A DNA stretch of 64,000 nucleotides. Source: Roseibium aquae. Lineage in GTDB: Bacteria; Pseudomonadota; Alphaproteobacteria; Rhizobiales; Stappiaceae. The stretch covers positions 124,001-188,000 of the forward strand of contig NZ_VXDC01000002.1 in NCBI RefSeq assembly GCF_008711285.1, given 5' to 3'. Under the pieces are notes generated by a model. It worked only from the letters and a program-made list of their open reading frames with translations, did not search any database and was not told the origin of the DNA. Below, one piece after another: positions 1 to 64,000 of the stretch (positions are counted from its first letter, which is position 1; each line of letters starts with the position of its first letter). Both the position numbers and the translations under genes were made by a program.

Positions 1-380
1 AATTGCGGGACCGGATAGGTTTCAATGACTATTATGAAACCTCGGCCAGGTACGAAACGTCCAAGCGGGAATGATTGTTTCGCGATCAACTCCGGCAATG
101 ACGGCTCGCTTGATGCGCGAGTTCCCCAATATCCCCGCCCTTCCTTGACTCATCGCACCCTTTCCGGCATAAGCCCGCGAACTCCATATGAGTGACTGAC
201 AATTCGAGCCGCCGACCGGGACCCGCGAAGGTCTAAAGAGTTCCCGGAGGTCAACATCCGACAGCGCGATGCGCTCTCGGGTGCCAAACTGCTTTGCGCA
301 GATGGATCCGTTTGGATTCGATTGCCTGTTTGCCATATGGTTTCGGGAATTTCCCGAATACGAGACCCAAGGACGTTTTG
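1..380. other. Intergenic region upstream of ffh; no gene recognised
   Basis: I see no credible coding frame here. A 104-codon minus-strand open frame (22–336) has no recognisable domain and no good ribosome site, and I treat it as chance. The only usable signals are a weak promoter-like pair (145–173) and the ffh ribosome site AAGGACG at 369–375. No 4.5S RNA-like fold was seen. Confidence 0.5.
145..173 (+). promoter_or_regulatory. Possible promoter of ffh
   Basis: TTGACT, a 17-base spacer, then CATAAG. The first hexamer is close to the sigma-70 consensus and the second is weak. It lies about 210 bases before the ffh start, so it would imply a long leader. Inference only. Confidence 0.25.
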
Positions 381-1943
381 ATGTTTGAAAGCCTGTCCGA
401 TCGATTAAGCGGCATTTTCGACAAGCTCACCGGGCGTGGTGCGTTGTCGGAAAACGACGTCAACGAAGCAATGCGCGAGATTCGCCGTGCCTTGATCGAA
501 GCGGACGTTGCACTGCCGGTTGTCCGGTCCTTCACTGACAAGGTCCGGAACCGGGCTGTGGGGGCCGAAGTCGTCAAATCGGTCACGCCGGGCCAGATGG
601 TCGTCAAAATTGTCCATGACCAGCTTATCGAGATGCTGGGGTCCGACACCCGGACGCTGGATCTGAACGCGCCCGCGCCCGTGCCGATCATGATGGTCGG
701 TCTGCAGGGCTCCGGTAAAACGACGACCACGGCCAAGATCGCCCGCCGCCTGACCCAACGCGAGAAGCGCAAGGTCCTGATGGCCTCGCTTGATACGCGC
801 CGCCCGGCCGCGCAAGAGCAGTTGAAGGTTCTCGGCGAGCAGAATGGCATCGATACCCTTCCCATCGTCGAAGGCCAGGGACCGGTTGAGATCGCCAAGC
901 GGGCGATGTCTGCGGCCAGGCTTGGCGGTTACGATGTCGTGCTTCTCGACACCGCGGGCCGAATCCACATCGACGAACCGTTGATGATCGAGATGGCGGA
1001 GGTTAAAGCGGCCGCCCAGCCGCACGAGATCCTGCTGGTGGCCGACTCGCTCACCGGTCAGGACGCTGTGAATCTGGCCAAGAACTTTGATGAGCGGGTC
1101 GGGATCACAGGGATCGCTCTGACGCGGATGGATGGTGACGGGCGCGGCGGCGCAGCGCTTTCCATGCAGGCCGTCACCGGCAAGCCGGTGAAGTTGATCG
1201 GGACAGGCGAAAAATCGGACGCCCTGGAAGACTTTCATCCGAAGCGGATCGCCGACCGCATTCTGGGCATGGGCGATATCGTCTCGCTGGTCGAAAAAGC
1301 GGCCGAGGCCATTGATGCGGAAAAGGCCGCAAAAATGGCCAAGCGGATGCAGAAAGGTCATTTTGACCTGGAAGACCTGTCCGAGCAGCTGCGCCAAATG
1401 GAAAAGCTTGGCGGGATGTCCGGCATGATGGGAATGATGCCCGGTGTCGGAAAAATGAAGAAGCAGATCGACGCCGCCGGCCTCGATGACAAGGTTTTCA
1501 GGCGGCAGATCGCGATCATCCAATCCATGACGCCGGACGAAAGGCGCAAGCCGGACCTTTTGAAGGCCAGCCGGAAGAAGCGCATCGCCGCCGGCTCGGG
1601 CGTTCAGGTTGCCGAGGTCAACAAGCTTTTGAAAATGCACCGCCAGATGGCGGACATGATGAAGAAGATGGGTAAGGGCAAAGGCTTGCTCGGGAAACTG
1701 ATGGGCGGCATGGGCGGTGGCATGCCCGATGTCGATCCGAAACAGCTGGAAGAAATGGCCAAGTCTGGACAATTGCCGGGCGGCGGCGAATTGCCGAAGG
1801 GCCTGCCGGGCGGATTGCCGGGTGGACTTCCCGGCGGTCTGGGTGGCGCAGGCCTGCCGCCGGGCTTTCCGGGGCTTCCAGGTCTTGGAGGCCCGAAAAT
1901 GCCGGGCGGTTTGCCCGGGATGGGCAAGGGCAAGAAGCGATGA
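381..1943 (+). CDS. ffh: Signal recognition particle GTPase Ffh
   Basis: 520 aa. It binds signal sequences of nascent membrane proteins together with 4.5S RNA and hands ribosomes to FtsY. The N-terminal four-helix N domain is followed by the GTPase G domain with P-loop GLQGSGKTT at residues about 107–115, then DTAGR and TRMDGDGRGG. The Met-rich M domain follows (Met-Gly-rich stretch near residue 350). The upstream in-frame ATG at 294 is rejected because family proteins begin MFESLS/DRL and AAGGACG stands 5 bases before 381. The last ~60 residues are a low-complexity Gly-Leu-Pro extension (repeated GLPGG). The stop overlaps the next start by ATGA, so the genes are coupled. Confidence 0.97.
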   Translation: MFESLSDRLSGIFDKLTGRGALSENDVNEAMREIRRALIEADVALPVVRSFTDKVRNRAVGAEVVKSVTPGQMVVKIVHDQLIEMLGSDTRTLDLNAPAPVPIMMVGLQGSGKTTTTAKIARRLTQREKRKVLMASLDTRRPAAQEQLKVLGEQNGIDTLPIVEGQGPVEIAKRAMSAARLGGYDVVLLDTAGRIHIDEPLMIEMAEVKAAAQPHEILLVADSLTGQDAVNLAKNFDERVGITGIALTRMDGDGRGGAALSMQAVTGKPVKLIGTGEKSDALEDFHPKRIADRILGMGDIVSLVEKAAEAIDAEKAAKMAKRMQKGHFDLEDLSEQLRQMEKLGGMSGMMGMMPGVGKMKKQIDAAGLDDKVFRRQIAIIQSMTPDERRKPDLLKASRKKRIAAGSGVQVAEVNKLLKMHRQMADMMKKMGKGKGLLGKLMGGMGGGMPDVDPKQLEEMAKSGQLPGGGELPKGLPGGLPGGLPGGLGGAGLPPGFPGLPGLGGPKMPGGLPGMGKGKKR

Positions 1944-2281
1944 GCAATGCGGAAACCGGCCTGACCAGTCAGGCCGCCCTGGAAGAGCTCAAGCGGCTGC
2001 GCGCTTCCATCGACAATATCGACGCCGCTCTGGTGCACATGTTGGCGGAACGCTTCAAGTGCACCCAGAAGGTTGGCCGTCTCAAGGCCGAACATGATTT
2101 GCCGCCGGCAGACCCGGCGCGCGAAAGGATCCAGATCGAGCGGTTGCGCCAGCTGGCGAGCGATGCCCATCTCGATCCTGATTTTGCCGAGAAATTCCTG
2201 AACTTCATCGTTCGGGAGGTGATCCGGCACCACGAAGCCATTGCCGCGAGAACCGGCATTGAAACAATTGGAGACAAGTAA
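1940..2281 (+). CDS. Chorismate mutase, AroQ type
   Basis: 113 aa, the size of a single AroQ-fold mutase that converts chorismate to prephenate for Phe/Tyr synthesis. The helical pattern is visible: [20 protein letters not shown] (about residues 14–33), then a Lys-containing [11 protein letters not shown] segment, then the second long helix ending IVREVIRHH. The start overlaps the ffh stop by four bases (ATGA), and rpsP begins two bases after the stop. It is therefore co-transcribed with translation genes, an arrangement known in Hyphomicrobiales. No ACT or prephenate dehydratase domain is attached. Confidence 0.93.
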
Positions 2282-2283
2282 AA

Positions 2284-2670
2284 ATGGCTACTAAAATTCG
2301 CCTGGCACGTGGCGGTTCCAAAAAGCGCCCGTACTACCGCATCGTTGTCGCTGACATCCGCGCTCCGCGCGATGGCCGTTTCATCGAAAAGGTCGGTTCC
2401 TACAACCCGATGCTGCCGAAAGATTCCGAGAACCGGGTTGAGCTGAATGTCGAGCGCATTCAACACTGGCTTGGAACCGGTGCCCAGCCGACCGATCGTG
2501 TCGCACGGTTTCTCGATGCCGCCGGGTTGCTGAAGCGTGAACCGCGCAACAATCCGAAAAAGGCCCAGCTCGGCCGCAAGGCGCAAGAGCGTCTGGATGA
2601 GAAGAAGGCCGCCGAAGAAGAAGCCGCCGCGGCGGCAGCAGCTGCCGCTGAAGAGGCCGCGGCCGAGTAA
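2284..2670 (+). CDS. rpsP: 30S ribosomal protein S16
   Basis: 128 aa. It starts [20 protein letters not shown], the S16 signature, and continues with [12 protein letters not shown] good ribosome site (GGAGACAAG from 2270) precedes the ATG. The S16 core ends near residue 80. The remainder is an Ala/Glu/Lys-rich tail (residues about 100–128) typical of alphaproteobacterial S16. It is the third gene of the ffh operon, with rimM after it, pairing S16 with the 30S maturation factor. Confidence 0.98.
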
Positions 2671-2684
2671 GGCCTTCGGCCGCG
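2658..2684 (+). other. GC-rich hairpin across the rpsP stop codon
   Basis: CGCGGCCGA (2658–2666) and TCGGCCGCG (2676–2684) are perfect complements around a 9-base loop holding the rpsP stop. There is no T run after it, so it is not a standard terminator. It may stabilise the upstream mRNA or slow ribosomes before rimM (inference). Confidence 0.5.
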
Positions 2685-2813
2685 CCGCGAAGCACGGGCC
2701 GCGAAGCCAACGCTTTGCGCCTGTGCCTCGATGCGCCCCCGGATGTCCTCGGCCTGAGGAAAAGAGCCTGCGGGGCGACGCATGCGCCGAGCCTGATCAT
2801 GGGGCCCATTGAC

Positions 2814-3365
2814 ATGAACTCCCAAGAGACACAAAGGGTGTTGGTGGCGCGCATCGGCGCCGCCCATGGCATCCGTGGGGAGGTGCGGGTCAAATCCTTC
2901 ACGGATGATCCGCTTTCCTTCGGGGACTACGGTCCGCTGATGACCGCGGACGGATCAAGGACATTCGAGGTTGTCCGGGCCCGGATGCAAAAGACGGTCG
3001 TAGTCACGAAATTCAGGGAAATCGACGACCGCAACACCGCCGAAGCGCTGAATGGCACGGACCTTTTCATCGAACGCGGGCGCTTGCCTGCTCCGGACGA
3101 AGATGAGTTCTACTATGAGGATCTGGCCGGCCTTGAGGTGCGGAGCACGTCGGGGGAGCAGCTGGGCAGGATCGTTTCGGTTCAGGACTTCGGCGCGGGC
3201 GATCTTCTGGAAGTCCGGCCGCCTCGCGGTCCGAGCTATTATGTTCCCTTCACCCGGGATTTCGTTCCCACTGTGGCTGTGACCGACGGGTATGTTGTGG
3301 TTGATCTCCCGGAAGACTACTTGTCCGAGGAGCGGTCCCGGCCCGGGGAACCTGGGTCCGAGTGA
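2814..3365 (+). CDS. rimM: 16S rRNA processing protein RimM
   Basis: 183 aa from the ATG at 2814. RimM binds S19 and the 30S head during late ribosome maturation. The N-terminal motif VARIGAAHGIRGEVRVKSFT and the PRC-barrel-like second half (EDLAGLEVRSTSGEQLGRI, ending SYYVPFTRDFVPTV) are clear. In-frame ATGs at 2715 and 2799 would add residues without family resemblance; GGGG at 2801–2804 suits the 2814 start, but 2799 is possible. The 3' end overlaps the convergent VanZ-like gene by 49 bases. Confidence 0.94.
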   Translation: MNSQETQRVLVARIGAAHGIRGEVRVKSFTDDPLSFGDYGPLMTADGSRTFEVVRARMQKTVVVTKFREIDDRNTAEALNGTDLFIERGRLPAPDEDEFYYEDLAGLEVRSTSGEQLGRIVSVQDFGAGDLLEVRPPRGPSYYVPFTRDFVPTVAVTDGYVVVDLPEDYLSEERSRPGEPGSE

Positions 3366-3829
3366 ACGGGCTGCAAGCCCATCCGCTCCAGATCCAGTTT
3401 GATCGGTTCGCTGTTCAAGGCCTGTTTCACTTCCGAGCGCTTCAATGCGATAGCGGCCACGACCAACGCAATGCCGACCGCATTGGCGAAGGCATCTTGA
3501 AAAGAGCTTTCGTGATGAGGCAGCAAGCCCTGGACCGCCTCACCGGCCAGTCCCATTGTGAAGGAAAGCGCGGCGGATACCCGCAGACGGCATGAGAACA
3601 AGGTGTGAATCGACAGGGTCAGCAGGGCGAAAAACACCACATGAACGATCTTGTCGTATGGGTGCCCGACACCGGTATTGAACAACAGTCCGGCCAGGAC
3701 CCCGAAACCGATCAGTCCCGCCATGGGAAGCAACCGGCTCGGTGACAGATTGACCTCTATCGGCCCGAGCACGCGCTGAACGGCAGTGGGCAAGGGAAGG
3801 CGGATCGTTTTGGCGCGGTGCGGAGACAC
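3317..3829 (-). CDS. VanZ-like small integral membrane protein
   Basis: 170 aa, GTG start with AGGAAAG just upstream on the minus strand. Four hydrophobic segments are visible, around residues 35–50, 62–80, 85–103 and 113–130. The DKIVHVVFF motif in the second segment and E-x-x-Q...[15 protein letters not shown] before the last are the acidic/His pattern of the VanZ family, whose biochemical role is mostly unknown (the founding member concerns teicoplanin tolerance). It runs against rimM and trmD and overlaps the rimM 3' end. The function is not defined by context. Confidence 0.75.
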
Positions 3830-3974
3830 TGGGCTTTCCTTTGATTTCGTGTCCTATCGTCCGCGTGTACCGTTAATGAAATCCAAATACCCGGATGGGC
3901 AGGTGCAGTTTTCGCGCAATTGGAGAAATTGGGTTAATGGTCTGGGGAAATCCAAGGGAACACGGACACAGGTC

Positions 3975-4682
3975 ATGACCTTTAAAGCCACGGTTCTTAC
4001 GCTTTATCCGGAGATGTTTCCCGGTCCGCTGGGCATGAGTTTGGCAGGACGCGGATTGCAGCGCGGCTTGTGGGCCCTCGATACCTGCCAGATCCGCGAT
4101 CACACCACAGACAAGCACCGGTCGGTCGACGACACGCCGGCCGGGGGCGGTGCGGGCATGGTGTTGCGGGCGGATGTCCTGGCCCGCGCGATCGATGCTG
4201 CATCGAACAAGGACGATGGGCGCCCGCGCCTTCTCATGAGCCCGCGCGGGCGGCCATTCAACCAGGCGCGCGCCCACGATCTGGCAAAAGGTCCGGGGGC
4301 CGTCATCATCTGCGGCCGGTTCGAAGGGGTTGATCAGCGTGTGATCGAAGCCCGCGAACTCGAAGAGGTTTCGGTCGGCGACTACATTCTGTCCGGCGGC
4401 GAAATGGCGGCCATGACGGTCCTGGACGCGGTGGTTCGTCTCATTCCCGGTGTCATGGGAAACATGGCAAGCGCGGAAACGGAAAGTTTCGAGAAGGGCT
4501 TGCTCGAACACCCGCACTACACCCGCCCGGTGGAGTTTGAAGGCCGGACAATTCCCGAGGTTCTGGGCTCCGGCAACCACAAGAAAATCCATGAATGGCG
4601 CCTGGCCGAAGCCGAGCGCTTGACGCGCGCCCGGCGTCCCGATCTTTGGGGCGCTTACATGGCGGAAGATGACAGCGATTGA
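3975..4682 (+). CDS. trmD: tRNA (guanine-N1-)-methyltransferase
   Basis: 235 aa. It methylates G37 of tRNAs reading CNN codons and so prevents +1 frameshifting. It has the trefoil-knot SPOUT fold: [20 protein letters not shown] at the N-terminus, the substrate loop [18 protein letters not shown], the AdoMet site [32 protein letters not shown] and the C-terminal LEHPHYTRP. The frame extends back to 3786 but family proteins begin at this Met. The rimM–trmD neighbour pair is interrupted by the minus-strand VanZ-like gene, so trmD probably has its own promoter or is read through 600 bases. Confidence 0.97.
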
Positions 4683-4793
4683 TCGGCTTCCGCTGAGGCG
4701 GCAGACTTTTTTGGGACTTCTAAACGGCGGTTTGATCGACCGAACGGGTGCCCCGCATTTTTCGAAAATGAACGTTCTTGCGAGCTAAAACAC

Positions 4794-4822
4794 ATGACAA
4801 AGGCGTCGGCTTGCTGTATGAG
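4794..4822 (+). promoter_or_regulatory. Probable promoter of rplS
   Basis: ATGACA, a 17-base spacer, then TATGAG. This matches sigma-70 at 5/6 and 4/6 positions. It would start a leader of about 150 bases before rplS. Confidence 0.4.
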
Positions 4823-4837
4823 CGCGCGTGGAATTGT

Positions 4838-4942
4838 CCACAAATGTGGGCTGTCGGCCGGAACTGTCCCGAAGGGACGCCCCCGGCAAAACATCTGCAT
4901 GGCCCAAAGTCGATGAATTCGTTCCCGGCCCGATCGGGGAAC
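4838..4942 (+). promoter_or_regulatory. Structured 5' leader of rplS with three hairpins
   Basis: Three short dyads stand in a row. CCACA-AA-TGTGG lies at 4838–4849. GTCCC-GAA-GGGAC lies at 4866–4878. GTTCCC (4921–4926) pairs with GGGAAC (4937–4942). The coding start is 38 bases after the last. Ribosomal protein leaders often carry autoregulatory folds, but I do not recognise this as a named class. Confidence 0.4.
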
Positions 4943-4980
4943 GCTCTGATCGCTTTGTTAATTGAGAAGGGAAAAATGCC

Positions 4981-5451
4981 ATGAACATCATCGAACAGCT
5001 CAATGCCGAAGAAATGGCGCGCATTGAACAAAAGCGGACGCTTCCCGAGTTTTCACCCGGCGACACGGTCCGAGTGAACGTGATTGTCACGGAAGGAAAC
5101 CGCACCCGGACCCAGGCATATGAAGGCGTGTGCATCGCGCGGTCCGGCGGCGGCATCAATGAAAGCTTCACCGTTCGCAAGATTTCCTATGGTGAAGGCG
5201 TTGAGCGTGTCTTCCCGGTCTACTCCCCGATGCTGGAAGGGGTTGAAGTGATCCGCCGCGGTAAGGTCCGCCGCGCGAAGCTCTACTACCTGCGCGACCG
5301 CCGTGGCAAATCCGCCCGTATCGTCGAGGCAACCAATTCCCGCGCGAAGCGCCTCAATGAGCAAACCCGCGCCGAAGTTGCGGCCGCCAAGGCCGCCCTG
5401 GCCGCCGAAAAAGCTGCCGCCAAGGACGCAGCGGACGCAGCAGCGGAATAA
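4981..5451 (+). CDS. rplS: 50S ribosomal protein L19
   Basis: 156 aa. The L19 core is [11 protein letters not shown]..., [47 protein letters not shown] and [20 protein letters not shown] (to about residue 115). It sits at the 30S–50S interface. The last ~40 residues are an Ala/Lys/Glu-rich tail, usual in alphaproteobacteria and similar in character to the tail of S16 in this window. A GAAGGG ribosome site precedes the ATG and a strong terminator follows. Confidence 0.98.
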
Positions 5452-5476
5452 ACCGTCAGGTTTCACGATCCTTTTG

Positions 5477-5504
5477 AAGGCGGTCCTTGGGCCGCCTTTT
5501 TCTT
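5477..5504 (+). terminator. Rho-independent terminator of rplS
   Basis: AAGGCGG (5477–5483) pairs with CCGCCTT (5492–5498) around an 8-base loop and runs into a T-rich tract. Confidence 0.85.
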
Positions 5505-5683
5505 TGCCCCTCAAGGACGCTTGACGAAAGCTCAACTGCTCCCGCTTGACCGGACGTGCTGCGGTGAGTCATGTCATAGAAGACAAAAACAGCCAAAATC
5601 GGCTGATCTTCCCGGATCCTGTCAGGTGGCCGCCCGCGGCCTGTCTTGCCGGTCAATCAGGGAAGCGGTTTCAGGAGAGAACC

Positions 5684-7096
5684 ATGGCGCGCGCACGCAC
5701 ACTTTACGACAAGATCTGGGACGACCACGTCGTTGACATGCAGGAAGATGGCACTGGATTGCTCTATATCGACCGGCATCTGGTCCATGAGGTGACCAGC
5801 CCTCAGGCTTTCGAGGGATTGCGGCTGAACAAACGCCAGGTGCGTCAACCCAAGAAAACCCTCGCCGTTGTCGATCACAACGTCCCGACCACCGACCGCA
5901 GTGGCGGCATTGACGATCCTGAATCCGCGCTGCAGGTGGAAACACTGGCGAGAAATGCAGCGGAGTTCGGCATCGAATACTATTCTGAACTCGATATGCG
6001 GCAGGGCATTGTCCATATCGTGGGACCTGAACAGGGCTTCACGCTTCCGGGGATGACCATCGTGTGCGGCGACAGCCACACATCCACCCATGGCGCCTTC
6101 GGCGCGCTCGCGCACGGAATTGGCACATCGGAAGTGGAGCACGTTCTGGCGACGCAAACCCTCATCCAGTCAAAGGCGAAGAACATGCTGGTGCAGGTCG
6201 ACGGCCAGTTGCCGGAGGGCGTGACCGCAAAAGACATCATTCTCGCGATCATCGGAGAGATCGGCACCGCGGGGGGAACCGGCCATGTGATCGAGTTCGC
6301 CGGCGAGGCGATCCGGTCCCTGTCGATGGAAGGCCGGATGACGGTGTGCAACATGACCATTGAGGGCGGGGCAAGGGCCGGCCTGATTGCGCCCGACGAA
6401 AAGACCTTCGACTACATCAAGGGCCGCCCCAAGGCGCCGTCGGGCGCGGCTTGGGATCATGCCTTGGCCTACTGGAAGACCCTGCATACCGACGAAGGCG
6501 CCGAATTCGACAAGGTCGTGAAGCTGGATGCGGCGAACCTGCCGCCGATCGTCAGCTGGGGATCGTCGCCGGAAGATGTCGTGTCGGTTCAGGGCGTCGT
6601 GCCAAATCCCGATGACATCGCCGATGAAAACCGCCGCAACTCGAAAAGACGCGCGCTGGAATATATGGGCCTGACACCCGGGACGAAGATTACGGATATT
6701 CCGATCGATCGTGTCTTCATCGGATCTTGCACCAATGGCCGGATCGAGGATCTGCGCGCCGCCGCCGCGGTGATTGGAAAGTCGCGGGTCAAGGAAGGTG
6801 TGAATGCCATGGTTGTGCCGGGCTCCGGCATTGTGAAGGAGCAGGCCGAGGCGGAAGGCTTGGACGTGGTGTTCAAGAATGCCGGTTTTGAGTGGCGCGA
6901 GCCAGGCTGCTCCATGTGCCTTGCCATGAACGCGGATAAACTGAAGCCGGGCGAACGGTGTGCGTCGACGTCCAACCGGAATTTCGAGGGCCGCCAGGGC
7001 TACAAGGGCCGCACGCATCTCGTGTCTCCGGCCATGGCTGCCGCAGCCGCCATCGCGGGCCACTTCGTCGATATCCGCGAGTGGACCGTAAACTGA
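5684..7096 (+). CDS. leuC: 3-isopropylmalate dehydratase large subunit
   Basis: 470 aa. It is the aconitase-type Fe-S subunit that isomerises 2- to 3-isopropylmalate in leucine synthesis, with LeuD (not in this window). Visible motifs are [42 protein letters not shown], the cluster cysteine in [17 protein letters not shown], and GCSMCLAMN near residue 405–415. The start is set by AGGAGAGA at 5673–5680 and by [15 protein letters not shown], the usual beginning; the frame extends upstream to 5546 without homology. leuC after rplS is a common Hyphomicrobiales order. Confidence 0.97.
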
Positions 7097-7117
7097 TTTC
7101 CATCTGATCAGGGAAAA

Positions 7118-7145
7118 GGCGCGAACGCTTTCAAGCGTTCGCGCC
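7118..7145. terminator. Long hairpin after leuC, better as a minus-strand terminator
   Basis: GGCGCGAACGCTT (7118–7130) and AAGCGTTCGCGCC (7133–7145) are perfect 13-base complements. On the plus strand no T run follows. On the minus strand the fold is followed by TTTTCCC, so it resembles a terminator for leftward transcription or a two-way terminator. Confidence 0.65.
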
Positions 7146-7485
7146 GGCCGGTTCGGCATATCTATTTCGTGTGAATGGATACGGGTGAACAAATGGGGCC
7201 GCACTGATTCGGCGCCGGACATCCAAAAGAGCCATTTCGAGCCCGTCTGAACAGCGGCAGTTGGTGTCGGTTTTCCGTTTCGCAGCTGACCGAAAAGAGT
7301 TTGGGAACAATTTCTTCCCGATGCTCTTCGCTTTTGATCCCGGCGCTGCGACCAAAAGCGGCATTCGACTTTATCAGGCTTCACAAGACTGTCATGTGCT
7401 GCCTACAATACTCCCGTCTCAAGAGGGCGGTCTTGTCCGATTGACCGGGCACCCGTCTTGCTGAACAGGACGTGAGGAGCGAAAG
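7146..7485. other. Intergenic region between leuC and the HNH gene
   Basis: No gene recognised. A 77-codon minus-strand open frame (7131–7364) runs into the hairpin arm and has no recognisable features. The region may hold the HNH promoter and, given the orientation of the hairpin at 7118–7145, possibly a leftward small RNA (inference). Confidence 0.4.
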
Positions 7486-8043
7486 GTGACGATTGCCGTT
7501 TCGTCAGGTGCCCATCCCGCGCTGGTGCTGAATGCCGACTACCGGCCTCTGAGCTATTATCCGTTGTCTCTTTGGTCGTGGCAGGACACGGTCAAAGCCG
7601 TGTTTCTGGATCGGGTGAACATTGTTTCCGAATACGATACGGCGGTCCGAAGTCCGAGCTTCGAGTTCCGATTGCCGAGTGTTGTTTCGCTCAAGACATA
7701 CGTCAAACCCAACCGATTTCCCGCCTTCACCCGTTTCAACGTCTTCCTTCGTGACAAGTTCCAGTGCCAGTATTGCGGCTCCCTCGAGGAACTGACTTTT
7801 GATCATCTTGTCCCGCGTTCCAAAGGCGGGCAGACCACCTGGGAAAACGTGATCACCGCATGCTCCCCTTGCAACCTTCGCAAGGCGAACAAGAGCTGCG
7901 CACAAATCAACATGTGGCCGATGCACATGCCCTTTCAGCCCACCATCCAGGATCTGCACAATAACGGTCGGGCCTTTCCGCCGAACTATCTCCACGACAG
8001 CTGGCTGGACTTTCTTTACTGGGATACCGAGCTCGAGCCTTGA
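7486..8043 (+). CDS. HNH endonuclease family protein
   Basis: 185 aa, GTG start preceded by GAGGAGCGAAAG. The HNH/zinc module is clear: FQCQYCG, LTFDHLVPRSKGG, TTWENVITACSPCNLRK, with two CxxC pairs and the DH catalytic pair at about residues 97–137. The N-terminal half (ALVLNADYRPLSYYPLSLWSWQDTVKAVFLDR) is the conserved extension of a widespread chromosomal HNH family in alphaproteobacteria and cyanobacteria. The biological role is unknown. It stands alone, with no methylase or phage gene beside it. Confidence 0.88.
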   Translation: MTIAVSSGAHPALVLNADYRPLSYYPLSLWSWQDTVKAVFLDRVNIVSEYDTAVRSPSFEFRLPSVVSLKTYVKPNRFPAFTRFNVFLRDKFQCQYCGSLEELTFDHLVPRSKGGQTTWENVITACSPCNLRKANKSCAQINMWPMHMPFQPTIQDLHNNGRAFPPNYLHDSWLDFLYWDTELEP

Positions 8044-8252
8044 TCCGGTTCCTATCCGCCGCCTCCCCGGACCCGGCCTCCGGAGCCGGTGGAAACGGGA
8101 ATGGCTGAATTATCCAGCGCCGTTTACCATTTATAAAGAATGTCTGATAAACATTGAGACATATACTGTAAAAATTACCAGTTTTCCTTATTGGTATTAA
8201 CGTCTTCGACAAACACATCGTGTACTCTCCGCGTATTCTTCGGAGAGTTGGA

Positions 8253-9581
8253 ATGATAGACTTTACGCAACGTGGTATCCGCGCTTTTGCCAGGCGCTTT
8301 TGCCGGGACAGCAGCGGCTCGATCCTGCCGATTTTCGGTGTTCTGGTCGTCCTTTTGGTGGTGATTGCCGGGACCGCGGTGGATTTCACGCAGGTCATAA
8401 GCAACCGTGAGAAAATGGCGCATGCCCTGGACGCGGCGGCTTTGAGCGTTGCCACCCAGCTATCCAGCTCCGTCATGACCGATAGTGAAATCGAAGCCGC
8501 GATCGAAGCTGCGTTTACGGCCAATGTCGAAAACATGGGCTTGAGCGCGGAAGCCATTGAAAAACTCGACTATTCCATCAACGCTGAACTGGGCACCGTG
8601 GATGTCTGGTCCTCGATCGCGGTCCCGACGCCCTTCATGAAACTGGGTGGCTTGGGATCAGAGAAAATGTCCGTCGACGTGGGGGCCCAGGTCAACTACT
8701 CCAAATTCGATGTCGAACTGGCGCTGATCGTGGACGTCACCGGCTCCATGGGCGGGGACATGAACACGCTGCGAACGGCGTCCGAGGGGATCGTCGACAT
8801 TTTGATCCCTGCGGAAGTGGGCGCATCAGACAGCAAGGTGCGGATATCGCTCGTGCCCTACAGTGAAGGCGTCAATCTGCAGCCCTATGCGACTACAGTC
8901 ACGGACGGAGCATCGTCCCGGTGCGTGACGGAACGGATGGGACCGCAGAAATTCACGGACGCCCGATACGATTGGGATCCCGAACGGGGGGAAGACACGT
9001 TCTTCGGCGGGGGGTCGACAGGCTGTTCGTCCTCGTCCCGCCTGATCCCGCTGACCTCGGACCGGGACGTGCTGATCCCGGCGATCCGCGCGTTGCAGGC
9101 GAGTGGCGGCACGGCCGGCCAGACCGGCGCTGCCTGGGGCTGGTATACGCTGTCGCCGAATTGGGTGAACCTGTGGCCATCGGACAGCGATCCGGAGCCC
9201 TACAACAATGCGGACGTCCTGAAGTTTGCGGTCATGATGACGGATGGCGACAACAACCGTGCTTATGATTATGGCTGCGGCTGGGTCCGGGTCGGCTGGA
9301 CATGGCAGTGGCTTTGCGATCAATGGGTAATTACCGACGGGAACAGTGGATACAATAACCAGTCCTCGCAACGGCACCGGCAGATTTGCGAAAACATGAA
9401 AAATGAAGGCATCCGCGTGTTCGGTGTCTATTTCGGGTCGAACAACAGTTCGACCGGGGCGCGGAACATGCAGGCCTGCTCGTCGCCCAACAGCTATTAC
9501 AGGGCGACCTCCAGCCAGGACCTCATTGACGCGTTCGGCAATATCGCCAGAACCATCCAGGCGATTTATCTCGCCCGGTAA
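8253..9581 (+). CDS. TadG-like pilus-assembly protein with von Willebrand A domain
   Basis: 442 aa. The N-terminus has a basic stretch, then one membrane segment (SILPIFGVLVVLLVVIAGTAVDF, about residues 25–47), as in TadE/TadG pseudopilin-like proteins. The von Willebrand A domain follows with a MIDAS-like motif DVTGSMGGDM (about residue 160) and TDGDNN later. Tad proteins belong to Flp pilus assembly at the envelope. A Cys/Trp-rich insertion (CGWVRVGWTWQWLCDQW) lies between MIDAS elements. The start at 8253 fits GGAGAG at 8242–8247. No other tad/cpa gene is near. The ~200 bases upstream are AT-rich. Confidence 0.85.
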   Translation: MIDFTQRGIRAFARRFCRDSSGSILPIFGVLVVLLVVIAGTAVDFTQVISNREKMAHALDAAALSVATQLSSSVMTDSEIEAAIEAAFTANVENMGLSAEAIEKLDYSINAELGTVDVWSSIAVPTPFMKLGGLGSEKMSVDVGAQVNYSKFDVELALIVDVTGSMGGDMNTLRTASEGIVDILIPAEVGASDSKVRISLVPYSEGVNLQPYATTVTDGASSRCVTERMGPQKFTDARYDWDPERGEDTFFGGGSTGCSSSSRLIPLTSDRDVLIPAIRALQASGGTAGQTGAAWGWYTLSPNWVNLWPSDSDPEPYNNADVLKFAVMMTDGDNNRAYDYGCGWVRVGWTWQWLCDQWVITDGNSGYNNQSSQRHRQICENMKNEGIRVFGVYFGSNNSSTGARNMQACSSPNSYYRATSSQDLIDAFGNIARTIQAIYLAR

Positions 9582-9600
9582 TTCATCTGATTTGACGAGA

Positions 9601-9627
9601 AAAAGCGCGGACAAGCCGCGCTTTTTT
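9601..9627. terminator. Bidirectional terminator between tadG-like gene and acs
   Basis: AAAAGCGCGG (9601–9610) and CCGCGCTTTT (9616–9625) flank a 5-base loop, with A and T runs on either side. It can terminate the rightward tadG-like gene and the leftward acs. Confidence 0.9.
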
Positions 9628-9649
9628 GTCTTCGGCGGCTCCCGTCACC

Positions 9650-11587
<1,938 letters not shown>

Positions 11588-11758
11588 TTCGATCATTCCT
11601 CCCAGACGACTTTTCAAAAGTCCGACCGGCCCGGAGCGGACGCAAGTCGGTTTTTGCCGGCGCCATTATGCGCGGGAGGTATCGCAGCGTCCACCAGTGG
11701 GAATTCGTACTTTCGTAGCCGTTCCCTGCAGGTGGGAAAGTTTTTTGTTTACGGGGAT

Positions 11759-12175
11759 TTACGTAGTGCTGGGCCAGCTTCCGACCGCCCCGATGACCAC
11801 ACCCTGGATCATGAGGACGCCGAACCAGTGACCGCTGTCGATCAGGGTCAAGGACCATGGCCGGTTCTGGAACCGGTGGTTGACGATATGGGTGGTGAGA
11901 ATGATGCCGGTCCACAGCAGGACGCCGGAAATCACGCCCGCCCGGATCGACGTTCCGTCCACGTGATAGATTACGCCGGCAAAAATGAAGGCCATCAGGA
12001 ACTGGCAGACAAACGCCAGCATCAGCTTCGGGAACGTCAGGCGGGTCTGTTCCGGTGTCAGTCCCGCCGCAGCCCGCCATGCCTTGCCGAGCACGCCATA
12101 CCAGGCCGCGCCAAAGGCAAAGGAGGCGATTGCGCCAAACAGCGCACCGAGCAGATTGATCCCGTCGAACATCAT
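11759..12175 (-). CDS. DUF1761 family membrane protein
   Basis: 138 aa with four predicted membrane segments (about residues 7–27, 47–67, 75–95, 112–130). The pattern GAIASFAFGAAWYGVLGKAW near the N-terminus is typical of DUF1761, a family without known function. GGGGAGAA precedes the MetMet start. It lies 55 bases after ureG on the same strand and may be carried on the urease transcript. The link to urease is only positional. Confidence 0.75.
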   Translation of the reverse strand: MMFDGINLLGALFGAIASFAFGAAWYGVLGKAWRAAAGLTPEQTRLTFPKLMLAFVCQFLMAFIFAGVIYHVDGTSIRAGVISGVLLWTGIILTTHIVNHRFQNRPWSLTLIDSGHWFGVLMIQGVVIGAVGSWPSTT

Positions 12176-12230
12176 GGCTGTTCTCCCCACGCGATTTCGA
12201 GCATGGGTCTACAGGCTGAACGGCAGACCG

Positions 12231-12881
12231 TCATCTGTTTTCGGAAGCGATCTTGCCGGCTTCGCGCCGGGACAACCCGCCATTCTCGATCAGGAAATCC
12301 ACGATCACCTGAATTTCAGCGCCCAGCTTGTTGTTGGTCAGAATGAACGGCTTGCCCTTCCGCATGCGGGCCGCGTCGCGTTCCATGACCGCAAGATCGG
12401 CGCCGACATGGGGCGCCAGATCCGTCTTGTTGATCACAAGCAGGTCCGATCGGGTGATCCCGGGTCCGCCCTTGCGCGGTATGTCCTCTCCGGCGGCGAC
12501 GTCGATCACATAAATCGTCAAATCCGCGAGTTCCGGGGAAAAGGTGGCTGCCAGATTGTCGCCGCCGGATTCGATCAGGATCAGATCGAGATCCGGGAAG
12601 GCCTGGATCAGTTCGCCGACCGCGGCAAGGTTGATCGACGCATCTTCGCGGATCGCGGTGTGGGGGCAACCGCCCGTTTCCACGCCGCGGATGCGCTCGC
12701 TTGGAAGTGCCTGCAATCGGACCAGCGCTTCGGCATCCTCCCGCGTGTAGATATCGTTGGTGATGACGGCGAGCGAATACCGGTCGCGCATGGCCTTGCA
12801 AAGCCGGCCTGTCAACGTGGTTTTGCCGGCGCCGACCGGCCCACCGATACCGACGCGCAAAGGGCCATTCACGGATGTCAT
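12231..12881 (-). CDS. ureG: Urease accessory GTPase UreG
   Basis: 216 aa. This SIMIBI-class GTPase delivers nickel to apo-urease with UreD, UreF and UreE. P-loop [13 protein letters not shown] lies at residues 10–22. The nickel-binding Cys-Pro-His is in [16 protein letters not shown] (about residue 75), followed by LIESGGDNL and [13 protein letters not shown]. Its ATG overlaps the ureF stop (ATGA), so translation is coupled. The long upstream continuation of the frame into ureF has no homology and is rejected. Confidence 0.97.
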
Positions 12882-13591
12882 GAGCGGAACAACCTCGTGT
12901 ATTGGGTTTCGTGGTTCATCGACGCGATGTCGGCCAGGAATGATGAACTGCCAAGATCGTCCAGGCTGGCCGCGAGCGTATCCCTGGCAACCGATTGACA
13001 GAGCGGCTGGAGCGTAGCGAGCACCTTCTGGCCCTGGGTTTGTCCAAGCGGCACGGTGCGGATCGCCGCGGACACCAGATTGGACACAAAAGCCTGCATG
13101 TAGGCGGTCACGGTTTCTTCGACGGGCAGATCGCTCGCGGAGGCGGCGGCTCCGATTGCAACGGGATAGGGCCAGGCGGTCTTCCCGTTCGTATCGACGG
13201 ATCTCAACCACGCGCAGGCAGCCGTGTCCTGCTGGCTCGACCAGGCCGCAAGAAAGGTGACCATGAACGCCGTCCCTTGGGCGCTCGATTCCAGATACCG
13301 TTCCCTCGACGGCTGAAGCGCGAGGCCAAGGCCGATCAGATCGTCGAGCGCCGCCCGATCCCCGGCTTGCACCGCACGGAACGCGTGAACCAGCAATATC
13401 CCATCGGACCGGATCGCCCCATAGGCCACCACTTCCCCCAGCCATCGCTCCACATCGGACGCCGATTGCAGTGTTCCGTTTTCGACGGCCTGTTCCAGTC
13501 CGTGGCTGTAGGTGAAAGCGCCCACCGGGAAGGCCGGCGAGAAAAACGACAGAAGCTTGTAGAGCGCACCCGCGTGTGCAGTGTCAGTCAT
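12878..13591 (-). CDS. ureF: Urease accessory protein UreF
   Basis: 237 aa, all-helical. It bridges UreD-bound apo-urease and UreG and gates GTP hydrolysis. Recognised by [27 protein letters not shown] at the N-terminus and the conserved [10 protein letters not shown] segment near residue 150. The chosen Met (13591) gives the usual length and overlaps the ureE end by eight bases. An in-frame start at 13633 would lie inside the ureE His tail. Confidence 0.95.
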
Positions 13592-14060
13592 GATGGTGCC
13601 CGTGGCTGTGGCCGTGGCCGCGGGTTTGGCCATAACCGTAGGCGCCGCCTTCCGGATCGAACGCGGCTGTGACCTGCGTCACGCGCCCGCCAAGCTTGCG
13701 CACCATGTCCTCGATCACGTGGTCCCGCCGGATCCGCAGCCGGTCGGCGAACAGTTGGGTCGGCAAATGGCGGTTGCCCAGATGCCAGGCGATCTTCACC
13801 AGGTGAGCCATGTCGTCGGCCTCGATCTCGACAAGGTCCTCCGGCGCGGCCCGGACAACCATGATCTGCCCGCTGTCGAGCCGCAGCGCATCGCCATCGG
13901 CCAGGAAAACGGCCTTGGGTTCATCCAGCAGGGCGATGAGGCCGCCCTGCCCCGTCAGAACCGCCCGGCGCTTGTGCCTGGCCTCACGATCGAGCTGCAC
14001 CGTGTCGCTGGCAGGACCCGACCACGTTCCGGCCGGCAAAATCTCGGTTACCCGGTTCAT
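13584..14060 (-). CDS. ureE: Urease nickel metallochaperone UreE
   Basis: 158 aa. The N-terminal peptide-binding domain and the C-terminal ferredoxin-like metal domain (HLGNRHLPTQLFADRLRIRRDHVIEDMVRKLG) are clear. The C-terminus [10 protein letters not shown] is a His-rich nickel-binding tail. It passes Ni to UreG. The start ATG overlaps the GST-like stop (ATGA), so ureE is translationally coupled to the GST-like gene rather than to ureC. Confidence 0.96.
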   Translation of the reverse strand: MNRVTEILPAGTWSGPASDTVQLDREARHKRRAVLTGQGGLIALLDEPKAVFLADGDALRLDSGQIMVVRAAPEDLVEIEADDMAHLVKIAWHLGNRHLPTQLFADRLRIRRDHVIEDMVRKLGGRVTQVTAAFDPEGGAYGYGQTRGHGHSHGHHHD

Positions 14061-14662
14061 TCGGCCGCCATCACCTTGTCCATCATGGCCCGATAGGCGG
14101 GGCGCGCCCTCAGCCGTTTGAAATAGTCGTAGACCGGTCCATCCTTCGGCAGATCGAACTTGGCCGTCACCGCCCAACCGCCACAGTGACCCAGGATGAT
14201 GTCGGGAAGCGTGAACGTTTCCCCCATCACGTAAGGCCCTTGCCCCAGCATGCGGCCAAGATGCTCAAGGCCGGCGGAAAACTCCGCTTTGCACAGCCGC
14301 TTGATCTCCGGGACCCGCAGGGTTTCCGGATGAACAAAACTGTTCTTCGCCGCGGTCCAAAGAGCGCCTTCGAGCACATCGACAGCGAATTGGGTGAACG
14401 CGTCCTGGCGCGCCCGCTCAAGCGTTCCGGCGGGAAATGTGAACTGCCCGTGCTTGTCGGCAAGATATGTGCAAATGGCGACAGATTCCGTCAGCACCGC
14501 GCCACCGTCGACCAGCGCCGGTACCTTGCCGCTCGGGTTGACGGCCGTGATCGCCTCCGAATGCGGCTTGGCGGGATCGATCTCATATGGCTGTTCGAGC
14601 TCTTCGAGCAGCCACATGACCCGCATCGCCCTTGAGCGCGGAAATCCGATGATCTTGTACAT
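14057..14662 (-). CDS. Glutathione S-transferase-like protein inside the urease cluster
   Basis: 201 aa. The N-terminal thioredoxin-like GST domain (residues 1–75) carries YKIIGFPRSRAMRVMWLLEEL, NPSGKVPALVDGGAVLTESVAIC and YLADK. The all-helical C-terminal domain has FTLPDIILGHCGGWA. A Ser/Arg pair stands where GSTs bind the thiol. It lies 57 bases after ureC and overlaps ureE by ATGA. From memory, rhizobial urease clusters carry extra open frames of about this size between ureC and ureE; its role in urease maturation is not established. Confidence 0.9.
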   Translation of the reverse strand: MYKIIGFPRSRAMRVMWLLEELEQPYEIDPAKPHSEAITAVNPSGKVPALVDGGAVLTESVAICTYLADKHGQFTFPAGTLERARQDAFTQFAVDVLEGALWTAAKNSFVHPETLRVPEIKRLCKAEFSAGLEHLGRMLGQGPYVMGETFTLPDIILGHCGGWAVTAKFDLPKDGPVYDYFKRLRARPAYRAMMDKVMAAE

Positions 14663-14719
14663 GTCGTCCCACCCTCCCCGGTGGTGTGCGTCGGTGGATC
14701 GAACCCCTTGGCAATTGTT

Positions 14720-16432
14720 CTAAAACAGGAAATAGCGCTGGGCCATCGGCAGGACTTCCGCTGGTTCACAGGTCAGCAGTTCGCCGTTGGCGCGCACCTC
14801 GTAGGTCTCCGGGTGAACTTCGATGTCCGGAGTGGCATCGTTCAAGATCATCGATTTCTTGGAGATGCCGCTGCGCACGTTCTTCACCGGCAGCACGAGA
14901 CTGTCCAGACCGGCCTTGGCCTTGACCCCCATGTCATGGGCGGCCTGTGAGACGAACGTGACCCGGCTTTCGCGCATGGCTTTGCCGAACGCGCCGAACA
15001 TCGGCCGGTAGTGAACGGGTTGTGGCGTTGGGATCGAGGCATTGGGATCGCCCATCGGCGCGGCCACGATTGTGCCGAGTTTCAGGACCATGTCCGGCTT
15101 CACGCCGAAAAAGGCTGGAGTCCACAAGCACAGATCGGCCAGTTTGCCCACTTCGACCGACCCGATATGCTCATCGAGCCCGTGGGCGATGGCCGGGTTG
15201 ATGGTGAATTTGGCCATGTAACGCCTGACCCGCAAATTGTCGTTGTCCCCGGTCTCTTCGGCCAGGCGGCCGCGCTGGACCTTCATCTTGTGCGCCGTTT
15301 GAAGTGTGCGGATCACCACTTCGCCGACCCGGCCCATGGCCTGACTGTCGGACGCGATGATCGAAAACGCCCCCATGTCATGGAGAATATCCTCCGCCGC
15401 GATGGTCTCGCGCCTGATCCGGCTCTCGGCAAAGGCCACGTCCTCGGGAATGGACGGGTCAAGGTGATGGCACACCATCAGCATGTCGAGATGCTCATCG
15501 ATGGTGTTCACCGTGTAGGGACGTGTGGGATTGGTCGATGACGGCAGGACGTTCATCTCGCCGCAGACCTTGATGATGTCCGGCGCGTGGCCGCCACCCG
15601 CCCCTTCCGTGTGAAAGGCATGGATCGTACGGCCCTTGAACGCGGCCTTGGTGTTTTCGACGAAGCCGGATTCGTTCAGCGTATCCGTGTGGATCATCAC
15701 TTGAATGTCGTACTCGTCGGCGACGGACAGACAGGTGTCGATTGCGGCCGGCGTGGTGCCCCAGTCTTCGTGAAGCTTGAGCGCGCACGCCCCGGCGACG
15801 ATCTGTTCTTCCAGAGCGGCGGGAAGCGAGGCGTTTCCCTTGCCCGCAAAGGCAAGGTTCATCGGAAAGCTGTCGGCCGCTTGCAGCATGCGCGTGATGT
15901 GCCAGGGTCCCGGCGTGCAGGTGGTCGCGTTGGTGCCGGTCGCCGGTCCCGTCCCCCCGCCCAGCATGGTGGTGACGCCGGACATCAGCGCATCGTCGAT
16001 CTGTTGCGGGCAGATGAAATGGATGTGCACATCCAGGGCGCCCGCGGTCAGGATCTTGCCTTCGCCGGCGATGGCTTCCGTGCCGGGGCCGATGACGATG
16101 TCGACGCCGGGCTGGACATCCGGGTTGCCCGCCTTGCCGATGCCGGCGATACGGCCGTCCTTCAAGCCGACATCCGCCTTCACGATGCCCCAATGGTCGA
16201 CGATCAGCACGTTGGTGATGACAGTATCGACAGCGCCTGCCGAGCGCGGAGCCTGGGACTGGCCCATCCCGTCCCGGATCACTTTGCCGCCGCCGAACTT
16301 GACCTCCTCGCCATAGGTCGTGAAGTCTTTCTCCACCTCGATGATGAGGTCCGTATCGGCCAGCCGGAGTTTGTCACCGGTTGTCGGTCCAAACATGTCC
16401 GCATAGGCGGCACGGGGCATCTTGAAAGCCAT
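14720..16432 (-). CDS. ureC: Urease alpha (catalytic) subunit
   Basis: 570 aa, the usual length. It hydrolyses urea to ammonia and carbamate at a dinuclear nickel site. Ligands and catalytic residues are visible: [11 protein letters not shown] (His-x-His), ALKLHEDWG (the carbamylated Lys), [26 protein letters not shown], the flap [22 protein letters not shown] with its Cys-His, and [14 protein letters not shown] (metal Asp). The C-terminus [15 protein letters not shown] is standard. Nothing is missing for activity. Confidence 0.98.
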
Positions 16433-16467
16433 TTATCCCTCCACTCGGTGATTGATGCGCAGGCCCG

Positions 16468-16881
16468 TCATTGGCTGTAGTCCTCGATCATGGCCAGGAG
16501 ATCCTCCCCGCGCTGGCGGGTCAGAAAGATCATGCAGGTCAGGCGGCTCATGTTGCCGCGGGTTCCAGCCCGGAACGGATAGCTGTAAGCGAGGCAGTCC
16601 TTGTCGCGATAATCGGTCCAGGCCTCCTGGGCCGCGCGCAGCGCGTCCGGCCCCCCCTTCAGGTGCTCTGGCAGCGGCTCGTCCAGTTCTTCCATCCGGG
16701 CGAGAGCCTTGCCGAAGGCGGCGGCCATTTCAGTTTCCGCCTCAAGAAGCGCCTGTTCGGCGCAAAAGGTCCGCTCGGCATTATTAAGCGGATAACCGCA
16801 ATCGATGGCCGACTGGGCGGCGACGCTGCAGGGGAAAAACGCCACGCCAACAAGGGCAGCAAAAGCGAAGGAGCGGATCAA
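16468..16881 (-). CDS. LprI-like (DUF1311) secreted protein, copy 1
   Basis: 137 aa if begun at TTG 16881, which overlaps the stop of copy 2 as TTGA; no ATG fits before the signal peptide. A cleavable signal is visible (IRSFAFAALVGVAFFPCSVAAQ). The mature part has the four-Cys LprI pattern: DCGYP, TFCAEQ, W-x-x-YRDKDC and LTCMIFLTRQR. LprI proteins are periplasmic; some inhibit lysozyme. It stands between ureB and ureC, and the next gene, ureC, starts 35 bases on. The role in ureolysis is unknown. Confidence 0.82.
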   Translation of the reverse strand: MIRSFAFAALVGVAFFPCSVAAQSAIDCGYPLNNAERTFCAEQALLEAETEMAAAFGKALARMEELDEPLPEHLKGGPDALRAAQEAWTDYRDKDCLAYSYPFRAGTRGNMSRLTCMIFLTRQRGEDLLAMIEDYSQ

Positions 16882-17303
16882 TTGCCAAGCCCCTTGGCAA
16901 GCTCTTGCAACTGTTTTGTTCTTTGCCGGGTCAGGTCCGTTTTGCAGTTGGCCACGAGCATGGGCTCCATCGTGCCGCCCCGGGCCAGAAATCCGTAGGC
17001 TGCACAGGCCTTGTCGCGGAAGGGAATCCAGTCGCGCTGGGCAGCCCGAAGTGTGTCCGCCGCGCCTTTCAGAGCATCCGGAAGGGCGCTGTCGGTTTGC
17101 TGCATCTCGATCATGGCTGCCTTGTAGGCGGCATTCAGCTCGGCATCTGCGTCCTGCCAGTCCCGGCTGGCGCAGATTGTCATATCGAGCTGGGTTTGGG
17201 GGTCCTTGCAGTCCACGTCGCCCTGCCCCCGTGCGCCACCGACCGCGGCAAATACCGTGACGCCAAACACGATGATCCAACCCGCGGTCGATGCCTTACT
17301 CAT
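16878..17303 (-). CDS. LprI-like (DUF1311) secreted protein, copy 2
   Basis: 141 aa with an N-terminal signal (MSKASTAGWIIVFGVTVFAAVGGARG). The mature domain carries VDCKDPQTQLDMTICA, AELNAAYKAAM, LRAAQRDWIPFRDKACAAYG and VANCKTDLTRQRTKQL, the same Cys spacing as the next gene, so the two are tandem paralogues. The start follows the ureB stop after one base. Similar extra frames between ureB and ureC occur in rhizobial urease clusters as I recall. The function is unproven. Confidence 0.85.
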   Translation of the reverse strand: MSKASTAGWIIVFGVTVFAAVGGARGQGDVDCKDPQTQLDMTICASRDWQDADAELNAAYKAAMIEMQQTDSALPDALKGAADTLRAAQRDWIPFRDKACAAYGFLARGGTMEPMLVANCKTDLTRQRTKQLQELAKGLGN

Positions 17304-17304
17304 A

Positions 17305-17610
17305 TCAAAGTTGCCCCATGACTTTCTGATTGAAACCATAGACCGTTCGATCGCCGCGATAGGCGACGAGCGTGACGCTGCGTGTTTGCCCCGGTTCAAA
17401 CCGGACAGCCGTCCCGGCCGGAATATCGAGCCGCATGCCGCGCGCCTTGTCCCGATCGAAGGACAAGCCCGGATTGGTCTCGGCGAAATGATAGTGGCTG
17501 CCGACCTGGATCGGCCGGTCGCCGGTGTTTGCGACATCCAGCGTGAGGGTCTCAAGACCGGCATTCAGCTCGATGTCACCGCCGGCCGGAAAAATCTGTC
17601 CGGGGATCAT
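17305..17610 (-). CDS. ureB: Urease beta subunit
   Basis: 101 aa, separate from the gamma subunit as in most bacteria. It starts [18 protein letters not shown] and contains [20 protein letters not shown] and [25 protein letters not shown]. It packs on UreC in the (ABC)3 holoenzyme. The ATG overlaps the stop of the small His-rich protein (ATGA). The longer frame to 17793 is a shadow of that gene. Confidence 0.97.
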
Positions 17611-17810
17611 TTGTCCATCTCCTTGCGGCGGCGGCGATAGGCGAGAATTCCGCCAATGCTGAAGCCCGCGAGAACGAGCAGCAGGGTTTCCACCGTGAAA
17701 TAGCTGGCGGCATCCGTATGTGGATGGGCGTGGTCCTGGACGCTGGGATGCGCCAGTGCATTCGCCGGAGCCAGCGCGGCCGCCACAAAACACAGGTAAA
17801 GTCTTTTCAT
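17607..17810 (-). CDS. Small His-rich membrane protein between ureA and ureB
   Basis: 67 aa. It has a signal-like N-terminus ([20 protein letters not shown]), then [16 protein letters not shown] with four His within 12 residues, one membrane helix (about residues 40–58) and a basic end RRRRKEMDK. The N-terminal layout recalls the start of HupE/UreJ nickel permeases, but only one helix remains, so it is not a transporter by itself. It begins 18 bases after ureA and overlaps ureB by ATGA. A periplasmic metal-binding role is inference. Confidence 0.7.
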
Positions 17811-17828
17811 CCCGCTCTCCTTCGGTCG

Positions 17829-18131
17829 CTATCGGATCGGTTCGTGAACGGTCACGAGCTTGGTGCCATCGGGAAAGGTGGCTTCGACCTGGATATCATG
17901 GATCATATCGGCGACCCCTTCCATGACTTGATCCCGCGTGAGCACCTTGGCACCGGACTCCATGAGTTCGGCAACAGAGTGTCCGTCGCGCGCGCCTTCC
18001 ACCACGAAATCCGTGATCAGCGCGATGGCTTCCGGATGGTTGAGCTTGACGCCACGGTCCAGGCGCCGACGCGCGACCATCGCTGCCATGGAAATCAAAA
18101 GCTTGTCTTTTTCGCGAGGTGTCAGGTTCAC
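17829..18131 (-). CDS. ureA: Urease gamma subunit
   Basis: 100 aa, the full family length. It has [35 protein letters not shown] and [21 protein letters not shown], ending with [15 protein letters not shown]. It is the small structural subunit of the urease trimer. It starts 28 bases after ureD and leads the structural part of the operon. Confidence 0.98.
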
Positions 18132-18159
18132 GCAGCCCTCTCCTTGTTTTCGGTTCGCC

Positions 18160-19017
18160 TCATATTTGCCAGACCCGGGGAAGCTGGGCGTCCCGATAGT
18201 GTGTGAGAAACGCCGAGAGACCCTGTTTCAGGGTCCGTCCATCCGAAGCCACAAATCTTGCGGTCAGAACACCGTTCCACGCGCTGCACCCGCCGGCAAG
18301 GCCTGATGACCGGTGCGCGGCCTCCAGAGCCTCGCGGGCGCGCGACAAACGCTCTTCCGCGGCCGGATCGCAGTCGATCAGGGTGGCGAATGCCGTTCCT
18401 CCGTTCGCGGTCGCCGGCCCTTTGAAAACCTCCGACGGATTTCCATGGAGACGAATATCATCGGCATAAACCAGTTTTCCGTCGCGCCGGATGCGCCAGC
18501 GGTCCGAGAACTGCACGTGCTCGACAACTTCCCCCATGGCCGGCCGGCCGATCACAACGGCCTCAAGACACAGCAAACCGGCGGTGCCGGCCAGATCCGC
18601 GGTCAGGGACCGGGCCAGGGCGGAACGGTCGAAAAGGATGGTTTCCTGAGGCAGCCATTCGAGACGGCTTTCTGACGATACTGCGAGATCCGCCGAGACT
18701 GTGGCGGCGCCGCCGGAGCTGCGATAGGCGCGTTCGGCCGTTTGTGTTGTGACGATCGCATGGGCACCCATTTGCGTCGCGGCCCGGTAAATCATCCGGT
18801 CTCCGCCGGTCAGGCCACCGGCCGTGTTGATCAGAACCGCCGTTGGCGCCCCGGTGTAGATCCGCGGCAGGCGCATCTTGGCGGATCCGCTTTGAAACAG
18901 ATCCTGGAGCCGGGTCCTGCCCTCCTTGCGCTTGAACGCGACACGGGCTTCTCCCCGGGCGCGCTGCAGGACCGGTGCGCTTCGGTCCTTGAATTCGGGT
19001 TCGTCAAATCGGTACAT
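18160..19017 (-). CDS. ureD: Urease accessory protein UreD
   Basis: 285 aa. It is a scaffold that binds apo-urease and channels nickel from UreG with UreF. Family motifs are visible: [43 protein letters not shown], and [13 protein letters not shown]. The start [15 protein letters not shown] (19017) was chosen because the 33 upstream in-frame residues lack homology. It is the first gene of the leftward urease run; its promoter must lie in 19018–19381. Confidence 0.94.
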
Positions 19018-19381
19018 GAACACCCTGATTTGCGGCTTGCGGAGGGATGCGAATTGGCGAGCGGAGCCTTTGGCCTGATCGTGAACAGTTTGCCTGCGAT
19101 TGGATGAAGAGCACAAGGCCGGCGACCGGGTCCTTGCGATCCATCAGAAAATACTGCCGGCAGGACAGCAAGGTCCGTGCCAGTGAGGAACCCCCGGCAA
19201 ACTTGCCAAGCGTCGATTGTCACACATCTCTTGATCCGGCTGTTGAATGAGCAATTGCCTAGAATGGAGGCAATTCCATTTTTGGATAGCTTTGCTTTGA
19301 TTTTGCCAAACCGCCCCATTTTCGCTATGGATGGGGGCACTGGCGTAAGGTCAACCGAAGCGACGACAGGCGAGGAACGCG
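19018..19381. other. Divergent control region between ureD and the D,D-carboxypeptidase gene
   Basis: No gene is visible. The half near 19250–19330 is AT-rich and contains overlapping dyads (19253–19280). A weak rightward promoter pair TTGCCA (19304–19309), 16 bases, TATGGA (19326–19331) would serve the carboxypeptidase. I found no NtrC-type or nickel-regulator site that I could defend. Confidence 0.45.
19253..19280. promoter_or_regulatory. Two overlapping inverted repeats, possible operator
   Basis: AATTGCCT (19253–19260) pairs with AGGCAATT (19268–19275). Within it, AATGGA (19263–19268) pairs with TCCATT (19275–19280). The two dyads share bases and cannot both form in one RNA. As DNA they could be overlapping protein sites for the divergent ureD and carboxypeptidase promoters. 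Confidence 0.45.
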
Positions 19382-20770
19382 GTGTTTTCAAGTCTTCTTC
19401 GACGTCCAAAAACGTGGATCGCTACCCTGGCGGCCGGTTTGGTGATCGGCTTTCTTCCGGTTTCCGCATATGCGGCCATTGGCGCGCATATTGTCATCGA
19501 TGCGGAAACCGGGCGGGTTCTCGACCAGAAGGATGCCACGCGCAAATGGTATCCGGCCTCGTTGACCAAGATCATGTCCGCGTATGTCACCTACAAGGCG
19601 GTCCGCGAAGGCCGCATTTCCTTGAATTCGCCTGTCGTTCAGTCCGCGAACTCCCTGGCCGAGCCACCGAGCAAGATGGGTTTCAAGGTCGGCACGACCT
19701 TTACAGTGGAAGCTGCTCTGAAGATCATCATGATCAAATCGGCGAACGATATCTCGGTTGCGCTCGCCGAAGCCGTTGCCGGAAGCGAACAAGCCTTCAT
19801 CGACATGATGAACGCGGAAGCCCGGCGCATGGGATTGTCCGACACCCGCTTCTACAATCCGCATGGCTTGCCCGACAACCGGCAGGTGTCCACGGCTCGG
19901 GATATGGCGATCCTCGCCCAGGCCTTCTGGCGCGATTTTCCCGAGGCGCGCGATCTTTACCAACAGCCCGGCTTGAAGTTCGGCAACAAGACGCTTCGGT
20001 CTGCCAACCGGGAATATCTTCTCCGCGTGCCCGGGGCCAATGGAATGAAGACCGGCTACATCTGCAATTCCGGCTTCAATGTCGCGGCAACCGCCACCCG
20101 TCGTGGACGTACGTTGATTGCGGTGGTTCTGGGAGCCGCGTCCGGGCTGGAGCGGATTGCCCATACGCGTGAGTTGATGGACAAGGGTTTCCGGATCCGG
20201 CAGGGGCCGCTGGTGACCAGTCTGCCCAGCAGCGGCACTCCGCCACCTGCCGACGGTTATTGCCGGCGCAACGCCAAACCGGGCGCCGAAGGCATCATGG
20301 CTCGCTATGACATGCAAAAGGCTTCGCCAAAAAGGGGACTTGCGAGCGCGCTGTCCTTTGCTGCACCCACCTCCGCCGGCGACCTCGTGCTGCCCGGAGC
20401 GCAGCCCAAGGCTCCGCAGAACGAGACCCCGGACAGCTGGACCCTGCCCAACGGCAAGACCGACTGGGGCTTGATTCTCGATCGGACGATCGGGCCGCGC
20501 CGCATCGCGTTTAACCCTATACCGCTCACCCTCGGAACACCTTCCGGCGTCGCAGCTCCCCGGCTCGAGCTGGCCGTGATCCCTGTTCCGAACGCAAAGC
20601 CCGGGTTCGGGCGGGTCGTACAGAATGCCAGCGAGACGGCGGCTGTTTCCCGCCCCGGAGCCGCGGTTGAGCTTCCAGCCGCCGTCATCACCCCCTCTCC
20701 CGGCGCGATCTTTCGGGGCAGTGTCGGCTTTGCCGTTCCTGTTCCCGCACCAAGCCCGCGGAAAAATTAG
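19382..20770 (+). CDS. dac: D-alanyl-D-alanine carboxypeptidase (PBP5/6 type)
   Basis: 462 aa, GTG start after GAGGAACGC. A signal peptide (residues 1–31, ending VSAYAA) leads to the S11 peptidase domain with all three active motifs: SLTKIM (residue ~60), SAN (~120) and KTGY (~223). It trims the terminal D-Ala of peptidoglycan stem peptides in the periplasm. The C-terminal ~150 residues are Pro/Ala-rich with no clear domain and replace the usual PBP5 domain 2, a form common in alphaproteobacteria. A terminator follows. Confidence 0.94.
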   Translation: MFSSLLRRPKTWIATLAAGLVIGFLPVSAYAAIGAHIVIDAETGRVLDQKDATRKWYPASLTKIMSAYVTYKAVREGRISLNSPVVQSANSLAEPPSKMGFKVGTTFTVEAALKIIMIKSANDISVALAEAVAGSEQAFIDMMNAEARRMGLSDTRFYNPHGLPDNRQVSTARDMAILAQAFWRDFPEARDLYQQPGLKFGNKTLRSANREYLLRVPGANGMKTGYICNSGFNVAATATRRGRTLIAVVLGAASGLERIAHTRELMDKGFRIRQGPLVTSLPSSGTPPPADGYCRRNAKPGAEGIMARYDMQKASPKRGLASALSFAAPTSAGDLVLPGAQPKAPQNETPDSWTLPNGKTDWGLILDRTIGPRRIAFNPIPLTLGTPSGVAAPRLELAVIPVPNAKPGFGRVVQNASETAAVSRPGAAVELPAAVITPSPGAIFRGSVGFAVPVPAPSPRKN

Positions 20771-20834
20771 GCCTAGTCGAACCTTTTTTGGCTATTTCTT
20801 GATCGGTGATGATACCTGGCTCAGATTCCCAAGA

Positions 20835-20868
20835 ACAGGTCATAAAGACCTGTGTTTAAAGATTTTTT
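20835..20868 (+). terminator. Terminator of the D,D-carboxypeptidase gene
   Basis: ACAGGTC (20835–20841) and GACCTGT (20847–20853) form a perfect 7-base stem with a 5-base loop; a T run (20863–20868) follows after nine bases. The gap before the T run makes it imperfect. Confidence 0.6.
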
Positions 20869-20870
20869 AA
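20856..20870. promoter_or_regulatory. CtrA-type box (perfect TTAA-N7-TTAA)
   Basis: TTAA at 20856–20859, seven bases, TTAA at 20867–20870, followed by CC as in the TTAACC form. It lies 136 bases before the acidic protein gene. It coincides with the T run of the terminator, so either reading may explain the sequence. Confidence 0.45.
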
Positions 20871-21005
20871 CCTTGATCATAAAAGTCTATGGAACCGGAA
20901 TCCTCGCGCAGGGTTCATGGTGATCTCGAACGGCCTCAGTTGCGCGAAAAAGTGATCACGCCACCAATGGCTCGAAGCCAGTCTTGCAGCTAGAAGAGCT
21001 GACCG

Positions 21006-21380
21006 ATGTATGAACCAAAGTCTTCTGCGACTATCATAGCCTTGGCTGATTTGGCCGAGCTTTCGGCCGACCAGCTCGAAAGCGGCCGCTCGGTCGAGGA
21101 GGTGATCGCGTTGTTGCGCCGCGCGGCGCTGGCGGTCCGGGAAACCGTTCCGGTGGCCAATGATGACGATCCGTTCGAACACGACATGCCTTGCGATCTG
21201 GACGATGCGTCCGGCGCGGATTCGGGGGAACCGGATCCGGATGGATTGCCGGTGCAAGACGAGGCGGTGGCGGATCAACCCGACGGCAATCCTGTCTCGA
21301 TTGAAGACGAACTGACCCCCATTGATCTGACGGACCTCACCACGGCGGAAAGCGGGGATCCCAAGCCGATCAGCGCTTAA
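21006..21380 (+). CDS. Acidic protein of unknown function
   Basis: 124 aa; I do not recognise it. Residues 8–48 look helical (IIALADLAELSADQLESGRS, then VEEVIALLRRAALAVRETV). The rest is disordered and strongly acidic, rich in Asp, Glu and Pro, with one Cys. Codon third positions are GC-rich like the neighbours, which supports a real gene. A minus-strand open frame over the same bases reads Arg-rich and is rejected. A CtrA-type box lies upstream. Confidence 0.6.
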   Translation: MYEPKSSATIIALADLAELSADQLESGRSVEEVIALLRRAALAVRETVPVANDDDPFEHDMPCDLDDASGADSGEPDPDGLPVQDEAVADQPDGNPVSIEDELTPIDLTDLTTAESGDPKPISA

Positions 21381-21538
21381 AGCGCGAACAAGCCCCTTGG
21401 GCAGCCCTCATCGTCTGATCGGACTGCCCGCTCCGAAGCCCGGCCGACCATGGTTTTCTTGTCATGGGTGCTTCTATCCGGCAGTGAGGTACATTAGGTC
21501 ATGGGATATCGCTTTCCCGATCGTCCAGGACCTGTTCC

Positions 21539-22741
21539 ATGTCTCAATCGCAATCCGCGCCTGTCTCTGCCAAGCCTCGCGGCCCGAAGCCACCGATCCC
21601 GCTTTCCGTGATCACAGGGTTTCTGGGATCGGGAAAGACCACCTTGCTCAATCGCATCCTCAAGGACCCGGCGATGGCCGACACGGCGGTCATCATCAAT
21701 GAATTTGGCGAGATCGGGCTCGATCACCTGCTGGTGGATCAGGCAGGTGACGGTATCCTGGAGCTATCCTCCGGCTGTTTGTGCTGCACGATCCGCGGCG
21801 ATCTGGTGACGACGCTGGAAAACCTTCTCCGGCGTGTCGACAATGGCCGGATGGACCGGCTCGCGAGGGTTGTGATCGAAACGACGGGTCTGGCCGACCC
21901 CGCGCCGATCCTCCACACGGTCATGCTCCACCCCTATCTTGTGCTGCGTTACCGGCTGGAAAGCGTGGTGACGCTGGTCGATGCCGTGAACGGCCTGGAC
22001 ACCTTGAAAGAACATGAAGAAGCACGGCGGCAGGCAGCCGTTGCCGACCGGATTGTTCTGACCAAGACCGATCTTCTTGAAAAGGATCCGGCCCGGGATC
22101 CCGGGCCCCTCCTGGCCCGCTTGACGAACCTCAATCCCGGCGCCCGGATCCTTGATACCCAAAAGGGTGAGGCAGTTCCCTCAAGACTTTTCGATGCGGG
22201 TCTATACAATCCCGAGACCAAAATTCCGGACGTGGCGAAATGGCTAAACGCGGAGGCCTTTGATGATGGCCATGGGCACAAGCACCATGACCATGACCAC
22301 GGGCATGGCCACGGGCATGGCCACGGGCACCATCACGATCATGCCCACGATGTGAACCGGCATGATGACAAGATCCGGGCGTTCACGCTGGCCACGGACC
22401 GGCCGATCTCGGCGGCCTCGCTGGAGATGTTCCTCGACCTTTTGCGGTCCGCCCACGGACCGAAACTCCTGCGCATGAAGGGTGTGGTGAAGCTGGCCGA
22501 AGATCCGGGACGGCCGGTGGTAATCCACGGTGTCCAGCATGTCTTTCACCCGCCCGCGACCCTTGAGGCCTGGCCGGACGACGACCATCGCACGCGGATG
22601 GTGTTTATCACCTACGACTTGCCTGAAGGCTTTATCCGCAAGCTGTTTGAGGCTTTTTCCGGCGCGCTGCTGCCCGATACGCCCGACCCTCGGGCCATGA
22701 CCGAAAACCCACTCGCGATCAGCGGGTTCACGGCGCGCTGA
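21539..22741 (+). CDS. COG0523/CobW family metal-chaperone GTPase
   Basis: 400 aa. P-loop GFLGSGKTTLLNRIL at about residues 27–41, the metal-binding CxCC motif in SSGCLCCTIRGDL, and the NKTD-equivalent TKTD are all present. A His-rich segment (about residues 241–265, mostly His-Gly and His-Asp repeats) precedes the CobW C-terminal domain. Family members insert Zn, Co or other metals into enzymes. No Zur or B12 element was recognised upstream, so the metal is open. AGGA at 21527–21530 supports the ATG. The nearby urease cluster makes nickel conceivable, but UreG is the dedicated factor. Confidence 0.92.
   Translation: MSQSQSAPVSAKPRGPKPPIPLSVITGFLGSGKTTLLNRILKDPAMADTAVIINEFGEIGLDHLLVDQAGDGILELSSGCLCCTIRGDLVTTLENLLRRVDNGRMDRLARVVIETTGLADPAPILHTVMLHPYLVLRYRLESVVTLVDAVNGLDTLKEHEEARRQAAVADRIVLTKTDLLEKDPARDPGPLLARLTNLNPGARILDTQKGEAVPSRLFDAGLYNPETKIPDVAKWLNAEAFDDGHGHKHHDHDHGHGHGHGHGHHHDHAHDVNRHDDKIRAFTLATDRPISAASLEMFLDLLRSAHGPKLLRMKGVVKLAEDPGRPVVIHGVQHVFHPPATLEAWPDDDHRTRMVFITYDLPEGFIRKLFEAFSGALLPDTPDPRAMTENPLAISGFTAR
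22298..22333 (+). repeat. 12-base tandem repeat in the His-rich region of the COG0523 gene
   Basis: CACGGGCATGGC occurs twice in direct succession, followed by a third, diverged unit (CACGGGCACCAT). Each unit encodes His-Gly-His-Gly. In-frame slippage would alter the number of His residues without breaking the gene. Confidence 0.8.
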
Positions 22742-22746
22742 CCGGG

Positions 22747-23619
22747 TTAGTTTTCCGGTTTCCGCCTCAGCCGTATCAGTCCTTCTTGCGCTGTCGAAGC
22801 GACCAGTTTTCCGTCCTGGGTGAAGAGCATGCCCCGGTTCAAACCCCTTGCGCCCCCGGACTGGGTGCTGTCGGTTGCATATAGAAGCCATTCATCGGCC
22901 CGGAAACGCTGGTGAAACCACATGGCATGGTCGAGGCTTGCCGCCTGGATCTTCGGGCTGAAGACAGAGGTTCCATGCGGAAACAGGGACGTGTCGAGCA
23001 GGGTCATGTCGGAGGCATAGGCGAGGACGCACTGATGGATGCGCTCATCGTCCGGCAGGACACCCGTCGCCCTGACCCAGACATACTGCCTGGGCGGCAG
23101 TTTCTCCTTGGAAAAATAATGGGTGAGGTCCACGGGACGAAGCTCGATCGGCCGCTCGCGTTCCCAGTACTTGCGGACATTTTCCGGCGCGATGGAGAGG
23201 AATTTTTCCTTCAGATCCTTGTCGCCTGGCAGGTCGTCCGGCTGGGGCACCTGCGGCATTTCGACCTGATGTTCCAGCCCCTCTTCTGCGATCTGGAACG
23301 AGGCGGACATGGAAAAGATCGCATGCCCATGCTGAATGGCGACCACACGGCGGGTGGTGAAGCTGCCGCCATCCCGGATCCGGTCGACCTCATAGATGAT
23401 CGGGACTTCCGGGTCGCCCGGCCGCAGAAAATAACCGTGCAGCGAATGCACGTGGCGATCCTCGACAACGGTCCGCGACGCGGCGACCAGGGCCTGGCCG
23501 ATCACCTGGCCGCCGAAGACGCGCTGCCAGCCGACTTGCGGGCTCCGGCCCCGGAAAAGGTTTTCCTCCAGCCGTTCCAGATCGAGGATGTCGAGGAGCG
23601 TATGAATGGCCGTGTTCAT
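22747..23619 (-). CDS. tesB: Acyl-CoA thioesterase II
   Basis: 290 aa, the usual TesB size. It hydrolyses acyl-CoA with a double hot-dog fold. Family signatures: RVFGGQVIGQALVAASRTV and LHGYFLRPGDPEVPIIYEVDRIRDGGSFTTRRV in the first half, SLDHAMWFHQRFRADEWLLY and GLNRGMLFTQDGKLVASTAQEGLIR in the second. AAGGA nine bases upstream fits the start at 23619. Its end abuts the COG0523 gene; it is divergent from ubiH. Confidence 0.95.
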   Translation of the reverse strand: MNTAIHTLLDILDLERLEENLFRGRSPQVGWQRVFGGQVIGQALVAASRTVVEDRHVHSLHGYFLRPGDPEVPIIYEVDRIRDGGSFTTRRVVAIQHGHAIFSMSASFQIAEEGLEHQVEMPQVPQPDDLPGDKDLKEKFLSIAPENVRKYWERERPIELRPVDLTHYFSKEKLPPRQYVWVRATGVLPDDERIHQCVLAYASDMTLLDTSLFPHGTSVFSPKIQAASLDHAMWFHQRFRADEWLLYATDSTQSGGARGLNRGMLFTQDGKLVASTAQEGLIRLRRKPEN

Positions 23620-23757
23620 CGGCGCGATCCTTGCTAAATAGGACGGGAACAATGGCCCGGTCGGGACCGATCGGGCTGTGCTTTGAGCAGTCTTGGGCGT
23701 CACCTGACGTCAAAGTCAAGCTTCCCAAAGGTAAGGGCACCGCCCGGGAGAGAACAC

Positions 23758-24996
23758 ATGGCACAGTCGCAAGCCGCGGATCGGAACTATGATGTCGTCA
23801 TCGCAGGTGGCGGGTATGTCGGCCTCTCGCTCGCGCTGGCACTCAAGACCGGCGATCCGGCCATCGCGGTTGCGGTCGTGGATCCCAAGCCCGGCGAGGC
23901 TTTGGCGCAGGATCCGCGCGCTTCCGCCATCGCGGCGGCTGCGGTCCGCATGCTGGACCAGCTCGGCGTCTGGGCGGACATTGCGCCCGAAACCCAGCCG
24001 ATCAATGAAATGATCGTGACGGACAGCAAGTTGAGGGACACGGTTCGCCCGGTTTTCCTGACATTCGGGGGAGAAGTGACCGACGGCGAGCCATTCGCGC
24101 ATATGACGCCCAACAGCGTGATGCTGCCGGCCATGCATCAAAAGGCGGCGGGACTGGGCGTGGATTTCATCACACCCGACAGTGTGACGGAATTCGCCAC
24201 CCGTGGAGAGCGCGTGGCACTGTCACTTCAAACCGGAGGGGCGGTCACGGCCAGCCTGCTGGTGGCCGCCGATGGCGTGCGCTCCCGGCTCCGTGATCTG
24301 GCAGGCATCCGAACCGTCCACTGGGATTACGGGCAATCCGGAATCGTCACGACCGTCCGGCACGAACGGCCCCATAACGGCCGGGCCGAGGAACATTTTC
24401 TGCCGGCCGGGCCTTTCGCGATCCTGCCCTTGAAAGGAAACCGGTCGTCCCTTGTCTGGACGGAGCGGACGGCGGACGCGCGCCGTCTGGTGAACAGTGA
24501 CGCGTTCACCTTCGAGCTGGAGCTGGAGCGCAGGTTCGGCCATCATCTTGGCCAGCTCGAACTGGATGGCAAACGCCAAGCCTACCCGCTTGGGCTCCGG
24601 CTGGCCCGCGATTTCGTGAAACCGCGGTTCGCCCTGATTGGCGATGCGGCCCATGGCATTCATCCGATCGCCGGTCAGGGACTGAACCTGGGGTTCAAGG
24701 ATGTGGCGGCCCTGGCGGAGGTTCTCGTCAATGCCCGGCGCATCGGGCAGGATTTGGGCGGTCTCGACGTGCTTGATCGCTATCAACGCTGGCGGCGGTT
24801 CGACACCTACCAGATGGGTGTCGTCACGGATGTGCTGAACCGGCTGTTCTCCAATGACATGGATCCGATCCGGGCCGTGCGCGACTTCGGCCTCGCGCTC
24901 GTGGACCGGATGCCGTCGCTCAAGTCGCGCTTCATTTCCGAGGCCGCCGGTCTGGCCGGTCCGACCCCGAAGCTGCTCTTGGGCGAGGCAATCTGA
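23758..24996 (+). CDS. ubiH: UbiH/Coq6-type FAD monooxygenase
   Basis: 412 aa. The N-terminal FAD-binding GGGYVGLSLALALK, the central VAADGVRSRLRDLAGI and the C-terminal FALIGDAAHGIHPIAGQGLNLGFKDVAAL are the three flavoprotein hydroxylase motifs. It probably hydroxylates the ubiquinone ring; the exact position cannot be told from sequence alone. GGGAGAGA precedes the ATG. A TGACGTCA palindrome stands in the divergent region with tesB. Confidence 0.92.
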   Translation: MAQSQAADRNYDVVIAGGGYVGLSLALALKTGDPAIAVAVVDPKPGEALAQDPRASAIAAAAVRMLDQLGVWADIAPETQPINEMIVTDSKLRDTVRPVFLTFGGEVTDGEPFAHMTPNSVMLPAMHQKAAGLGVDFITPDSVTEFATRGERVALSLQTGGAVTASLLVAADGVRSRLRDLAGIRTVHWDYGQSGIVTTVRHERPHNGRAEEHFLPAGPFAILPLKGNRSSLVWTERTADARRLVNSDAFTFELELERRFGHHLGQLELDGKRQAYPLGLRLARDFVKPRFALIGDAAHGIHPIAGQGLNLGFKDVAALAEVLVNARRIGQDLGGLDVLDRYQRWRRFDTYQMGVVTDVLNRLFSNDMDPIRAVRDFGLALVDRMPSLKSRFISEAAGLAGPTPKLLLGEAI

Positions 24997-25045
24997 CCGG
25001 GCGATCGTGCCCGCGGTTTTGTTAATCTGATTGGATCCGTTTCGC

Positions 25046-25918
25046 ATGCCCACCGACGCTATGACGAACAGCCCGGCTCGAACCGTTCTGATCACCGGGT
25101 GTTCTTCCGGCATAGGCGCGGAAGCGGCCCGGATCCTGCGCGGCCGGAATTGGAGGGTCTTCGCGACCGCGCGGAAACCGGAAGATGTGGACGCTCTTTT
25201 GAACTGCGGGTTTGAGGCGTTCCGGCTCGATTACCAGGATGCGGCCAGTATCGAAGCGGCAACCGAAGCGGTGCTCACGGCGTGCGACGGGGGGTTGGAC
25301 GCCGTTTTCAACAATGGTGCCTACGCGGTTCCCGGCGCCTTGGAAGATATCCCGGTGGAGGCGCTTCGGGCCCTGTTCGAAGCGAATTTCATCGGCTGGC
25401 ACGATTTGACCCGCCGGGTGATCCCGGCCATGCGTGTCCGGGGCCATGGAAGGATCGTCCAGTGCTCTTCGGTGCTGGGTTTTGTTGCGCTGAAGTATCG
25501 CGGCGCCTACACGGCCTCCAAGTTCGCTCTTGAGGCCTATTCGGACACGCTGCGGCAGGAATTGGCGGGGAGCGGCATCCATGTGTCGTTGATCCAGCCC
25601 GGTCCGATCGATACGAGGTTCACGCAAAACGCGCTTTCAGCCTTCGACCGATGGATCGGGCCGGATGGATTGCAGGCGTCGGTGCATCGGACCACCTATG
25701 AAAAGCGGCGGGCGCGAATGGAGGCCGGCGAGCCAGGTCCTTTCAAGCTGCCGCCGGCGGCGGTGGTGAAGCGGCTCATACATGCCCTGGAAGCCAAACG
25801 CCCGAAAGCGCGCTATCATGTGACCATTCCAACAACAGTCATGGCGGTTGCAAAACGGATCTTGCCAACGGGGCTCTTGGATCGTTTTTGCATCCGGGCC
25901 GCGGACGCAGAGGAATAA
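25046..25918 (+). CDS. Short-chain dehydrogenase/reductase
   Basis: 290 aa from the ATG at 25046 (TTG 25031 and ATG 25061 are also in frame). The Rossmann motif TGCSSGIG, NNGAYA, the catalytic Ser in QCSSVLGF, and YTASK are present, so the Ser-Tyr-Lys site is intact. The C-terminal part (GPFKLPPAAVVKRLIHALEAKRPKARY) is typical of classical SDRs of the retinol/steroid-like group. The substrate is unknown. It follows ubiH by about 50 bases. Confidence 0.9.
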   Translation: MPTDAMTNSPARTVLITGCSSGIGAEAARILRGRNWRVFATARKPEDVDALLNCGFEAFRLDYQDAASIEAATEAVLTACDGGLDAVFNNGAYAVPGALEDIPVEALRALFEANFIGWHDLTRRVIPAMRVRGHGRIVQCSSVLGFVALKYRGAYTASKFALEAYSDTLRQELAGSGIHVSLIQPGPIDTRFTQNALSAFDRWIGPDGLQASVHRTTYEKRRARMEAGEPGPFKLPPAAVVKRLIHALEAKRPKARYHVTIPTTVMAVAKRILPTGLLDRFCIRAADAEE

Positions 25919-25998
25919 TTCCGGGCTACGGCCTTGAACACACCGGCTTCGGCGACACTTCCTCTAGGCTGGTCAAACAACACACGTTAGGAAAAGAT

Positions 25999-26196
25999 AT
26001 GGCCGCAATCGTGAATGCGCTCGTGCCTGTGGGGATGGCCGCCGTTGCCCTGGTTCTGTTGATGGGCATATGGAACATGATGCGTGGGGGTTCCGCGAAC
26101 CGTTCGCAGCAATTGATGCGGTGGCGCGTGGGGTTGCAGTTCCTTGTCATTGTGCTTGTGATGGGCGGGCTCTATTTCTTTGGTCCCGCGCGATAA
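25999..26196 (+). CDS. Small HIG1-like twin transmembrane protein
   Basis: 65 aa with two membrane helices (about residues 8–26 and 43–61) around the basic loop RGGSANRSQQLMRWRVGLQF. This is the pattern of the HIG1/twin-transmembrane family; the mitochondrial HIG1 relatives aid cytochrome c oxidase assembly. AGGAAAAG precedes the ATG. The longer in-frame extension to 25888 overlaps the SDR end and is rejected. It precedes the cobalamin adenosyltransferase by 48 bases. Confidence 0.85.
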   Translation: MAAIVNALVPVGMAAVALVLLMGIWNMMRGGSANRSQQLMRWRVGLQFLVIVLVMGGLYFFGPAR

Positions 26197-26244
26197 CAGG
26201 CCGGGATCCAGTCTTGAAAATGAATATGGACCTGTGGGGGCACT

Positions 26245-26820
26245 ATGGTTGTCTTGAACAAGATTTACACGAAGACCGGTGACGATGGCACCACGGCGCT
26301 GGGCTCCGGCGAACGGCGGCCAAAGCACGATCTGCGCGTGGAAAGCTACGGCACCGTGGACGAGACCAACGCCGTCGTCGGGCTGGTCCGGTTGCACACC
26401 GGGCACGCCTATCCGGAAATTGATGCGGTTCTGAACCGTATTCAAAACGATCTTTTCGACCTCGGCGCGGATCTGGCGACGCCCGAAACCGGTCAGGACC
26501 TGGGATACGAGCCCCTGCGCATTGTCGACAGCCAGGTGGAGGCCATCGAAGCGGCCATCGACCGGCTGAATTCCGAATTGTCGCCCTTGCGCTCATTCGT
26601 GCTGCCGGGCGGCAGTCCGGCCGCCACCTATCTGCACCTGGCTCGGACCGTGGCCCGCCGGGCCGAACGGCTGATGACCGAGCTTGCCGGGCAGGAAACG
26701 ATCAATCCGGCGGCGATCCGCTACATGAACCGGTTGTCGGATTTCTTCTTCGTCGCCTCCCGCTACTTGAACGGCAAGGGCGAAAGCGATGTGCTGTGGG
26801 TGCCTGGCAAAAACCGCTAG
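26245..26820 (+). CDS. Cob(I)alamin adenosyltransferase, PduO/MMAB type
   Basis: 191 aa. It transfers adenosyl from ATP to cob(I)alamin to make coenzyme B12. KIYTKTGDDGTTALGSGER (ATP loop), YGTVDETNAVVGLVR, LPGGSPAATYLHLARTVARRAER and the FVASRYLN region are conserved. All are in one intact domain of normal length. It would serve B12 enzymes such as methylmalonyl-CoA mutase elsewhere in the genome. No riboswitch was seen. Confidence 0.95.
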   Translation: MVVLNKIYTKTGDDGTTALGSGERRPKHDLRVESYGTVDETNAVVGLVRLHTGHAYPEIDAVLNRIQNDLFDLGADLATPETGQDLGYEPLRIVDSQVEAIEAAIDRLNSELSPLRSFVLPGGSPAATYLHLARTVARRAERLMTELAGQETINPAAIRYMNRLSDFFFVASRYLNGKGESDVLWVPGKNR

Positions 26821-26911
26821 GGCATGTTCCATTCGGCCGGGATGCGAATAAGTCTGGAAACCACAGGCGCAGGGACTAAAGTGCGGGGATCGCTCTTTGG
26901 AATCCGCGCAG

Positions 26912-27610
26912 ATGTTTCTTCCTCTTCATGACCACAACCGCCTGGTGCATGTCACTACGCCCGTCGTCAACCTGGCTCTGATTGCCCTGAACATCCTTGC
27001 CTTCACCGTTCTCCAGCGGGGCGGCGCGGAAGCCGCGCTTAACGCGTCGGCCTATTCCTATGGTCTGGTGCCGAGCGTTTTTCTCGATTTGAAAGGCCTT
27101 CCGCCCGAGCTGCAGGTGCTTCCGGACAGTTTCTCGATCGTCACCTATGCCTTCATGCACGGCAGCTGGTGGCATCTGATCGGCAACATGGTGTTCCTCT
27201 GGGTGTTCGGTGACAACATCGAGGACGCCCTGGGGCATGTGAAGTATCTGCTGTTTTATCTCCTGTGCGCGGCCGCCGGCGGGCTGGCCTACACATTCGC
27301 CAACTATGGGTCGGATATTCCGCTGGTTGGCGCGTCCGGAGCGGTTTCGGGCATCGTTGCCGCCTATCTCATGCTGCATCCCAGGGTGAAGGTCTGGGTG
27401 CTCGTGCTGGGGCGGATCCCGCTGCGGCTATCTGCCAAATGGGTCCTTGGCGCCTGGGTCGTATATCAAGTGGTGAATGCCGCTTTCGGGCCAGAAAGCA
27501 ACGTCGCTTGGTCGGCACATATTGGGGGAATGGCGGCCGGGTGCGTGCTCGTTGTCTTTCTGCGCCGCCGGGGCGTGCCCTTGTTCGACCGAGGCTTGAA
27601 AGCGGGTTGA
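26912..27610 (+). CDS. Rhomboid family intramembrane serine protease
   Basis: 232 aa from the ATG at 26912 (an in-frame TTG lies 15 bases earlier). Six membrane segments; FMHGSWWHLIGNMVFLWVFGDNIED is the L1 loop and helix, GASGAVSG carries the catalytic Ser (about residue 146), and AHIGG the catalytic His near the C-terminus. It cleaves membrane proteins within the bilayer. Substrates are unknown. Confidence 0.93.
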   Translation: MFLPLHDHNRLVHVTTPVVNLALIALNILAFTVLQRGGAEAALNASAYSYGLVPSVFLDLKGLPPELQVLPDSFSIVTYAFMHGSWWHLIGNMVFLWVFGDNIEDALGHVKYLLFYLLCAAAGGLAYTFANYGSDIPLVGASGAVSGIVAAYLMLHPRVKVWVLVLGRIPLRLSAKWVLGAWVVYQVVNAAFGPESNVAWSAHIGGMAAGCVLVVFLRRRGVPLFDRGLKAG

Positions 27611-27676
27611 GGGAAGGTGGCCGGACGGGTCCCGGGCGGGCCCCGCTCTTTTGGCCAACCTTCCGTTAGGCCAGCG

Positions 27677-27705
27677 TTGACACGTGCTGTTTGGGTCAGT
27701 ACCGT
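27677..27705 (+). promoter_or_regulatory. Probable promoter of the etfBA operon
   Basis: TTGACA is a perfect -35 hexamer; after 17 bases stands TACCGT. It lies about 120 bases before etfB. Confidence 0.5.
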
Positions 27706-27735
27706 CCCGCACCGAGCGCCATGATTGGCTGAATT

Positions 27736-27767
27736 CCGCCATTTTGCCCGTTCGGGCATTGTGGCGG
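27736..27767 (+). promoter_or_regulatory. Interrupted hairpin in the etfB leader
   Basis: An outer stem CCGCCA/TGGCGG (27736–27741 and 27762–27767) encloses an inner stem TGCCCG/CGGGCA (27745–27750 and 27753–27758). No T run follows, so it is more likely an mRNA-stability or regulator element than a terminator. Confidence 0.45.
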
Positions 27768-27824
27768 CTAAGCCGGAGGAGGCGGCCTGGCACCCCTGCC
27801 GGCCCAGCAAAAGGTTGAGAGGCA

Positions 27825-28574
27825 ATGAAGATCCTTGTGCCCGTAAAACGGGTGATTGACTATAACGTAAAGGTCCGCGTGAAGCCGGATGGCTCGGGTG
27901 TCGATCTTGCCAATGTGAAAATGTCGATGAACCCGTTTGACGAGATCTCCGTCGAAGAGGCGCTGCGGTTGAAGGAAGCCGGCAAGGCGGACGAAGTGAT
28001 CGTCGTATCGATCGGACCAAAGCAGGCGACCGAGACCCTGCGGACAGGTCTGGCGATGGGCGCCGACCGCGGCATCCTTGTGCAGACCGATGACTCGGTC
28101 GAGCCCCTGGCGGTGGCCAAGATTTTGAAGAAGGTCGTGGAGGAAGAAGAGCCAGGGCTTGTGATCGTCGGCAAGCAGGCCATCGATGACGACTGCAATC
28201 AGACCGGCCAGATGCTGGCGGCGTTGCTCGGCTGGAGCCAGGGGACTTTCGCCTCCAAGGTTGAGCTCGGCGAGGGCACCGTCGATGTGACCCGCGAAAT
28301 CGATGGGGGTTTGCAGACCGTCAAACTCAAGATGCCAGCCATCGTGACCACCGATCTGCGCTTGAACGAACCGCGGTATGCGTCGCTCCCGAACATCATG
28401 AAGGCGAAGAAGAAGCCGATCGCCGAGAAGACACCGGCGGATTACGGGGTCGATCTCACGCCGCGCCTGACCGTTATCAAGACGGCCGAGCCTGAAGCAC
28501 GCCAGGCCGGCGTGAAGGTCGCATCGGTTGGCGAGCTGATTGATAAACTCAAGAATGAGGCCGGTGTCCTTTAA
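27825..28574 (+). CDS. etfB: Electron transfer flavoprotein beta subunit
   Basis: 249 aa. It binds AMP and pairs with EtfA to carry electrons from acyl-CoA and other dehydrogenases to ETF:quinone oxidoreductase. Clear motifs: [44 protein letters not shown], and [31 protein letters not shown] precedes the ATG. etfA begins 24 bases after the stop. Confidence 0.97.
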
Positions 28575-28598
28575 GGGCCCGTCACAGGAGGACAAATC

Positions 28599-29531
28599 AT
28601 GACTACACTTCTTGTGGCCGAAGTCTCCGGCGCCGGGTTGAACGACGCGACCGCCAAGGCCTTGACCGCGGCGGCAGCGCTCGGGTCCGATGTTCATGTT
28701 CTGGTTGCCGGGAAGGACGTGAGAGCCGCTGCCGAACAGGCCGCCAAGCTTGAAGGCGTGACCAAGGTTCTGGTTGCCGACAGCGATGCGCTGGGCCACA
28801 TGCTCGCCGAGCCGGTGACCGATCTGATTGTTGCCATGGCCGGTGACTATGACGCGATCGTCGCCGCGGCGACGACAAACGGCAAAAACATCATGCCGCG
28901 TGTCGCGGCTCTGCTCGATGTGATGCAGGTTTCTGAAATCACTGCCGTTATCGACGCCGAAACCTTTGAGCGGCCGATCTACGCGGGCAATGCGATCCAG
29001 ACCGTGAAGTCAACCGATCCGAAAAAGGTCATCACCGTGCGGACGGCAAGCTTCGCCGCGGCCGGGGACGGCGGAATGGCTTCGATCGAAGAGGCGACTG
29101 TGGGGAGCGGATCCGATCTGTCTCAGTTCGTCGGGGAAGAGCTTTCAAAATCGGATCGTCCGGAGCTGGCATCTGCAAAGATCATCATTTCCGGCGGCCG
29201 CGCGTTGGGATCGGAAGAGAAGTTCCAGGAAGTCATCATGCCGGTGGCCGATGCTCTTGGTGCTGCCGTTGGCGCTTCGCGGGCCGCGGTGGATGCCGGT
29301 TATGCCCCGAACGACTGGCAGGTTGGCCAGACCGGGAAGGTGGTCGCCCCGGATCTTTACATCGCCTGCGGTATTTCCGGTGCCATCCAGCACCTGGCCG
29401 GGATGAAGGATTCCAAGATCATCGTGGCGATCAACAAGGACGAGGAAGCGCCGATTTTTCAGGTGGCGGACTATGGGCTTGTCGCCGATCTGTTCGACGT
29501 TTTGCCGGAACTGAAGGCAGCCGTCGAATAG
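28599..29531 (+). CDS. etfA: Electron transfer flavoprotein alpha subunit
   Basis: 310 aa. The N-terminal domain ends near residue 190; the FAD domain carries [61 protein letters not shown], and [15 protein letters not shown] [11 protein letters not shown]. The strong AGGAGG ribosome site lies ten bases before the ATG. A hairpin terminator candidate follows the stop. Confidence 0.97.
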
Positions 29532-29558
29532 GCGGAACAACCTCATTCCCAAAATTCC

Positions 29559-29586
29559 CTCCGGCGAACGGACGATTTCGCCGGAG
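29559..29586 (+). terminator. Hairpin after etfA, probable terminator
   Basis: CTCCGGCGAA (29559–29568) and TTCGCCGGAG (29577–29586) form a perfect 10-base stem with an 8-base loop. Only a short T-containing stretch (AGTTCTT) follows, so termination may be partial and allow some read-through to the dehydrogenase gene. Confidence 0.6.
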
Positions 29587-29670
29587 AGTTCTTGCCGTTG
29601 GGCCCGAGACTTGCCAAAACTAGCCCGGCAATAACGGTCACAGGGATCGTTTGAACAAACGGATTGCAGT

Positions 29671-30552
29671 ATGGTGGTCGAGATCAAGAAAGTCGGTGTC
29701 ATTGGCGCGGGTCAAATGGGCAGCGGCATTGCCCATGTTTGTGCGCTTGGTGGCTATGACGTGGCCCTCAGCGATATCTCCCTGGAGCGCATCGAATCGG
29801 GGCTCGCCTCGATCAATGGCAACCTGGCCCGCCAGGTTCAAAAGGAACTGATCACGGAAGATCAGCGCAAAGCGGCCCTCGACCGGATCAAGCCAGCCCC
29901 GGATCTCGATCTACTGAGCGACGCAGATCTCGTGATTGAATCGGCTGTCGAGAACGAGCAGGTCAAGCGGAAGATCTTTTCCCAGCTTTGCCCGCTTCTG
30001 AAGCCCGAAGCCATTTTGGCCACCAACACCTCTTCCATCTCGATCACCCGTCTGGCGGCCGCGACCGATCGACCAGAGCGGTTTATCGGCATCCACTTCA
30101 TGAATCCGGTGCCGTTGATGGAGTTGGTTGAACTAGTGCGCGGGATCGCGACGGAAGACGAGACATTCGAGGCTTCCCAGGCGTTCTGCGACCGTTTAGG
30201 CAAGCAGACGGCGGTCGCCGAAGACTTCCCGGCCTTCATGGTCAACCGCATTCTTCTGCCGATGATCAACGAAGCAATCTACACGCTTTATGAGGGTGTC
30301 GGCTCGGTTGACTCGATCGACAAGGCGATGAAACTGGGCGCAAACCATCCCATGGGACCCTTGCAGCTCGCCGACTTCATCGGTCTGGATACCTGTCTGT
30401 CGATCATGCAGGTGCTTTACGAGGGGCTTGCCGACACGAAGTACCGGCCCTGCCCGCTTCTTGTAAAATACGTTGAGGCCGGCTGGCTCGGCCGCAAGGC
30501 TCAGCGCGGCTTTTACGATTACCGTGGCGACGTCCCGGTGCCAACCCGCTGA
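29671..30552 (+). CDS. hbdA: 3-hydroxybutyryl-CoA dehydrogenase
   Basis: 293 aa. It oxidises or reduces 3-hydroxyacyl-CoA with NAD(P). The Rossmann motif VGVIGAGQMGSGIAHV is at residues 8–23. NTSSISITRLA, GIHFMNPVPLMELVELV, and MVNRILLPMINEA follow. The C-terminal helical domain ends LVKYVEAGWLGRKAQRGFYDY. It stands between etfA and an acyl-CoA ligase, so it fits a fatty acid, poly-hydroxybutyrate or aromatic acid route. Confidence 0.94.
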   Translation: MVVEIKKVGVIGAGQMGSGIAHVCALGGYDVALSDISLERIESGLASINGNLARQVQKELITEDQRKAALDRIKPAPDLDLLSDADLVIESAVENEQVKRKIFSQLCPLLKPEAILATNTSSISITRLAAATDRPERFIGIHFMNPVPLMELVELVRGIATEDETFEASQAFCDRLGKQTAVAEDFPAFMVNRILLPMINEAIYTLYEGVGSVDSIDKAMKLGANHPMGPLQLADFIGLDTCLSIMQVLYEGLADTKYRPCPLLVKYVEAGWLGRKAQRGFYDYRGDVPVPTR

Positions 30553-30562
30553 TCCGCGGCGC

Positions 30563-32032
30563 ATGAACCTCGCCCGATACTGCCTTGAAAACGCATCTCC
30601 GGATCCCGCCGATGTGGCTTTGGAGGTGATCGGACCCGAAGGCGAGGGTCTTGAAACCTGGACCTATGGGGTCCTGCGCGACACCATTCTGCGGATCGCA
30701 GGGGGGCTGCAATCCGCCGGACTGCGGCGCGGCGACCGGGTGTTGATCCGCCTGGGGCACAGCAGCGATTTTCCGCTGGTGTTTTTTGGCGCGATTGCCG
30801 GTGGGTTCGTTCCCGTCCCCACATCCGATCTTCTGACTTCCGTGGAGGCGGGCCAGATCCTGTCCGACAGCGGCGCGGCGCTCGTCGTCCATGACGGGAA
30901 AACCGCGCTTCCGGCCTCCAGCCTCCCTCTCCTGTCCCCCGAAGCCCTGAAAACCGGCGCGATACCGGGCTTTGAAGACACCGGTCCGGACGATCCGGCC
31001 TTTCTGATATACACTTCCGGGACCAGCGGGACACCCAAAGGGGTGTTGCACGGTCAGCGGGCAGCGGCAGCGCGCAGTCCCATGTATGCGGACTGGTACG
31101 GGCTGGAACGCACGGACCGTTTGCTTCATGCCGGCGCTTTCAATTGGACCTATACGCTCGGCGTGGGGCTTATGGACCCTTGGGCCAATGGCGCAACCAG
31201 TCTTGTTTATTCCGGGCCGCGTGATCCTGCGGTGTGGCCGCGTTTGCTGGAGGCATCGGGCGCGACCCTTTTCGCTGCCGTTCCGAGCCTCTATCGGCGG
31301 ATATTGAAATATGCCGATGTCACGGCCGGATCGTTTCCAGCCCTCCGGCATGGATTGACCGCCGGGGAAGCTCTGGCAGCGGATCTTCATCTGGAATGGA
31401 CAACACGAACCAGCCGTCCCCTGTATGAGGCGCTTGGGATGAGTGAAATCTCCACCTATATCTCATCCGGCCCGACCGTGCCTGTTCGCCCCGGATCGCC
31501 CGGCAAGCCGCAAGCGGGGCGGCGGGTCGCCATTCTCAGTGAGGCAAGCGAGACGCCCGAACAGGCGGGGGCCGATGCGGTGGGGCTGCTGAGCGTTCAT
31601 CGGTCCGAACCGGGCTTGATGCTGCGCTATTGGAATCGCCCCGGTGAGACTGAATCCGCGTTTCGGGGCGATTGGTTCTTGACGGGAGACCGGGCCCGGC
31701 AGGATCGGGATGGCTACATCTGGTACGAAGGGCGTGCAGATGACGTGATGAATGCATTCGGATACCGCGTGGCGCCCGAGGAGGTTGAGCGGGCCTTGAT
31801 GCGCCACGAGGAGGTGGCGGAAGTGGCGGTCACCTCGGTGGAGGCGAGACCCGGCGTTCATCTGATCACCGCTTTTGTCGTTCCCCGGGATCCCGGTTTT
31901 GAGGATGCCACCGTTCTTGCCGCCCATGCGGGCGGTTGCCTTGCCGAGTACAAGCGGCCGAAAGCCTATCGGTTTGTCAGCTCCTTGCCCCGGACGCCAT
32001 CCGGCAAACTGCAGCGCAAGTCCCTGGTCTGA
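30563..32032 (+). CDS. AMP-forming acyl/aryl-CoA ligase
   Basis: 489 aa, begun ten bases after the dehydrogenase stop. The ATP loop IYTSGTSGTPKGVLHGQ, the adenylation core YEALGMSEISTYISS, DRARQDRDGYIWYEGRADDVMNAFGYRVAPEEVE and the catalytic Lys in RTPSGKLQRKSL are intact. It is related to benzoate- and medium-chain acyl-CoA ligases; the substrate cannot be told. It is shorter than acetyl-CoA synthetase. Pairing with hbdA suggests that it activates an acid for beta-oxidation-like chemistry. Confidence 0.88.
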   Translation: MNLARYCLENASPDPADVALEVIGPEGEGLETWTYGVLRDTILRIAGGLQSAGLRRGDRVLIRLGHSSDFPLVFFGAIAGGFVPVPTSDLLTSVEAGQILSDSGAALVVHDGKTALPASSLPLLSPEALKTGAIPGFEDTGPDDPAFLIYTSGTSGTPKGVLHGQRAAAARSPMYADWYGLERTDRLLHAGAFNWTYTLGVGLMDPWANGATSLVYSGPRDPAVWPRLLEASGATLFAAVPSLYRRILKYADVTAGSFPALRHGLTAGEALAADLHLEWTTRTSRPLYEALGMSEISTYISSGPTVPVRPGSPGKPQAGRRVAILSEASETPEQAGADAVGLLSVHRSEPGLMLRYWNRPGETESAFRGDWFLTGDRARQDRDGYIWYEGRADDVMNAFGYRVAPEEVERALMRHEEVAEVAVTSVEARPGVHLITAFVVPRDPGFEDATVLAAHAGGCLAEYKRPKAYRFVSSLPRTPSGKLQRKSLV

Positions 32033-32044
32033 TCCGGCAAACTT

Positions 32045-32059
32045 TTAACGTTGCGTTTA
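32045..32059. promoter_or_regulatory. Near-match CtrA box before the YjfB-like gene
   Basis: TTAA, seven bases, TTTA; one mismatch to TTAA-N7-TTAA. It ends 43 bases before the ATG of the YjfB-like gene. Several one-mismatch sites are expected by chance in a window of this size, so it is weak alone. Confidence 0.35.
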
Positions 32060-32102
32060 CCGTTTCCCGACATGGTGCGGTGGTGGAAACCGGAGTTGAC
32101 CG

Positions 32103-32306
32103 ATGGATACTGTCAGCCTTGCCAATGCCTACGTAGCCAGCACCCAGGCTCAAACCGGCCAGGCACTGCAGGCCAAACTCTTGAAGATGTCCGCCGACCA
32201 GCAAGCTGGTGTCGTCGCTCTTCTCGAGGCCGGCGCCCAGGGTCTCGAATCGGCGCAGGCAGCCCCCCCTCAGGGCCTTGGCACCGCCATCGACGTCACG
32301 GCTTGA
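32103..32306 (+). CDS. YjfB-like putative motility protein
   Basis: 67 aa. It is mostly helical (residues 4–45, rich in Ala, Gln and Leu) with AQTGQALQAKLLKMSADQQ, then a short linker and the end GLGTAIDVTA. This matches the layout of the YjfB putative motility family as I know it: an N-terminal Ala/Gln helix and a C-terminal Leu-Gly-x-x-(Ile/Val)-Asp-x-x. No Cys, Trp, signal or membrane segment. GGAG at 32092–32095 supports the start. The same tail ends the next two small proteins. Confidence 0.7.
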   Translation: MDTVSLANAYVASTQAQTGQALQAKLLKMSADQQAGVVALLEAGAQGLESAQAAPPQGLGTAIDVTA

Positions 32307-32590
32307 TCGTCTTTGACTGAACGAAAACTCCTAGTGGTCGGTATCGTATTTTTTCGGCTCCGGTGAAGCCGGGGCGTGTTATGGCTTTTTGGATCGAAAT
32401 CAAGCTGACCTTCTTTCAAAAAACCTTTGTTTTCATGCCGATGATCGGAATTATCTAAAATTTTATTAAATACCCTCCGATAAGGTAAGCGGCTTCTTTT
32501 CTCTATCCTGAAGCAGCTGCCTCCCTTTACTTTTCTTTCGGGTGCAAGTGGTGACATATAGGCGAGTATTATCCAAGAACTGGAGTACTC
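32307..32590. other. AT-rich spacer between the first and second small genes
   Basis: No gene. The base composition is markedly AT-rich for this window from about 32390 to 32530. It holds a one-mismatch CtrA box (32455–32469) and a TATTAT hexamer (32567–32572) without a good partner. A control region for the second and third small genes is likely. Confidence 0.45.
32455..32469. promoter_or_regulatory. Near-match CtrA box before the second small gene
   Basis: CTAA, seven bases, TTAA; one mismatch. The surrounding AT-rich sequence raises the chance of coincidence. It lies 121 bases before the ATG at 32591. Confidence 0.25.
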
Positions 32591-32851
32591 ATGCCTGAGG
32601 GAATTGGATATTCGTCCGCCCAGGCGCTTAGTCAATCGACCGTCCTTCCGCAAAACGAGCGGATGGCCGAAAAGGCCGAGGCGGTCCGGACCCGCCAGGG
32701 TGAAGCGGTCGCGGAAATCGTTGGCCGCCAGGCGCAATTCAGCAGCAGCCGGGCCGAGACGCTCGCCCGGCAAGCTGAGCAACTCGAAAACCGGGTCGAG
32801 ACACGAAATGACCAGAATGGCCTGGGGAACCGCGTCAATCTCGTCGTTTGA
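32591..32851 (+). CDS. Small helical protein with C-terminal GLGNxV(N/D) tail, first of a pair
   Basis: 86 aa; no known family recognised. It is hydrophilic and rich in Arg, Glu, Gln and Ala, with a long helix from about residue 20 to 72 (VRTRQGEAVAEIVG, then SSSRAETLARQAEQLENR), no Cys or Trp, no signal peptide and no membrane segment. It ends GLGNRVNLVV at the stop codon. GGAGT precedes the ATG. GC-rich third positions support coding. The next small gene begins 44 bases later. An unrelated minus-strand open frame over it is rejected. Confidence 0.65.
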   Translation: MPEGIGYSSAQALSQSTVLPQNERMAEKAEAVRTRQGEAVAEIVGRQAQFSSSRAETLARQAEQLENRVETRNDQNGLGNRVNLVV

Positions 32852-32895
32852 CCGGACCGGGCGTGCCGCAAGGCGAACCATTGGAGTTTGGAATC

Positions 32896-33108
32896 ATGGC
32901 AAGCATATCTGACAGCACCAGCTCTGCGGCTGCCTACAGCACGGCGAATGTCCGCAGCGAACTGGCGACGAACGCGATTCGGGATCAAAACGAGCAGGAA
33001 CGCCAGGTGGCCGAACGTCTGGAAGAGGCTGACGCGACCGAGCAGCAGGAAGAACGTGAGAACCGGCAGATCCCCGGGCTTGGAAACGCCGTCGACATCA
33101 CCGTCTGA
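32896..33108 (+). CDS. Small helical protein with C-terminal GLGNxV(N/D) tail, second of a pair
   Basis: 70 aa; no known family recognised. The N-terminus is Ser/Ala-rich (ISDSTSSAAAYSTANV). The middle is a charged helix (QNEQERQVAERLEEADATEQ). It ends IPGLGNAVDITV at the stop. No Cys or Trp. The tail matches that of the two preceding proteins and the body resembles the one before. GGAGT stands 10 bases before the ATG. Probably co-transcribed with the previous gene. Confidence 0.65.
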   Translation: MASISDSTSSAAAYSTANVRSELATNAIRDQNEQERQVAERLEEADATEQQEERENRQIPGLGNAVDITV

Positions 33109-33180
33109 CGCCGGTCCGGATCAAGACTTCTTCGGTTCGTGAGTGACAGCGCCGGCCAAATCTAACCGGCGCCATGACCG

Positions 33181-33843
33181 TTAATCTTGGGGGCGTGCCA
33201 TCGCCGCCCTGATGAGGGCCACAGCTTCGCTGTCGGCCCATTCCGCCGGACCATACATGGTACCGATTTCGCAGCCCTCTGGCCCGATCAGGATGGTTGT
33301 CGGCAGTCCGGTTGCGCGCGCCTTTGCCCGCAGGTCCTTGAACAGGCCGTTCGAGGCATCGTGGTAATAGGTAAGGCGGTTGACGCCGATTTCTTCCAGA
33401 AACGCTTTTGGTTTCTCCGGTCCCCCGCGATCCAGATTCACCGCCACGACCTTGAAATCCTCCCCTCCCAGATCCGCCTGGAGTTTGTCGAGTGCCGGCA
33501 TTTCCTTCCGGCAGGGTGCGCACCATGTGGCCCAAAGGTTCATCAAGACGGTGCGCCCTTCGAAATCCGCTATACTGACTTCCTCGTCGTCAGGCCCGAG
33601 AAACACCAGATCGTCCAGTGGGAGCGGGTTCTGCGCGGGCAGAAACGCGGCGACTTCACCGGTCGCGAAAGGCTTTGTTTCCTGAGCCGCGGCCATGGAG
33701 ACGGAACAGCTTTGGCCGCCGGCGATATTGCCAGCGGGGCTGGCGATCACGTATACCGCGACCGCGATGGCCGCGGCACCGCCAAGGCCGGCAGCAATCA
33801 CACCAGGTTTCAAGCGGGGTCCGGTTTCCGTCGGATTCGTCAT
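33181..33843 (-). CDS. tlpA: TlpA-like membrane-anchored thioredoxin
   Basis: 220 aa. An N-terminal membrane anchor (about residues 13–35) leads to a periplasmic thioredoxin domain with [13 protein letters not shown] (the CxxC pair, residue ~105) and the cis-Pro in [12 protein letters not shown]. TlpA proteins reduce periplasmic thiols, notably for cytochrome c oxidase copper centres. It is divergent from argH, only 42 bases apart, so the promoters overlap. The tlpA–argH divergent pair is common in Hyphomicrobiales. Confidence 0.92.
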
Positions 33844-33885
33844 TTTTCTTCGTCCTCGCAAGGGGCATTTCAAAAGGGCCAGGGC

Positions 33886-35277
33886 ATGAGCAATCGCATG
33901 TGGGGCGGTCGGTTCGCCGAAGGACCGGACGCGATCATGGAGGAGATCAACGCCTCTATCGACTACGATCGCAAGCTATATAGGCAGGACATCGAAGGCT
34001 CGAAAGCCCATGTGCGCATGCTGGCCGCCCGTCAAATTGTCACGCCGGACGATGCCAAGGCGATCGTTCAAGGTCTAGACACGATCCTGTCAGAGATCGA
34101 AAGCGGAACGTTCACGTTTTCCAGAGCGCTGGAAGACATCCATATGAATGTCGAGGCCCGATTGGCGGAACTGATCGGTCCGGCGGCCGGCCGTCTGCAC
34201 ACCGCCCGCTCGCGCAACGACCAGGTGGCCACGGACTTTAAGTTGTGGGTCCGCGACACGCTCGACACGCTCGACGACCAACTGTCGGAGTTGATGCAAG
34301 TCCTGGCGGAAAAGGCCGAGCTGCATGCCGGCGATGTGATGCCGGGCTTCACCCACCTTCAGTCGGCTCAACCTGTCACCTTCGGCCACCATCTGATGGC
34401 TTATGTCGAAATGTTCGCCCGCGACCGGTCCAGGGTTCGCGATGCCCGCAAACGGATGAATGAAAGTCCGCTTGGCTCGGCGGCGCTGGCCGGGACCTCG
34501 TTTCCCATTGACCGGAAGATGACGGCCGAGGCGCTTGGGTTTGACCGTCCGACCGCCAATTCGCTGGATGCCGTCTCGGACCGCGATTTCGTGATCGAGG
34601 CTCTGTCCTGCGCCTCGATCACAGCGATGCATTTGTCCCGGCTGGCGGAAGAGATCGTGATCTGGTGCTCGGCCCAATTCGGTTTCGTGAAACTGTCGGA
34701 CAAATTCTCGACCGGCTCGTCGATCATGCCGCAAAAGAAAAATCCGGATGCGGCCGAACTGGTTCGCGCCAAGACCGGCCGAATCTACGGGTCGCTGCAG
34801 GGTCTGCTCACGATGATGAAGGGCCTGCCCCTGGCCTATTCCAAGGACATGCAGGAAGACAAGGAACAGGCGTTCGACGGTCTGGCCAGCATCTCCCTGG
34901 CGCTTGCGGCGATGACCGGCATGATGCGGGACCTTGAGCCCGTGATCAAAACCATGAAGAAAGCGGCCGGATCGGGATATGCCACGGCAACCGATCTGGC
35001 GGACTGGCTGGTCCGGGTTCTGGGGCTTCCGTTTCGCGATGCCCATCACGTGACCGGGAAGATGGTGGCGCTCGCCGTTGACAAGGGTGTCGAGTTGCAC
35101 AAGGTGCCCCTTGAGGACATGAAAGCGGTTGAGCCGAGAATCACCCAGGAAGTGTTCTCGGTTCTGTCGGTTGATAAGTCCGTGCGCAGCCGGACAAGCT
35201 ATGGCGGGACATCGCCAGTTAATGTGCGCAAGCAGGCGCGCCGCTGGCTGAAGGCGCTGGCCGCGGAGAAGGCCTGA
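33886..35277 (+). CDS. argH: Argininosuccinate lyase
   Basis: 463 aa. It is the last step of arginine synthesis: argininosuccinate to arginine and fumarate. It starts [18 protein letters not shown] after [54 protein letters not shown] and the fumarase-family signature [14 protein letters not shown] are present. Full length. The frame continues upstream through the tlpA region but without homology. Confidence 0.97.
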
Positions 35278-35364
35278 TCGCTCAAGACGCGGCGGCCCCT
35301 TGCCGTTCGGCGTTTTGCATGCGAGGAGAAGGCCGAGCAGCTTGAGGGCAACCGGGGAAAGAAG

Positions 35365-35577
35365 ATGCGGATGAATTCTGCGGGCAGGGCATGTTTGCTG
35401 GTGGCGGTGAGTGGCGCGATCCTCCTTGGCGGATGCGGCCGGAAGGGTGGCCTGGAGGATCCCAGGAGTGCCCCGGACGCGATCAGTCAAGGTGTTGACC
35501 CGGCCACCGGAGCGGCGATCGAACCGCTTCCGAGCACCGAACCTCGAGGCTTTGTCCTGGATCCGCTGATCCGTTAA
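35365..35577 (+). CDS. lptM: Small lipoprotein LptM/YifL-like
   Basis: 70 aa. The signal peptide ends in the lipobox LLGGC (about residues 20–24), and the mature part begins CGRKGGLEDP, the typical start of LptM. It is followed by a short Pro-rich tail. In E. coli LptM supports disulfide maturation of LptD. It sits between argH and lysA, its usual alphaproteobacterial position. GGGGAAAG precedes the ATG. Confidence 0.88.
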   Translation: MRMNSAGRACLLVAVSGAILLGGCGRKGGLEDPRSAPDAISQGVDPATGAAIEPLPSTEPRGFVLDPLIR

Positions 35578-35632
35578 TTGCCGCATCCTGACCGGGCAAC
35601 GCGCCCGGATTTGCCCCAAATGGGAGCCTGTC

Positions 35633-36907
35633 TTGCACCATTTCGCTTACAAGAATGGCGTGTTGCACGCCGAAGATGTTCCGCTCCCGCGGATTGCCGC
35701 CGACGTTGGGACGCCGTTCTATGTCTATTCCACGGCGACCTTGACCCGGCATTACGAGGTCTTCACCTCAGCTTTCAGCGATATCCCCTCGCTGGTCTGC
35801 TACGCGATGAAGGCCAATTCCAACCAGGCGGTTCTCGCGACCCTGGCAAGGCTGGGCGCCGGCATGGACGTGGTGTCGGAAGGCGAGCTTCGCCGCGCGC
35901 GCGCGGCCGGCGTTCCGGCCAGCAAGATTTTGTTCTCCGGAGTTGGCAAAACCGAGGCGGAACAGGCTTGCGCACTGGCCGAGGACATTCTTTGTTTCAA
36001 CGTGGAATCCGAGCCCGAGTTGCATCAGCTGTCGCGGGTCGCCATGGACATGGGAACCGTTGCCCGGGTTTCCCTGCGCATCAATCCCGATGTGGACGCC
36101 AGGACCCACGCGAAAATCTCCACGGGCAAGGCGGAAGACAAGTTCGGGATTTCATGGCAAAGGGCCCGGGAAGTCTACGCGACCGCCGCCCGCCTGCCGG
36201 GGATCAAGGTCACCGGCATCGACATGCATATCGGGTCCCAGATCACGGACTTGCAGCCATTCGATGATGCCTTTGCCCGGCTCGGCGGATTGATCCGGGA
36301 TTTGCGCGCGGACGGCCATGTTATCGATCACATCGATCTCGGCGGCGGCCTTGGCATTCCCTACACGAGCGACAACGACCCGCCGCCGCATCCCGATGCC
36401 TATGCCGAAGTCGTGAAAAAGCATGTTCGTGAGCTGGATTGCACGATCATGTTCGAGCCGGGCCGCCTGATCGCAGGCAATGCCGGTCTGCTCGTTACCA
36501 AGGTCATTTACGTGAAGGATGGCGATGACAAGCACTTTGTCATCGTCGACGGGGCGATGAATGATCTGATCCGCCCGACGCTCTATGATGCGTACCATGA
36601 AGTGCGGCCTGTCCTGGAACCTGGCGGCGATGCATCGCGGCTGAAGGCCGATATTGTCGGGCCGGTGTGCGAAACCGGCGATTATCTCGCCAAGGGGCGC
36701 GATATTCCGCTTGTCGCCGCCGGAGATCTTCTGGCCGTTTTTTCGGCGGGCGCCTATGGCGCGGTTCAGGCCGGCACCTACAATTCCCGCCTTTTGATAC
36801 CCGAGGTGCTTGTGAACAATGACGAGTTTGCCGTCGTCCGGCCCCGGCCAACCTATGACGATATGATCGGTCTGGACCGGATTCCGGAGTGGCTAACGGG
36901 TTCGTGA
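35633..36907 (+). CDS. lysA: Diaminopimelate decarboxylase
   Basis: 424 aa, TTG start with GGGAG six bases before it. This PLP fold-III enzyme makes lysine from meso-diaminopimelate. VCYAMKANSNQAVL holds the PLP Lys, GIDMHIGSQ and DLGGGLGIPY bind phosphate, MFEPGRLIAGNAG follows, and VGPVCETGDYLAKGR holds the catalytic Cys. Full length. Confidence 0.96.
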   Translation: MHHFAYKNGVLHAEDVPLPRIAADVGTPFYVYSTATLTRHYEVFTSAFSDIPSLVCYAMKANSNQAVLATLARLGAGMDVVSEGELRRARAAGVPASKILFSGVGKTEAEQACALAEDILCFNVESEPELHQLSRVAMDMGTVARVSLRINPDVDARTHAKISTGKAEDKFGISWQRAREVYATAARLPGIKVTGIDMHIGSQITDLQPFDDAFARLGGLIRDLRADGHVIDHIDLGGGLGIPYTSDNDPPPHPDAYAEVVKKHVRELDCTIMFEPGRLIAGNAGLLVTKVIYVKDGDDKHFVIVDGAMNDLIRPTLYDAYHEVRPVLEPGGDASRLKADIVGPVCETGDYLAKGRDIPLVAAGDLLAVFSAGAYGAVQAGTYNSRLLIPEVLVNNDEFAVVRPRPTYDDMIGLDRIPEWLTGS

Positions 36908-37045
36908 CATAATTTCTGCCGTGTTTACCGGGTCAACTGCTTGCCGAGTCCGGTCCTTTGCCTCACCTTACATAAGGCGACGAGGGCCAAAGTCCGGGTG
37001 GGAACGCCAGGGCTGAGCCAGGACGCGTGACACGGAGGCGGACAA

Positions 37046-39607
37046 TTGACCCGCAGCACCAATGACCCAGGCCATTCCCCCGAGCGGCCCGCTGATCCGG
37101 ATCAGCTGACGCCCTCGGTTATTGCGCGGCGCCTTGACAAGGTCATTCGTCAAAGCCGCATGTCCCTCTTTGTGGAACGGGTGTGGCGCGCCGTCTTCCC
37201 GCCCCTCATCGTGGTCGCCTTGTTCGTGGGTTTGTCCTGGCTTGGGCTTTGGCTGGTGCTGCCGATTTGGCTGCGGGTTATCGTTCTGGTTGGTCTGGCG
37301 GCCGGGTTTTTGTGGTCCGCGCGCGGGCTTTTGGGTGTCCGGTGGCCGGGCCGCGAAGAGGCGCTGGCCCGGGTGGAGCGCGACAGCGGTGTCGACCATC
37401 GCCCTTTGACGGCCTTCGAGGACGAGCTTTCCCTGGGTGGAGATGACCCGGCCACCTTGGCTTTGTGGACCCTCCACAAACGCCGGATGAGCGCAGCGCT
37501 GTCCAAGATGAAGGCGAAGCGCCCCGATCCCCAGGCGTTCCGGCTGGACCCTTTTGCGTTCCGGGTCGTGGCGGTCATGGTTCTTGTCGTCGGGTTCATG
37601 TCTTCCGGTCAGGACAGATGGATGCGGCTTGGCGCGGCATTTGATGTGCCGCTGAGCAGCCAGGAGATCGCCAGCCGTCTGGATGCCTGGGTGACCCCGC
37701 CGGTCTACACCAACGAGCCGCCGATTTACCTTACGGGCGAAAGTGCGGGTCTGCGCGATCCGGGCGCCCTGATTTCCGTGCCTGAAGGGTCTGTTGTGAC
37801 CATCCGGGCGCAAGGCCTCAGCAATCTGAGCGTGACCTTCGAAGGCTCGGACGGCGCCGACCCGGTTGCGGTCCTGCCCGCCGGCGAGGATGAGGCGCTC
37901 GGCGAAGACGTCCCGTTCGAGGTCAGCCATGAGCTCAACGACACCGGGGCAATCGTCCTGGCTCGTGGGCAAACGGAGATTTCCCGGTTCGGCTTTGACG
38001 TTCGTCCGGATGACAGTCCGGATATCCGCCTTCTGGATGATCCCGAACAGCAGTTGAGCGGCGCTTTGAAGTTCGAATACCTGGTGCAGGACGACTACGG
38101 CGTCGTTGCGGCGGAGGCCCGGATTGCCCCGGCGCCGGATACCTCGCCCAATCCCAAGCCCCGCCGTCCGCTGGTAGATGCACCGCAATTTCCCCTCTCG
38201 CTGCCGCCACGCTCCGCATCGTCGAGTACCGGCGAAACCATTCGCGATTTGACATCCCATCCCTGGGCGGGCTCCGACGTGGACCTTACACTCCTTGCGC
38301 GTGACGAAGCCGGTCAGGAGGGATATTCCCCGGCGTATCGGATTACCCTTCCGCAGCGGCGCTTCCGCAAGCCGCTGGCCCGCGCCATCGTCGAACAGCG
38401 CCGGGATCTGGCCCTGGATGCCAACAACCACGTCCGGGTGATTACCGCGCTGGATGGATTGATGCTCTCTCCCGAAACGTTCGATGTCGGAGCGCGCGTC
38501 TATCTGGGGATGGACTACGCTTATCGCCAGGTCGTGGCAGCCCGGACGGATGACGAACTGAAGTCCCTGCTTCCCTTGCTCTGGGATCTGGCGCTGACCA
38601 TCGAGGATGGGGATTTGTCGATGGCCGAGCGGGCACTCCGCGACGCGCAGGAAGCGCTGCGTGACGCGCTTGAAAACGGCGCCAGCGACGAGGAGATCGA
38701 ACGTCTGACCCAGGAGTTGCGGGAGGCGTTGAACGATTACATGCAGGCTTTGGCGGAACAGTTGCGCAGCAACCCCCAGGCCATGCAGCCGTTCAATTCG
38801 CAGCAGCAAAACCTGTCGCAGCAGGACCTTTCGCAGATGCTGGACCGGATCGAAGAACTGGCGCGCACCGGTTCCCGGGACGCCGCGCGCGAACTTCTCG
38901 CCCAGATGCAGCAAATGCTGGAAAATCTGCAAGCTGGCCGGCCGCAACAGATGCCGGACGGCATGACCAGCGAGATGATGGAGATGCTGAACGAACTCGG
39001 TGAAATGATCCAGCGCCAGCAGCAGTTGATGGATCAGACCCACCAGTTCAATCAAAACCAGCAGCAGGGTCAGCAGGGCCAGCAGCAGCAACGCGGACAG
39101 GGCCAGCAACAAATGACCGCAGAGCAATTGCAGCAAATGCTCGATCAGCTACAGCAGGGTCAAGGCGATCTGGCGCAGCAGCTCCAGCAGCTCATGGACC
39201 AGCTCGGTCAGAACGGCATGGGGGAAAACGAAGCTCTCGGCGAAGCCGGTGATTCGATGGGTCAGGCACAGGACTCCCTCGGCCAGGGTCAGGGGCAGCA
39301 GGCGCTGGGTCAGCAAGGCGATGCGCTGGATGCGCTCCGGCGCGGCGCGCAGGGCATGGCCCAGCAAATGATGGGCCAGGGCGAGGGACCGGGCATGGCG
39401 CAAGGCCGTTCTCCGATGGACGAGGACCCGCTGGGACGGCCCCGCCGGACAGAGGGCCCAGACTTCGGCAACCGCGTGCAGGTGCCGGATGAAATCGACG
39501 TTCAAAGGGCACGTCGCATCCTGGAAGAGCTGCGCCGCCGCTTCTCGGACCCGGACCGGCCGCAAATCGAGCTCGATTATCTTGAACGCCTGTTACGGCG
39601 GTACTAG
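37046..39607 (+). CDS. DUF4175 (TIGR02302-type) membrane protein, Gln-rich
   Basis: 853 aa, TTG start after GGAGG. Two close hydrophobic segments near residues 50–95 and one near 175–190 anchor it; the middle part is probably periplasmic and begins near WVTPPVYTNEPP. From about residue 560 to 775 it is extraordinarily rich in Gln with coiled-coil character (repeated QQ, MLDQLQQGQG). It then ends with a charged segment (RRILEELRRRFSDPDRPQ, then IELDYLERLL). The family is conserved in Hyphomicrobiales after lysA, and its function is unknown. A long antisense frame (Leu-rich because Gln codons reverse to Leu) is a shadow. Confidence 0.85.
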   Translation: MTRSTNDPGHSPERPADPDQLTPSVIARRLDKVIRQSRMSLFVERVWRAVFPPLIVVALFVGLSWLGLWLVLPIWLRVIVLVGLAAGFLWSARGLLGVRWPGREEALARVERDSGVDHRPLTAFEDELSLGGDDPATLALWTLHKRRMSAALSKMKAKRPDPQAFRLDPFAFRVVAVMVLVVGFMSSGQDRWMRLGAAFDVPLSSQEIASRLDAWVTPPVYTNEPPIYLTGESAGLRDPGALISVPEGSVVTIRAQGLSNLSVTFEGSDGADPVAVLPAGEDEALGEDVPFEVSHELNDTGAIVLARGQTEISRFGFDVRPDDSPDIRLLDDPEQQLSGALKFEYLVQDDYGVVAAEARIAPAPDTSPNPKPRRPLVDAPQFPLSLPPRSASSSTGETIRDLTSHPWAGSDVDLTLLARDEAGQEGYSPAYRITLPQRRFRKPLARAIVEQRRDLALDANNHVRVITALDGLMLSPETFDVGARVYLGMDYAYRQVVAARTDDELKSLLPLLWDLALTIEDGDLSMAERALRDAQEALRDALENGASDEEIERLTQELREALNDYMQALAEQLRSNPQAMQPFNSQQQNLSQQDLSQMLDRIEELARTGSRDAARELLAQMQQMLENLQAGRPQQMPDGMTSEMMEMLNELGEMIQRQQQLMDQTHQFNQNQQQGQQGQQQQRGQGQQQMTAEQLQQMLDQLQQGQGDLAQQLQQLMDQLGQNGMGENEALGEAGDSMGQAQDSLGQGQGQQALGQQGDALDALRRGAQGMAQQMMGQGEGPGMAQGRSPMDEDPLGRPRRTEGPDFGNRVQVPDEIDVQRARRILEELRRRFSDPDRPQIELDYLERLLRRY

Positions 39608-39682
39608 CCCGGTGTCTGGGATGCTGCAAGCGGGGGTCATCCGCAAAACTGTCCCATCTGGTCCAAGGGCAGATTGAAAACC

Positions 39683-39709
39683 AAAACCCCGGTTCTTGGC
39701 CGGGGTTTT
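39683..39709. terminator. Bidirectional terminator
   Basis: AAAACCCCGG (39683–39692) and CCGGGGTTTT (39700–39709) pair around a 7-base loop. It serves the DUF4175 gene on the plus strand and the receiver gene on the minus strand. Confidence 0.9.
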
Positions 39710-39753
39710 CATCTGTGCCGGGATAACGCCTGCCGGAAAAACCGGCCGGCCGG

Positions 39754-40149
39754 TCAGGCGATCCGCAAGGCGTGGTCGGGCAGGGACTTGGGAAGAGCCT
39801 GACGCACCGCGCGCCGGATGTCAGCCAGCGAAAAAGGCTTGGAAATGACATCCCTGACCAATTCGTCCAGACCATTCGCTCGCTCGCGCTGATCGGCGAA
39901 GCCGGTCATCAGCAAGATGGGCATGTCGGGAAAAGCGCGTGCGGTGTGCAAGGCCAGCGCGATCCCGTCCATGACCGGCATCTTGATGTCGGACAGGAGA
40001 AGGTCAAAGGCACCATTCTCGCGGGTCAAACGGTCCACGGCCTCGCCGCCGTCTTCGGCCGCCTCCACGGAATGCCCGTCGAGTTCCAAGGCGCGTTTTA
40101 CAAATCCCCGCACCGCGTCGTCATCTTCGGTCAGAAGAATGCGGGCCAT
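39754..40149 (-). CDS. CpdR-like single-domain response regulator
   Basis: 131 aa, only a receiver domain. The acidic pocket EDDD is at residues 8–11, the phosphorylated Asp in LLLSDIKMPVMDG near 54, the Thr in LLMTGF, and the Lys in ISKPFSL. CpdR in alphaproteobacteria controls ClpXP localisation and thus CtrA turnover. This is CpdR-like by start and size, but I cannot separate CpdR1, CpdR2 and other receivers. It begins one base after hpt and is part of a three-gene run. Confidence 0.8.
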   Translation of the reverse strand: MARILLTEDDDAVRGFVKRALELDGHSVEAAEDGGEAVDRLTRENGAFDLLLSDIKMPVMDGIALALHTARAFPDMPILLMTGFADQRERANGLDELVRDVISKPFSLADIRRAVRQALPKSLPDHALRIA

Positions 40150-40150
40150 C

Positions 40151-40714
40151 CTAGTCTCCCTCGTTATCACGGGTCTCCGGATCGTTTTCCGGAACCACGT
40201 AACCGATGAACGGCAATTGCCGCCATGCGTGTCCCATATCCATGCCGTAGCCGACGACAAATTTGTCGGGACAGGCAAAACCAATATAATCGGCCGAAAT
40301 GGAGATTTTCCTGCTCTGCGGCTTGTCGAGAAGCGCGGCGATCCTGACGGATTTTGCCCCGCGGTCCAGAAGCCTTTGGCAGGCAAAACTCAGTGTGCGG
40401 CCCGATTCGAGAATATCGTCCACCAAAATGATGTCCCGGCCGTTAACGTCACTTTCGACATCGCGCAAAATCCGGATATTTTCCGACCCGACGGTCCCTG
40501 CGCCGTAACTGGACAGGTGAATGAATTCCATCTCGGGCTCCAGGCCCGCGCGATGCATTGCCCTGACCAGATCCGCTGCGAATATGAAGCTTCCCTTCAA
40601 AACGGCGACTACAAGCAGGTTGTCAGGGTTGCTCCGGGCGATTTCCGCCGCCAGATCCTCGACGCGGGTCGAAATCGTGTCTTCATCGAACAGGGTGTTG
40701 ATCGTAACGGCCAT
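40151..40714 (-). CDS. hpt: Hypoxanthine phosphoribosyltransferase
   Basis: 187 aa. It salvages hypoxanthine and guanine with PRPP. The PRPP-binding signature DIILVDDILESGRTLSFAC lies at about residues 94–112, with VVAVLKGSFIFAADLVRAM before and VVGYGMDM near the C-terminus. It starts one base after the zinc-ribbon gene stop, so the order of transcription is zinc-ribbon–hpt–receiver. Confidence 0.94.
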   Translation of the reverse strand: MAVTINTLFDEDTISTRVEDLAAEIARSNPDNLLVVAVLKGSFIFAADLVRAMHRAGLEPEMEFIHLSSYGAGTVGSENIRILRDVESDVNGRDIILVDDILESGRTLSFACQRLLDRGAKSVRIAALLDKPQSRKISISADYIGFACPDKFVVGYGMDMGHAWRQLPFIGYVVPENDPETRDNEGD

Positions 40715-40715
40715 A

Positions 40716-41636
40716 TTACTCGAGCACTATCTGTCGTTGGGTGCGGTCAATGAACCGGACCTGGATGTCGTTGGCCCCGTCAGGAGGATCGGACAGGATC
40801 GTCCGGAACCTGGTTTCATCGAGGGCGTTGAGCGATTTGGTTCGTGGTTCTACCGTCCAAGAATAAATGTCTTGCAAATCTGTTCCCCGAATAGTCAGGC
40901 GAACGGCGGGAACCGGGTTGGGGCCTTCAAGAACATTGCGGATTGTGCCCTCCACCACCAGCACTCGCTCGCCTTCATTGACGTCGGAAAAGGTCCGGAG
41001 ATCCCTGAATTCGAGCCCGCGCAGGTTCACGTCTAGGCCAACAAGTCCATAAAGGCTAGCCAGATCCGGCGCTTGTTTGACGATCGCCGCCCGGTTCAGG
41101 ACAAGCAGGGCCAGAACGCCGATCGACCCGACAAACAGCGCGATCCCTGAAATGCGACGGTAATTCCGGCGGGCCAGCCAGGTCAGGATGGCACCGATCC
41201 GGTCACGGCGGAATTTATAGGGATTGACCTTGATTTTCGGCCGGTTGGCAAAGGATTCGACATCGACCGGCTGCTTTCCCGCCTCGGGCGCGGCAGCTTC
41301 GGATTGGGGCGCGGCCTTCTGCTGAGCTGCTTTCCGCTCAGCGGCCCGCGGGGCAGGCTTTTCAGGCGCGCCAGTGTCCGCATCATCCCAGTCGTCCGCT
41401 TTTTGCTCACCCTCGCTCCACGAGGACGAGTCTTCCGCAGCATCGTCAGTCCAGTCCTTCATGTCGCCGCGATCTGTATCCCCGACTGGAGAGGGATCCT
41501 CTTCGGCGGCATTATCCTGTGGAGAAACGAACCAGCGATTTCCGCAGCGCGCACATTTCACGCTCCGGCCCTCTGTGCCCAGGATGGCCGGCTTGATGTC
41601 GTAGGTGGTGCTGCACTCCGGGCATTTGATCTTCAT
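40716..41636 (-). CDS. MJ0042-type zinc-ribbon and DUF3426 membrane protein
   Basis: 306 aa. The zinc ribbon is at the N-terminus: KCPECSTTYDI then VKCARCGNRWFV, two CxxC pairs. An acidic, Ala-rich linker follows (residues 40–130), one membrane helix (about 165–185, ISGIALFVGSIGVLALLVL), and a DUF3426 domain outside. It is divergent from ftsE across a CtrA-type box. The function is unknown; in related genomes it also neighbours ftsE. Confidence 0.85.
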   Translation of the reverse strand: MKIKCPECSTTYDIKPAILGTEGRSVKCARCGNRWFVSPQDNAAEEDPSPVGDTDRGDMKDWTDDAAEDSSSWSEGEQKADDWDDADTGAPEKPAPRAAERKAAQQKAAPQSEAAAPEAGKQPVDVESFANRPKIKVNPYKFRRDRIGAILTWLARRNYRRISGIALFVGSIGVLALLVLNRAAIVKQAPDLASLYGLVGLDVNLRGLEFRDLRTFSDVNEGERVLVVEGTIRNVLEGPNPVPAVRLTIRGTDLQDIYSWTVEPRTKSLNALDETRFRTILSDPPDGANDIQVRFIDRTQRQIVLE

Positions 41637-41789
41637 ATGTCAGAAGACCCCTCGCCTTCCTTGAAGCCATAGCGGTCAGCCTGGCCGATATGTACCGCTT
41701 CCGGCACTGTCCAAAATACGTTACCCACACTATAGCTGGGCGGCGCGCGCGCGTTCCCACCCTTTTTCTCAAGATGGGCATCCATATGT

Positions 41790-41804
41790 TTAATGAAACG
41801 TTAA
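41790..41804. promoter_or_regulatory. CtrA-type box upstream of ftsEX (perfect)
   Basis: TTAA (41790–41793), seven bases, TTAA (41801–41804) followed by C. A further GTTAAC stands at 41815–41820. The box ends 43 bases before the ftsE GTG, in the divergent space with the zinc-ribbon gene. It fits the CtrA consensus TTAA-N7-TTAA exactly. Confidence 0.7.
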
Positions 41805-41847
41805 CGCGGCGGGCGTTAACGTGCCTTGCGACCAAGGAGTAAACCGC

Positions 41848-42507
41848 GTGATCCGTTTCGAGAATGTCGGCTTGAGATACGGCATGGGGCCGGAGATTTT
41901 GCGCGATCTCTCGTTCGAGATTGCCCCGCAATCCTTCCAGTTCCTCACCGGACCATCGGGAGCGGGGAAAACAAGTCTTATCCGCCTGCTGTTCATGTCG
42001 CTCAAGCCCACCCGGGGGTTGATCCGGATCTTCAACCGCGACCTCAGCCAGATAGACAAGCAGGAAATCCCCTTGCTCCGCCGGAAAATCGGCGTGGTGT
42101 TTCAGGATTTCCGCCTCCTGGATCATCTGACAACCTATGAAAACATCGCGCTTCCCCTACGTGTTGTTGGCAAGGAGGAAGCCGAGTATCGCGCGGATGT
42201 GGTTGAATTGTTGAAGTGGGTGGGGCTGGGCGAGCGAATGCAGGCCATGCCGCCGGTTTTGTCAGGTGGCGAAAAGCAGCGCGCCGCCATTGCCCGGGCG
42301 CTAATCACCCGGCCGGACGTGCTTTTGGCGGATGAACCGACGGGCAATGTCGACCCGCCGCTGGCCCGCCGCCTTTTGCGTCTTTTCATTGAACTCAACA
42401 AGCTGGGGACATCCGTGGTGATTGCCACCCATGACATCGCGCTCCTCGAACAGGTTGAAGCCCGGCGGCTGGTGCTTGCCGATGGCCGCTTGTCTGTGTT
42501 CGATTAG
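41848..42507 (+). CDS. ftsE: Cell division ATP-binding protein FtsE
   Basis: 219 aa from the GTG at 41848, set by AAGGAG at 41834–41839 and the family start IRFENVGLRYG. Walker A GPSGAGKTSL, signature LSGGEKQRAAIARAL and Walker B VLLADEPTGNVDP are intact. With FtsX it forms the septal ABC-like complex that activates peptidoglycan hydrolases. ftsX starts seven bases after the stop. Confidence 0.97.
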   Translation: MIRFENVGLRYGMGPEILRDLSFEIAPQSFQFLTGPSGAGKTSLIRLLFMSLKPTRGLIRIFNRDLSQIDKQEIPLLRRKIGVVFQDFRLLDHLTTYENIALPLRVVGKEEAEYRADVVELLKWVGLGERMQAMPPVLSGGEKQRAAIARALITRPDVLLADEPTGNVDPPLARRLLRLFIELNKLGTSVVIATHDIALLEQVEARRLVLADGRLSVFD

Positions 42508-42514
42508 GTGGGGA

Positions 42515-43546
42515 ATGGCCAAGATCTCGAAACCCAGAGCGAACGCTTCACGCCAAGCACCAGGCAAGTCAGCCCCCAACCGGCCTCCCGCACCGGCCCG
42601 CGCCAAACCGGCACGGCGCAGGAGGCTGGCGCGGGAAGGGAATGCGCTCCGGCCCACGGCGCCTATCGTGCCGCCGCAATCCGTGGCCGGGCGCGCGCTA
42701 ACCCTGGTCGTTGCCATCATGAGTTTTCTGGCGTGTCTGACGGTCGGGGCCGTTTCTGTCGTATGGGACGCCGCAGACGCCTGGCAAAACGATCTTGTTC
42801 GCGAAGTTACCATACAGATCCGGCCTGTGGACGGTATTGATATGGCGCGGGAAATCGACAGGGCGGTGGCTTTGGCGCAGGAGTTTCCGGGGATCGGGGT
42901 CGTCCGCGCCCTGTCGGATGCGGAGACAAGGCAGCTTCTGGAACCGTGGCTGGGAGGGGGGCTGGATCTCGACGCTTTGCCTGTCCCCCGGTTGATCCAA
43001 ATAACCCTGGCGGATCCAGGGAGTGTTGATCTGGATCAGTTGCGCACCGCGATCACGGGATCGATCTCCGGTGCGAGCCTCGACGATCATTCGGTCTGGA
43101 CCTCCCGCTTGTCGGCGATGGCCGGCACCGTGGTGCTGGCCGGCTTTGCGATCCTGGCCCTGGTCATGGCCTCCATGGTTCTCAGCGTCGTGTTCGCCAC
43201 CCAGGCGGCCATGGCGGGGAACAAGGACGTCATCTCGGTCCTGCATTTTGTGGGCGCCGAAGACAGCTTCATCGCCCGGGAGTTCCAGCGTCACTTCCTG
43301 GTGCTCGGCTTGATTGGCGGCATCGCGGGAGGCGCCTGTGCGGTCGTGTGTTTTGTCGTGCTTGATGTTTTCAGCCGGGAAGCGGAAGGTTTGGCAAGCT
43401 CGGACCAGTTGTCGGCCTTGTTCGGATCTGTATCCGTTTCACTTCCCGGTTATCTCGGGGTTCTTGCGGTGGTGTTCCTTGTTGCGGTACTGACCGCTTT
43501 GACGTCTGGACTGGCCGTAAAAGCCCATCTTGCAAAAGGGGATTGA
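42515..43546 (+). CDS. ftsX: Cell division protein FtsX
   Basis: 343 aa. A basic, Pro-rich cytoplasmic N-terminus (residues 1–60, RARAKPARRRRLAR-like) leads to four membrane helices: about 65–87, 215–238, 265–290 and 315–335. The periplasmic domain between the first two includes DAWQNDLVREVTIQI. The N-terminus is longer than in E. coli, as in other alphaproteobacteria. GGTGGGGA overlaps the ftsE end and sets the ATG at 42515. Confidence 0.93.
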   Translation: MAKISKPRANASRQAPGKSAPNRPPAPARAKPARRRRLAREGNALRPTAPIVPPQSVAGRALTLVVAIMSFLACLTVGAVSVVWDAADAWQNDLVREVTIQIRPVDGIDMAREIDRAVALAQEFPGIGVVRALSDAETRQLLEPWLGGGLDLDALPVPRLIQITLADPGSVDLDQLRTAITGSISGASLDDHSVWTSRLSAMAGTVVLAGFAILALVMASMVLSVVFATQAAMAGNKDVISVLHFVGAEDSFIAREFQRHFLVLGLIGGIAGGACAVVCFVVLDVFSREAEGLASSDQLSALFGSVSVSLPGYLGVLAVVFLVAVLTALTSGLAVKAHLAKGD

Positions 43547-43611
43547 CGCTGGCAGCGGGATTGAACCTGAATGTCCCAAAATCGGCCGAATCATCTATCA
43601 TCGTCAGGGAC

Positions 43612-44343
43612 ATGACACGTGCTAGCCCGCCCGGCCGCGATTCGCTCCGGGCCGAACCCACCCCCTCCTGCTCGACCGGATCGCGTTCGGAAGCGATCCG
43701 CCGGGGCGGGATTTGGCCAAATGGCCCGCAGGCGGGGTGGTCTGTCCCGCTCCGGGGTCTCTTGGCGGGCGGTGTACTCGGCTTTGCCTTTATACTGATC
43801 GCCTTTGCCGGGTTGTTCGGCGTTTTTGCCCATAAGGTGTCGACTGCCAGCCTTCCCGCCGATCCGCAGGCGGATGCGATTGTCGTTCTCACCGGCGGGA
43901 CGGAGCGCATCTCCCAGGCGTTGACCTTGTTGGATGAAGGCAGGGCCCGTCGCCTGCTGATTTCCGGGGTTCACCCGGGAACGACCCGGGACCAGATCGT
44001 CTCTGTCACGTCGGCCGACCGTCCTTTGTTCGATTGTTGCGTGGATCTGGACCGCATCGCCCTGAACACGGCCGGAAACGCGACGGAAACCGCACACTGG
44101 GTGAAGAAGCACGGTTTCAAGACACTTTTGGTCGTCACGAGCGCTTACCACCTTCCGCGGGCAAGTCTCGAACTGACCGATACGCTTCCGGATATCGACT
44201 TGGTGCCCTATCCGGTTTATGCGTCGGGTCTCGACCTGTCTTCCTGGTATTCTGATCGCAAGACCATGCAGCTTCTCATGCGGGAATATGTGAAGTATAC
44301 CCTCGCGCGTCTACGCATCGGGGCCAGCCGGATTTTTGGCTAG
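43612..44343 (+). CDS. ydcF: YdcF/SanA-like DUF218 envelope protein
   Basis: 243 aa from ATG 43612 (AGGGAC before it). An in-frame TTG at 43543 overlaps the ftsX stop as TTGA and is also possible. One membrane helix near residues 50–72 precedes the DUF218 domain: DAIVVLTGGTERISQALTLLDEGRARRLLISGVHP and NTAGNATETAHWVKKHGFKTLLVVTSAYHLPRA. The family acts in envelope or peptidoglycan precursor homeostasis; the reaction is unproven. It lies in the ftsEX–ydcF–plsC run. Confidence 0.87.
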   Translation: MTRASPPGRDSLRAEPTPSCSTGSRSEAIRRGGIWPNGPQAGWSVPLRGLLAGGVLGFAFILIAFAGLFGVFAHKVSTASLPADPQADAIVVLTGGTERISQALTLLDEGRARRLLISGVHPGTTRDQIVSVTSADRPLFDCCVDLDRIALNTAGNATETAHWVKKHGFKTLLVVTSAYHLPRASLELTDTLPDIDLVPYPVYASGLDLSSWYSDRKTMQLLMREYVKYTLARLRIGASRIFG

Positions 44344-44382
44344 GCTGGCACATGCTTTCTAGGCCGACGAAGAGCCTAGCCA
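44337..44382 (+). other. Inverted repeat between ydcF and plsC
   Basis: TGGCTAGGCT (44337–44346) and AGCCTAGCCA (44373–44382) are perfect 10-base complements, 26 bases apart, and include the ydcF stop codon. No T run follows. It may be an mRNA processing or protection fold. Confidence 0.4.
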
Positions 44383-44398
44383 GCGGACGAGAGGTTTT

Positions 44399-45199
44399 AT
44401 GCTGTTTCTGCGCTCCACCTTGTTCCAGATCCTTTTTTACGGCGTTACGCTGGTCATGATGATCCTGTTGTCGCCGGTAATGTTGCTGCCGCGCCGATGG
44501 GGCTGGTGGGTCGTGCCCCTGTGGTCCCGAATGCTGCTGGCGCTCATGCGTTATGTCGCCGGTCTCAAGGTTGAACTCCGCGGACTTGAAAACATCCCGC
44601 AGGGCGGGTGCATGGTGGCGCTCAAGCACCAATCAGCCTGGGAAACGGTGACGCTGATCCCGCACTTCCCGGACCCGACCTTCATCTTGAAGCGGGAATT
44701 GCGCTGGATCCCGATTTTCGGCTGGTACACGGCAAAATTCCGGCAAATTCCGATCAATCGCGGCAAACGGTCTGAAGCGCTTGCGGCCATGGTGGAGTCC
44801 GCCAAGCAGGCGATCTGCGAAGGCCGGCAGATCATGATCTTCCCCGAAGGCACGCGCCGCCCGGCGGGGGCGGAACCGAAGTACAAGTTCGGAATTGCGC
44901 ACCTTTACAAGGAGCTCCAGTGTCCGGTGCTGCCCGTGGCCCACAATGCGGGTCTCTATTGGCCACGATCGTCCTGGTTGGTTTATCCTGGAACGGTGAT
45001 CGTTGAATTCCTGCCGATCCTCCCGCCGGGACTGGCGATGGATGAGTTCCATACGCAAATGGTGGAACGGATCGAAACCGCCAGCAACCGGCTGATCGAC
45101 GAAGCCCGGCATGCGCCCCACCCTTCCCCGGTCCTTTCCCGGTTGCCGGAAAACAGCTCCCGCAGGGGCTCAGGCAGCGCCCAGGCAACCGTCACCTGA
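44399..45199 (+). CDS. plsC: 1-acyl-sn-glycerol-3-phosphate acyltransferase
   Basis: 266 aa. It makes phosphatidic acid from lysophosphatidic acid at the inner membrane. Two N-terminal membrane helices (about 5–30 and 38–55) precede the acyltransferase motifs: KHQSAWET (motif I), FRQIPINRGKR (II) and IFPEGTRRP (III). In motif I the usual Asp of HX4D is Glu (HQSAWE), a variant common in alphaproteobacterial PlsC as I recall. GAGAGG precedes the ATG. The 3' end overlaps the convergent ChaC-like gene by eight bases. Confidence 0.93.
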   Translation: MLFLRSTLFQILFYGVTLVMMILLSPVMLLPRRWGWWVVPLWSRMLLALMRYVAGLKVELRGLENIPQGGCMVALKHQSAWETVTLIPHFPDPTFILKRELRWIPIFGWYTAKFRQIPINRGKRSEALAAMVESAKQAICEGRQIMIFPEGTRRPAGAEPKYKFGIAHLYKELQCPVLPVAHNAGLYWPRSSWLVYPGTVIVEFLPILPPGLAMDEFHTQMVERIETASNRLIDEARHAPHPSPVLSRLPENSSRRGSGSAQATVT

Positions 45200-45725
45200 C
45201 GCAGTCAAGCCTCAGCTTGTCCGCCAGCCAGGTCACCGTACGGTCCTTGATACCGAGCTCGGCAAGATGAGCCGCCGTGTTCAGGACATAATCCGGGTTC
45301 TGTCCCGATTGTCCTTGCGCGCCACGCACGATCTCGAGCTGTTTCTCCCGCGGCAGCGAGCCGGCATATTGCGGGTGGGTGCGGTCGACCATATAGGTCA
45401 GCGCGGGCACGGTGCGCCCGTCGCTCAGGCGGATGGTGCGCCACCGCTCCAGGTAAACCATGGTGACCTGCTCCCGCGCGCGCAAGTAGGCAATGGTTTC
45501 GTCGCGGTTGGTCTGATGCACATGATAGGCCATGCCACGGCAGGCGCCCCCCCGGTCCAGGCCAAATACCAGGCCGGGTCGTTCCTGTGTGCCCCGATGA
45601 ACCCAGGAGTAGACGCAAAGCGAGCGGTGCGCGCCGTGCAGCACGCCCGGGAGGGCATGCATATGCTGAAAACCTGGATTCCACATCAAGGACCCGTAAC
45701 CAAAGACCCAAAAATCGCTCATCAT
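45192..45725 (-). CDS. ChaC-like gamma-glutamylcyclotransferase
   Basis: 177 aa. ChaC proteins cleave glutathione to 5-oxoproline and Cys-Gly. VFGYGSLMWNPGF at the N-terminus is the family fingerprint; LVFGLDRGGACRGMAYHV and PALTYMVDRTHPQYAG follow. Full length for the family. It is convergent with plsC (8-base overlap) and divergent from the DUF2125 gene. Confidence 0.92.
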   Translation of the reverse strand: MMSDFWVFGYGSLMWNPGFQHMHALPGVLHGAHRSLCVYSWVHRGTQERPGLVFGLDRGGACRGMAYHVHQTNRDETIAYLRAREQVTMVYLERWRTIRLSDGRTVPALTYMVDRTHPQYAGSLPREKQLEIVRGAQGQSGQNPDYVLNTAAHLAELGIKDRTVTWLADKLRLDCVR

Positions 45726-45838
45726 TGACCGCTTGCTTCAGACTGCCCGGCGGAGATAGCAATCTGTCATCCTGTGTGCAATGTTGCCGCGAATTTTGAT
45801 CCGTAAGGATCGTGAAGCGTTCCTGGGACAGGATTTCG

Positions 45839-46891
45839 ATGGCCGCAAATTCCTCCGAACCGAAAAAAAATCTGAAAATCCGGTACTTCGGGCTGATGGG
45901 GGCTGTTGTGTTGGGAATTGCCGGCTGGTCGGGCGCATGGGCGTATGGCCGAACGGTTCTGGCCGGCGAACTCGAAGCGCAGATCGGCCACCTGGCGGAT
46001 GGCGGCTTGCATATCCAGTGCGCCGATCAGGCGATCTCGGGTTTTCCATTCCGCTATGAAGTGAGGTGTTCCCGGTTGAGCGCCGCCACCCCGCTGGGCG
46101 CGACCGCCGAGCTTGGCACGGTCCAGGCAGTCGCTTTGGTCTACAATCCCAGGCATATCATCTTCGAAAGCATGGGGCCGGCTGATCTCCGATCACCACT
46201 GACCGGTGAATCCCTCACGGGTCAATGGCAGCTTGCGCGCAGCAGCGTCAAATTTTCAGACAACAGCGTCGACCAGATCGACGCGATCATTGAGGGGCCT
46301 GAACTTGCGTTGGCCAGCCCGGCCCGCGAGCTTTCGGTCAAGGCGGAAAAACTGGGCCTCCACACCCGGATAGTCGAAACGAGTCCCGGTGACGCGGAAA
46401 TCTTCCTGTCGGCGGATGCCGTGACATCGGGGGAAAGCCCCGAGGGTCTGCCGCCGGCAGGTTTCCGGCTGCACCTGCGGATCCCGGATGGTGCTGGATT
46501 GATGGCTGGCCAGCCCTTCGTGGACCTGCTGCGGAACGCGGACGGGGGCTTGCCGGTCGAGCTTGTCCTGGCCTCTCTGGATGCAGAGCCATCGCGGCTC
46601 GAGATCAGCGGCGCGCTGATTCTCCAGCCCGACGGGCATCTGTCGGGGACTTTGACTGTCAAGGTGCGGGAAATCGAAGCGCTTGCCCGGTATGCCGGAT
46701 TGTTCCTGCCGCCGGACTCGGCCTTGCCCCGGACGCTGGACAGCATAGCCAGGTCCCTTGCCCAGGCCGCACGGGCGAGCGATCCGGATGTCGGAGAGGT
46801 CGAGTTGCCGGTCGTGATCAGCAATGGGTCGGTCCGGGCGGGATTCCTGCCGCTGGGCCAGATCCCGCCTGTTTTTCCGGCCGGTTATTGA
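45839..46891 (+). CDS. DUF2125 envelope protein
   Basis: 350 aa from ATG 45839 with ACAGGA before it (an in-frame GTG lies 27 bases upstream). A single N-terminal membrane helix (about residues 18–40, FGLMGAVVLGIAGWSGAWAYG) leads to a large exported domain with CADQAISGFPFRYEVRCSRL and beta-rich repeats. It resembles DUF2125, an alphaproteobacterial family with remote similarity to AsmA-like lipid-transfer folds. The function is unknown. Confidence 0.82.
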   Translation: MAANSSEPKKNLKIRYFGLMGAVVLGIAGWSGAWAYGRTVLAGELEAQIGHLADGGLHIQCADQAISGFPFRYEVRCSRLSAATPLGATAELGTVQAVALVYNPRHIIFESMGPADLRSPLTGESLTGQWQLARSSVKFSDNSVDQIDAIIEGPELALASPARELSVKAEKLGLHTRIVETSPGDAEIFLSADAVTSGESPEGLPPAGFRLHLRIPDGAGLMAGQPFVDLLRNADGGLPVELVLASLDAEPSRLEISGALILQPDGHLSGTLTVKVREIEALARYAGLFLPPDSALPRTLDSIARSLAQAARASDPDVGEVELPVVISNGSVRAGFLPLGQIPPVFPAGY

Positions 46892-46895
46892 CCGG

Positions 46896-47357
46896 TCAAT
46901 CTCCTGCGATCCGGTCGATCGGGATCACATAGCTTTTCCGGTGATCGGGCTCGGCGATTTTTTCATAAAGGGTGACAGCGGGCACGTTCTTGCCCGGCAC
47001 CAGCCAACGCAAGTGGAGCCAGCCGCGTTTGTGGCCTTCGTCCACCAGCATCTCGATCATCCGCCGCGCAATGCCCTGTCGGCGATGCTCGGGATGAACG
47101 TAGATGTCGTCAAGCTGACCAAGCCGGAGGCCGGTGATCAGTTCGGGCAGATCGAAATACACGGCAAAACCGATCAGTGTTTCGCCGTGGAACGCGCCGA
47201 GCACTTCCGCTGCCGTGTCGCCGAGGATCCGCTCGGCGTAAAACTCATCCGGCCGGCGGGGCGCGCCTCTTTTCAGGGCTTGCGCGTTTTCAGCGATCAG
47301 CGGTGCAAGCTGGTGGGCGTCATCGAGGCCAAGGGCCCGGATCTCGGGTTTGTTCAT
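46896..47357 (-). CDS. GNAT family N-acetyltransferase
   Basis: 153 aa. The acetyl-CoA-binding segment LDDIYVHPEHRRQGIARRMIEMLV (motif A, Q/RxxGxG/A) is at about residues 85–108, preceded by GFAVYFDLP. GGAGAC precedes the ATG at 47357. The substrate is unknown. It is convergent with the DUF2125 gene, four bases apart. Confidence 0.88.
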   Translation of the reverse strand: MNKPEIRALGLDDAHQLAPLIAENAQALKRGAPRRPDEFYAERILGDTAAEVLGAFHGETLIGFAVYFDLPELITGLRLGQLDDIYVHPEHRRQGIARRMIEMLVDEGHKRGWLHLRWLVPGKNVPAVTLYEKIAEPDHRKSYVIPIDRIAGD

Positions 47358-47563
47358 GAGGTCTCCGAAACGGTCGGTCAGGTGTGAATGTGCAAGATGT
47401 CCCAAAACCCTTGCCCGGATCAAGGCAGTGTTTTGCCGGACGGTGCCGATCTCCCGGCCAAAGCCCGCCCACCTGTCCCGTTCCGCCCTTCGGATGATTT
47501 CGCCCGCCTGTCTCTTCCGATAGGCTATGGCGATCCATCCTAGAAACGGCTTCAGGACTTATC

Positions 47564-48448
47564 ATGACCCTCACCCTGCGTCCCCGGCGCTCTGCCCTTT
47601 ACATGCCCGGTTCCAATGCACGTGCGCTTGAAAAGGCAAAGTCCCTCGATGTCGATTGCCTGATCCTCGATCTTGAGGATGCGGTGGCTCCGGATGCAAA
47701 AGCGGAAGCGCGCAGCCAGGTCGTTGAAGCCGTGAAGGGCGGGGGCTATGGCCAGCGTGAACTTGTCATCCGGATCAACGGGCTCGATACCGACCATGCC
47801 GAGGAAGACTTGAAAGCGGCGGTCGAGGCCGGCCCGGACGCGATCCTCGTGCCCAAGGTGAACAGCCCGGCCGATCTGGAGCGGGTCGCAATCCGTTTGA
47901 AGGTGCTCAAGCCGGGCCAGCCGCCCAAGCTTTGGGCGATGATGGAAACGCCGCAAGCGATGCTGAATGCCGCGGCAATCGGCGCCTGCGGGCTCGATAG
48001 CGGCGTTGGTCTGACCTGCTTCGTCATGGGCACCAACGATCTTGCCAAGGAAACCCGCGCCCGGCTGGTGCCTGGACGCAGGGTCATGCTGCCCTGGCTC
48101 ATGACCTGTGTCGCCGCGGCTCGGGCCGGGGACATTGATATTCTGGATGGGGTATTCAACGGCCTGGACGACATGGACGGGTTCGCCGCCGAATGCCGCC
48201 AGGGCGCGGATATGGGAATGGATGGCAAGACGCTCATTCATCCAAAACAGATCGAGGCCTGCCATGCCGCCTTTTCCCCTTCCGAAGACGAAGTCGGTTG
48301 GGCGCGCCGGATCAATGCGGCTTTCGATGATCCCGAAAACGCGGGAAAAGGTGTGATCCAGGTGGACGGAAAGATGGTCGAGCGCCTACATGCGGAGATG
48401 GGCCGGCGGGTGATCGCGATTTCCGATGCCATCGCCGCCCGCGGCTAA
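47564..48448 (+). CDS. HpcH/HpaI aldolase–citrate lyase family protein (malyl-CoA lyase or thioesterase-like)
   Basis: 294 aa. PRRSALYMPGSNARALEKAKSLDVDCLILDLEDAVAP is the CitE/Mcl signature with the magnesium acidic residues; LVPKVNSPADLE, WAMMETPQAMLNA and GKTLIHPKQIEACHAAFSPS complete the barrel. It could be L-malyl-CoA/beta-methylmalyl-CoA lyase or (3S)-malyl-CoA thioesterase; no other genes of the ethylmalonyl-CoA route are adjacent. A DUF1737 gene follows by 23 bases. Confidence 0.9.
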   Translation: MTLTLRPRRSALYMPGSNARALEKAKSLDVDCLILDLEDAVAPDAKAEARSQVVEAVKGGGYGQRELVIRINGLDTDHAEEDLKAAVEAGPDAILVPKVNSPADLERVAIRLKVLKPGQPPKLWAMMETPQAMLNAAAIGACGLDSGVGLTCFVMGTNDLAKETRARLVPGRRVMLPWLMTCVAAARAGDIDILDGVFNGLDDMDGFAAECRQGADMGMDGKTLIHPKQIEACHAAFSPSEDEVGWARRINAAFDDPENAGKGVIQVDGKMVERLHAEMGRRVIAISDAIAARG

Positions 48449-48471
48449 TCCCACCCTTGCGAGAAGATTTT

Positions 48472-48675
48472 ATGAAACTGTATCGTTTTATCACCGGTGT
48501 CGACGACAGCGAGTTCTGCCATCGGGTCACCCAGGCGCTCAACAATGGCTGGGAACTCCATGGATCGCCCTGCCTTTCCTTCGACGCGGTAAAAGGCCAG
48601 ACGATGTGTGGCCAAGCCGTGGTGAAAATCAAGGACGGTGACTACACACGCGATCTCAAACTTGGAGAGCAGTAG
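48472..48675 (+). CDS. DUF1737 small protein
   Basis: 67 aa. MKLYRFITGVDDSEFCHRVTQALNNGWELHGSPCLSFD matches DUF1737, a small cytoplasmic family of unknown function. It has Cys at residues about 16, 34 and 46. It often lies after a CitE-like gene in alphaproteobacteria as I recall. The in-frame TTG five codons earlier is less likely. Confidence 0.85.
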   Translation: MKLYRFITGVDDSEFCHRVTQALNNGWELHGSPCLSFDAVKGQTMCGQAVVKIKDGDYTRDLKLGEQ

Positions 48676-48686
48676 GAACCGGCGGC

Positions 48687-50441
48687 TCACTCATCATCGA
48701 GCGGCAGTTCGGTTTCGTCGAACTTGGTGGAGCCTCGGCGGCTGAGACGGGCCACAGCCGTCCGGCGAAACTGCCAAGTCACCGAGGAATCGGTCTCCGT
48801 CGAGCCATACAAGACGATCTGGAAGGTCCGGCGATGGCCGTAGACGTCCGAAAGATAGATCGATTCTTCCAGGGCAATCGCACGGCCAAGCGCATCAAAT
48901 TCCCATGCTTCGCCGTCCGGACAGACGAGCAGAACGGCGGTATCCCCGCGCAGGAGGCTGCTCTTGACTTGCGGATGGAGGTGAAACCTCAGCGCGTAGT
49001 CGCGAGAGCGCGCGGCACCGGTGGCCCTGAACGTATCCATCCCATCCAGCACGGTGCCGTCACCGGCGAGCCGCATGTCCCGTTCATGCACAATCCCAAA
49101 GCTCTGCAAATACCCGTCGTGGGAAGCGGTTACCCGCGTGCCGGTGTCATCATCGGAGCGGTTGACCGGGACATCAACCGGACCCGAGATGACCGGCGCT
49201 CCAAGCCATTTGCCAAAAGGCTTTTCGGCCAGGAAACGGCACGACGAGGTGTCGTCGAGCGTTGCCGTCGAGTGTGCGGCGGTCGACCGGCTCACCTGTC
49301 GCCAGGCGGCGTTGGACAGGCCGGAAACCCCGCAATTGACAATCAGCCGATGGGCTCCGGCCGACATCTCGAAAGACAACGTCCCCGCATGCGCTTCGAG
49401 CGAGACGCCTGCATCGGGCGGTGGGCCGGTTTCGATCAGGACAACCGTTTGGCCACAGACGAGACGCTGGTAGCCGGAATGCGGCGCGTTCACCGGGGCC
49501 GATCCGCGCGCGTCGTCATACGCCATGATGGTGGCGACCAAATCATTGGGCGTTGAGCCCATGCCGTTGAAGTGGGCGAATTTCCCGTCGCCGTGCCGGA
49601 AAAACCGCATCATGGGCATCATCCGGTCAACGGATTGGAGCATGGCTTGAGGCACCTCCAACCCTTGAGCGACAAAAGCCTGCCTGACTGGAAGCAGGTC
49701 CGCCAGAACATCGATCAGGGCGCGGGGATTGCGGGAGATATGGCCGCCATCAGCAAGGATTTGGCGGGACAGTTCCTGGTTGAGGCGCCGCAGGCTCTGC
49801 CGTGCAAACCGGCCCTGGCCGGCCATGGAAACGCATGCCGCGGCAATCGCGATAGCCGCCTGCAGCCGTTCGACCCCATCCTGGGTCTCGTTGATCGTGC
49901 GTCTGAGGAAGCGGACCTGCCGGGCAAGCGAGCGCAGGAACCGGCGGTAGAAGTCGTGGTCGCCCTCTTCGAGGACAAACGGGGAGTGCGACAACCACGC
50001 CATGACCCGGCGCGTCACAACCGGGGTTTCCCAGCCGACCGAATGCCGGTTTCCGCACAGCCTGATCCAGTCGTCGACCAGCGCGCGGGCATTTTGCTGG
50101 GCCACCCGGCTTTCGGAGGCCCGAAGGTCGCGCAACCAGCCAAAACTGTGGAGTTCTCTCAGCCAGTCCTTGTGGCCGGTCCGGACCTCGAACGGCGAGT
50201 TTCCCTGAGTTTCGACGAGGTGTCCTGAAAACAGGAAGCGGCCGCCATAGATGTCGGCGGCGTTCATGGCGTCGGCGGTTCGAAGGTCCTGCGGGGCAAT
50301 CAACAAGCGGGCAGGCGTCGACGAGGCGGGACGCAGCCGGAACAACGGTCCGCCATGCACCCACCTCAGCGTGTGTTGCCAGAAATGATTCGCCAGCAGA
50401 CGCCAGATGCGGCTCTGTTCAGACACCGCACTCATCGTCAT
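48687..50441 (-). CDS. Heparinase II/III-like family protein
   Basis: 584 aa. The N-terminal helical toroid domain (residues 1–300) and C-terminal beta domain with LEAHAGTLSFEMSAGAHRLIVNCG and AHSTATLDDTSSCRF match the heparinase II/III C-terminal family. No signal peptide is seen. Chromosomal alphaproteobacterial members lie near rsmB and purH and have no proven substrate, so true heparin lyase activity is unlikely. A palindrome and near-match CtrA boxes stand upstream (50491–50568). Confidence 0.87.
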   Translation of the reverse strand: MTMSAVSEQSRIWRLLANHFWQHTLRWVHGGPLFRLRPASSTPARLLIAPQDLRTADAMNAADIYGGRFLFSGHLVETQGNSPFEVRTGHKDWLRELHSFGWLRDLRASESRVAQQNARALVDDWIRLCGNRHSVGWETPVVTRRVMAWLSHSPFVLEEGDHDFYRRFLRSLARQVRFLRRTINETQDGVERLQAAIAIAAACVSMAGQGRFARQSLRRLNQELSRQILADGGHISRNPRALIDVLADLLPVRQAFVAQGLEVPQAMLQSVDRMMPMMRFFRHGDGKFAHFNGMGSTPNDLVATIMAYDDARGSAPVNAPHSGYQRLVCGQTVVLIETGPPPDAGVSLEAHAGTLSFEMSAGAHRLIVNCGVSGLSNAAWRQVSRSTAAHSTATLDDTSSCRFLAEKPFGKWLGAPVISGPVDVPVNRSDDDTGTRVTASHDGYLQSFGIVHERDMRLAGDGTVLDGMDTFRATGAARSRDYALRFHLHPQVKSSLLRGDTAVLLVCPDGEAWEFDALGRAIALEESIYLSDVYGHRRTFQIVLYGSTETDSSVTWQFRRTAVARLSRRGSTKFDETELPLDDE

Positions 50442-50490
50442 GGCACCAAACCGGCACGGAATGACCCCAGTTCACTAATCGGTCGACCCT

Positions 50491-50568
50491 CTAACACTTC
50501 GTTAACCATGATCACGGTTAACGCCCTTACCTCGACTATGGTGCCATACACGGTTTACGGGGCGTTAA
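50491..50568. promoter_or_regulatory. Cluster of GTTAAC palindrome and two near-match CtrA boxes
   Basis: CTAA-N7-TTAA lies at 50491–50505. GTTAACC (50501–50507) is an inverted repeat with GGTTAAC (50516–50522). TTTA-N7-TTAA lies at 50554–50568, overlapping the rsmB stop. Each CtrA match has one mismatch. They lie 50–127 bases before the heparinase-like start, on the upstream side. Confidence 0.35.
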
Positions 50569-51953
50569 AGGCGACGCAAACGGGCCGCGAAAAATCCGTC
50601 CATGCCTTCCCAGGTCCCTTCATCTGGGCCGGCATGGCAGGGCAATGTCCGCAAAAAACCCTGCTCGGTGATGGAGTTGTCCAGACCGTTCAGTTCTCCC
50701 GGCAAAACGGGCTGCAGTTCGAACCCGGGATTGCGGTTCAAAAAGGCGCTCACTTGTTCCTCGCCTTCCGCCGGTTCGAGCGAACAGGTGCAATAAACGA
50801 GCTGCCCGCCGGGCCGCACCCAGTTCGCAACGCGGCCGAGCAGCTCTGCTTGAATTTCGGCAAGTTTTTCAATGTCACGCGGCCGTTTGATATAAGCAAC
50901 GTCCGGATGACGGCGGATCGTGCCGGTCGCACTGCACGGGGCATCCAGCAGGATCGCGTCGAACGGGGCTTCCGGTTCGTAGTCCCTCAAGTCGGCGGCG
51001 ACGGTTTCCACGGAGAATCCGAGGCGGGTCATGTTCTCCCGAAGCCGCTTCAAACGGCCGGCGGATATGTCGACGGCCGTAACATGCGCGCCTGCATTGG
51101 CGAGTTGCGCTGTCTTGCCCCCCGGAGCGGCGCACAGGTCGGCGATCCGCAGGCCGGCAACATCGCCGAGAAGGCGGGCCGGCAGTGAGGCCGCGAGATC
51201 CTGGACCCACCAAGCCCCCTCTTCATACCCCTCCAGCGCGGTGACGGTGGCCCGGTCCCGGAGCCGCACGGTCGGACCGGATAGGGCCAGACCATCGAGG
51301 CGCTCGGCCCATCCGTCCGGATCCTGCTTGACTGTGAGATCGAGTGGCGCGGCGTTTCTGTGGGCGGCGGAGATACGCCTTGCCGTTTCCTCGCCATAGG
51401 CAGCGGTCCAGTTCTCGAAAAGCCAGTTGGGCGTATTCAGGCGGTCGGCATCGAGATCATTCGTGATCGCATCCTTTTCCCGTCCAAGCCGGCGGAGCAC
51501 GCCATTGACAAGCCCCTTGTAGGGCTTTGCGCGCCGGTCGATCGAGGCGTGGTCGACCGCCAGCGACACCGCGGCCCGGTCCGGAACGTCGAGATAAATC
51601 ATCTGTGCGATGGCGACATGCAAAATGTCCTGCACCCGGCCGGTTTTTTCGGGAATATCCCGGTCAAGCAGACGGTTCAGGATTTCCGCAATCTCTCCGC
51701 GCCGGCGCAAGCACGCCCCAACGATCGCGCGAACCAGGGCGCGGTCTTGGTGCGGCAAGGCCCGAAACCCGGAATGTCCGGAGGCCAGGTCCAGTTCAGC
51801 GTCGAGTGCACGGTGCTTGTGGACAACGTTTCCAAGCAGGTCCGCGGCAATCTTGCGTGCGGCAAAGCCCGGCTTTTCCATCATCGGTGAGTGGCGCATG
51901 TCCGCGTCCGCCGGCGGCTGGCGTTTTGGGCCTGATTTTCTGTTGTCTGCCAC
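50565..51953 (-). CDS. rsmB: 16S rRNA (cytosine-967-C5)-methyltransferase RsmB
   Basis: 462 aa from a GTG at 51953 (ATGs at 51899 and 51884 are alternatives). The N-terminal NusB-like RNA-binding domain (residues 30–165) is followed by the Rossmann methyltransferase: LCAAPGGKTAQLANAGAHVTAVD binds AdoMet, LLDAPCSATGTIRRHPDV carries the first Cys and YCTCSLEPAEGEEQV the catalytic Cys. The heparinase-like gene follows by about 120 bases. Confidence 0.94.
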   Translation of the reverse strand: MADNRKSGPKRQPPADADMRHSPMMEKPGFAARKIAADLLGNVVHKHRALDAELDLASGHSGFRALPHQDRALVRAIVGACLRRRGEIAEILNRLLDRDIPEKTGRVQDILHVAIAQMIYLDVPDRAAVSLAVDHASIDRRAKPYKGLVNGVLRRLGREKDAITNDLDADRLNTPNWLFENWTAAYGEETARRISAAHRNAAPLDLTVKQDPDGWAERLDGLALSGPTVRLRDRATVTALEGYEEGAWWVQDLAASLPARLLGDVAGLRIADLCAAPGGKTAQLANAGAHVTAVDISAGRLKRLRENMTRLGFSVETVAADLRDYEPEAPFDAILLDAPCSATGTIRRHPDVAYIKRPRDIEKLAEIQAELLGRVANWVRPGGQLVYCTCSLEPAEGEEQVSAFLNRNPGFELQPVLPGELNGLDNSITEQGFLRTLPCHAGPDEGTWEGMDGFFAARLRRL

Positions 51954-52071
51954 GTTGGGGTCCGTTCGTGCTCGGGAAAGGGAAATGGCCGCGAGCGGGT
52001 CGCCCGCGCGCGGCCATGTTTCCGGTTGTGCCGCTCTTTACCCGCGAACGGGCGTGAAGGACAACCCGCGC

Positions 52072-53076
52072 TCAGCCCCAGGGCCCTTTCGGCCGGCTGG
52101 AGCCTGCTGGCGGAACCGAAGGTCCCCGGCCGCGCGGTTCGCGAACGCTGTTGCCGGAAACGCCGCCCCATGGCCCGCCGGCGGCCGGATCCTGATACCC
52201 GGCATTGCGTTCCGGCTGGGCCATTCCGAACCCGCCATTCGATCCGCTCGTGAGTTTCTTCAATTCCGCAATCCGGTTTTCGGTGTTGGGGTGGGTGGAG
52301 AAGAGGTTGTCCATCCGTTCGCCCGAAAGAGGGTTGATGATGAACATGTGCGCTGTGGCTGGGTTGTTCTCCGCGTCCTGATTGTGCACGCGCTTGACGC
52401 CGCCGGCAATCTTGGAGAGGGCGGAGGCCAGCCACATCGGCTCGCCGCAGATCTGCGCGCCCATCCGGTCGGCCGCATATTCCCGCGTGCGCGAAATAGC
52501 CATCTGCACGATGGAGGCTGCCAGCGGGGCAACGATCATCATGAGAATGACGCCGACAATGCCGAGCGGATTGTTCCGGTTGTTCCCAAAAAACAGCGCG
52601 AAATTCGCCAGCATGGAGATTGCACCGGCAATCGTGGCGGTGATCGTCATGATCAGTGTGTCATGGTTCTTGATATGCGCCAGTTCATGGGCCATCACGC
52701 CGGCCACCTCTTCCGGGCTGAGCATGTCCAGTAGTCCCGTGGTCGCGGCCACGGCCGCGTTTTGCGGATTGCGCCCGGTGGCGAAGGCGTTCGGCTGGGG
52801 GTTGTTGATGATGTAGACCTTGGGCATGGGCAGATCGGCGTTGTGCGCGAGCTGCCGCACCATTCTATGGAGATCCGGTGCGGTCCGCTCATCGACTTCC
52901 TGCGCATGGTGCATGCGCAAGACCATCTTGTCCGAATTCCAGTAGCTGAACACATTCATGGCGGCGGCCACGGCGAATGCGATCATCATGCCGCCCGTTC
53001 CGCCGAGCATGTAGCCCAGTCCCATGAACAAGGCCGTCATGGCAGCCAGAAGCATGCCTGTCCGAACGTAATTCAT
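52072..53076 (-). CDS. htpX: Membrane metalloprotease HtpX
   Basis: 334 aa. [21 protein letters not shown] is the usual start (an in-frame start 33 bases upstream is less likely). The zinc motif [10 protein letters not shown] is near residue 133, with helices before (5–50) and after (about 150–205), and [10 protein letters not shown] supplying the third ligand. It degrades damaged membrane proteins with FtsH. The C-terminal ~50 residues are Gly/Pro-rich and variable. Confidence 0.95.
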
Positions 53077-53210
53077 TGACGTATCCGTTTGTCCTGTGTT
53101 GTCCCGCACGCCACCGCTCTATATAGGGCGGACAAATGCAGAGATGGTGACAGCGCGTCGTGTCCGCAAGCTTGGCGGTTCCGCAGCGGCACCGGACAGG
53201 AGGTGAGAAG

Positions 53211-53471
53211 GTGGACGAAAAAGACTTTCCAGCGTCGGACACTCCAATGCCGGACGCCCCCTCTCTCGCCTCGGATGTCGCCGTCCAACCCAAAAAAGCC
53301 TTTAAGGACTTGCCGCCCGCGGCGCAGCGCGCCCTGCAGGAGGCGGCGGAGCGGCGTAAAGCGATCGATGCCAAGCACAACGCGATGCCCCGCGAGATCG
53401 ACGGGCGTGGCGGTCTCGAACCAACCCGCTACGATGACTGGGAAATCAAGGGGCTGACCGTCGATTTCTAA
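53211..53471 (+). CDS. DUF1674/SDHAF4-like protein
   Basis: 86 aa, GTG start with a strong AGGAGGTG ribosome site. The C-terminal signature EIDGRGGLEPTRYDDWEIKGLTVDF is the DUF1674 motif shared with SDHAF4, which helps assemble the flavoprotein subunit of succinate dehydrogenase. The N-terminal half is disordered and Pro-rich. It is divergent from htpX, its common alphaproteobacterial neighbour. No sdh gene is in this window. Confidence 0.9.
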   Translation: MDEKDFPASDTPMPDAPSLASDVAVQPKKAFKDLPPAAQRALQEAAERRKAIDAKHNAMPREIDGRGGLEPTRYDDWEIKGLTVDF

Positions 53472-53616
53472 AAGAATCCCGGGGTTGCCTGGTCCCTGTT
53501 CCGGCAAGAGCAGGATCCACCGGCCTATGTGTATTCTCTGCATTGGTCGCGGGGAGCGGTACCATCGGGTGCCGCGTTCCAAATCCACGAAATCTGTGTG
53601 AACCAGTCCTGCATGG

Positions 53617-53631
53617 TTAAAGGGGGTTTAA
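53617..53631. promoter_or_regulatory. CtrA-type box upstream of the aminotransferase–ftsK operon (perfect)
   Basis: TTAA (53617–53620), seven bases, TTAA (53628–53631). The arms extend to GGTTAAA and TTTAACC, making a palindrome. It ends 57 bases before the aminotransferase ATG. The aminotransferase and ftsK overlap, so this site would control ftsK as well. Confidence 0.65.
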
Positions 53632-53688
53632 CCAAAGGGTCGCTATTGTTGGGGCAAATCCCTGTCTGTATTGAGTAGCGATCGATCG

Positions 53689-54912
53689 ATGGACCCAACT
53701 TTGACTGCCTACCGACGCGGTGTGGCCCTTCCCAGTTCCAACCCGTTTCAACGGCTTGCCGAGCTTCTTGATGATGACCGCCCCGGTCTGCCTCCGATCG
53801 CCCTGACAATCGGTGAACCACAACATGCCATGCCAGAATTTCTGGGGCCGGTGCTTGCCGAAAATCTTCCCGATTTCCGCCGGTATCCACCGATCAATGG
53901 AACGGGGGAGTTCCGGGCAGCAATCGCGGCATGGTTGGACAAGCGTTATGGCCTCGACGGCATGATCGACGCCGAACGCGGGGTCCTTCCGTTGAACGGC
54001 TCGAGGGAAGGCTTGTCTTTTGGGGCGATTGCCGCGCGGGATCAACTGGCCAAGGATTTCGATCATCCCGTGGTCATCCTGCCGAATCCGTTCTACCAGA
54101 CCTATGCGGCCGCCGCTCATGTCGCCGATGCGCAGGCGGTGCTTCTGGATGCCCGGCCCGGCCGCAACTTTCTGCCTGATCTGGAAACCCTGGATCCGGA
54201 GGTGCTGGACCGGTGTGTCGCCTTTTACGTGGCTTCGCCGACCAATCCGGAAGGATCGGTCGCGTCCATCGGTTACTGGCAGCAATTGATCGCACTGGCC
54301 CGCAAGCACCGGTTCATGATCTTTGCTGATGAGTGTTATTCGGAGATTTACCGGTCTACGCCGCCGCCGGGGATTCTGGAGGCCGCGAAAACGATGGGCG
54401 GCGGCTTCGACAAGATCGTCGTGCTCAATTCCTTGTCCAAACGGTCCAATCTCGCCGGACTGCGGTGCGGATTCGCCGCCGGCGATCCGGAGTTCCTGAG
54501 CCGCTGGGCGAAATTCCGCGGCCTTGCCGCGCCCCAGGTGCCCATTCCGCATCAGGCCGTTGCCGTGCGCGCGTATCACGACGAGGCGCATGTCGAAGAA
54601 AACCGGCGTCTTTACAACGAAAAATTCGAGGCGGCCGAGCATTATCTCGGACCGATCCTGGGTCCAGTAACGCCGGAGGCCGGTTTTTTTCTCTGGTTGG
54701 ACATTTCAAGATGGGGGCGGGCGACCGAGGTTACGCAAGCCCTGTGGAGAGATGTCGGGCTCAAGGTTCTGCCCGGAGACTATTTGGCGTCTGATCAGGC
54801 CGATGGCAGCAATCCCGGCCGGGCGTATATCCGTGTCGGCCTTGTGGCGCCGCTCGGCCATACCCAAACGGCTTTGGAACGTCTTTCAGACTGGCTGGGA
54901 GGTGAAAAATGA
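53689..54912 (+). CDS. Class I/II PLP-dependent aminotransferase (DapC-like)
   Basis: 407 aa from ATG 53689 (TTG 53671 is in frame). [17 protein letters not shown] near the start, [21 protein letters not shown] and the PLP Lys in [20 protein letters not shown] are conserved. Related alphaproteobacterial genes before ftsK are annotated as succinyldiaminopimelate aminotransferase-like; the substrate is not proven. Its stop overlaps the ftsK start by ATGA. Confidence 0.9.
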
Positions 54913-57713
54913 AACGCGCGGGTACCGTAAGAGCCGGCCGCAGGGGGAATGCCGACCTTCTCGATACTGAAAACCCTGTCAAACGGTTCCTGATGCGGAA
55001 CCTCGTTGGCGCAGCGGGCCTGTCGGTCATTGCTCTGACTGCGGCTCTGGCGGCCGCGCTGGCCACTTGGTCTGTCAATGATCCGAGCCTCAATCATGCC
55101 ACCAGTCAGCCGGTCCAGAACGCTTTGGGCACCCCCGGTGCGATTGTCGCCGACCTTCTCATGCAAACCATAGGCCTGGCGACCGCGGTCTTTCTGGTCC
55201 CGGTGGTGCTTTGGGGCTGGCGTCTTCTGTCGGGTCAGGCGCTGGGCATTGGGCGTAAACGTCTGATGGCCTGGTTTGCCGGCACCGTGCTTGGCGCCGG
55301 CGCCCTGGCGGCTTTGCCGATCCCCGCAGGCTGGCCATTGCCGACCGGACTGGGCGGGTTTTTTGGCGACGCGGTTCACTCGGTACCGGCGATGGTGACC
55401 TCCAATTTGACCGAGGGCGCCGCAACCATCATCGGGGTTCTGGGCCTAGGTTTGCCGGCCGGCCTCATGCTGGTCAGCGCGTCGGGTGTTTTGGGCCGTA
55501 GGTCCACGGTCCAGCCTTCCGGCGACCCGCGCCTGGAGCGTTCGCGGCACGCCGGGCGCGCTGAGGACGATTTCGAGTTCGACGGGGAAGACGACGAGAG
55601 CGAATCGCGTTTGTCCCTGTTTGCTCAATCAGCCATGGGCCATGCCAGCCATTGGGCCCTTTTGACTGTCGCGCTACTGCGCAGGTTGGTTGGCTGGTCT
55701 CCGCGCCGCCGTGCGCATGACGCGGAAGACGTCTACGAGAGCGAATACCTGGACGGCGACGATGATGATGACCAAGACGAGTATCATCTGGAGGAACAGG
55801 AACCGCATCGGCGTGTAGGCCGTTTTACGGCCCTGCGCCGCCGGCTTGCCGATCGCCTCATGCCCAAGGAAGAGGACGGCCTCGAGGGATTCTATGAAGC
55901 CCCCCGGCAAGGCCGCATGCCTGGCGAGCGGGACGATGGTTACCACGATGATCGGGATGGATTGGACGATATTTTCCAGGACGATGGGGAAACCTTCGCT
56001 CCCGATGATCTGCTGATCGAGAAAGGCCCCGTCCAGGGTGGACCTGCCGTGCCGGTAGGGATTGCCGGTCCTGGCCCGGCGACAAGCGCGGCGGCCGCAC
56101 CCGTTCAGGGGCGGGTCATTCCCCCGGCGCCCCGGCCCAAACCGGGCAAACGGGTGGTTCAGGAAGCCCAGCCTTCGTTCCTGGGAGCGCCGGAAGAATA
56201 CGAATTCCCTCCTCTGCGCCTGTTGAGCGAACCGCGAACCGGAGCAAAACAGCCCAGCTTGTCGGCGGATGCCCTTGAGCAGAATGCGCGCATTCTGGAG
56301 GGGGTTCTGGAGGATTTCGGCGTGCGCGGCGAAATCATCGAAGTTCGGCCGGGTCCTGTTGTCACGCTCTACGAACTTGAACCCGCGCCCGGAATCAAAT
56401 CGTCCCGCGTCATCGGGCTCGCGGACGATATCGCCCGTTCCATGAGCGCGATTTCGGCCCGGGTTGCCGTGGTGCCCGGCAAGAACGCGATCGGCATCGA
56501 ACTGCCCAATTCAAGACGCGAAACAGTTTATCTGCGCGAACTGCTGGCCGCCCAGGATTTCGAGAAATCGAAGGCGAAACTGCCGCTTGCGCTTGGCAAG
56601 ACGATCAATGGGGAAGGCGTGGTCTCGGATCTTGCGCGCATGCCTCACCTGCTGGTTGCCGGAACGACCGGCTCGGGCAAGTCCGTGTCGATCAACACCA
56701 TGATCTTGTCGCTGCTCTACCGGCTCGATCCGCAACAGTGCAAGATGATCATGATCGACCCCAAAATGCTGGAATTGTCGATCTATGACGGGATTCCGCA
56801 TCTTCTGACCCCTGTCGTAACGGATCCGAAAAAGGCCGTTGTCGCCTTGAAGTGGACCGTCCGGGAGATGGAAGAGCGCTACAAGAAGATGTCCAAGATG
56901 GGCGTTCGGAACATTGATGGGTTCAACACGCGAATCGCCCAAGCGCTGGAAAAGGGCGAGAGCTTCACCCGGACCGTTCAGACGGGGTTTGACCGCCATA
57001 CCGGCGAGCCGATCTACGAGGAGGAGGACCTGCCGCTCGACAAGTTGCCCTATATTGTCGTGATCGTCGATGAGATGGCCGATTTGATGATGGTGGCAGG
57101 AAAGGATATTGAAGGCGCGATCCAGCGTTTGGCCCAGATGGCGCGCGCCGCGGGCATTCACCTGATCATGGCCACCCAGCGCCCGTCGGTGGACGTGATC
57201 ACCGGTACGATCAAGGCCAACTTCCCGACCCGGATTTCGTTCCAGGTGACGTCGAAGATCGACAGCCGCACCATTCTCGGGGAGATGGGAGCCGAGCAGC
57301 TGCTTGGCATGGGGGACATGTTGTTCATGGCCGGCGGCGGCCGCACCCAGCGCGTGCACGGTCCTTTCGTCTCGGACAATGAGGTGGAAGATATCGTCAA
57401 TCACCTGAAGCTTCAGGGCACACCGCAGTATCTTGAGGCGGTCACCGATGAGGACGAGGTCGCAGACGACCCCTACGATGCGGGCGGTTCTGGCGGTGAT
57501 GACGAAGGCAACGATCTGTATGACAAGGCTGTGGCCATCGTCTTGCGGGACAAAAAGGCGTCGACCTCCTATGTCCAGCGGCGTTTGTCCATCGGCTACA
57601 ACCGGGCGGCCTCTCTGATCGAACGCATGGAGCAGGAGGGATTGATCAGCCGGGCCAATCATGCGGGCAAACGGGAAATCCTGGTGCAAAACGGCGTGGA
57701 AGAAGAGTTTTAG
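54909..57713 (+). CDS. ftsK: DNA translocase FtsK
   Basis: 934 aa. Four N-terminal membrane helices (about residues 30–175) anchor it at the septum. A long, strongly acidic linker (about 210–380, many Asp and Glu) follows. The motor has [14 protein letters not shown], Walker [36 protein letters not shown] and Walker [17 protein letters not shown]. The C-terminal gamma winged helix ([21 protein letters not shown]) reads KOPS sites. It pumps chromosome ends across the septum and activates XerCD. The start overlaps the preceding gene. Confidence 0.97.
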
Positions 57714-57805
57714 ACTGCGCGCATGCCAAAGCTTTGCCACAACATGTGTGTATCGGCTCTTCCACGTATCAACGGACTTCACCAAGACGGAGACGAGGGC
57801 ACACC

Positions 57806-58447
57806 ATGCTGATCCGCAGCCTCGCCAGATCCAGACGTTTATTCGCCGCCGCCTGCGGGTTCCTTATCGCCATGCTGGTTCCGGCGGCGGCCTTGACCGT
57901 CGAGGAACAGGCCACGCTCCAGGACGTCAACGCCTATTTCAATTCCGTGAAGACCATGCATGGCGATTTCGTTCAGTTCGGTCCAGACGGGAGCCAGTTG
58001 GAAGGCAAGTTCTACCTCGCCCGGCCCGGGAAGGTGCGCTTCTATTACAATCCGCCTGCCCGCCTCGATATCATCGCCGACGGCAAATCGGTTTCGGTGA
58101 AGGACCGGAAACTCGCAACCCAGGACATCTGGCCTCTGAACCAGACGCCGCTGCGGTTTCTCCTGGCTGAAAACATCAATCTGCAAACCGAAGCCCAGGT
58201 GACCGATGTTCTGGTCGAGCCCGATCTGATCACAGTCGTTCTTACCGACCAGACCACATTCAACTCTGGCATTCTGACACTGATTTTCGATGCCAAGAGC
58301 TATGAACTGAAGCAATGGACGGTCACCGACGCCCAGGGCTACGATACGTCGGTCGCAGTGTACAATGTCACGTCAAACGGACCCACGAATCCCGATCTCT
58401 TCAAAATCGACTATCTGGCCAATGTCCGCGAGCGGACCGAAAACTGA
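57806..58447 (+). CDS. lolA: Outer-membrane lipoprotein carrier protein LolA-like
   Basis: 213 aa. A signal peptide (residues 1–28, basic start then AAACGFLIAMLVPAAA) leads to the LolA beta half-barrel: YFNSVKTMHGDFVQFGPDGSQLEGKFYLARPGKVRFYYNPPARLDIIADGKSVSV. It shuttles lipoproteins across the periplasm from LolCDE to LolB. It follows ftsK by about 90 bases, the usual order. The start at 57806 is set by the signal peptide. Confidence 0.92.
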   Translation: MLIRSLARSRRLFAAACGFLIAMLVPAAALTVEEQATLQDVNAYFNSVKTMHGDFVQFGPDGSQLEGKFYLARPGKVRFYYNPPARLDIIADGKSVSVKDRKLATQDIWPLNQTPLRFLLAENINLQTEAQVTDVLVEPDLITVVLTDQTTFNSGILTLIFDAKSYELKQWTVTDAQGYDTSVAVYNVTSNGPTNPDLFKIDYLANVRERTEN

Positions 58448-58463
58448 CCGGCATTCGGCGCGC

Positions 58464-59429
58464 GTGACCAGCCGGACAGAGGCACCACCGTGCGGGTCCC
58501 TCGTCTGGACATTGCTTTCGGACTATTGCGCGGCCCGTGGGTACGGCTTGCGGCAGCTGGATGAGTACGGGCACGGCGGGGTTGTTTTCCTGCCGGATGG
58601 CGATCGGCGGTTTTTTCGTGGAACGCACTTCGATCTCAATCCGCTTGGTGCCTCGGAAATCGCGGATGACAAGGGACAGTCCTTGGCTTTGCTCGCGGCC
58701 GAGGGCTTGCCGGTCCCTGCCGGTTGCCTTCTCCATGGCCCGTCGGACGAGCGCGTGCGGCAGGCCCAGGATTTCGCAAGAGACCAAGGCTATCCGCTTT
58801 TCCTGAAACCCAATGAGGGGCAAGAGGGCGAGGACGTTTTCCGGATCTGCGGACCTGATGCGCTTCAAGACCATGTCGCCCTTCTTGCCGCGAAGCACCG
58901 TCTTTTGCTTCTTCAGGAAGAAATTGCGGGGGAAGACTTCCGGCTCGTCGTGCTGGACGGCAGGGTTGTCCTTGCCGTCTTGCGCGAGCCGCCCGCGGTG
59001 AAGGGCGATGGACGAACCCAGCTTTCGGATCTGATCGCTCGAAAGGCGCAGGTATCCGCAGGAGATCCCCGTGTTGCGCAACATATCGGCCAACAGGGGG
59101 TGGACCTCGGGACAGTGCTTGAAGAGGGGCGGGCTCTTGCAGTGTTGCCCAACGCCAATCTGTCCGCGGGCGGCACTGGCAAGATCGTGACGGACGGGGT
59201 GTCCGGGGCTTTGAAAGACGCTGCAACGAAGGCCGCGCGGGCTTCCGGCCTGCGGTATGCTGGTGTCGATTTCATCGTCTGTTGCCCTGGAACGGACGCG
59301 GAAAGGTTCACGCTGCTGGAGATCAACGCAGCGCCCGGCCTGTCCTGTCTGGCGGCCCAGGGCGCTGCGGAACAAAGCGCTGTGGCAGCCGTCTACCGGG
59401 CCGTGTTTGACACTTTGGTGTCCGGTTAA
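58464..59429 (+). CDS. ATP-grasp family ligase of unknown substrate
   Basis: 321 aa from a GTG at 58464; ATG 58422 (inside the lolA end) is an alternative. Neither has a strong ribosome site. The ATP-grasp fold is clear: YPLFLKPNEGQEGEDVF binds ATP, LLLLQEEIAGEDFRLVVLDGRVV, then GLRYAGVDFIV and the metal-binding LLEINAAPGLSCL. Similar domains occur in glutathione and cyanophycin synthetases. The N-terminal ~70 residues are not recognised. The 3' end lies about 95 bases before purH. Confidence 0.8.
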   Translation: MTSRTEAPPCGSLVWTLLSDYCAARGYGLRQLDEYGHGGVVFLPDGDRRFFRGTHFDLNPLGASEIADDKGQSLALLAAEGLPVPAGCLLHGPSDERVRQAQDFARDQGYPLFLKPNEGQEGEDVFRICGPDALQDHVALLAAKHRLLLLQEEIAGEDFRLVVLDGRVVLAVLREPPAVKGDGRTQLSDLIARKAQVSAGDPRVAQHIGQQGVDLGTVLEEGRALAVLPNANLSAGGTGKIVTDGVSGALKDAATKAARASGLRYAGVDFIVCCPGTDAERFTLLEINAAPGLSCLAAQGAAEQSAVAAVYRAVFDTLVSG

Positions 59430-59526
59430 AACAGATGTCGAGATTGTGGGAAGCTGACTTCAGAATCCTGCCGGTTCATGCTAGGGCGTGCGCCAACCTT
59501 CCCTTCAGTGAAACAAGGTAGCGCCA

Positions 59527-61143
59527 ATGGCCATTTCCACAAAAGCGGTTCCCATTCCCGATCTCGTCCCCGTGAAACGCGCGCTGCTGTCGGTGTATGA
59601 CAAAACCGGTCTGGTCGATTTTGCCGGGGCGCTGGCGAAGCGCGGCGTGGAACTGGTCTCAACCGGCGGGTCTTACAAGGCTTTGAAGGACGCCGGCCTG
59701 TCAGTGCTTGATATCTCCGAGGTCACGGGTTTTCCCGAAATCATGGACGGCCGGGTAAAAACGCTGCATCCGGCGGTTCACGGCGGGCTGCTCTCCATCC
59801 GGGACGATGCGGATCATCGGGCGGCGATGACCGAGCACGGTATTACAGGGATCGATCTGTTCTGCGGCAATCTTTATCCGTTTGAAGATGTGGTCGCCTC
59901 TGGGGCCGACTATGCGCTGGGCATTGAGAACATCGATATCGGCGGCCCGGCGATGACGCGTGCAGCGGCGAAGAACCATGCCTATGTCACTGTTGTCACG
60001 GATCCGGCTGATTATGATGCCGTGATCGGAGAACTTGACGTAAACAACGGTCAGGCGCCGCTCAGCTTGCGGAAGAAACTGGCTTTGAAGGCCTTTGCGC
60101 GAACGGCAGCCTATGACGCGGCCGTGTCCAACTGGCTGGCCGAGCAACTGCAAGAAGACAACCCGGCTCATCGCGCCATTGGCGGTCAGTTGGCGGAAGT
60201 GATGCGCTACGGCGAAAACCCCCACCAGACAGCCGGATTTTACAAGACCGGCGAAAGCCGGCCGGGCGTGGCGACGGCTCGGCAGGTCCAAGGCAAAACC
60301 CTTTCCTACAACAATATCAACGACACGGATGCCGCGTTCGAGCTGGTCTCCGAATTCGATCCGGGCCGCACATCCGCTGTGGCCATCATCAAACACGCCA
60401 ACCCGTGCGGGGTTGCGGAAGCGGACAGTCTGACCGATGCCTACAAGCTGGCACTGCGCTGCGATCCGGTATCGGCTTTCGGCGGGATCGTGGCGCTGAA
60501 CCGGACGCTGGATGCCGCCACGGCCGAGGAGATCGTCAAGGTCTTCACGGAAGTGATCATCGCGCCGGATGCCGACGAAGCCGCACAGGAGATCATTGCG
60601 GCGAAAAAGAACTTGCGCCTCCTGCTGACGGGAGGGCTGGCAGACCCGAGAGCGAAGGGCTTGTTTGTGAAATCGGTTGCCGGCGGTTTGCTGGTCCAAT
60701 CCCGGGACAATGGCGTTGTCGACGATCTTGATCTCAAGGTGGTCACCAAACGCGCCCCCAGCGCCCGCGAGATGGCCGATCTAAAATTCGCTTTCCGCGT
60801 CGCCAAGCACGTGAAATCGAATGCGATTGTCTACGCCAGGGACGGCGCCACTGTTGGCGTCGGGGCGGGCCAGATGAGCCGGGTTGATTCCGCCAGGATT
60901 GCCGCAAGAAAGGCGTTGGATGCGACCGAGGCAGCCGGGATCTCCGAAGCCCTGACGAAGGGCTGCGTGGTGGCATCCGATGCGTTCTTTCCGTTCGCCG
61001 ATGGTCTGTTATCCGCAGCTGAAGCCGGCGCAACGGCGGTCATTCAGCCCGGGGGATCAATGCGCGACGACGAAGTGATCGCCGCGGCAGATGATGCCGG
61101 GCTCGCGATGGTACTGACCGGAATGCGGCACTTCCGCCACTGA
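59527..61143 (+). CDS. purH: Bifunctional AICAR transformylase/IMP cyclohydrolase
   Basis: 538 aa, full length. The N-terminal cyclohydrolase domain carries [31 protein letters not shown] and [24 protein letters not shown]. The C-terminal transformylase has [27 protein letters not shown] and [11 protein letters not shown]. It makes IMP in the last two steps of purine synthesis. AAGG precedes the ATG. Confidence 0.98.
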
Positions 61144-61321
61144 CCGGGGGTCTGAAAAACAGAAACGGCTTTGGTTGGTGTCCGAAGCCGCCCGGTCAAA
61201 GCGGTGCGCATGCGGCAAGACGGGCCGGGTGACCGGCATGCGCCATGGTAACGAACGCAAGATTGATTGCCATGGCGCCAATGGCGGTGCGGAACCGGCT
61301 CCCGCGGACCGGCGCGTCAGA

Positions 61322-61777
61322 TCACCGTTCGGATGAGAAGTGTTCCTTCAAATACCCAAGGATGACCGTACGCGCTTCCTCGCCATAGTCGGCCATGCCC
61401 TGCTCCTTGATCATCCAGTCCCACAGATATTCCCAACGTTCATCCGTCAGGCGCATTTGCGCGAAAGTCTGTGCGGAATGGCAGGCTGTGCAGGAATAAT
61501 AGGTTTCTTCCATCCCGGCGGAAATCGGCAGATTCCCATGCTCGGGATCGCGTGCAACGCCGGTTTCCGGTTGCCCGGCCAGTCCTCCCAGAGGCTGCAT
61601 GGGCGCCACACTCATGGGGCTCATGGGCATGCCGGGATTCGGCATCATCGGATTTGGCGTTTTCATCGGATTGAGGGTGGCGCTCTCGGCCAAAGCATTG
61701 TCGCTGCGAGCGAGAGCGGCAACTCCGATGGCAAAGACGCATGTCAGGATGAAGGAGGAATAGGACCGTTTCATCAA
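61322..61777 (-). CDS. Periplasmic monoheme cytochrome c (SorB-like)
   Basis: 151 aa. A signal peptide ends near residue 30 (DNALAES). A Met/Pro-rich linker follows (residues about 37–65, eight Met within 25 residues). One heme site CTACH is near residue 97, and an axial Met candidate lies downstream (WDWMIKEQGM). It follows a sulfite-oxidase-type gene on the same strand and probably takes its electrons, as SorB does for SorA. A strong hairpin separates the two genes. Confidence 0.82.
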   Translation of the reverse strand: MMKRSYSSFILTCVFAIGVAALARSDNALAESATLNPMKTPNPMMPNPGMPMSPMSVAPMQPLGGLAGQPETGVARDPEHGNLPISAGMEETYYSCTACHSAQTFAQMRLTDERWEYLWDWMIKEQGMADYGEEARTVILGYLKEHFSSER

Positions 61778-61856
61778 AACTCGATCTTTTCTGGTGGTCT
61801 GGCGGTTTTTGTTTCGGGATCTTGGCGCGATGCCGGATGCTGCGGCGCGGCGTGGA

Positions 61857-61890
61857 TCGCGACCCGGATTGTTGGGGATCCGGGTCGCGA
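61857..61890 (-). other. Hairpin between the sulfite dehydrogenase and cytochrome genes
   Basis: TCGCGACCCGGAT (61857–61869) and ATCCGGGTCGCGA (61878–61890) are perfect 13-base complements with an 8-base loop. No T run follows in the leftward direction. It may set unequal mRNA levels of the two subunits. Confidence 0.6.
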
Positions 61891-61903
61891 CAAGGTACCC
61901 GTC

Positions 61904-63217
61904 CTAGCTTGCGATCACGGCGATGCGGTGCACCATGTTGTTGCCGTATCCACGCGGATTCCAGCCCGGGGTTGTCACCGGCTGCGTGTACCCGTTCGTG
62001 TCCGTCGCCCTGGCCCAAATCTCGTAGTAACCGGCCTGGGGGAGTTCGATGGTCGCATTGAAATGCTGCCAGCAATACTTGTTGCGCGGTTTCTCGAGAT
62101 TTGCCTCCTGCCAGGTCTGGCCGAAATCGTGGGAGACATGCACAGAGGTGACATCGCCGTCCGCCCAGGCATGACCTCGAACGTCAAGGCTCCGCCCGAC
62201 GGAGTTGGTGCCGGTCGCAGGGCTGGTGATCAGCGACTTCACCGGCATGGTGGTCATGATGACCATGTCCTCTTCCGGTACCTCTGTCCCAGGGGCGACT
62301 GGGTAAGCAGGCATCCGATAGGAATAACCGCCCATTTTCGGGCCATCATGGACGACATCGCGGACCCAAATCCGATTGAGCCATTTCTGAGCGGTGGATC
62401 CGGGATATCCCGGCACGATTGTGCGCAGGGGGAAACCGTGAATGGCCGGCAGATCTTCGCCGTTCATTGCCCAAACGATCAGCGAATCTTCTTCCAGTGC
62501 CTTTTCGATGGGAATCCCGCGTGAAATCGACACCTTGTCGGGATCGCCCGACAGGTGCGGGTCGTTTCCATAGTGGCCCGTATAAACGGCTGTCGGCTTG
62601 ACCCCTGCGGCATTCAAAACGTCCCGCATCCGGACACCGGTCCATTCAGGGCAGCCCACCGCACCTGTCGTCCACTGGTTGCCGGATGCGCCGGGGACGA
62701 AGAATGCACGGCCATTGCCGCCGCATTCGAGAACAAGCTGCCGGGTGACAACCTCGAAGTCCGACTTGAGCTGGTCCAACGTGAGTTCGAGCGGGTTGTC
62801 GACTTCCCCGTCAACCGTGAGCGTCCAGCCGGTTGCGTCCATGGCCAAGGCATGATCGGGCACCATGCCATTGTTGCGGATGAACAGCCGGTTGGCTGGC
62901 GTGATCTTGTCATCCAACAGATGCGCGGCGGTTTCCGCGTTCACCGGTCGATCGTTGAGCAGAGTCAACTGGTCCTTGAATGCATAGGCATCCATATCTT
63001 GCGCCTGCGCGATGCCGACAGGGCTCAGGCCTTCGGGAAAGAACCGCGCAAAGGGGACGGCCAAAGCTGAACCGAGAGCGGCGATCCCCGTTGCCTTCAA
63101 GAATGTTCGGCGGCCCGCGTCTTCGACCTGCGCGCCATCTTCCTCCGACACGATCGACAAGCCGTCGATTTCGTTCGGTGCGGCCCCGGAAGGCTGATCT
63201 TCGTTGCGATAGTCCAT
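61904..63217 (-). CDS. Sulfite dehydrogenase, molybdenum subunit (SorA-like)
   Basis: 437 aa. GGAGGAGG before the ATG at 63217 sets the start. A Tat signal is visible late in the N-terminus (DAGRRTFLKATGIAALGSAL), so it is exported folded. The molybdopterin domain carries VLECGGNGRAFFVP with the Mo-binding Cys, WTGVRMRDVL, HYGND and GFPLRTIVPGYPG; the dimerisation domain follows (RGHAWADGDVTSVHVSHDFGQTWQEA). It oxidises sulfite or a related sulfur compound. With the adjacent cytochrome it forms a SorAB-like pair. The exact substrate is inference. Confidence 0.9.
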   Translation of the reverse strand: MDYRNEDQPSGAAPNEIDGLSIVSEEDGAQVEDAGRRTFLKATGIAALGSALAVPFARFFPEGLSPVGIAQAQDMDAYAFKDQLTLLNDRPVNAETAAHLLDDKITPANRLFIRNNGMVPDHALAMDATGWTLTVDGEVDNPLELTLDQLKSDFEVVTRQLVLECGGNGRAFFVPGASGNQWTTGAVGCPEWTGVRMRDVLNAAGVKPTAVYTGHYGNDPHLSGDPDKVSISRGIPIEKALEEDSLIVWAMNGEDLPAIHGFPLRTIVPGYPGSTAQKWLNRIWVRDVVHDGPKMGGYSYRMPAYPVAPGTEVPEEDMVIMTTMPVKSLITSPATGTNSVGRSLDVRGHAWADGDVTSVHVSHDFGQTWQEANLEKPRNKYCWQHFNATIELPQAGYYEIWARATDTNGYTQPVTTPGWNPRGYGNNMVHRIAVIAS

Positions 63218-63655
63218 GTTTTTCCTCCTCCACATGCGCTTTTGCGGCTTGCCTGTCTTATCCGGCGGCCACAGGTAAACTCCCTTACGCAATGTCACTT
63301 ATTAAATCTAAGATATATGAATTTATCAATTCTTTTTCGGAACTGATTGGCCGGCGACTTTTGAAAATCCGCGTTGTTCAGGGTGTTAGACCGGCTTTGA
63401 AGAATGCCCGAACGGGCTTTGCGGACGGCAGACAGGCGTTTCCGACGTCCAAGTCAGGGGTGCCTTGGTCCTCTATGATCGGCGTGGCCCGATCCGCCCG
63501 CCCTGTGCCGCCCAAGCCGTCCCGCAGGCCCCCAATCAAGGGTCCGGCCGGGCAGATTGGCGGGGAGGAGGCCGGACATCGCAGTCAGTCAAAAGGCGGG
63601 TCATCCTCGTGCCGGGCGTGTGGTGGTTCGAAAGCCCGTTCGAGACCCGGGCGGT
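63218..63655. other. Intergenic region between the cupin gene and the sulfite dehydrogenase gene
   Basis: No gene recognised. Bases 63295–63345 are AT-rich and could hold the leftward promoter of the sulfite dehydrogenase. A plus-strand open frame starting at 63292 reads as Arg/Pro/Ser-rich noise and runs through the cupin gene in antisense, so I reject it. No RNA gene is evident. Confidence 0.45.
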
Positions 63656-64000
63656 CTATGTCCCGGGCTCCCAGCCATCCGGGGCAATCTCGAAGCCTTC
63701 GAACTGAAAACCCGGCGCGACAGTGCACCCGACAAGGGTCCAGGCCCCGAGAGAACGGGCCTGTTGCCAGGCATCACGCGGCACAATTCCCTGCGGCCGC
63801 TGGCCGCTTGTGAGGTCGGTGCCGAGGATCAGAACCCGTTTTTCCCGTGTGTCCGTGGATATCGACAATTCCAGCGGGCTTCCGGCATAGAAGTGCCAGA
63901 TCTCCGCCGCGTCCACCTTGTGCCAGCGGGACAAGACGCCCTCAGGCAAAAGAAAGTAGATCAGCGTCGATGCCGCGCGGCCTGTTGCATCGGTCTCAGG
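63656..64000 (-). CDS. Cupin DUF985 family protein, 5' part beyond the window
   Basis: 115 codons are visible; the gene runs off the window edge and its start is not seen. EGVLSRWHKVDAAEIWHFYAGSPLELSI, VLGTDLTSGQRPQ-like ILGTDLTSGQRPQGIVP, and WTLVGCTVAPGFQFEGFEI are the DUF985 (cupin 5) signatures. Upstream residues ATGRAASTLIYFLLPEG continue the family pattern. These small cupins bind a metal or sugar ligand; the role is unknown. Confidence 0.88.
   Translation of the reverse strand, partial: PETDATGRAASTLIYFLLPEGVLSRWHKVDAAEIWHFYAGSPLELSISTDTREKRVLILGTDLTSGQRPQGIVPRDAWQQARSLGAWTLVGCTVAPGFQFEGFEIAPDGWEPGT

Follow-up and report, generated by a model that had tools for sequence, protein, structure and literature searches.

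Three neighbouring small proteins of Roseibium with a common C-terminal signature: a YjfB-type protein, two lineage-specific companions and a possible flagellar role

Three small genes and the kinship of the first to YjfB

The window, that is the whole stretch of 64,000 nucleotides from Roseibium aquae which was analyzed, contains three consecutive small genes, here called P1, P2 and P3 (Table 1). The original prediction had described them as small open reading frames with GGAGT ribosome sites, encoding proteins free of Cys and Trp, and this description was confirmed: GGAGT lies 4–8 nt upstream of the ATG of each gene, and both residues are missing from the three window proteins and from all 75 Roseibium P1, P2 and P3 proteins (0/75). 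A first set of 41 genomes (the window's own, 24 of Roseibium and 16 others of the order) was searched for the three. P1, P2 and P3 were all found in 25/25 Roseibium genomes (own plus 24), where phmmer over the genomic stretches recovered them in constant order; the 16 other genomes of the order gave three matches for P1, one weak match for P2 and no match for P3. Spacing across Roseibium was 181–343 nt between P1 and P2, with one exception of 1422 nt in a single genome (G014, locus L083), and 28–136 nt between P2 and P3.

Table 1. Features of the three-gene locus (positions within the window).
Feature	Position	Strand	Description
P1	32103..32306	+	67 aa, YjfB-type small protein; PF14070 match; in 25/25 Roseibium
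P2	32591..32851	+	86 aa, lineage-specific tail-bearing small protein; in 25/25 Roseibium
P3	32896..33108	+	70 aa, lineage-specific tail-bearing small protein; in 25/25 Roseibium
P1 tail GLGTAIDVTA	32274..32303	+	directly before stop; fits tail rule in 25/25 Roseibium
P2 tail GLGNRVNLVV	32819..32848	+	directly before stop; fits tail rule in 25/25 Roseibium
P3 tail GLGNAVDITV	33076..33105	+	directly before stop; end of core IPG[LM]GxAVD
CtrA-type site TTAA-N7-TTTA (TTAACGTTGCGTTTA)	32045..32059	+	one mismatch to TTAA-N7-TTAA; starts 58 nt before P1
TAAAATTTTA palindrome	32456..32465		conserved box about 135–137 nt before P2

Ratios of dN/dS were calculated by the Nei-Gojobori method, using those of the 300 Roseibium pairs per gene with dS of 0.05–1.5. 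The medians were 0.147 for P1 (maximum 0.515, 79 usable pairs), 0.234 for P2 (maximum 0.454, 49 pairs) and 0.186 for P3 (maximum 0.407, 75 pairs), values that place each of the three frames under purifying selection. P1, P2 and P3 are real genes; the second and third frames, on whose conservation the original prediction had been made to depend, were kept throughout the 25 Roseibium genomes with dN/dS far below one.

The resemblance of the first protein to the YjfB family, which had been proposed, was upheld. P1 matched PF14070 (YjfB_motility) with an E-value of 9e-6 and 26.1 bits, 0.9 bits short of the gathering cut-off of 27, and the alignment placed residues 7–66 on positions 2–57 of the 57-position profile. 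Thirteen of the 14 members of the P1 alignment, the window's included, matched PF14070 at E ≤0.01 (best 2.2e-8). Because the cut-off was missed so narrowly we refer to P1 as YjfB-type. P1 is similar in size to the putative motility proteins of PF14070, such as Bacillus subtilis YjfB, and matches nearly the full length of their profile, whereas P2 and P3 gave no match to it at E up to 1, nor did any member of their alignments (17 and 17 proteins) at E 0.01. The second and third proteins, for which no family had been recognised, likewise gave no convincing match in Pfam, and none of the three matched NCBIfam at E up to 1. A P1 profile compared with solved structures returned insignificant matches alone (cytochrome c', a cyclase; E 0.7 or worse). 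No functional study of YjfB was found in the freely accessible literature searched; one report enters yjfB only as hypothetical in a microarray table (PMC4326333).

The C-terminal tail

The three proteins had been said to share an exact tail. A common pattern directly before the stop was indeed found, G-L-G-x-x-[VI]-[DN]-[VIL]-x-[AV] in the window proteins, but several positions vary and "exact" was too strong a word. With the last residue counted as −1, we defined a tail rule of Gly at −8, an aliphatic residue at −5, Asp or Asn at −4 and Ala, Val, Ile or Leu at −1 (G-x-x-aliphatic-[DN]-x-x-[AVIL]-stop), which P1, P2 and P3 share with the PF14070 family. All 75 Roseibium proteins (25/25 for each gene) fitted this rule, P1 always with Ala or Val at −1. 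So did the P1 relatives tabulated for genera of the order other than Roseibium (23/23, likewise with Ala or Val at −1; taken from 24 loci among the 118 genomes outside Roseibium that have a P1 relative, the remaining locus, L147, fitting too) and 25/25 tabulated PF14070 proteins across the phylum (from a set of 26 matches outside the window's own genome, the one further protein also fitting); these relatives were found with profiles that include the tail, so that a tail-less relative could be missed. Named copies (34 of P1, 35 of P2 and 36 of P3, overlapping the Roseibium set) gave no exception. The fixed C-terminal position that had been proposed was therefore borne out, the spacing between signature and stop being constant in every copy tabulated. 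Since the rule also held for the PF14070 proteins across the phylum, the tail is on this evidence the general YjfB terminal signature, measured from the carboxyl end, and not one private to the locus.

The tails exceed what chance would give: within the window, the pattern G[LIVM]Gxx[VIL][DN][VIL] occurred three times in 90,551 residues (713 frames running from stop to stop, none shorter than 50 aa, over all six frames), each time as the C-terminus of P1, P2 or P3. A 12-column tail profile run against the window's own genome at E up to 10 found five places, including the three window C-termini; the fourth and fifth matches lay inside long frames, about 250 and 160 codons from a stop, and were rejected as a further tail-bearing gene, with the proviso that a 12-column model is weak and a diverged fourth copy could be missed.

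The tail was also the better conserved part of each protein when Roseibium was compared with Pannonibacter. For P3 the last 10 residues were 80% identical and the body 34%; the corresponding values for tail and body were 58% and 29% in P2 and 54% and 43% in P1. Among the last 12 columns of P3, the I, P, both G, A, V and D were invariant in 25/25 Roseibium genomes. Profile-profile comparison of the P1, P2 and P3 families with hhalign gave probabilities of 78–88%. With extended alignments these were 83–88% at full length and 0.2–4.6% once the last 12 residues were removed, and reversed bodies gave 0.1–0.6%; the tail is therefore the only part which is detectably shared.

The helical character that had been attributed to all three proteins was supported for P1 and P3 by AlphaFold2 models, at low confidence. 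With 31 alignment rows each, P1 was modelled as one helix over residues 3–52 (mean pLDDT 62, pTM 0.29) and P3 as one helix over residues 7–56 (mean pLDDT 64, pTM 0.31), and both tails were without secondary structure, again at low confidence. The models are weakly consistent with a helix carrying a peptide which orders on binding.

Distribution, upstream elements and the association with flagellin

A survey of 397 genomes of the order found P1 relatives in 126. P2 was found in 14 of the 397 at E 0.01, ten matches being strong (E <0.001) and four having E >0.001; the strong ones came from Roseibium (8) and a genus of the same family (g295, 2 genomes), and from no other among the 397. The P1 proteins of this genus are identical to those of loci named as Pannonibacter, and on that ground we treat it as Pannonibacter. 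A pattern search of named genomes recovered P3 relatives at 36 loci, mainly of Roseibium/Labrenzia with four of Pannonibacter, and a few records filed under Stappia sp., Rhodobacterales, Rhodobacteraceae or unclassified alphaproteobacteria. All three genes were present at 34 of these 36 loci. The exceptions were L091, with neither P1 nor P2 in the short stretch examined, and L125, a Pannonibacter stretch with P2 and P3 in which P1 was not found. As to the expectation that the set recurs together in related bacteria, P1 relatives do occur across the order, but the set as a whole does not recur widely: P2 and P3, and with them the complete trio of genes and the core IPG[LM]GxAVD of P3, are so far known from Roseibium and Pannonibacter.

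The genomic setting was constant. In 25/25 Roseibium genomes the set stands between a 3-hydroxyacyl-CoA-dehydrogenase-like gene (assigned by eye) and an opposite-strand TlpA-like gene with a Redoxin/AhpC-TSA Pfam match, with LysA (by eye) beyond in 24/25, the missing case lying near a contig end. Beyond the family, but within the order, P1 often keeps at least one of the same neighbours, as judged by eye (L139, L140, L144, L152, L153, L157 and L160 among 14 loci listed). In a sister genus (g294, locus L153) P1 follows the same AMP-ligase-like gene and P2 was not found. P1 would thus have long stood alone at this constant site, and P2 and P3 would have been added beside it later. Nearness to flagellar genes, which had been put forward as a check, was not seen: no flagellar gene adjoins the set in any of the 25 Roseibium stretches, where it stands between metabolic genes and the TlpA-like gene. 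Elsewhere in Pseudomonadota, inspection by eye of 14 of 26 YjfB loci showed no evident flagellar neighbour within 1.5 kb per side.

Upstream of P1 a conserved element was found. The sequence TTAA-N7-TTAA is the described CtrA full site (PMC6180460), and CtrA governs flagellar genes in several alphaproteobacteria (PMC6180460; title of PMC3692519). Before P1 it was exact in 20/25 Roseibium genomes, beginning at −51 to −69, and present with at most one mismatch in 25/25. Composition shuffles gave a mean of 0.04 exact sites (maximum 2) and 1.07 within one mismatch (maximum 6), random windows of the same loci gave 0.28 and 0.55, and the 64-kb window as a whole holds three exact and four one-mismatch sites. 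The region upstream of P1 in 23 other genomes had six exact sites, all in two genera of the same family, and 15 within one mismatch, counts which are uncorrected for kinship; the shuffles there gave 0.07 exact and 1.08 within one mismatch (maximum 5), and random windows 0.49 and 1.13. Of the five upstream regions of flagellin-family genes in the window's own genome none carried an exact site and two a one-mismatch site, nor was an exact site seen in the flagellin stretches of three relatives, and for this reason the site is claimed for P1 alone. The conservation suggests that P1 belongs to the CtrA regulon. The CtrA-regulated fla2 promoters of Rhodobacter sphaeroides likewise have a full site upstream (PMC6180460), but they serve structural flagellar operons, whereas P1 is an orphan gene with a predicted site.

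P2 had no conserved CtrA-type site upstream in the 25 Roseibium genomes. The TAAAATTTTA box was present there with at least nine of its ten bases in 19/25, near −137 (shuffle mean 0.94, maximum 4). A sigma-28-like promoter noted by eye before P2, TAAAATTT-N12-TCCGATAA, was discarded, as its second half is not conserved and only the TAAAATTTTA box is kept. A consensus scan of the plus strand found neither a sigma-70-type promoter nor an intrinsic terminator between the genes. The original prediction's suggestions of co-production, of export and of an axial structure found no support in the analysis; as to the first, P1 and P2–P3 carry different conserved upstream elements.

The distribution of P1 was compared with that of flagellin, flagellin_N being found in 296 of the 397 genomes of the order. 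Both were present in 121 genomes, P1 only in 5, flagellin only in 175 and neither in 96, so that the P1-type family occurs in flagellated bacteria: flagellin was found in 121/126 P1-positive and 175/271 P1-negative genomes (Fisher p 1.5e-13, kinship uncorrected). Four of the five flagellin-less exceptions, the genus of each of which was verified by hand, are assemblies 71–84% complete. At the level of genera, flagellin was present in 46/47 with P1 and 58/94 others (p 4.5e-7, kinship likewise uncorrected). One sister genus of the same family (g297; G715, G742 and G777) has flagellins and no P1 or P2 match; the set is therefore dispensable for flagella as such, and this genus offers a natural contrast for its function.

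In other phyla, YjfB is listed as an "uncharacterised small protein" in a FlgV-associated sub-module with sigma-28 and FapA (PMC11607428). The YjfB family is common to that sub-module and to the Roseibium locus; in the former YjfB stands beside flagellar genes, whereas Roseibium P1 lies among metabolic genes and has a CtrA-type site and not a sigma-28 context. The flagellar connection which the original prediction had raised is thus supported by flagellin co-occurrence, by the CtrA-type site and by this published association with sigma-28 and FapA (PMC11607428).

Contig C12 of the window's own genome has three tandem flagellin_N genes (L199, L200 and L201; 385–504 aa), with matches spanning 4.3 kb. 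In two other Roseibium genomes (L164:5646-9525 and L163:1938-5831) an ECF-type sigma gene is directly followed by a canonical flagellin gene and then FliD, families which Pfam confirmed in L164. That P2–P3 might be tied to such a second flagellar system, of FliD type and with an ECF sigma gene, was considered and rejected: the window's genome gave no FliD_N match yet has P2 and P3, and the TAAAATTTTA box was absent from the three flagellin stretches examined.

A candidate docking peptide and the alternatives

The conserved eight-residue end is carried by unlike helices, is measured from the free carboxylate and occurs in this genome in three neighbours only. This suggests a peptide by which all three dock on a common receptor, and the link to flagellin together with the CtrA-type site points to the flagellum or its control. 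We therefore favour, at about an even chance (roughly 0.5), flagellum-linked accessory proteins which each consist of a helix and a free C-terminal peptide docking on one shared partner. P1 would be a YjfB-type accessory protein and putative CtrA regulon member, and P2 and P3 lineage-specific companions that join its terminal signature to other helical bodies. Each protein may form a long, mostly single helix which self-associates or packs on a flagellar component, while roughly the last eight residues, without structure on their own, would bind in an extended conformation in a single conserved groove that reads G-x-x-aliphatic-D/N-x-x-A/V plus the free carboxylate. P1, P2 and P3 could then co-assemble on the same receptor or compete for it, with P1 under CtrA timing and P2 and P3 under a different switch. 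Here we infer both the partner and the mechanism, that is, the receptor, its flagellar location, the binding mode, the competition among the three proteins and the control by CtrA.

Plain descent would account for part of this, and we hold it possible, at well below even odds, that P2 and P3 arose from P1 by tandem duplication and that their bodies then diverged fast, the tail being merely the slowest part and having no docking role beyond folding or dimerising. The genes are adjacent, on the same strand and of similar size, and the g294 locus with P1 after the same AMP-ligase-like gene, where no P2 was detected, fits such an origin. The hhalign alignment of P1 with P3 spans 57 columns, in one genome the P1 profile gave weak matches to P2 and P3 (E about 0.005), and in a class-wide search of 385 genomes (two positive, the window's own included) positions 6–44 of the P3 profile matched one protein of about 58 aa from another alphaproteobacterium (E 5.8e-4), which is of YjfB size and carries the tail, a hint of deeper kinship between P3 and YjfB. 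However, the bodies without their tails are not detectably related (0.2–4.6% in hhalign), and a tail fixed to the stop on bodies no longer alike still needs a shared constraint; descent explains how the tail came to be common to the three but does not account for its being the one part that kept its place relative to the stop. The two readings, duplication and shared docking, do not contradict each other.

C-terminal degrons and PDZ ligands are recognised protein-end signals, and the tail might serve as such a signal for proteolysis or for a PDZ-type domain, in which case the proteins would be short-lived regulators and not assembled parts. All the proteins tabulated keep a constant distance to the free carboxylate and end in a small or aliphatic residue, which agrees with this, as do the terminal Ala or Val and the aliphatic residue at −3 of the three window proteins. 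We consider it unlikely because conservation reaches beyond the last three residues, to Gly at −8, the aliphatic residue at −5 and Asp or Asn at −4, and we know of no C-terminal degron that needs anything as far upstream. Less probable still is a C-terminal export signal on flagellar secretion substrates or minor axial components. The long predicted helix, the lack of Cys and Trp and the co-occurrence with flagellin would suit it, but the five flagellin-family proteins of the window's own genome end differently, and the flagellar export signals known to us are N-terminal.

The docking reading also has a wider and distinctly more speculative version. In it the YjfB tail would serve throughout the phylum as a conserved docking peptide, recognised together with its free carboxylate by one conserved flagellar receptor, and Roseibium and Pannonibacter would have built a three-ligand set of unlike helices under separate switches. 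Were this true, a single receptor could take up different helices at different times.

The small-protein family YjfB is widespread, yet we found no function assigned to it in the literature searched; the locus makes it a testable problem. The eight-residue rule held in every protein tabulated, and the three genes provide a natural three-way comparison in which the tail alone is detectably shared. The CtrA-type site upstream predicts a time of P1 expression, sister genera that have P1 without P2, or lack both, are available for contrast, and the tail peptide would be a ready bait for the missing partner.
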